From Salminus brasiliensis (lineage: Eukaryota; Chordata; Actinopteri; Characiformes; Bryconidae): 64,000 nucleotides of DNA. This document shows positions 1-64,000 of the stretch, piece after piece (within the stretch, counting starts at the first letter, position 1; every line of letters starts with the position of its first letter). Where the stretch lies: contig NC_132892.1 in NCBI RefSeq assembly GCF_030463535.1, forward strand, positions 29,985,341 to 30,049,340, in the 5' to 3' direction. A program made the position numbers and the translations under genes. A model generated the notes under the pieces. That model worked only from the letters and a program-made list of their open reading frames with translations. It was not told the DNA's origin and did no database searches.

Positions 1-159
1 TGCCATCACACGTTCATGAGCTGATACCTATCTGTGCCAAGGAGAAAGAGAGAGAGAAAGAGAGAGAGAGACCTATGATCAACAGAGGCTTAAGGATGAG
101 CATCAGATTTTGGGCACCTGTCAACAAGCACTAAATCTTTGGCATCTCCTGTTGTTCTC

Positions 160-194
<35 letters not shown>

Positions 195-454
195 CGGTCA
201 ACACAGAGTCAGATAGAGGACAAAGAATGATACTGACATGATACTGACATATAAATAAAATTATTTCCCACACGTTTACAAATAAAGGTTCCTGCATGGT
301 TCTTAAGTTAGTACGGTTCCGTCTAATTAGTACAGACCCAATATGACACTATGTGGAGGTTCTTTACACGTTAATTACAGTGTTTTAAAGGGTCCCGTTT
401 TCCTTTATTTAGATGCTTCTAATGGTGTTGAGGGCTTATGTACCAAATAAGGCT

Positions 455-835
455 GATAAGTACAGCAATCCGCCATAACATTAAAAACATCTGGCTAATA
501 CTGAGTAGGTCCCCCTCATGCCACCTATACGTACCTGGACCCTGTAAGTCCTTTAAATTGTGAGGTGGGCCCTCCATGAGCATTAATGAGCATTGAGTGC
601 CCATGACCCTATCAACAGTTCACCAGTTGTCCTACCTTGGAGATCCTTTGGTAGGTACTGACCCCTTGCATACTGGGAACACCCCTGCAAGAGAGGTTCT
701 GACCCAGTGGTCTAAAACATCGCAGTTTGGTGCTTGAGAAAATTGCCCAGCTTTCGACACCCCCATTACCTTCAGGAACCGTCTGTTCACCTGCTGCCTA
801 ATATCTAGATCACGTCTTTTGCCATTGGAACTAGA
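455..835 (-). mobile_element. Tc1/mariner-like element, internally deleted
   Basis: It starts with the inverted-repeat core CCATAACATTAAAA and carries antisense Tc1-type transposase remnants (CCATGACCCT..., CTGCCTAATAT). Related to copies at 15.4, 18.4 and 62.7 kb. No intact transposase. Confidence 0.65.
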
Positions 836-859
836 TCATCTAGATAATCTTGGAACAGG

Positions 860-1165
860 CGTGGGCTAGAGGGATGTAAAGCCCCCCAGCATTGAGCTGT
901 GGAGCAGTGGAGCTACTGTGTTCTCTAGAATGATGGATGAGTTAGGAAGTTGGAGATGATGAGGTGGAGTGTTGAAAATCATCCAACATCCTGACCTCAG
1001 TAATGCAGCTCTTATCGCTAAATGCAATCAAATCCTCACAGCAATGCTACTCCACAATCTAGTAGAAACTCTTCTTCCCTGGACAGTAGAGACAGTTACC
1101 AACATACCCTTGATTTCAGAAGAAGCAATGAATGAGCAGGTGTCCCAATACTTTTGTCCAAAGTG
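860..1165 (+). mobile_element. MITE family A, 5'-truncated copy
   Basis: It matches the 3' half of the family at 7.6 kb (GTGGGCTAGAGGG, AAATGCAATCAAATCCTCAC) and ends GTGTCCCAATACTTTTGTCC. It abuts the preceding Tc1-like fragment. Confidence 0.7.
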
Positions 1166-1199
1166 TCTCAGGCATCAGGCAGTGCACTCATCATAGGCT

Positions 1200-1560
1200 T
1201 TTCATACAATCCCTTTCTGCGAGGGAGCTTTTAGAGGCGCTACACAAACGCCTCAGAGCCAGCGCTGCTGCTTGACTGGAGCCCCCCTCCTCCTCCTGCA
1301 GGAGTGAAGTTCAATGCTGGGCCCACCTGCGAATTTGTCGTGCCCTTCCAAAACTGGCTGGAGCTTCTTCTGCCCAAGCTGAGAGTGTGCAGGGCTGCAG
1401 CTTGGCACTGCTGGGCGCTGCGGGGGGGTGCAGGGGGCTCAAACCTGAAGTGTGTGGCTGCAGGGCCGGGTTTCTGCAGTGCTGCAGCGTGGCTTTCACC
1501 AGCTTCACCCTCAGACTCAGAATACGTGTGAATAATGAATGAATGTCATTCCACATTAAA
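1200..1560. other. GC-rich unassigned segment
   Basis: The sequence is open in both directions for 75-80 codons and is Ala/Trp/Cys-rich, which follows from composition. A cctcctgcag acceptor-like site precedes it at about 1301. No family is recognised and I do not call a gene. Confidence 0.2.
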
Positions 1561-1613
1561 ACACTATTGATTTACTCTGGTTGAGGGGAATTAATGTTTC
1601 ATGTTTACGTTCA

Positions 1614-1616
<3 letters not shown>

Positions 1617-1665
<49 letters not shown>

Positions 1666-1756
1666 ATTAGCCAAGGATGCTAATAATGAATGAATACTAA
1701 AAGTACCCAGTGCGGGTAGACTGGGTCTGTGTGTAGGACTAATGGTGAGTAATGAT

Positions 1757-1794
<38 letters not shown>
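1617..1794. repeat. Paired (TG)n and (CA)n microsatellites
   Basis: (TG)n at about 1617-1664 and (CA)n at 1761-1794, with about 100 bases between them. The two runs form a potential imperfect inverted repeat. Confidence 0.9.
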
Positions 1795-1797
<3 letters not shown>

Positions 1798-1863
1798 AAC
1801 AGCTTAATAACTTAGACATAGCTTTCCAATATTACCACACCCTCACTTTACCCCATCTCTCTG

Positions 1864-1867
<4 letters not shown>

Positions 1868-1921
<54 letters not shown>

Positions 1922-1986
1922 ATCTTTCTCTCCCTCTCTCTCTCTCTCCCTCTCCCTCTCTCTCTCTCTGTCTCCCTTTCTCAATT

Positions 1987-2048
<62 letters not shown>

Positions 2049-2060
2049 CCTTTCTCAATT

Positions 2061-2120
<60 letters not shown>

Positions 2121-2132
2121 CCTTTCTCAATT

Positions 2133-2190
<58 letters not shown>

Positions 2191-2211
2191 AGTCTCCCTT
2201 TCTCAATTTGA

Positions 2212-2272
<61 letters not shown>

Positions 2273-2324
2273 CGTCTCTCTCTCTCTCTGTCTGTCTGTC
2301 TTTCTATCTCTTTTTTGATCTCTA

Positions 2325-2380
<56 letters not shown>

Positions 2381-2382
2381 AG

Positions 2383-2422
<40 letters not shown>

Positions 2423-2632
2423 CCTTTCTCAATTTCACTCTCTCTTGCTCTCTCTCTCTCTTTCTTCAATCTCACTCACTCTCTCTCTTTCTCTCTCTCT
2501 CTCTCTTGCTTTTTTTGCCCCTCTTCTCTCTCTATGTCTCTTTTTATGTCTCTCGCTCTTTCTCTCAATCTCGCTATCTCTCTTGCTCTCTCTCTCTCTC
2601 TTCTCTTTCTCTCTCTCTCTCTCTCTATTGTT
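1868..2632. repeat. (CT)n domain with higher-order units
   Basis: About 765 bases of nearly pure CT. A 20-odd-base insert beginning TCTCCCTTTCTCAATTTGAC recurs at 1971, 2045, 2117 and 2193, giving a 72-76 base period of insert plus (CT)n. It produces spurious open frames on both strands. Confidence 0.95.
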
Positions 2633-3119
2633 TATGTTTGAGCACATTTAGCACTTATTAGCTCCATGGTTTTACTTTGAAACCGTATCCTCTCACACAC
2701 ACAAACATACACACACACATACACACACACACACACACACCCTACAGCCTTCTATGTTTTACACAACATCTTTTCAGCCGAGATGTGTGTGTGTGTGTGT
2801 GCGTGTGTGTTGTGTTTTCTGCTTTGTCCTGCATGTCCCTGCGTGTGTGAAAGCCGATCTCGACAAAGCCTTTGGGTGCTGTCAGGGCTTTGATTGGCGG
2901 GTCAGGTGAGTGCAGTGGGATTAAAGGGTGGTCCGGCATAAACAGCCCCTGAGGTTTGAGTCCGGTGCAGGCCAGAGGCCGGAGGTGGGCAGTGACTGCT
3001 TCCAGATACTGAAGTGGAAACACTGACGGGTTTGGACCTTTTTCTACTCCTAATACTTTTACCTCTACTCTAGTTCACTCCCCAGAAAGCAGGGTTCCTC
3101 AGGTTCTTCACTTCCCTGC

Positions 3120-3310
3120 TTAAGTGGTTCTTCAGATTGGTGGAAAGCCGTTTGTAGATGGTTCTTTATCTATGGACCTTTTCAAATGGTTCTACGTGCT
3201 TCCAAATTATTATTCGGAGAACCCTTTTCAGTCCTGTACAGAACCATGTTTGTGTAGAGTGTGTATCAGTGAGGAAAGGCTCCACAGGTCACTCCTTCAG
3301 GAACACTGAG
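3120..3310. repeat. Dispersed GGTTCTTTA/AGAACCC repeat
   Basis: Short GGTTCT...AGAACCCTTTT inverted motifs. Related stretches occur near 280-380, 62520-62640 and 63130-63260. Looks like a degenerate hairpin-type MITE. Confidence 0.45.
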
Positions 3311-3509
3311 CAGACTCTGGAGCGGTGGTGCACTCTACTAAATACTGCCTTGTACAGAGTCATCAGAAGAGACCTTTCCTGCGTCCACACCACCAAGAAC
3401 GTTTCAGGGGAACATCTGAACAAGACTGATGGGTTTTCAAAACAAGCTCCGTGGACGCATGGGGTTCAAATAGACCTGTTAGCCCGCAGGTAGTAAAGGT
3501 ATGTAAAGA

Positions 3510-4060
3510 ACACCTTTCCAACTGTTAAACACAAGGGTGTACTGATCAGCCTGTGGGGTTGTGCTGCAGCCAGTGGCACAGGGAACTTTTCACTGGTTCA
3601 GTGAAATACCACTGAATTCACAACATAAATACCATACATTTCCACGCTGGCCTACATGAAGACTCATAAACGGAAGGTTTTGCCCTGGCCCTCACAGTCC
3701 CCCAACGTAAACATCATCGAAAATCTGTGGATAGATGCCAAAAGAGCAGAGCAGCAAGGTGGCCCAAGACCCTCGCAGATGAACGGATGAAAATCCCCCA
3801 AACAGGAAGTGAAAGACTCTTAGCTGCCTTTAAAAAATAAACATTTACAAGCTTACTTAGACTCACCAAAGGGGGTGTTACAGAGTGCTGACCATGCAGG
3901 GAGCTCGAGACTTACCTTTTTAACGCATTTTGCTTCAAATATTAAAGAAATGTTGAATTTTCTTTTTTTTTTATTATTTTACTGAACTACTAAACTATTT
4001 ACAGGAACTGATATTTTAACTGGGGGTTCCTAAACTGTTGCATGCTACTGTATATGTAAG
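3510..4060 (+). pseudogene. Decayed Tc1/mariner-type transposase fragment
   Basis: The frame at 3686-3730 reads WPSQSPNVNIIENLW, the C-terminal DDE-transposase signature of Tc1/mariner elements, flanked by KTHKRKVLP and IDAKRAEQQ. Stops and frameshifts follow. The region ends with an inverted-repeat-like TGCATGCTACTGTATATG near 4054. Confidence 0.75.
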
Positions 4061-4099
4061 TTATTATGAGCTATAGTAATATTATATAATTGTAACTGT

Positions 4100-4325
4100 T
4101 GTCCAAAAACCATGTGACTCCAATTTTGCAGGTTTTCACTTTTCAACATTATGTGAATCGGGCAGATGCTCTTTACATTGTGTCCAAATTTCCTGATGAA
4201 CGGGCCAATAAAAACGCCCCAAATGACCTGGAATAAAATTTTTTTACATTGACTTCCATTGAAAGTTACGAAGGTTTTTTCCTTCTCCTGTAAAGTTGCC
4301 GTTTTGGAGATACAAGGCACGAAAG
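4100..4325 (+). repeat. Dispersed repeat family Q, copy 1
   Basis: Shares TTATGTGAATC-GGCAG, CAATAAAAACGC and TTGACTTCCATTGAAAG with copies at 29460-29640 (opposite strand) and 34975-35085. Non-coding, probably a MITE. Confidence 0.6.
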
Positions 4326-4412
4326 CCATAATATGTTGTATGTATATATGATGTTATATATATAGTAAGTACATATGGGTTATAAGAAATGTTAGCCAAA
4401 TCCCTAATCTCA

Positions 4413-4443
<31 letters not shown>

Positions 4444-4937
4444 TCTAGTCAATTTATCCTCAGTGGCTAATTAAACGACTGGGTGAAACGTCAGTGCCCC
4501 CCTCCTCCTCTCTGCCCCTCTATCCCTCTATCTCTTCACCTCTCCCTCCCCCCTGCTCCTCTTTGGCTCCCTCCTTTTGTCAACTTTAAAGTGGTCGACG
4601 GAGTGTTCATAATTTGTTGCTCTCTGTTCTTTCCCTCTCTCTCTTTCTCTCTCTCTCATCTTCCTTAAGTGAGCAGGATGGGGTCTTTCGGGCATCACCC
4701 ACCCCTGTTCCTCTCATTCTTCCCCTCTTTCTTTCTCTCTTCTCTTTTCTCTCCCTCTCTCCCTCCTTTTCTGATCCTCTTTCATGCTCCGTGGCTCCAG
4801 TTCCACCCTTTCAATTTGGACTCACCACAGCGCCACTTTCACAGCGACTGGACTGGAACTGTTGCTATCTTTGTGATCTTCCCCAGTGTGGCAGCAGTGT
4901 GAAGTGTTTAAGTGTGTGTGTGTGTGTGTGTGTGTGT
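4413..4937. repeat. (CA)n, pyrimidine-rich and (TG)n segment
   Basis: (CA)n at 4413-4440, CT-rich low-complexity sequence at 4498-4790, and (TG)n at 4913-4937. I see no gene. Confidence 0.8.
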
Positions 4938-4974
4938 TTGTTTTAAATGTATTTTAGGACTATTTTATATTCTG

Positions 4975-6215
4975 ATTACTAATTATATTCAGTATTTGAC
5001 AGATTATTCAGCATCTACTATACATTATGTCACATCTCCAATAAATGATTTAGTGTCTACTATAAATTATTCAGTAACTACTGAATTACTGAATTTAAGT
5101 ACTCTGGTAAACTACTATAAATTATTAATCAACTAATATGAATTATTCATCAACTGCTGTGAAACTCCGGTTATTTGAGTGCTAAATGTGAAGGATATAG
5201 TTACTAGACAATACTATACTAAATGATTCAGTATCTACTATCAATGTATCTACTATAAATTATTCTGTAACTACCATAAATATTCTGTATCTACTATAAA
5301 TTAGTCAGTCTCTACTATAATTATTAATTTAATACAACTACAAGAAAATATTTATAATATACTAAAAATATGTAATATCTATTAGAAATGATTCAGTATC
5401 TACAAGAATTTAATTTATTCAGTAGCTACTATACATTATTCAGTAGCTACTATACATTATTCAGTATCTACAATAAATTATTTAGGATACACTAGAAATG
5501 ATTCAGTATCTACAATAATTAATTCAGTATCTACTAGAAATGATCCTGTATCTACTAGAAATGATTTACCATCTACTGGAAAGTATTTAGTATCTAAAAT
5601 AAATTATTAAGTATCTACAATAAATTATTCAGTATCTACAATAAATTATTTAGGATACACTAGAAATTATTTAGTATCTACAATACCTTATTCAGTATTT
5701 ACTACAAATAATTCAGTATCTACTAGAAATGATCCAGTATCTACTATAAATGATTCAGTATCTACTAGAAATTATCCAGTATCTACTAGAAAGGATTCAG
5801 TACCTACTAAAAATGATCCAGTATCTACTATAAATGATCCAGTATCTACTAGAAAGGATTCAGTACCTACTAAAAATGATCCAGTATCTACTATAAATGA
5901 TCCAGTATCTACTAGAAATTATTCAGTACCTACTTAAAATGATCCAGTATCTACTAGAAATTATTCAGTATGTACTAAAATGATCCAGTATCTACTAGAA
6001 ATGATCCAGTATCTACTAGAAATGATTCAGTATCTATTAAATTGATCCAGTATATACTAGAAATTAATCAGTGTCTACAATAATTTATTCAGTATCTACT
6101 AGAAAGTATTCATTATCTACTAGACATTATTCAGTATCTACAAAAAATGATTATGTACTAGAAATTATTCAGTATCTACTAGAAATTATTCAGTAATTAC
6201 CGTAAGTATTTTGAT
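4975..6215. repeat. 21-bp AT-rich minisatellite
   Basis: Degenerate tandem copies of GATCCAGTATCTACTAGAAAT, period 21 in the best-preserved part (5700-6120). Decay increases toward the 5' end. Confidence 0.9.
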
Positions 6216-7199
6216 AAGCTACTATAAATGATTAATTATCCAATATGAATTAGTGTGAAGTGATGAGTGTTTACTGTAAGGCATCACTGGGTAGAAAGGC
6301 GCTGTATAAGTCTAACCTTAGAATGGAAAGAGTCAATCACTGTTCATGTTCATCTGTTAATACAATATTATAAGCTATAAAAAAAACTGAAATGAAAAAT
6401 AGGCCCCAGCTTTTCCTGTGGTACACACTGATGACTGTGTTGTAGACTCTTGGGTTTTGCAGGTGGCAGAGAAAGAGCTAACCTGTTCCTCATCAGGTGA
6501 CCAGGAGCTTTTACTCTTCACACTCTTACTGATGGAACTGGTGGAAGTGAGCATGCATCCTGTTCTGCAACCTTTCCAGCTGCTCTTCTCGACCTCAAGA
6601 ACATCCAACTAGATAGACATGACCATACTCCAAGACTGACCCAGTGTGGGCAACTTATACAGGAGGTCTCCCACTGAGGATTTTTTGAAGGTCTCTTTAC
6701 AAAATGGTTCTCAAAAAGTGCTTCTTCTATGGCATCACTCAGGGATCCCTTTGCAGCACCTTCATTTTTAGGAGGGCACGCACCCAAACCCCTGTTTGAT
6801 TGCTTAGGTCTTTTGCTTCTCACTCTTTCCAAAACACTTGGCCGGACTTAGTCATGTCCCATCAGGCCAGCACCCACTCCCCTTACCTTCTGCCAGGAAA
6901 TGCCCAAATTCCCAGTCATGGAAGTGGGCCAGTGGGGCTATCAGGAGAGGCCTGAGTCCACAGGGTTCCAATCGTTTGGTGAAAAATAGTATCCAAGCCA
7001 CGTTGGATCTCTGAGGTTGGCTTTTTTATGTGTTGTGAAGGAGCTACGAGGCTAATGCAGCTAAAAGTATTGGAGGCTTATACCCCACTAATTAGCATCG
7101 GCTGCCATTAGGCTGCGTGTTAGCTACATTAGCCTCGTAGCTTCAGTGTAAAACTAAGAGGAAAATCAACTGAGGACATAAGATTTTTCACCTAACTGT
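6216..7199. other. Intergenic, no gene recognised
   Basis: Mixed-composition sequence. An open frame of 64 codons at 6418-6612 has an acceptor-like tttgcag near 6460, but it resembles no known protein. Nothing else stands out. Confidence 0.3.
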
Positions 7200-7420
7200 T
7201 GTTTTGAGGGGGTTTTCTGGTGTTGGGGGCAGGGTGGGAGGGTCTGGTTATGGCCAGGTGGTGTCAGGGCCACAGCCTGTGGACCTGGGGAGCAGCCAGC
7301 CGCTTCAGCCCTGGAGCAGAGAGGCTCCTGCTGGGCCCCACCTGCCCCGGGACGAGCGCGGGACGCTGGGATTTAGGAGAGTGGGCTGGGGGTCTGACGT
7401 CAGGTGGAAAAAATAACTGA
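7200..7420. promoter_or_regulatory. Isolated GC-rich block with a CRE palindrome
   Basis: About 220 bases of G- and C-rich sequence in an AT-rich setting. It ends near TGACGTCA at 7395-7402 and contains GGGCGGAG-like and CCCCGGGA-like stretches. The reading frames here match nothing I know. It may be a regulatory element or an unrecognised promoter. Confidence 0.25.
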
Positions 7421-7598
7421 GCTGAGTCAAATGCAACGCTCTGGTCTGCATATCATCGCTGTTCCTACAAAAAGCAATATCTCAGAATATGTATCAATCT
7501 TAACGTCAGTGTACGGGAATACAAGGGGACGATATTCCGAGTGCTGTATTCCGAACAGCTGGTAAACAGGCTTTAATAGCACCTTTGTGAACTATTTC

Positions 7599-8152
7599 AC
7601 TATATGTCCAAAAGTTTGTGGACACCCCTACTAATGAATGCATTCAGCTACTTTAAGTTGCACCCATTGCTGACACAGATGTGCAAATGCACACACACAC
7701 ACACACACACACAGCTTGTCTAGTCCCTGTAGAGAAGAAGTACTGCCAATAGAATAGAACTCTATGGAGCAAATGAACATCATGAACCAATCGGCACCAT
7801 GCTGCCTAATGCCAGGTGTGGGCTAGAGGGGTATAAAGCCCCCCATTATTGAGCTGGGGAGCAGTGGAAGAACTGTGTTCACTGGAATGATAGTAGTCCT
7901 TCACCCAGTACCTTTAGGATGATGAGTTGGGGAGTTGGGGATGATCCAGAAAAACATCCTGACCTCACTAACGCTGCTCTTGTCACTAAATGCAATCAAA
8001 TCCTCACAGCAATTTTCCTCCAAAATCTAGTAGAAAGTCTTTTTCCGTGGACAATAGAGCCAGATACTCCAACAAAAGCAGGATAAAGTCTTTTAATACT
8101 CTTCAATTCAGAAGAAATAATGAAGGGGCAGGTGTCCAAATACTTTTGGATA
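7599..8152 (+). mobile_element. MITE family A, full-length copy
   Basis: It begins TATATGTCCAAAAGTTTGTGG and ends GTGTCCAAATACTTTTGG, forming imperfect terminal inverted repeats. It has an internal (CA)n after GCAAATG. No coding capacity. The termini suggest a Tc1/mariner-derived non-autonomous element. Confidence 0.75.
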
Positions 8153-8483
8153 CTTTTCCACAGATGTTAAATTTACGTAAATTTATTATTTCATCTCGTA
8201 TAAAGTTCAGGTTTTATAGATTTTTAGAGTTGTCTGCTTATGATAGAGGTGATTTGTCTATGAAGAATAAAACAGGAAAGAGCAGAACACAGTCGAATAT
8301 AATAGAATATAATAGAATTATTAACAAAAATATACAGAATAGAATGAAAATAGAATTAGAGAGAAGAGCAGGAGGCTATAAAAAGATCCTGTAAGGTAGA
8401 AAACACTAGAATACAGGACCATTAAGTATAATACACTAGTACGGAGGGTTGCGGCCTGTAAGGCCCATGTGTGTATGTATGTG

Positions 8484-8520
<37 letters not shown>

Positions 8521-8714
8521 TTGGGGGTAGAAAGCAGCAGCATGGGGTGAGTCACAATAACATTTCTGTAATAGCGTCAGCGCTAAGCAGAAAATAGGCT
8601 TAGCATTCAGCTTGCAGAGCCAACAATGAGAACAAGCAGCAGCTCAGTCTGATTACAGTCTGTCTGTCTCTGTCTCTCCCTCACTCTCCCTCACTCTCTC
8701 CTTTCATTCTCTAT

Positions 8715-8745
<31 letters not shown>

Positions 8746-8838
8746 CAGAGGTCTGCACACTCTGCACGCACTTTAATTAGGGGGGTGAGACACACAGACA
8801 AAACATTACTGAATCAATATATAAATATAATAATATAC

Positions 8839-9310
8839 TCTATACGGACAAAAGTATTGGGACACCTGCTCATTCATCGTTTCTTCTGAAATCAAGGGTA
8901 TTAAAAAGAGTTGATCCTGCTTTTGTTGGAGTAACTGTCTCTATATCCAGGCAAGAAGGTTTTCTACTAGATTGTGGAGGAGCATTGCTGTGAGGATTTG
9001 ACTGCATGCTCAACACCCCACGTCATTGTCCCAAAAGTATTGGATGGAGCTCCAACTATTATTCCAGGGAACACAATTCCACTGCTCCACAGCAAAATGT
9101 CCTCTAGCCCACGTCTGGCATTAGGCAGCATGGTGCCAATATGGTCGTGTTTATCTGCTCTAGAGAGTCCTATTGTGTTGGCAGTACTTCTCTAAACAGG
9201 CTGTGTGTGTGTGTGTGTGTGCATTTGCACATCTGTGTCAGCAATGGGTGCAACTTAAAGTAGCTGAATGCACTCATTAGATAGGGTGTCCACAAACATG
9301 TGGACACATA
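8839..9310 (-). mobile_element. MITE family A, inverted copy
   Basis: Begins GGACAAAAGTATTGGGACACC and ends GTGTCCACAAACATGTGGAC. Opposite orientation to the 7.6-kb copy, so the two form a divergent pair about 0.7 kb apart. Carries (GT)n at the homologous place. Confidence 0.75.
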
Positions 9311-9376
9311 TTGTGTGCATATTTTCAATTGCTGTTGTACAGTTCTCATGTGAGTATGGGTAAGAAATCTAAATTG

Positions 9377-9379
<3 letters not shown>

Positions 9380-9422
<43 letters not shown>
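9380..9422. repeat. (TA)n microsatellite
   Basis: About 21 TA units. Similar runs lie at 26220-26266 and 39315-39356. Confidence 0.95.
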
Positions 9423-9425
<3 letters not shown>

Positions 9426-9929
9426 GTAATATACATAATAAAATAAAAATATATGAAATAAAGGTGCTACAGAGGGGTCTTTGAGTGACGCCCTAGAAGA
9501 ACCACCTTTGTAGTACCTTAGCGCCCTTATTTTTGTACTTGAATAGAACATGAAAGCATCCTAGTGGCCACTAGTGGTCATCGCTGGGAACTGCAGGGCT
9601 GTTGATTATGTATAATTACTGTTTTGCTTATAATTTTTTATGATGTTTCCTTCCTCCTCAGGCATGAACACGCTGTCCTGGAGAAGCAGCTATAAGCAGA
9701 TGTGTTCTGCAGGAGGAGATCCCTGACACACTGATTCCGGATGAGCACTGATGTGTTGTGGGTTAGCTGTGAGCGCTTGGCAGATACAGCACAGACTCGC
9801 ATGCAGTGTTGTGATGGAACTCTGACAGTGAGGAGTGTGTGGCCAAGTGGGTTAAAAGCATTGTGGTCCCCTCTCCTAATCCCCGATAACCTGATTGAGA
9901 AGGTTATAAAGTTAGAATAGAGTACAGTA

Positions 9930-10740
9930 ACAGTAGAATACAATATAATCTAAAAGAATACAGTAGAAATAGCAGAATAGAAGTACAGTAGAATAGTGTA
10001 CAATAGTGTACATTGTATAGTAGCTCCTGATCACTGAAATAGTGTTGCAGAGAATATTGGAAATGCAAATTCCATACATGTTTAAAATATGAATAATAAA
10101 TAATAATAAAATAATAGTAATAATAATAATAACAATATTAAGTAATAAAAAATAATAATAGTAATAAAATTAACAATACACCTATGCAAAGCAATATGTT
10201 ACAAAACAGAACATAACAAAATGCAATAGAATAGAAAATGAGGATAATATAGAATAGAAAGCAATAGAATGCAAAAGAATTGAATGTGAAGAACAGAAAA
10301 TAAAGTAAAATAGATTAGATATAGGGTGGAATGTAATTTAATAGAATGCATATAATAGAACTGAATGGAATTTAATAAAATGCAATAGAGGGGTAGAATA
10401 GAATAGTAGGGTAGAATAGAGTAGAAAAGAGAAGAATAGAATAGAGTAGATTTAAGAATAATAAAGTAGAGTAGAGTAGAGTAGAGTCAAATAGAGTAGA
10501 GTAGAAGAATAGAGTATAATAGAGTAGAGTAGAAGAGTAGAGTATAATTGAGTAGACTATAATAGAGTATAATAAAGTAGAGTAGAGTATAATAGAGTAG
10601 AGTATAATAAAGTAGAGTAGAGTATAATAGAATAGAGTTCAGTATAATAGAGTAGAGTATAATAGAGTAGAGCATAATAGAGTTTAGTATAATAGAGTAG
10701 AGTATAATAGAGTACAGTAGAGTACAGTAGAGTACAATAG
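9930..10740. repeat. AGTAGAGTATAATAG low-complexity tandem repeat
   Basis: Degenerate repeats of 5- and 10-base purine-rich units (AGTAG, AGTATAATAG), most regular from 10480 to 10740. The sequence just before it (9640-9900) is unique and unassigned. Confidence 0.85.
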
Positions 10741-10880
10741 GGGTGTCAGTGGTGTTTCTCCAGTTCTCCAGAGTTGAGCTGGGATTTGTTGTACTGATCA
10801 CTTTAATGCTTCAGCAGCTCTGAAGAAAAAGGAACATCCAGTCCCAATTTGCGTCACCCTAATTTCCCTTCTACTGTTAC

Positions 10881-10929
<49 letters not shown>

Positions 10930-11218
10930 TCTGTCTCTCTGTCTCTGTTATGTCTGAGGCCTGGAGGGATGGTCGAGCAGTAGAAGAGGGACATGTGTGA
11001 GATAAAGGGACGGACTAAAGAAGAGTGCAGTAACACAAAGCCCATCACAGCAGTGTGTGTGTGCGTCCCGCTGCCTCAGGATGTCCATTCAGCCTCACAC
11101 AGGGACAAAGCGGCGCCACGGCACCGCTGTCTGTGTCTGCGAGCATGTGTGTGAGTGTGTGTGTGTGTGTGTGTGTAGTTACACGCTGATGCAGGTACAT
11201 GTGAGGGGCTGAGGTGTG

Positions 11219-11605
11219 TTAGGGTAACTGTCTCTTCTGTCCATGGAAAATGTTGGAGCATTGCTGTGAGGATTTGATTGCATTAAGTAAAGAGATCGGT
11301 AATGAGGTCAAGATGTTGAATGATCATTCGCAAACCCCCCATCATCATTCCAGAGATCACAGTTCTTCCACTGCTCCATAGCCCAATGCTGGGGGGGCTT
11401 CATACCCCTCTATCCCAGACATGGCATTATTAGGCAGCATGGGGCCAATAGGTTTATCAATGTTTATCTGCACCAGAGAGTCCTGTTCTATTGGCAGTAC
11501 TTCTCTACAGGGACTAGAAAAGCTGTGTGTGTGCATTTGCACATCTGTGTCAGCAATGGGTGCAACTTAAAGTAGGGGTGTCCACAAACATTTGGACATA
11601 CAGTG
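11219..11605 (-). mobile_element. MITE family A, truncated inverted copy
   Basis: Shares GGAGCATTGCTGTGAGGATTTG, the TTGGCAGTACTTCTCTACAGG stretch and the end TCCACAAACATTTGGACAT. The end with GACAAAAGTATT is missing. Confidence 0.7.
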
Positions 11606-12352
11606 TACCTTCAAACAAGAGATTGAAAATAAGGCTTTAAAGATGCGTCAAATCTGAAGATGAATACATTATCATGTGCAGTGCTGAGATAACATGAGCG
11701 TCCAATTCTGTTTACCCTAACTGGGCAACTCAACCGAGCGGTCACACGTGCGTTTTAAAGTAACAGAGATACATTTTATTGCCATGTTTCTGACATTCAA
11801 CAGAAATATAATTGTTAGGAGATGTAGAATCTGAAATACAAGTATGTATTTTTTTTAGCAACTTTCCGTGTTGCTTGAAAGAATGCCGTGGTATGCAGTG
11901 GTCCCCCTTTATGACCATTATAATATAATACATATAATCAGAATTACACACGGTACAGTTTTATTACAATTTGATCGCAAAAAAAGGGTCAACCGCACGG
12001 TTACGATGCCTGTTAAAGGCGTAATTCACAGATTTACTCAAATGGCTTTGTTGACTGAACTGCCTCACTGTACCTGATCTCTCAGGTCTCTCAGTAAAGA
12101 TCATGTGTTCAGGGTCACATATTCAGGCAGGTGTGTAAATGTGTATATTTATGTGTGTGTGTATGTGTGACATGCTCATACCTGACAGGGGTGTGAGTGT
12201 GTGTGTGTGTCTGTGTGCATGTATGTATAATCCTCATTCAGACACATGAGCAGACTGACAGGTAGAAGAGTTCATTCAGCGGTTGAAGGTCAAAATGGCT
12301 CTTCACTTTTGACAACACAGAGAGAGTTCCCTCACTCTAAATTACACCGTCC

Positions 12353-12354
<2 letters not shown>
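11606..12354. other. Intergenic, no gene recognised
   Basis: Unique-looking sequence. Short open frames on both strands (11742-12077) resemble no known protein. (CA)n occupies 12355-12407 just after. Confidence 0.3.
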
Positions 12355-12411
<57 letters not shown>

Positions 12412-12469
12412 TACAAAGCAGTCCATAGTCATATGTCCTCAGCTATTTTCAGAAACAATGACTGTCCAT

Positions 12470-13160
12470 GATTAAACAATTCTGATTCCAATTCTGAATC
12501 ATTTAAGAATTCAAGGATTCTGGAATGATTCAATGATTCTAAAAGACTCATAAAAATAAAATAATTCTGGGATTACTCAATGATTCTGGGCTAATTATGA
12601 AATAATTAAATAATTCTGTAGCAATTCAGATATTCCTGAATGATTAATGTAGTGTTTTGACATCATTCTGAAATAATCAAATAGCTTTGAGAATGGTTTA
12701 TTGTTTCTTGAATGAATCTGGAATAATAAAATGATTCTGGAACAATTCTAACTTCCAAAAATGATTTAATGTTTATGGAGTAATTCTGGGATAATTCAAT
12801 GATTCTGGAATAATTTAGTGATTCAGTGAGACATCTTATTTTGAGTCAATTCTGGAATGATTCAATGATTCTGGAGTGATTATATAATTCTGGAATAATT
12901 CAGTGATTCAGTGAGACTTCTTATTCTGAGTCAATTCTGGAATGATTCAATGATTCAGAAGTAAATCAAGGATGTTCCTAAAACAGTTACAGAATAACAC
13001 ATATTAAGATAAATCAGTGATTCTAACATGGTTTGATGAATCTAAATCTAAGATGCTTCTGTATCTCTAGAAGTATTCTGAAATAATTTGATACTTCTAA
13101 AATGATTCAGTGATTATAGAATGATTCAATGACTAATGAATCCAGTAGTGATCCAGTATT
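12470..13160. repeat. ATTCTGGAATGATTCAATG minisatellite
   Basis: Degenerate AT-rich tandem units of about 20-25 bases. It resembles the GAATCA repeats at 22.7-23.8 kb and in mdh1 intron 8 (36.9-37.4 kb). Confidence 0.8.
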
Positions 13161-13762
13161 TTTGAACCGGGTGAATAGTGTAGGCCCAGTCTAGAAATGG
13201 ATGGATTTTATTAACTGTCCGTTGACTTCTTCTCTCTTTCTTCTCCACAAAATACTTTAGAAAGCATAAGCAACCAAACTAGCCACTTCTGGTGGGGTTT
13301 ATCTGGGATACCGCTGGTCATGACTGGCTGATAAGGGCCCAGGTTGGCTCACTCTGCGTGTGAATGAATGAGTCAGTGAGAAGATTAGTCTTTTCTTACT
13401 GGCAATGTTGTTTCTTCTCCAGTCATCAACCAGTCAATGCAACTCAACCGGTCCTGACACCCCGAAGCGCCTCGGGACAGGACCGTCTATTAGGGTTAGA
13501 TCAGCAGTGAGGTTTCTGAACATGTGTATGAAATCAGAACATTTGATTGGCGGCAGGAAGGAAAATGAATGCAGTCGCCAAGGTTAGAGGGGCGAGAGAG
13601 CATGAGAGCGCGAGAGAGTGTAAAAGAGAGAGAGAGAAAGGTGCATAATTGCACTTAATTACTTGACACTGTTTCCAAGTGCTGGCATGTTTGGACACTT
13701 AAGCTCAGAGAGAGTGAGAGAGAGTAAGAGAAAGAACGTTTGACCTATTAAAACATACATTA

Positions 13763-14182
13763 TATGGATAAAAGTATTGGGACACCTGCTCATTCACTGT
13801 TTCTTCTGAAATCAAGGGTATTAAAAAGAGTTTCTCTTGCTTTTGTTGGAGTAACTGTCTCTACTATCCAGGAAAGTAAAGACTTTCTACTAGATTGTGG
13901 AGGAGCATTGCTGTGCGGATTTGATTGCATTCAGTGACAAGAGTGTTAGTAATGTCAGGATGTTGGTCGATCACCTCCCACATCATCCCCAATTCCCCAA
14001 CTCATCCCAAAAGCACCTCCATCATTGCACAGTTAGTTCCACCGCTCTACAGCTCAATGCCGGGGGTCTCTACAAGCTGTGTGTATGTGTGTGTACATAT
14101 CTGTGTCAGCAATGGGTGCTGGGGTAACTAATAGCTAAATGAATTCACTCAAAATGAGGATGTCCGCAAACTTTTGGACATC
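13763..14182 (-). mobile_element. MITE family A, inverted copy
   Basis: Begins TATGGATAAAAGTATTGGGAC and ends GTCCGCAAACTTTTGGACA. Internal GTGTGTATGTGTGTGT at the microsatellite position. Confidence 0.75.
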
Positions 14183-14980
14183 CTCCGCAGTCAAATTCTA
14201 CTGTGTCCTCAAACCACCAGGCTGTCGCCCTCAGAGCACCTCAAACCACCCCAGTGCACTGGAAATACCCCAGTGCGTCACTCGCTGTGTACGTGTTAGG
14301 ATGGGCCGCTTCATCCCCGCCGAGTGGGCCGAGAAGTGGCACAGCACCCTCATGGAGGCCGAGACAGGACGTCTGCCCGCCACTGTTGTGTCTGATGATG
14401 CCTCACCAACAACATTCAGACCCGTAGGAGAACCTGTAACCATCGCGTTTGTGGCTCTGCTCTGTCTCGCCGTATCGCTTCATCTTTAACGATATAATCC
14501 GGATTACCAAGATACGAATCCCGCTTCTGTTCGTTAATCCCCTTCGGAATGCGAGTGTGTGTATGTATGCCTGTGTGTTTTTGGGCGAACGTACGTTGCT
14601 CAAGTTAAGATACCAATCAAGCGCACCATTACGTTAACACACATGGGCTGATTTACCAGCATAAGCGAAGGGGCCACAAGGTCAAGGTTTGCCATGGAGT
14701 TGGGTGCAGTTCAGTGTTTGCCGTATGTTGCGTAACGGGGTGGTGCTGGCGCGTATGAGCCGAGGGGGTGTGGGGTAGTCTCTGTAACGAAATTATTGTA
14801 AAAAAAGTTCGGAATCAGTGGTTTTAATGAGATGAAAGGTTGTTTTCCGTAAATGTAGAAAAATCTGCAATCACCCCCTTGAATGTTTTCCTCTTTTATT
14901 GCTTTTAATAATAAATGGAATCATGGTCTTAATAATTTGATTTTTTTAATTAATATTTTTTTATTATTTGTTTTTGGTCA
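14183..14980. other. Intergenic, no gene recognised
   Basis: GC-mixed sequence with overlapping open frames on both strands around 14139-14637. I recognise no family and see no convincing splice structure. Confidence 0.3.
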
Positions 14981-15054
14981 AATTTCTTCTAATTTGGTAC
15001 GGTCAATTAACCCACCCCTAGCACTAGCAGGGAGTCAGCCGGCACCTCTTTTCA

Positions 15055-15180
15055 AACTGCCACCGATGCAGCAATCCCAAGCCATGCCGCTTTGCCATCA
15101 GCAGCCGGAGTCTGAGAGGGCACAATTGGCCGTGCTCTCTCCAGAAGGGTAGATGGCGCTCTCTCTTCCTTATTACATCT
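15055..15180 (+). mobile_element. tRNA-derived SINE family A, body fragment
   Basis: Shares CTTTGCCATCAGCAGCCGGAG and the GGTAGATGGCGCTCTCTC stretch with the SINE at 35.1 kb. The tRNA-like head is not preserved. A poly-G run follows at 15325-15343. Confidence 0.65.
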
Positions 15181-15400
15181 TAAGCCATGTTGGCCGGTAA
15201 AGATGTCTTACCCTCTAGACGCTGGACCATGCTAGACAATAGTGGGACTGAGGAACAAGGAGGAGGTGGGGGTCAGATATAATGTAACACTTGTCATTTT
15301 TGGTCAAAGTGTGTGTGTGTTTGGGGGGGGGGGGGGGGGGGGGGTCATTCAAGGCTCATTCAAGGCCCCCAAGAGCCTTGTTATGCGACTGTCTGTATAC

Positions 15401-15910
15401 ACAGAACAGCCATAACATTAAAACCACTCTGAACTGAAGTAAATAACATAATTACACTACATACTTCAATAGCACCTTTTAAGAGGTGGCATCTATATAT
15501 TAGGCAGGGAGTCAACAGTCAGTCCTTGAAGGTGGTGAAAATGGGCAAGCACAACGATCTGAGACACTTTGATTAGGGTGAAATTGTGATGGCTAGATGA
15601 CTGGGTCAGAACATGTGTGGTGTTCCCGGTATGCAGTGGACAGTACCTACCAAAAGTGCTCCAAGAAAGGGCAACCGGTGAACCGATGACAGGGTCATGA
15701 CCTCCTAAAGCTTGTGGATGCTCATGGAGGCCCCATCTCACAACTTACAAGACTTACAGCATCTGCTGCTAACGTTAGTGTTGATGTCAGACACCACAGC
15801 GGGACACCTTCAGAGGTGTTGCGGAGTCCAGCCTCAGCGGGTCAGAGCTGTTTTGGCGGAACCTTTACAATATAATGCAGGGGGTTTTAATGTTATGGCT
15901 AATTGGTGTG
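15401..15910 (+). pseudogene. Tc1/mariner-like element with decayed transposase
   Basis: Inverted ends share the core CCATAACATTAAAACC / GGTTTTAATGTTATGG. The + strand from 15542 begins MGKHNDLRHFD, stop, GEIVMAR, matching the helix-turn-helix start of a Tc1-type transposase. It is interrupted by stops and then diverges. Opposite orientation to the other three copies. Confidence 0.75.
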
Positions 15911-16420
15911 TGTTAGAGCACTCAGCAGGCCTTCTTTCTCAGGCTTGAGACGTTTCTGATTGTGTGTGTGTGTGTTGCAGGGTGTAATATTATGTTTCGT
16001 TCCGTCATTCTCTCTGTGTGTGTGTGTGTGTGTGTGTGTTATGTGAGTCCAGGCTGAAGCGTGTTTCTGGCGGAGCTTGTCGGGCCACATTCTCATTCAC
16101 GCAGAGCAGACGCATATAAAACCCACCAATCACAGAGCGGACCACGGGCTCCGGGTTGAAGTGTGTGTCAAGGATAGATTACCCACAGTGCTCCTGTGTC
16201 CTCCTGCAGGTCTCCACGGCAACCGTTGCAAAACATAACCTATGCGGTCTGTCCTTTAAGCTGTTGCCTATGCAGACATGCTTGGTGTCCATAATGTCCT
16301 TCTTTAGCTTAGTGCTGCAGCTGTTAGGCTAACGTTGCTAACACTAGCAGTCACCCAAATGTTTCCGGTAACCTTCACCCTTCTCTCAACCTGCTCAACC
16401 CCCATCCATCTCTTAATAAA

Positions 16421-16856
16421 ATGCACCCATTGCTGACACAGACGTGCAAATGCACACACACACACAGCTTGTCTAGTCCCTGTAGAGAAGTACTGCCAAA
16501 AGCATAGGACTCTCTGGAGCAGATAAACATGCTAGGCGTGGGTTAAAGGGGCACGAAGCCCCCCAGCATTGAGCATTGACTGTGTTCTCTGGAATGATGG
16601 ATGGTTCTCCATCCAAGACTTTTGGGATGAGTTAGGGAGGTGGGCTGGTGGTCATCCAACATCCTGACCTCACTAAATTCAGCTCTTGTCGCTGAATGCA
16701 ATCAAATCCTCACAGCAATGCTTCAGCTCCAAAATTAGTTGGAGTAACAGTAGAGACAGTTACTCCAACAAAAGCAGGAGAAGCTCTTGTAATACTCTTG
16801 ATTTCAGAAGAAACAGTGAATGAGCAAGTGTCCCAATACTTTTGTCCACATAGTGT
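16421..16856 (+). mobile_element. MITE family A copy
   Basis: Starts at GCACCCATTGCTGACACAGA, short (CA)n, and ends GTGTCCCAATACTTTTGTCC. The 5' terminal repeat is lost. Confidence 0.75.
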
Positions 16857-16939
16857 ATCTACAGCCTGGTTGGCTACAACAGCGGTCATGAGCCCGGACA
16901 GGCTGTATGCTCTGTGCTGATGGTAAACCAGCTAATTAG

Positions 16940-16962
16940 ACTACATTCCCAGCATGCCTTGC
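16940..16962 (+). promoter_or_regulatory. ZNF143/Staf-like motif
   Basis: ACTACA then TTCCCAGCATGC then CTTGC: both halves of the consensus are present, with a spacer one base shorter than usual. It may be active or a relic inside repeat-rich DNA. Confidence 0.35.
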
Positions 16963-17109
16963 TCCGCTAATCCACACACTGACAGTGGCTGTCACTGAGG
17001 GTGTAATTGCTGGGAGCGCACAGGAAACACTCGGCCTTTCCCTCTTACCTGCCTGACACACACAGAAAACACACACTCTTCATTTCCTCCAGGGCCTGCT
17101 GTGATTGAC

Positions 17110-17110
<1 letters not shown>

Positions 17111-17154
<44 letters not shown>

Positions 17155-17165
17155 TGTGTGTGTGT
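17111..17165. repeat. (AG)n and (TG)n microsatellite
   Basis: About 40 bases of AG followed by TGTG. Confidence 0.9.
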
Positions 17166-17554
17166 GTTGGAGAGAGAGTGAAAATGACTGCAGTGATTTT
17201 TCATATTTCAGTGTAGTCTGTCATTCGGGGAAAGACTGAGAGAGTAGTGGTGACACACAGCATAAATGACAGCATTCATTAATAACCTGGTTACACTGTT
17301 ATTCACTCAGGACTTACAGTGTCAAAAGACTGTCTGTTAGGACGAGTGTGTGTGTGTGTGTGTGTGTGTGTGTTGCGTAGAGCTAAATCTGATCGTAACG
17401 TTTATGTACGCAAATTCCTCCACCGGGATTGTTCTTCACCAGTTTTATCTTTGGCGTATCTGAACGATCAAACTCACGTCTGGCCGGAGTCCCGGTCAAA
17501 CCCTCAGACTGAAGGTAATGTGGGCCTGCCCAGCAGGCACTGACCATGAGTTTG

Positions 17555-18420
17555 ACCTCACAGAGACGTTGGACGTTAGACAGAAGTTGGATTTTAGTGT
17601 AAAAAATGAAATTGATTTGACATTAATACCCAACTTTAGACAGACGTTTAATTAAGGTTAGAAATTTAAGTCACATATTCGCCAAAAACCAACAGTGGGT
17701 TGACATGAAGCTCCAACATTAGACAGACATTACATTTTGGTTGGATATCAAAGTCACATATACATCTAAAAACAACATCAGGTTGACATCAAAGTCCAAC
17801 GCTCAACAGACGTTGGACTTTTGGTTGGAACTTAAAGTCACATAATCATCAAAAACCAACATAGGGTAGATATTGAAGTCAAACGTTTGACTGATGTTGA
17901 ATTTTGGTTGGATATTAAAGTCACATATACATCAAAAAACAGTGGGTTGACATCAAAGTTAGGGTAGATATCGAAGTCCAACATTCAACAGATGTTGACT
18001 TTTGGTTGGAAATTAAAGTCACATTAAGTCCAAAAAGTCCAACGTTAGACTGATGTTAAATTGTGGTTGTAAATCAAAGTCACATATACTTCAAAAACCA
18101 ACATTAGGTTGACATCAAAGTCCAACGTTCAACAGACATTGACCTTTTTGTTGGAAATTAAAGTCACATTATCACCAAAAAACAACATTGGGTAGACATT
18201 GAAGTCCAACATTTGACTGACGTTGACTCTTGGTTGGAAATTAAAGTCACATAATTGCCAAAAAAACAACAACACTGGGTTGACATCAAAGTCCAACGGT
18301 AGACTGACGTTAAATTGTGGTTGTTAATCAAAGTCACATTAACATCAAAAACCAACATCAGGTTGACATCAAAGTCCAACGTTCAACAGATGCTGAATTT
18401 TGGTCGTTTGACTGAAAACC
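17555..18420. repeat. Satellite of about 80-90 bp
   Basis: Roughly ten units, each built from GACATCAAAGTCCAACGTT, ACAGACGTTGGA, TTTTGGTTGGAAATTAAAGTC and CATCAAAAACCAACAT. Units differ in length, so period estimates run from about 78 to 90. Confidence 0.9.
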
Positions 18421-18429
18421 AACAGCATA

Positions 18430-18888
18430 GCACCAAACATTAGCATCACCTGCCTAATATTGAGTAGCCCCCCATTGTACCACCACAGATCTGACCATTT
18501 GAGGCATGGACTTCACAAGACCTCTGAAGCCATTCTGTGGAATCTGGCACCAAGGCATGAGCAGCAGATCCTTTAAGCCTCCAAGGGGATCGCATCAATG
18601 AGCCTTAGGTATCCAGAAAACCAGTCACTGGTTCACCTGCTGTCCTTCCTTGGAGCCCTTTTGGTAGATACTGACCACTGCATACCAAAAAACCACACAG
18701 GACCTCAAATATTCTTACGCTTGCCCATTTGGTCTTGCTTTTAGCACAATCACCTTCAAGAACTGACTGTTCACTCGCTGCCTAATACGCAGATCCCAGC
18801 CCTTGACTGAAGCCTCTGCAGATGAGGATAATCAATGTTTTTCACTTCACCTGTCAGTGGTGCTAATGTTACGGCTGATTCGTGTAGA
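18430..18888 (-). mobile_element. Tc1/mariner-like element, internally deleted
   Basis: Contains ACCTGCCTAATATTGAGTAG, AGGCATGGACTTCACAAGAC, antisense transposase remnants (TTACGCTTGCCCATTT) and the end CTAATGTTACGGCTGATTCG. Confidence 0.7.
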
Positions 18889-19689
18889 AATTTGCTAATC
18901 AAGGTCTGAGACTTTTGCACTTTTGCACAGTAACCGGTTGATTGCCTACAGGCTTAACCGAAAGGTATCATTTGGCCAAATGGTGCCCAAACTTTTGCAG
19001 ATGCGTTTGTGTGGTGTGTGTGTTCAGGTTGGGGCCTGCGTAGCTGTGTAGCTGAAGGCTGTCTAATGAAGCGTGGTGTCTTGCTATGTGATGTGTTTAT
19101 TAAAGAATGCAGGCCAGTCTAATGGCTCATTCACTCACACAGCTCACTCGGCTACAGGCTGCAGCCTACAGTTGAACACTGTTAGTAAAAGAATGTATTT
19201 ATTGTTTAATTGGGTTATAATTTATTGTTTAATTGGGTTTATCATGTCAATGGTTGTCAATGGGTGTTCTCTTGATTAACCGTATAAGAATCCCTGCAGC
19301 TGCTAGCTAGTACACAGGCCCAGGCTCTAAACTGAGGCCGGCCTCTGCAGGCCGGCCCTGTTTGTGTTTGTTTTTAACGGTAAAATGTCGCCCTCTTCAG
19401 TCCGGCTGAGGTACTGCAAGTGACTCTCGCTTAACCAACGTGAAACAGTGCTGTAGCGCCCCCGTGCGGGGGTTTAGATGACCATTCACTCTTTGTGCAC
19501 CATGATAGAGTGCTGGACAACTGCCTGCCCTGCCAAATAAAGCGTAAAACAGACATATAGTCTGTGGAGAAAATATTTTAGTCGTGTATATATGGATCTT
19601 TCTCGTACAAAGTTATTAGCAATAAATTATAATCAATGCTGCTACTAAAATGATTTTATTTAAAATATATACATATTTAAATACCGTGT

Positions 19690-19935
19690 ATAAATGGCTG
19701 CAGCAGGAAGCAGTTCGTCCACGTAGTAGAAAAGGGAAGTGTCCCTTCTGAAGTGTACCGACCTCCCCTTCAAAAGCTCAGAACAGGAGGCTTTGCTAAA
19801 CAGGCATCGGTTTCAGTGTCGGTTCACACGATTCAGATGTACCGAACGCTATATGGACATAGCAGTCGTTGGCCAAAGGAGTGAGACAGTGAGTGAACCG
19901 AAAGACAAGCTAATATTTATTGATCTGTTCTGATT
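19690..19935. repeat. Dispersed repeat R, copy 1
   Basis: Shares AAAGCTCAGAACAGGAGGC, GGTTCACACGATTCAGATGT and GACAAGCTAATATTTAT with 22503-22675. Both copies lead straight into GAATCA-type tandem repeats (here 19936-20160), so the unit is composite. Confidence 0.75.
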
Positions 19936-20529
19936 CTTTATTATAGTCAGTATAGAATCAGTGAATCATTTGAGAATCACAGAGTCGTTATAGAATCATT
20001 GAATCATTCCATGGTTTTACATCACAGTAAACTCCAAAACTCTTTCTAGAAACCTAAAATGATTATAGAACCAGTGAATCCTTATAATATCATTTAATAA
20101 TCATTGAATTATTACAGATTTATTGAATCACTGTAGAAATATTTAAATAAAATATAGAAATGGCTGCAGCAGGAAGCGGAACTCCCCCATAGCAGAAAAG
20201 GAGAGGCTTGGGTAAGAGAGTTAAGAGGTAAAAGAGGGGTTTTTAATGTATTATTTTATTATTATTTTAGTATTTTAGGTAACTCGTTTACCTAATAGTG
20301 ATTGGAATATCGACTCTTTTTAGAGAGCTGATTCATTTGGCTCGGCTCACTAAAAAGAGTCGGCTCTTTGAGTCTCTTTGAGCTGACTGTAGTTTTGTGT
20401 TGCTTTCAGTGTTTTTTGAGGCATCAGTACCCTCAGTCTCCCCCTGCAGATGACCAGCTTCCCCTGACTGATGCTAGGAGACTCTTTCTGGGACACCTGT
20501 CCTCTAATTGAGCTTTGCAATTTTAAATG

Positions 20530-21450
20530 CACCACAGCAGCTAATTTGGAAAGCCATAGTAACCACCTAGCAACACCAAAGAAATCACTGAGCAACACCA
20601 TAGCTATGCAGCAGCATCCTAGCATGCACTTAACGCTATGCAACAGCCTGGGGAGGCAAAACAACCACCTTGCAAAACGAGCAACCCCATAGCAACCACT
20701 TGGAAAAACATAGCAAGCATGTTACACCATAGCAACCACTTAGCCACATCATTGTAACCAACTAACAACACTACCGCATATACGGCCACCTGGAATACCA
20801 CCACAACTAATAAGGGAAGTCATAGCAACCACTTAGCAACACCATAGCTCTGCAGCAGCAACCTAGCAAGCACTTAACACTATGCAAAAGCCTGGAATGG
20901 CAAAACGGCCACCTTGCAACCCAAGCAACCACCTGGAAAAGCAAAGCAAGCGTGTTACACCATAGCAACAACCAAGGATACCATAGCAACCACTTAGCCA
21001 CACCATTGTAACCAACTAACAACATTCGCATATCACCTAGCAATAACTCACACACTTAGCAACTTTACAACCGCCTTGAATACCACAGCAACTACTTGGG
21101 GAAGCCATAGCAACCACTTGGCAACACCAAGGAAACAACTGAGCAACACCATAGCTCTGCAGCAGCAACCTAGCAAGCACTTAACACTATCTTGCAAACA
21201 CAACACCTTGCAAAAACAACCACCTCGCATTACACGCAACCCCATAGCAACCATTCGGAAAAGCAAAGCAAGCGTGTAACACCATAGCAACAACCTAGGA
21301 TACCACAGCAACCACTTAGCCACACCATTGCAACCAACTAACAACACTTTCGCATATCATCAAGCAACAACCCACATACCACCCACCTAGCAACTCTTTT
21401 ACAACCACCTGGGATACCACAGCAACCAAGAAGCAAGGCCACAGCAACCA
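20530..21450. repeat. AGCAACCACTTAGCAAC minisatellite
   Basis: Degenerate 14-16-base units such as CATAGCAACCACTTAGCAAC. It is the reverse complement of the GTTGCTA family in ugp2 intron 3. Produces spurious open frames on the - strand. Confidence 0.9.
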
Positions 21451-21539
21451 CCTAGTACCCACTTACCGGAACCTGGTAAGCCTGGAAATCCTTAATCTGC
21501 ACAACCAGTGTTTCCTTAATGGAATTTAGGTGTATACCA

Positions 21540-21609
21540 TCCCTGCGGTATCCCGCGTGACGTCACTGGCTCACCCCTCCCTCCCTATCCTGCGCCTTAG
21601 CGTAGTTTA

Positions 21610-21656
<47 letters not shown>

Positions 21657-21932
21657 CACCCCGAGCCTCTATTTTAGTCCCTTAAAGCTCATCATTACCT
21701 GCGCAGAGCGGCCGGGTGGTGGCGCTAAAGGCGAGACAGGGTGGGAGAGAGATAGAGAGAGAGACATAGAAAGACCGGGAGAGAGAGAGAGAGGTTAATA
21801 GAGCAGCACAGCGGTGGCAAATTCGCCTGTGATTTCACGCGGTGCGCCACCCTGCGTCTTTCTGCACGTTTGGGACCCTCAAAGACCCCTCGAGCACGAG
21901 CGTAAGTGAGAGAGGAAGAGGAACAGACGACA
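21540..21932 (+). promoter_or_regulatory. GC-rich promoter-like patch with CRE palindrome
   Basis: It contains a full TGACGTCA at 21558-21565, an (AG)n run at 21611-21651, and CpG-containing sequence up to the signal-peptide exon. Base composition is clearly richer in GC than the flanking minisatellites. Confidence 0.4.
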
Positions 21933-21986
21933 ATGCTCACGCTTTTGACCGCGATGTACCTGGTTGTCCGGGCTGCTTCAGCTCAG
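21933..21986 (+). CDS. Orphan candidate first coding exon: signal peptide
   Basis: An ATG with A at -3 opens MLTLLTAMYLVVRAASAQ (18 codons) and ends in phase 0 at donor CAG|gtaagc. The peptide has a hydrophobic core and small residues before a plausible Ala-x-Ala cleavage site, as in a secretory signal. A GC-rich putative 5' UTR and a CRE palindrome lie upstream. I found no downstream exon that continues it inside the window, and the gene is not recognised. It may start a gene with distant exons, or be chance. Confidence 0.4.
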
Positions 21987-22043
21987 GTAAGCTCACGCGC
22001 ACTCTCACGCAAGCCTCTACACCTTTATTTAGACGTGAGGCCA

Positions 22044-22206
22044 AAGTTAGCTCCCTATTTGCCAGCGTTTTGTTGGAACTCTCCGTTCCACCTTAAATGG
22101 GCCAGCAGTTACATTCAGGCGCCTCAGGCGCCTGAATGTAACTGCTGGCCCATTTAAGGTGGAACGGAGAGTTCCAACAAAACGCTGGTAAATGAGAAGC
22201 CAACTT
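22044..22206. mobile_element. Palindromic foldback element, copy 1
   Basis: Arms 22062-22124 and 22126-22188 are perfectly complementary (63 bp) around a single central base at 22125 in GGCGCCTCAGGCGCC. Weaker pairing continues outwards. Shares GTTCCACCTTAAAT with copies at 28.1 and 41.5 kb. Lies about 60 bases after the signal-peptide exon donor. Confidence 0.85.
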
Positions 22207-22502
22207 CTGCAGTGGGTTGAGGCTTTACAGGCTTGCTTTCTGCATAGTCGTGGAGGCGTATCAACCTCCACGATGTTGTATAACCCATCGTTGTATGTAT
22301 TTATTGATATATTGATTGATAGGTCGGTTGATTTACCGATTCACGCTTCAGCACCATGGACAGCGAGCAAACTGTGTGGGAATGCAGCGTTGGGCAACTC
22401 GGCACCAACCCCCCCCCCTCCACACACACACACACACACACACACCTCCCTCCACCCCTCCCGTCCTCTTCCTTCGTTGTGTAATGCCAACCCCAGCATG
22501 AA

Positions 22503-22675
22503 ACCGATCTCCCCTATAAAAGCTCAGAACAGGAGGCATTGGATTCACACGATTCACACGAGTCGGTTCACACGATTCAGATGTACCGAACACTATATGG
22601 CTACAGCAATCGTTGGCCAAAGTGAGACAGTGAGTGAACTGAAAGACAAGCTAATATTTATATTATTGTAGAGTC
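22503..22675. repeat. Dispersed repeat R, copy 2
   Basis: Second copy of the 19.7-kb repeat, again followed by GAATCA repeats. A (CA)n run lies just upstream at 22423-22445. Confidence 0.75.
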
Positions 22676-23850
22676 CGTATAGAATCAGTGAATCATTCCA
22701 TGACTGAATCTCAGTAAAGTCCAAGAATCTTTCTTGAATCGGTGAATCATTATAATAATCATTAAATAAAGCTGAATCATTGAATTGTTCCAGATTTATT
22801 GAATCACTGTAGAATTGTAGGATCATTATAGACACATTGAAGCATTGTAGAATCAGTGAATCTTTCCAGAGTCATTCCAGAATCTTTGAATCTTTGTGAG
22901 TCAAATAATTATTCCTGAATCGTTTGTTAATTATAGTCATTAAATAATCGTGGAATCAGTGAATCACTGTAGAGTCAAAGAATCATTAGAGAATTATCAA
23001 ATTGTGATAGTTAGTTTATTATACAGTGCTTTGAGAATCATTCAATCGTAGAATAGTTAGAGAATCAATGAATCATTTGAGAATCAGTGAATAATAATGG
23101 AATCATTGTATGATCATTAAATAATAGCAGAATTATTGAATTGACTGTATAATTGTTGAATCATAATAGAATCATTAAATTGTAGAATCATTGAATCATT
23201 CTAGAATCGTAAAATAATTATAGAATCAGTGAATTGTTTGAGAATCTTAGTCATCATAGAAACAGTTAATTATTCCACATTTATTGAATCACTGTAGAGT
23301 CATTGGATGACTGTAGAATCACTGAGTCAAAGACTCATTACAGAATTGCAAATTTGTTATGGAATCAGTGAATCATACAGTAGTACAGTAGTAGAATCAA
23401 TAAATCGTAGAATAGTTAAAGAATCAATTAATAATTTCAGAATCAGTGAATTAAAGTATCATGGAATCTTTATATCATTACAAAAATGAGAATTATTGAA
23501 TTATTTTTATTGAATCACTGTAGAACTGTATTATTATAGAACTGGATTATTATAGACTCACTGAAGCATTGTAGAATCAGTGAATCTTTCCAGAATCATT
23601 CCAGAATTTTTGAATCACTGTCACACAGGAATTATTCCTGAATCATAGGTTAATTATAGAATCATTAAATAATTGTAGTCATTGAATCATTCAAGAATTT
23701 TTAAATTACTGTTGAGTCGACAAATCACTCTAGAATCATATAATCATTATAGAATCAGTGAATCATTTAAGAATCATATAAAAATGGAAACCTTATAGAA
23801 TCACTATAACATCATTAAATGACTATTGAATCATTGAATCATGAACACTT
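22676..23850. repeat. GAATCATTG-type degenerate minisatellite
   Basis: About 1.2 kb of AT-rich units such as TAGAATCATTGAATCATT, period variable at about 10-20. No coding potential. Confidence 0.85.
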
Positions 23851-25379
23851 ATCACGGATTATCAGTGACAATGGCTGACACTAGCTCAGTCTGTCCGTCT
23901 GAATGGACCTAAGGGGCAGTCTGATGTCCTGGTCATTTGGATTTAAGCTGATGTACCTGACTGAGAATAAGTTTTGGCACTGAACCAAATACCATGGACT
24001 CTGTCCAAACCAACTCTAGTAGACTGGCTTGGACACGCAAGGCTAATGCAACAACACTGCTTACATCACACCCACAGCAACAGTGTGTGTGTGTGAGACA
24101 TCACAAGGGCCCATTTCATGGAAAATCACATTTCCTCACTTGTTTGTAAATAAAATCCTTCAGTGTTGTCTGTAAACACTCTACAGTTCATACAGGCCAT
24201 CTGTGGAAACCAGCAGCACATTCTGGATTCACTGTTTTTGTAATGTACAGTATTTCCATTTCCATATCTCCACCTAGTCTGCCTTCAGCAGTTTAGCTCC
24301 GCCCACTCACACTGAAGTTATAAGGAGTGTTTCAGTCTGGATTGAATTCTGAAATGAATTATGACTGTTTATGGTTCCTTAAACAGTTAAATGCAAGATC
24401 TGTTGTCAGTAGGTCCTTGGCTTGGCCGGATGGTGACTCCGAGACTCAGCATACACCTGGTCACTTCATGTTTGCAGTGTACTGGCTAGTCAAATACTCT
24501 CTGGTTAATCAGACTGAAATCTGATTGCTGTGTGGGATGGAAAATGCTAATTTGCTCATTTCGCAGCAATTATTACTGGTCTTGGAGAGACGGGTGTGTT
24601 TCCACTGTTGTAACGTGGCTCATATGTGTCTCAGACCTCCTCCTGAAGTGGTTTGAGTGGTGGGATTTGGATCTGGGTTCTGGGTTTTGGGTGCGTTTAC
24701 ACTTGCAGTTTTATGTGGTTTGGCCTAATCCTAATCCTGATACTCGAGACATATGAAGTGATCAGGCGTAAACGGGGTCCACGTGTTTCAGGTGCTGTAA
24801 GGAAACCTCATTTTGGGTCTGATCACAGATTTATTTAGGTGTATTTCAGTGGGTTCGATCCTTGCTGTGGTTTGGTGTGCTCTCCCAAAATGCAATTTTT
24901 CTTTAAAGCGTTTCATATTTTTGAGACCTCTGCAACATCTGGGTGATAATTAAATGATTTATCATCTTTAAAAAGTATTAAAACAATATGTAAATAATAA
25001 CAATTATACATAAAATGTTAAATTAATTATAATTAAAATATTGATAAGTCAATCATGAATTCAATTAAATCTCATACATGTTTTCTATGTTTTGGTTTGT
25101 TCATTAAAAACCTGCTGTGAGCAAAATTATTCCTGATATATCAAATACTATATAAAATACAAGTCTATTATGTATATTCTTGTTATTTCTAAATAAATCA
25201 AATAAATATGTAATAAATTAAAAATGTAATATATAATGGCCAGATCTGGAAAAAATCTGGCAGTTCTTTGATGGTTCAGGCTTGAAAGGGTTAATACATG
25301 TATTGCCCATATGAGGCAATTCTGAGATTTACCAAAGCTGAAGAAATGAAAACAGAAAATAAACCAGCTGAGGTTCAGT
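23851..25379. other. Intergenic, no gene recognised
   Basis: Largely unique-looking sequence, AT-rich from 24950 to 25240. Open frames at 24327-24838 resemble no known protein. Confidence 0.3.
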
Positions 25380-25640
25380 CGAGGTCGTCCAGTTTGTTTT
25401 TGAGGGAGTGGACGATGGAGAGAGGCTAGCATCAGGATCCTAGCTTTCCCTTCTTCGCATGCTGAGTTTGAGCTCCCCTTCTGCGGAGACCGCCACAAGG
25501 CCTGGCTCCCTTAGCACCCGTATTCCCACAACTAGCAGTCTGGAGGTGATGAGCTGCTCTCCAGTGTCAGCAACATCACCTTCTCCTGAGGTCGCAGCAT
25601 GAGTTAGCATTTTGTCCAGCTTTCTTTAGTGGACAGTAAA
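25380..25640 (-). mobile_element. Possible LINE fragment
   Basis: On the - strand, interrupted frames give PLSIVHSLKNKLDDL and similar. That looks like the start of a LINE endonuclease domain (pattern N-x-RSLxNKxDEL). Heavily decayed. Followed by poly-T/poly-G at 25648-25690. Confidence 0.35.
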
Positions 25641-25829
25641 GTTTGGGTTTTTTTTTTTTTTTTTTGGGTGTGGGGGGGGGGGGGGGTTAATTTGACCTGA
25701 AAAAGTCCAGACTGTCACAAAGCAGTTTGGGGAACAGCAGTGTTTGAGGTTCCCGGTTTGTCACTTCCATGTACCAAGCTCTCATTATCAAACCACGGCA
25801 AGATAAATACAGTCTGGTATTCTAAGACC

Positions 25830-26215
25830 CCTTAGGTATGTCAGTGGACGACGCTGGACAGCGGCCACCCGTCCCGTAAAATACAGATTCGTCCTTTATT
25901 TGGCACTTAAATGTTGCGTCCCGTATTTAGCCAAATTTGTTTCGTATTTCCATAAATGTCCAATACAGACGAGAGAGGGACGAGGCACATCCTTGGCTGG
26001 ACAGCGTCAGTGGAGATGATTACAGCAAATTTTAGTAGACTATTGTGGTTGATTGATTGTTTAGGATGTTGAATGAATGATCATTTATTTCATATTCAGT
26101 AGTATTAGCCAACATAAATATTATATATGGCCATTTAAATAAAAATGAATATTAATGGAATAATAGGTAATAAATAAATACATTAGGTAAGAGAAATGTT
26201 TATTCTTTAATACAT

Positions 26216-26271
<56 letters not shown>

Positions 26272-26375
26272 TTTCTAGATTAAAAATATTTGTAGTCAGG
26301 CCCATGGTGGTCATGGCCCAGAGGAGCCCTGGTGGGCGTCCCTTATTTTCACTTCTGAAAGGTGGCAACCCTAGC
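25830..26375. mobile_element. Possible MITE built on CCCGTAAAATAC/GTCCCGTATTT
   Basis: Internal repeated CCCGTA motifs at 25874-25960 and an end GGTGGCAACCCTA near 26371. Interrupted by (TA)n at 26220-26266. Boundaries uncertain. Confidence 0.35.
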
Positions 26376-26539
26376 CGTGTGAGACCTGTGGATATATCGA
26401 CCGATTCCTTGAGAGCGGATCACCCAAGACACAAATTAATGCCAGGTGTAAACAGGGCCTGAGAGAAAAATGGCTGATGTGCCGAGTCGGCTTGTTAAGA
26501 CGTGTCGTCGGACAGTGCAGTGTGAGATCTGTGGATATA

Positions 26540-27170
26540 TCAGAATCAGATTTCTTGGCCAAGTATGTTCACACACACAAGGAATTTGTTCCGGCTGTTA
26601 GTGATTCTCTAGATATACAGATAATATACAGCTACATATAATTTGCAGACAATACACAACATACAGAGAACAGTAGTATACACAGTATACACAGACTGTA
26701 CCAGGACATTTCTGTACAGTGTGATTTACAGCATGCAGCACTATACACAGCAGTGTACACATGAGTGGACAGATAACACCACCACCTACCATTGCGTTAC
26801 AACAACACCATGTGGGAGACCAGGTTTCGATTCCTGGTCTGTGTGACTATGCTGCGCTACACCAATAAGAGTCCTTGGGCAAGACTCCTAACACTACATT
26901 GGCCCTCCTCTGTAATATGAGTCACCTTGTAAGTCGCTCTGGATAAGATGCTGTAAATGTAAATGTAAATAATGGTGCAGTGATGCAGTAACTGTAGCTA
27001 GAATAAGAGTGATGATAATAAGAGTTTATCAGTAGTATCTATGGCCTGTAGCTGATGATGGTGATCAGCTGTTGAGGAAGGTGATGGCCTGAGGGTAAAA
27101 ACTGTTCCTGTGCCAGACGGGAGGAGCTGAAAGAGGTTGTGTCCAGGATGCGAGGGGTCACCCAAGGAGT
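26540..27170. mobile_element. Dispersed retroelement-like repeat split by a SINE
   Basis: The left part begins CAGAATCAGATTTCTTGGCCAAGTATGTTCACA. The right part contains GATGGCCTGAGGGTAAAAACTG. Both belong, as far as I recognise, to one widespread fish repeat. The SINE at 26795-26968 lies between them. Confidence 0.5.
26795..26968 (+). mobile_element. tRNA-derived SINE with L2-type tail
   Basis: A box-B-like GGTTTCGATTCC lies near the 5' part. The end reads GTAAGTCGCTCTGGATAAGA then (TGTAAA)n. That tail is shared with the L2-like LINE end at 59.6 kb, consistent with mobilisation by L2 machinery. Confidence 0.7.
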
Positions 27171-27496
27171 CACACAAGACACAAATTATGGCCGAAGTAC
27201 TCAGTCGGCTTGTTCAGTCGTGTCGCCGGACTGGCATAACAAGTGGAAAGTGCTTTAAAACTTAAACAGGGATCGATTTGGGTCAATCGATTTGCCTTAT
27301 CTGGCAAACTGACAACACAAGGCTATTTATTAAAGATTTAGGGCCCTCTAACAAGCACCGTTAAACACATCCGCTCAGGAGCTCCAGCTAGGCAACATGG
27401 AGGGCTCACAGCCAGCCGGTCCCATTTCAAAACTCCGTCCATATATGGCAGTGGAGTGGGCTTGTCCTTCTTGTAGGCTGACGCTGGCGCGGTTGC

Positions 27497-27512
27497 TCAT
27501 GGGTAATGTAGT
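27497..27512 (-). promoter_or_regulatory. ZNF143/Staf-like site, upstream copy
   Basis: Read on the - strand it is ACTACATTACCCATGA. The ACTACA half is exact. The downstream half differs from the consensus TCCCAG at two positions. About 220 bases upstream of the mdh1 ATG. Confidence 0.5.
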
Positions 27513-27564
27513 CTTCGTCGCGCCTCGGCTTGCACGGAAAACGGCAGAATGTCGTGAGCTGATG

Positions 27565-27583
27565 ACTACAGATCCCAGCGCGC
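27565..27583 (+). promoter_or_regulatory. ZNF143/Staf-like site, downstream copy
   Basis: ACTACAGATCCCAGCGCGC matches ACTACA-NN-TCCCAG with the right spacing. About 150 bases upstream of the mdh1 ATG. Confidence 0.6.
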
Positions 27584-27717
27584 TGCAGGCGTGTATTTGG
27601 CAATACAGCTCTGACATTTCTGCACAAGAACAGAGGTGACCCCATCCGTCTGGGCCAGAGTGGGAGAGCTGAAGTTGCAGACAGCACATCTCCATCCTGA
27701 AGAAGAAGGTTTAAAAT

Positions 27718-37637
<9,920 letters not shown>

Positions 37638-37703
37638 CTAGACATCTCCACAGCAACCGGGCAGCACCTAGACCCACCTAAACCCCCCCACTCACAACTG
37701 TAA
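37638..37703 (+). other. mdh1: mdh1 readthrough extension ending in Ser-Gln-Leu
   Basis: The in-frame codons after the TGA begin CTA and run 21 residues to a TAA. The last three are S-Q-L, which fits a PTS1-like peroxisomal signal. UGA-CUA is the motif that drives stop readthrough in vertebrate MDH1 (and UGA-CUA-G in LDHB). The extended protein would be 355 residues counting the residue placed at the stop. The codons are seen. The readthrough and peroxisomal targeting are inferred from what is known of MDH1. Confidence 0.65.
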
Positions 37704-37944
37704 AACTCAGAACAACTCCAGTGCTGCCCGTGTGTGTGTGTGAGTGTGTGAGAGAGAAAGGAGTATATATATGTGTGTGTGTATGTGTGTGACCATTATT
37801 TCATACAGTAACAGAAACAATGAGGATCTGTATTACGGCAGTGAATCCGCTGGGTCTTACTGGGACAACACCTAGAGGAGAAGCTTTCAGGGTTGGAAAC
37901 GCACACTGTTGTCCCACTCAACGTAACGATACTTACTGTGTATC

Positions 37945-37950
37945 AATAAA
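37945..37950 (+). terminator. mdh1: mdh1 polyadenylation signal AATAAA
   Basis: Canonical AATAAA lies about 308 bases after the stop codon, followed by a T-rich and GT-containing stretch. This gives a 3' UTR of roughly 330 bases. Confidence 0.75.
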
Positions 37951-38010
37951 AGGAAAGACTTAACGTGTTGATTTTTTTTTTATTATTGTGAAATTTAACC
38001 TACTACACAC

Positions 38011-38051
<41 letters not shown>

Positions 38052-38199
38052 ATGGTACATTTAAGCATATGTGGGCCAGAATAAAACCTTGCATGGTACA
38101 ATTTTATAGCATATGATTAGAAGTTTTTTTTTTTTTTTTTAAATATAGATTTGCATGATGATGAGCTTTTAATGATATAAACAGTCAAATTCTGACATA

Positions 38200-39310
38200 T
38201 ACAATAATGTTACTTATTCCTAGTCCACAGTTCTAGGTTTTCTATATTGATAAGAAGTAAATTGAACTATTTTTTTCATCAGGTTTAAAATATAAATTCT
38301 ACTAATAAAAGGTAAAGGTCAGATTTAAAATGTTGGTATAATATAAATAAAGTAGAGATAAAATATCTTTCTCACAGTTTAAAGTAATTATTTTCAAATG
38401 TCAAGAACAAGTCTGTATTTTGAAATACATTTTCAAACTATTTTTGGATTTTAAATCAAAATTTTATTACTTACTTGTTTTCATAGAAAGTATTTTTAGA
38501 TGCCACATCAATCTTTTTAGAAAATAAGTCAAGTTTCTGTCAAGTTTTAGAGACATAAATATTTCCAGAAAATAAGAATAAATATTTATTTATTTTTAGA
38601 TTAGATTCAACTTTTACGGTCATTGTGCAAAAGTCACACTTTTAGATACTACATCAACATAAAAAAAAGTCAGAATTCTTAGATACTACATCAACCTAAA
38701 AAATAGAGGAATCAATATTTCCAGAAAATAAGTATAAATACTTATTTAAAAGTATAGCAATATGTTCAGATGTTACATCAGAAGTCTAAGAAAATAAGTC
38801 AGAATGTTTAGATACTACATCAAACTTTTAAGAAAATAGACAATTTAGATAAAGAAATGTAAAGAAATTCCATCAACTTTTTAAAGAGTTTTTAGCTAGA
38901 TCAATATTCTAGAAAATAAGTATAAACACCTCTTTATAAGTGCATATATGTATTTCTAGATGTAATATCAACATTTGAAGAAACTAAGTCAGAATGTTTG
39001 GATACTACATTAACATTTTAAGTAAAGTCTGAATTTTCTGAAAATATGTTACATCAACATTTTAAGTCAGAATTTTTAGATACATCAATATTTCCAGAAA
39101 AAAACGTAAGTAAATAATAAGTATAAATATCTATATATACATATTTTCAGATCAACATTTTAAGAAACTAAGTCAGAATGTTTAGATGCTAGATTATTAT
39201 TTTCAGAAAATGTTACATCAAATTTAGAAAAATACAATTTTCAGAGACAACTACTATCAACCTTTTTTTTGAAAAATAACGTAATAAATCGGTATTTTAA
39301 GATCAACATT

Positions 39311-39360
<50 letters not shown>

Positions 39361-39650
39361 TTATACATAGGTATTTATACTTATTTTCTGGAAATATTGA
39401 TGTATCTAACAATTCTGATGTAAATTGTTCATGTAATTTCATGTAACATATTTTATAAAAAGTCTGATGTAGTAGCTACAAATTCTGACTTGATGTTACA
39501 TCTTATAATACGTATATATAGGTATTTATACTTATTTTCTGGAAATATTGATGTATCTAAAAATATTTACTTAAAATGTTCATGTTACATATTTTCTAAA
39601 AAGTCTGACGTCATATATTCTGACTTGTTGATGTTACAGTTAAAAATACA
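38200..39650. repeat. AT-rich tandem repeat downstream of mdh1
   Basis: Recurring AGAAAATAAGTCAGAATGTTT, AGATACTACATCAACATTTT and TCCAGAAAATAAGTATAAATA units of about 40-60 bases, with (TA)n at 39315-39356. (CA)n lies at 38007-38049. No gene seen. Confidence 0.8.
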
Positions 39651-39699
39651 TACTTATATACTATATGTATATATATATAGTTTGGAGACTATATATATA

Positions 39700-40540
39700 T
39701 AAGAACATACATTGAGGAAAAAAGAAAAGAAAAAAAAATATATATATATATATATATACAAGAACATACGTTGAGGGGGAAAAAAATATATATAAGAACA
39801 TACATTGAGGAAAAATATATATATATATACAAGAACATATGTTGAGGGAAAAAAAAATATATATATACAAGAACATACATTGAGGGGAAAAAAAATATAT
39901 ATATATATACAAGAACATACACTGAGGGGAAAAAATATATATATACAAGAACATACATTGAGGGGAAAAAATATATATATAAGAACATACATTGAGGAAA
40001 AATATATACATATACAAGAACATACGTTGAGGAAAAAAAAAAAATATATATATACAAGAACATACATTGAGGGGGAAAAATATATATATATAAGAACATA
40101 CATTGAGGAAAAAAATATATGTATATACAAGAACATACGTTGAGGAAAAAAAATATATATACAAGAACATACATTGAGGGGGAAAAAAAATATATATATA
40201 AGAACATACATTGAGGAAAAAAAATATATATATACAAGAACATATGTTGAGGGAAAAAAAAATATATATAAGAACATACATTGAGGAAAAAAAAAAATAT
40301 ATATACAAGAACATATGTTGAGGGGAAAAAAATATATATACAAGAACATACATTGAGGGGGAAAAAAATATATATAAGAACATACATTGAGGAAAAATAT
40401 ATATATATATATAAGAACATACGTTGAGGAAAAATATATATATATACAAGAACATACGTTGAGGAAAAAAAATATATATAAGAACATACATTGAGGAAAA
40501 AAAAATATATATATAAGAACATACGTTGAGGAAAAAAAAA
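39700..40540. repeat. About 23-copy AAGAACATACATTGAGG minisatellite
   Basis: Units of 32-41 bases: AAGAACATACRTTGAGG, an A-rich run, then (TA)n. Length changes in the A and TA runs shift the frame, yet no stops arise on the - strand. So three overlapping spurious frames of 309-485 codons result. Not coding. Confidence 0.95.
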
Positions 40541-40554
40541 AAACAGGGAGGAGA

Positions 40555-40835
40555 AATCCACTTCTCCAAATTCTCCGAATCTGCTTCCACATTTGATCTG
40601 TTTCTGAAACCGGATTAAAAGCGTTTCCCCCCTCTGCGTTTCCCTCTGCGGCCTGAAGGTGTCGCCACTGTACCATATTAGCCCCTCCACTGCGAAAACG
40701 TCGCCTGATTGGTCGCCGCTCTTGCCGTTCCAGCCTGTGATTGGTCCGTGCTGACCGAGCGGCGCATTGTGCGACGCGGTCGCCCGGATTGTTGCCCACA
40801 TTCAGGCGCTGCTGGAGTCGAGTAAGTCCTGGCAT
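40555..40835. promoter_or_regulatory. Candidate distal promoter with two inverted CCAAT boxes
   Basis: This GC- and CpG-rich unique block lies between the 39.7-40.5 kb satellite and a (TA)n run. It has ATTGG (inverted CCAAT) at 40708-40712 and 40740-40744, 32 bases apart, each in a good NF-Y context (GATTGGTC). A donor-like gagtaagtcc follows near 40820. It could be a distal ugp2 promoter with a non-coding first exon, or a divergent promoter. No protein is recognised. Confidence 0.4.
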
Positions 40836-41509
40836 GGCTGTCTGCCCCCAAACGAGTGCATATATATATATATATATATATAAATGTGTGTGTGGCCACT
40901 GTTTAGAAGGGCTGAGGGATGGTTTGCTTGCCTTACTGAGCTTGTTTATCGCCCCCCATTTCGCCCTGTCGACCGCAGTCTGCTCCAGCTTTGCGCTTGT
41001 GTGTCCCAGCAAAGCCCACCTCTTGCCCTTGCTTGGAGGTCTTATGTAAGGTAAACATTCATAGGAGCCGTAGCTTAGCTGTTTATGCCTGGCTTTTGAA
41101 GCTTTCTGCATTATTAATATTATTATTATGGTAATAAAATCCTTCTGTAGTCACATACAGTAGTTATTGACCCAATTACCCATAGTAACACACGCACTTA
41201 CGGTAAATACACCAGATACCGTAGCTAGATAGCTACATTTTACGGGACAGAGGCTGTTTATGCTTGAAACTTCCATTTAAATGACATATAGGACCTTCTA
41301 AATATTTATCTATAAATATAACTCGTTTTCTGAGAGGATATACAGCTTATCAAGCGTGGTAGACAGCAGATACAGTCCTTAAAATGTGTTAAATCCCCCC
41401 AAAATGTAGTAAATGTCCGTAAAACTGGCACGAAATAGGGCTGGAAATAGCCTGGTGCAGCTCATGTTACATGATATTAGAGCTGGCTAGATTAGGCCTT
41501 TAAAACGTA

Positions 41510-41655
41510 CGAAGTTTTTATGTGCTCGTTGGAATTTTCCGTTCCACCTTAAATGCTGCAGTAGTTGCAGTCTGGCGCCTGAGGCGCCAGACTGCAACTA
41601 CTGCAGCATTTAAGGTGGAACGGAAAATTCCAACAAGCACCTATTAAAAACTTCG
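41510..41655. mobile_element. Palindromic foldback element, copy 3
   Basis: Arms 41522-41580 and 41582-41640 pair with a single mismatch (59 bp) around 41581, centre GGCGCCTGAGGCGCC. Outer arms pair further (CGAAGTTTTTA with TAAAAACTTCG). About 500 bases upstream of ugp2 coding exon 1. Confidence 0.85.
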
Positions 41656-41879
41656 CAAAGGCACTTAATATAAACACGGACGTGTGTACGCCATGTATTT
41701 AGCTCTTTACCGGGACCTAACGCACCCACCGTGATGGAAACTCTCCTATAAAGAGGCCAGAGGTTAAACTTAGGCAATACATTAACCGCAGCGTTTGGCT
41801 GCAGGCATAGGTGCCGCATAGATAGAATTACCAACACGCGTGTGTGTGAAACGGCGCATAGGCGATGCATGCGAGGAAG

Positions 41880-42154
41880 TGTATATGCGTTTGTTTGTTT
41901 TTCTATAAAAGCGGGGACGTCTGCAGATTAGTGTCTGGGAAAGAGAGAGAGAGGGAGGGAGGGAGGTGATCGCGTGCATGCATGCATGGAGCTCGAGCCC
42001 CTCCTCCCGTTAAAACAACACGACTCGTAGCTGCAGATCTGCGCAGAGATCCTCAGTAGAAGGAGACACAGGGACAGATCCTGTGATCGTGTCTCTGCCC
42101 AGCCTCAGATTTCTGAACTTGCTGCTAAAAAGGAAGGAGGGAGGGGGGGTCATC
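41880..42154 (+). promoter_or_regulatory. ugp2: ugp2 core promoter and 5' UTR
   Basis: A TATA-like CTATAAAAG is at 41903-41911, about 250 bases before the ATG. It is followed by purine-rich and GC-rich sequence that would be the 5' UTR. The start site is inferred near 41935. Confidence 0.5.
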
Positions 42155-61088
<18,934 letters not shown>

Positions 61089-61175
61089 AGCCTTTCTACA
61101 CACCCTGAACAGCAATCACACATGCTGCCTCTTACTGCCTCTCACATACAACCAATACTCGACCTCTGGACTGTT

Positions 61176-61233
61176 ACGTTTGTGTGTGTGTCTGTGTGTG
61201 TGTGTCTGTGTGTCTGTGTGTCTGTGTGTCTGT

Positions 61234-61264
<31 letters not shown>
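61176..61264. repeat. (TGTGTC)n / (TG)n in the ugp2 3' UTR region
   Basis: TG-rich with regular TC interruptions, about 90 bases after the ugp2 stop. Confidence 0.9.
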
Positions 61265-61265
<1 letters not shown>

Positions 61266-61304
61266 TTCTCTAACTCCAGACTTCATCCATCTGTTTCTCT
61301 ACAG

Positions 61305-61605
61305 ACTCTGTTATCAGCCTCCTCTATACTGCAGTGCTGAGAATGAGCCACCACCCAAATACTACTACTACTAGTCTGCTCTGTGGTGGTCAGTCCTGAG
61401 GGGTCCTGAACACACAGGGTGAAAGGAGGCTAATAACAGAGTCTGCATGGATGGATGGATGGATGGATGGAGACCGTCTGGAGATATAGAACTACACAGT
61501 GCTCCTATGTGGGAAGTGGATCTGGTGGATTGGACAGTGAGTGTAGAAAGAAAGAGGTGGTTTTAATGAAGTGGCTGGTGGGTTTTTGTGTCATGTCAGT
61601 AACCA
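61305..61605. repeat. Dispersed repeat U, copy 2, with (GGAT)n
   Basis: Same family as 48.05 kb. Contains a (GGAT)n run at 61448-61470. Probably lies in the ugp2 3' UTR. Confidence 0.75.
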
Positions 61606-62685
61606 CCCTCGCTGGGTGACACCATGGCATGGACTTTATGAAGCAGTGGAAGGTGTTTAGGTGACGAAGTTAGTGGCTTCCGGGTGGTGGAATGAGCTCG
61701 AGCCGGGGCATCACAGATGCCACTAGACCGGGTCTCCTGCACAAGTGGATAAGAGAGCACACCAGTCAGCTGTAGCAGAGTGAAAAACCATCATCAAGGG
61801 CAAAGGGGCAAACTGACTGATGTCCAAAAGGGCATGGGGTCGAAGGGTAGTAGCTAATATATGGGAGCTGCCATAGTGAAGATCTACTGATTCTGGACAT
61901 TGCACATTGATGCCAGAGGGGCACGACGCCTCTGGCGAGTGGTACAGAGCAGTTGACGGCCCACTGTGGAGCAGCTAACCTCTTTAATGAACCTTCCATC
62001 ACCCTATTACTGTCCATGCCACAGTGTCCCATCAGCTAGCATCATCCAAACCAAGGGTGGTCATATTATTTTGATATGACTGTGTGTGTTTGTGTGTATA
62101 TGATTATGTGTATGTGTGTGGGTGTGTGTGGGCATGTCTCAGCCTCAGAAAATGACAATCATCTTTAGCATTGAGTGTTCCTCACACTCACGGTCAGTCT
62201 GATCGTCACTGTATATCTGAATGTAAGGTGTGTGTGATGGCTACAAGTGGAGCCCTAGCAGGGAAGACTGTGAGAGTGTGTGTGAGAAGGCTGTAGAGGC
62301 GGTTATATGGACTATGGTTGTCTAGTTTGCCTGGAGATAGGAATTAAAGGTGCAATATGCAGTTATGTGTCTGGGTCTGGCTGCTTTATGGTGTGTTGAT
62401 ATCTGCTGTAGTTTGCTTTACATAGGAAAAAACATTATTTGTAACAGGAGCGCCTGCTGTGTTGGACATTTTGTAGGGGGGGGGGGGGGTGTATACACCT
62501 CAGTTAACCAATTGAATGCTTACATGGTTCTTTACCTGGTTACATTTTCGATGATGGAAAATCTTGTGTAGAGTTCCTTAAAGAGCATTAAAAAGGGTTC
62601 CACCATTGTTGGGATTCAAAGAACCCTTTTTAATTATCCAGTTTATATATCTCTCATGCACACACACACACACACACACACACAG
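61606..62685. other. ugp2 3' flank, no gene recognised
   Basis: Short antisense frames (61723-62032) resemble no protein I know. A candidate ATTAAA lies at 62343. Poly-G at 62478-62489. Confidence 0.3.
62343..62348 (+). terminator. ugp2: Possible ugp2 polyadenylation signal ATTAAA
   Basis: ATTAAA is followed by a GT-rich stretch (tgtgtctgggtctgg, ggtgtgttg). I see no AATAAA between the stop and this point. The 3' UTR would be about 1.27 kb and would include a repeat copy. Confidence 0.35.
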
Positions 62686-62689
62686 TCAC

Positions 62690-63121
62690 CCATAACACTG
62701 AGTAGCTCCCCCTTCTGCTGCCTCAACACATCTGACTATTCGAGGCATGGACTCAGCAAGACCTCTTAAGTTGTCCTGCTGTGGTGTCTGGCACCAAAAC
62801 TAATGTTAGCAGCGGCTCCTTTAAGCCCTGTACCATGAGCATCAATCAGCCTGCTGACCCTGTCGCCAGTTCACCGCTTGTCCTTCCTTGGAGCACCTCC
62901 GTAGGTACAGACCACCGCATACCGGAAACCCCCCCACAAGAGCTGCCTGATGTTTTGGAGATGTTCTGACCCGTCGTTGAGAACATCACAGTTTGGTTCA
63001 CCTTCAGGAACCAACCAACGTATGAAGATCCCACCCCCTGCCAGGAGCCACTGTAGAAGAAGATGATCAGTGTTTCCACCTCAGCTGTCAGAGGTACTAA
63101 TGTTATGGCTGATCGGTGTTA
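62690..63121 (-). mobile_element. Tc1/mariner-like element, internally deleted
   Basis: ACACTGAGTAGCTCCCCCTTC at one end, GTTATGGCTGATCGGTGTTA at the other. Antisense transposase remnants inside. Confidence 0.7.
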
Positions 63122-63468
63122 GTTTTGACTGGGGAGTGAAGATGCACCATTTCTTTGAGGGTTCTGTAATAAAGGCAATGGTTCTATATAGAACCATGAA
63201 CAAAAAAGGACATGTCGAAGAACCCTTTTAAGGTTCTGCATAGATTTTCTTTAATGCTAAGAACATATGCTTTGGAACGTTATGTATGTATAAAATATTA
63301 CTTCTAATAATAGTAATGATTTAATTTATTACGATATTTAATGTAACATTTATATAATAATTGGATTCATTATTTTTATTATTACTATTATACAGTCACA
63401 TGATGCTGTATCCATAACATAGGCCCCTCCCCTTCCTCTTCCCCTTAACACATAAAATTTTGTGGCAG

Positions 63469-63555
63469 TAAATACACACACACACACGAATTGGGATAGT
63501 AAGACCTCTTGGTCCCAAGCTTGCTTCTCTAACCTCTAGGTCACGGCTGCCCCAT
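63469..63555 (-). mobile_element. SINE tRNA-like end fragment
   Basis: Antisense tRNA-like end (CTAACCTCTAGGTCACGGCTGCCCCA) after a (CA)n, as in family B. Confidence 0.45.
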
Positions 63556-63625
63556 ATACATATGATATAGAGGATTTTACACCATCATACTCTTCTGTAC
63601 CAATTTCTCCACACCATACTGAAAC

Positions 63626-63630
<5 letters not shown>

Positions 63631-63673
<43 letters not shown>

Positions 63674-63802
63674 AGAACAAACTACTAAACGGGAACCGGT
63701 GAGCAATGTCTTTATTACAGCTCCACTCCAATTATATACAAATCAAAACCAGTGTCTTAAAGACAACACAGCACACCTGCATTCAATTAAACCACTTGAA
63801 AG

Positions 63803-63838
<36 letters not shown>
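63631..63838. repeat. Two (CA)n microsatellites
   Basis: 63631-63671 and 63807-63838. Confidence 0.95.
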
Positions 63839-63839
<1 letters not shown>

Positions 63840-64000
63840 CCTGAGGGCAAATACAACTCCATGCTTTCTTTACTACTCTTTCTTTAACCCATCACTACAG
63901 TAACCTCCAGTCTACTTGTCTACTTGTCTTGTGGGTCTGCTGCCCTCTGCTGGTCATCAGCAGGGAAAGCACCAGAAGGCCTGGAGTTACAGACCAAGCT

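Follow-up and report, generated by a model that had tools for sequence, protein, structure and literature searches.

The mdh1 gene of the fish Salminus brasiliensis carries what is probably a working fish form of the known MDH1x cytosol/peroxisome device, with a weakened targeting signal. We put the probability of this reading at about 0.72. Gene identity, readthrough motif, open frame and terminal tripeptide are all established here, within a 64,000-nucleotide window that comprises the whole stretch of DNA analysed. The first-pass annotation had described a TGA-CTA stop followed by 21 open codons, a TAA and an S-Q-L end. That description proved exact (TGA 37635-37637, TAA 37701-37703); its range, 37620-37703, includes five codons 5' of the TGA. 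MDH1 readthrough onto a hidden peroxisomal signal (PTS1) is already established, fish included, and the novelty is limited to the SQL end.

The host gene is intact. Its splice-bounded exons E2-E9, eight in all, run from 28487 to 37637 on the forward strand and join into an open 332-aa product. This product matches cytosolic malate dehydrogenase chains of solved structure in the PDB over residues 1-330 (E ~1e-182), whereas MDH1B chains reach merely ~1e-29 to 1e-26. By sequence, the gene is orthologous to the cytosolic MDH1 of vertebrates. An AATAAA hexamer at 37945-37950 places the readthrough extension within the mdh1 3' UTR. A degenerate DNA pattern for the mdh1 exon peptide NDFSRGKMD and its like returned 0 matches in viral contigs and 15 in genome contigs, every one of them in a record titled as bacterial or archaeal; on translation, nine read as bacterial malate dehydrogenase ends and five as unrelated frames (two partial). 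Long (CT)n microsatellites at ~36138-36188 and ~36393-36501 abut the 3' splice sites of exons 7 and 8, and these variable-length repeats seem to act as the polypyrimidine tracts of both exons.

Downstream of mdh1 lie repeats and then a second gene. Degenerate repeats at 38491-39217, which form two six-copy families (of 41 and 47 bases) around AGATACTACATCAA, separate mdh1 from an AT-rich tandem array of 24 copies at ~35-base spacing (39685-40542). Beyond them, 4 of the 10 open frames submitted to Pfam matched UDPGP, from 53.0 to 58.8 kb, and more ugp2-like stretches up to ~61 kb were recognised by eye. MDH1 and UGP2 presumably adjoin in human as well. The window held 0 Rfam matches at the gathering threshold and 0 ARAGORN tRNA genes.

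Table 1. Features of the mdh1 locus and its surroundings, in window coordinates.
Feature	Position	Strand	Basis or remark
mdh1 exon 1, candidate	near 27718	+	probably just ATG, then GTGAG
mdh1 exon 2	28487..28585	+	splice-bounded, joined CDS open; PDB match
mdh1 exon 3	29195..29291	+	joined CDS
mdh1 exon 4	33479..33654	+	joined CDS
mdh1 exon 5	34648..34770	+	joined CDS
mdh1 exon 6	35447..35623	+	joined CDS
mdh1 exon 7	36191..36304	+	joined CDS
mdh1 exon 8	36504..36593	+	joined CDS
mdh1 terminal exon (E9), coding part	37515..37637	+	ends LSFLGV-TGA; joined CDS and PDB match
Readthrough element TGA CTAGACA (UGA CUA G, +8 A, +9 C)	37635..37644	+	equals human MDH1 over 7 bases 3' of stop
Predicted readthrough extension LDISTATGQHLDPPKPPHSQL	37638..37700	+	21 sense codons
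Inverted repeat, 5' arm CGGGCAGCAC	37658..37667	+	inside extension, starts at 21st base after TGA; lead only
PTS1-like C-terminal tripeptide, TCA CAA CTG = Ser-Gln-Leu	37692..37700	+	read from sequence; SQL known in PRDX5
Second stop TAA	37701..37703	+	
Inverted repeat, 3' arm GTGCTGCCCG	37721..37730	+	3' of second stop; lead only
AATAAA	37945..37950	+	read directly from sequence
ugp2 (UDP-glucose pyrophosphorylase) exons	~53057-61085	+	Pfam UDPGP matches and recognition by eye

The stop codon sits in a context of the human MDH1 type. Directly 3' of the TGA stands CTAGACATC, and 7 of the 10 bases 3' of the stop (the first seven, CTAGACA) are identical to human MDH1, versus only 1 of the 10 bases on the 5' side. 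That UGA-CUA promotes readthrough, as the earlier annotation had stated, is experimentally grounded: PMC5133446 reports ~4% readthrough for human MDH1, dependent on UGA CUA, with every tested change within this motif reducing it and with Trp and Arg inserted at the stop. Measured values in PMC4359377 are 2.91% for human MDH1 and 1.55% for LDHB.

Model scores rank this stop near the top of the window. Under the LINiter regression coefficients of PMC4359377, a weak model for which the authors themselves give a correlation of 0.34, the mdh1 stop scores 0.621, against 0.816 for human MDH1, which is the model maximum, and 0.608 for human LDHB. Four other contexts chosen from the same table score 0.09-0.43 (6 of its 18 contexts were scored overall). 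The drop to the LDHB level arises because the bases 5' of the stop differ from those of human MDH1. Across both strands of the whole window, just 2 of 6848 stop triplets score at least as high as this one, itself included. PMC12233894, which stresses the bases 5' of the stop, describes G at -3, C at +9 and C at -5 as frequent among efficient contexts; of these three, the mdh1 stop lacks only the C at -5. Motif abundance does not exceed chance: the window has 4 copies of TGACTAG versus 11.3 expected. CTAGACA occurs 12 times on the two strands. The above-chance feature is the position of the motif at the mdh1 stop, rather than the motif itself.

Chance could supply the open frame far more readily than the peptide end. 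In 20,000 dinucleotide shuffles of 37638-37960, a frame of at least 21 codons stayed open in 26%, and open-frame length was therefore rejected as evidence for function. Third-position GC is 0.57 in the 21-codon extension versus 0.74 in the mdh1 CDS, a comparison of little weight with so few codons, so codon composition lends no support to coding. Both points would suit a normal 3' UTR in which the open frame and the SQL end are coincidental and have no function. Yet the context belongs to the strongest known class, equals human MDH1 over seven bases and stands at the stop of a gene known for readthrough, and targeting-like ends are rare among the shuffles: SQL in 0.035%, S-x-L in 0.76%, and a PTS1-like end in 0.29% by a strict form made for this analysis (SQL excluded), 0.63% by the PMC4690255 expression, which lists SQL among PTS1 ends, and 0.70% by the PMC4207609 expression, which is written without SQL. 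A functionless coincidence is thus very improbable.

A peroxisomal MDH1 made through a hidden PTS1, another element of the first-pass annotation, is well documented. PMC5133446 describes MDH1x import by this route as conserved in vertebrates, with a functional PTS1 for human and zebra finch MDH1x and readthrough demonstrated for human; PMC4207609 traces conservation of the hidden MDH1 PTS1 through animals as far as Hydra. For zebrafish, PMC8919083 reports an Mdh1x, the readthrough isoform of Mdh1aa (NP_001303854.1), ending SRL. The S. brasiliensis locus shares with vertebrate MDH1x the gene, the UGA CUA G context (CTAGACA as in human), the in-frame extension and a PTS1-like end. Counting the stop residue, the extension is of similar length, at 22 residues here and 19 in human MDH1x. 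It departs from them in the bases 5' of the stop, which differ from human, and in ending SQL rather than SRL (zebra finch) or CRL (human). Like zebrafish Mdh1x, it involves a fish mdh1 whose UGA, when read through, would lead to a PTS1-like end just before a downstream UAA, and again the tripeptide sets the two apart (SRL there, SQL here). Mammalian LDHBx (PMC4359377) is alike in that a cytosolic dehydrogenase exposes a hidden PTS1 upon UGA CUA G readthrough, with a similar model score, but it is a different gene and is reported as mammal-limited.

The SQL tripeptide has a precedent as a targeting signal outside this gene. The last 12 residues of the extension are HLDPPKPPHSQL, and their final three are identical to the end of PRDX5, where SQL is named as the peroxisomal signal (PMC8606161, PMC6770548, PMC7023504). 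In PRDX5, unlike mdh1, SQL lies in the normal frame without readthrough. Its fate in fish is described differently by two sources: PMC8919083 reports the Prdx5 PTS1 as lost in most teleosts, in contrast to PMC8606161, which calls it highly conserved in animals. PMC8919083 also rates zebrafish Crot, which ends SQL, as weak, with a negative PTS1 score. PMC4822787 was rejected as a source for the SQL signal, since SQL there is the database language. The consulted portions of the PTS1 and PRDX5 literature do not demonstrate SQL-driven import in any teleost, and the consulted text portions of the MDH1-readthrough literature contain no SQL-ending MDH1x.

Among published MDH1x forms, SQL stands apart. 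According to PMC5133446, mammalian MDH1x ends CRL and non-mammalian MDH1x SRL (all of them in its results, 'excluding amphibia' in its discussion), and import is better with SRL than with CRL. The fish and bird form normally carries SRL, the stronger signal; by ending SQL, this gene therefore breaks with the non-mammalian pattern instead of swapping a mammalian signal for one typical of fish. The claim that this gene keeps dual targeting by means of a non-canonical SQL thus stands in part: mdh1 identity, the motif and the agreement of SQL with the PRDX5 PTS1 speak for it, whereas the usual fish form is SRL. If the ancestor had CGA, a single CpG-type transition from CGA (Arg) to CAA (Gln) would have turned SRL into SQL.

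The principal alternative is that the readthrough motif has been retained while the targeting signal decays from SRL to SQL, so that Mdh1x would be made and hardly imported, perhaps because this copy is under less constraint than a second teleost mdh1. We consider this unlikely, though it is the alternative with most to recommend it. The SRL end of published non-mammalian MDH1x, amphibia excepted (PMC5133446), and the weak, negatively scored SQL of zebrafish Crot (PMC8919083) both point toward decay. So does zebrafish nomenclature: both mdh1aa and mdh1ab are current as gene names there, and PMC8919083 assigns the readthrough isoform to Mdh1aa. Against decay, SQL is the named peroxisomal signal of PRDX5, all of UGA CUA G A C is retained, and an S-x-L end is uncommon in shuffled sequence, although the same picture would be expected had constraint been lost only recently. 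A sequencing error, or a rare allele in a species that carries SRL, is an extremely improbable source of SQL; CAA and CGA differ by one base and a single sequence was at hand, but the mdh1 exons and reading frame are intact.

An inverted repeat spans the second stop. Its perfect 10-bp GC-rich stem pairs the mdh1 extension with sequence past the TAA. A stem of 10 bp arose in 0 of 300 shuffles and one of 9 bp in 3 of 300, figures for a stem that was noticed after the fact. The fold of 37638-37760 has a z of -2.59, with 4 of 200 shuffles folding equally well, and 2 of 160 spaced background windows (40 shuffles each) were as low; the extension by itself shows no folding advantage over its shuffles (z +0.5). 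Human MDH1 readthrough is described in PMC5133446 as independent of its extension sequence. One highly doubtful extrapolation is that the hairpin raises or regulates readthrough while the change from SRL to SQL weakens import, the cytosol/peroxisome split of Mdh1 having been retuned on two sides in this fish lineage. If so, leak rate multiplied by signal strength would set the level of peroxisomal Mdh1x.

A working MDH1x device with a weakened signal, the reading we favour, would operate as follows. Most ribosomes would terminate at the TGA and yield cytosolic Mdh1. A small share, roughly 1-4% if leakiness here resembles that of the human contexts, would read through the leaky UGA CUA G, probably decoding UGA as Trp or Arg as in human cells, and would add 22 residues ending SQL. 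PEX5 in this fish may then accept SQL as a weak PTS1 and bring part of the Mdh1x into peroxisomes, where, as part of a malate/oxaloacetate shuttle, the enzyme could reoxidise NADH.

Few examples of functional stop-codon readthrough in vertebrates are as well supported as MDH1x. Against the published non-mammalian MDH1x pattern, a fish that has SQL instead of SRL would stand out as an exception. PMC5133446 proposes a link between the strength of the MDH1x PTS1 and the occurrence of LDHBx in mammals, and a fish with SQL would serve as a natural experiment on whether MDH1x targeting is able to weaken in a lineage reported to be without LDHBx.
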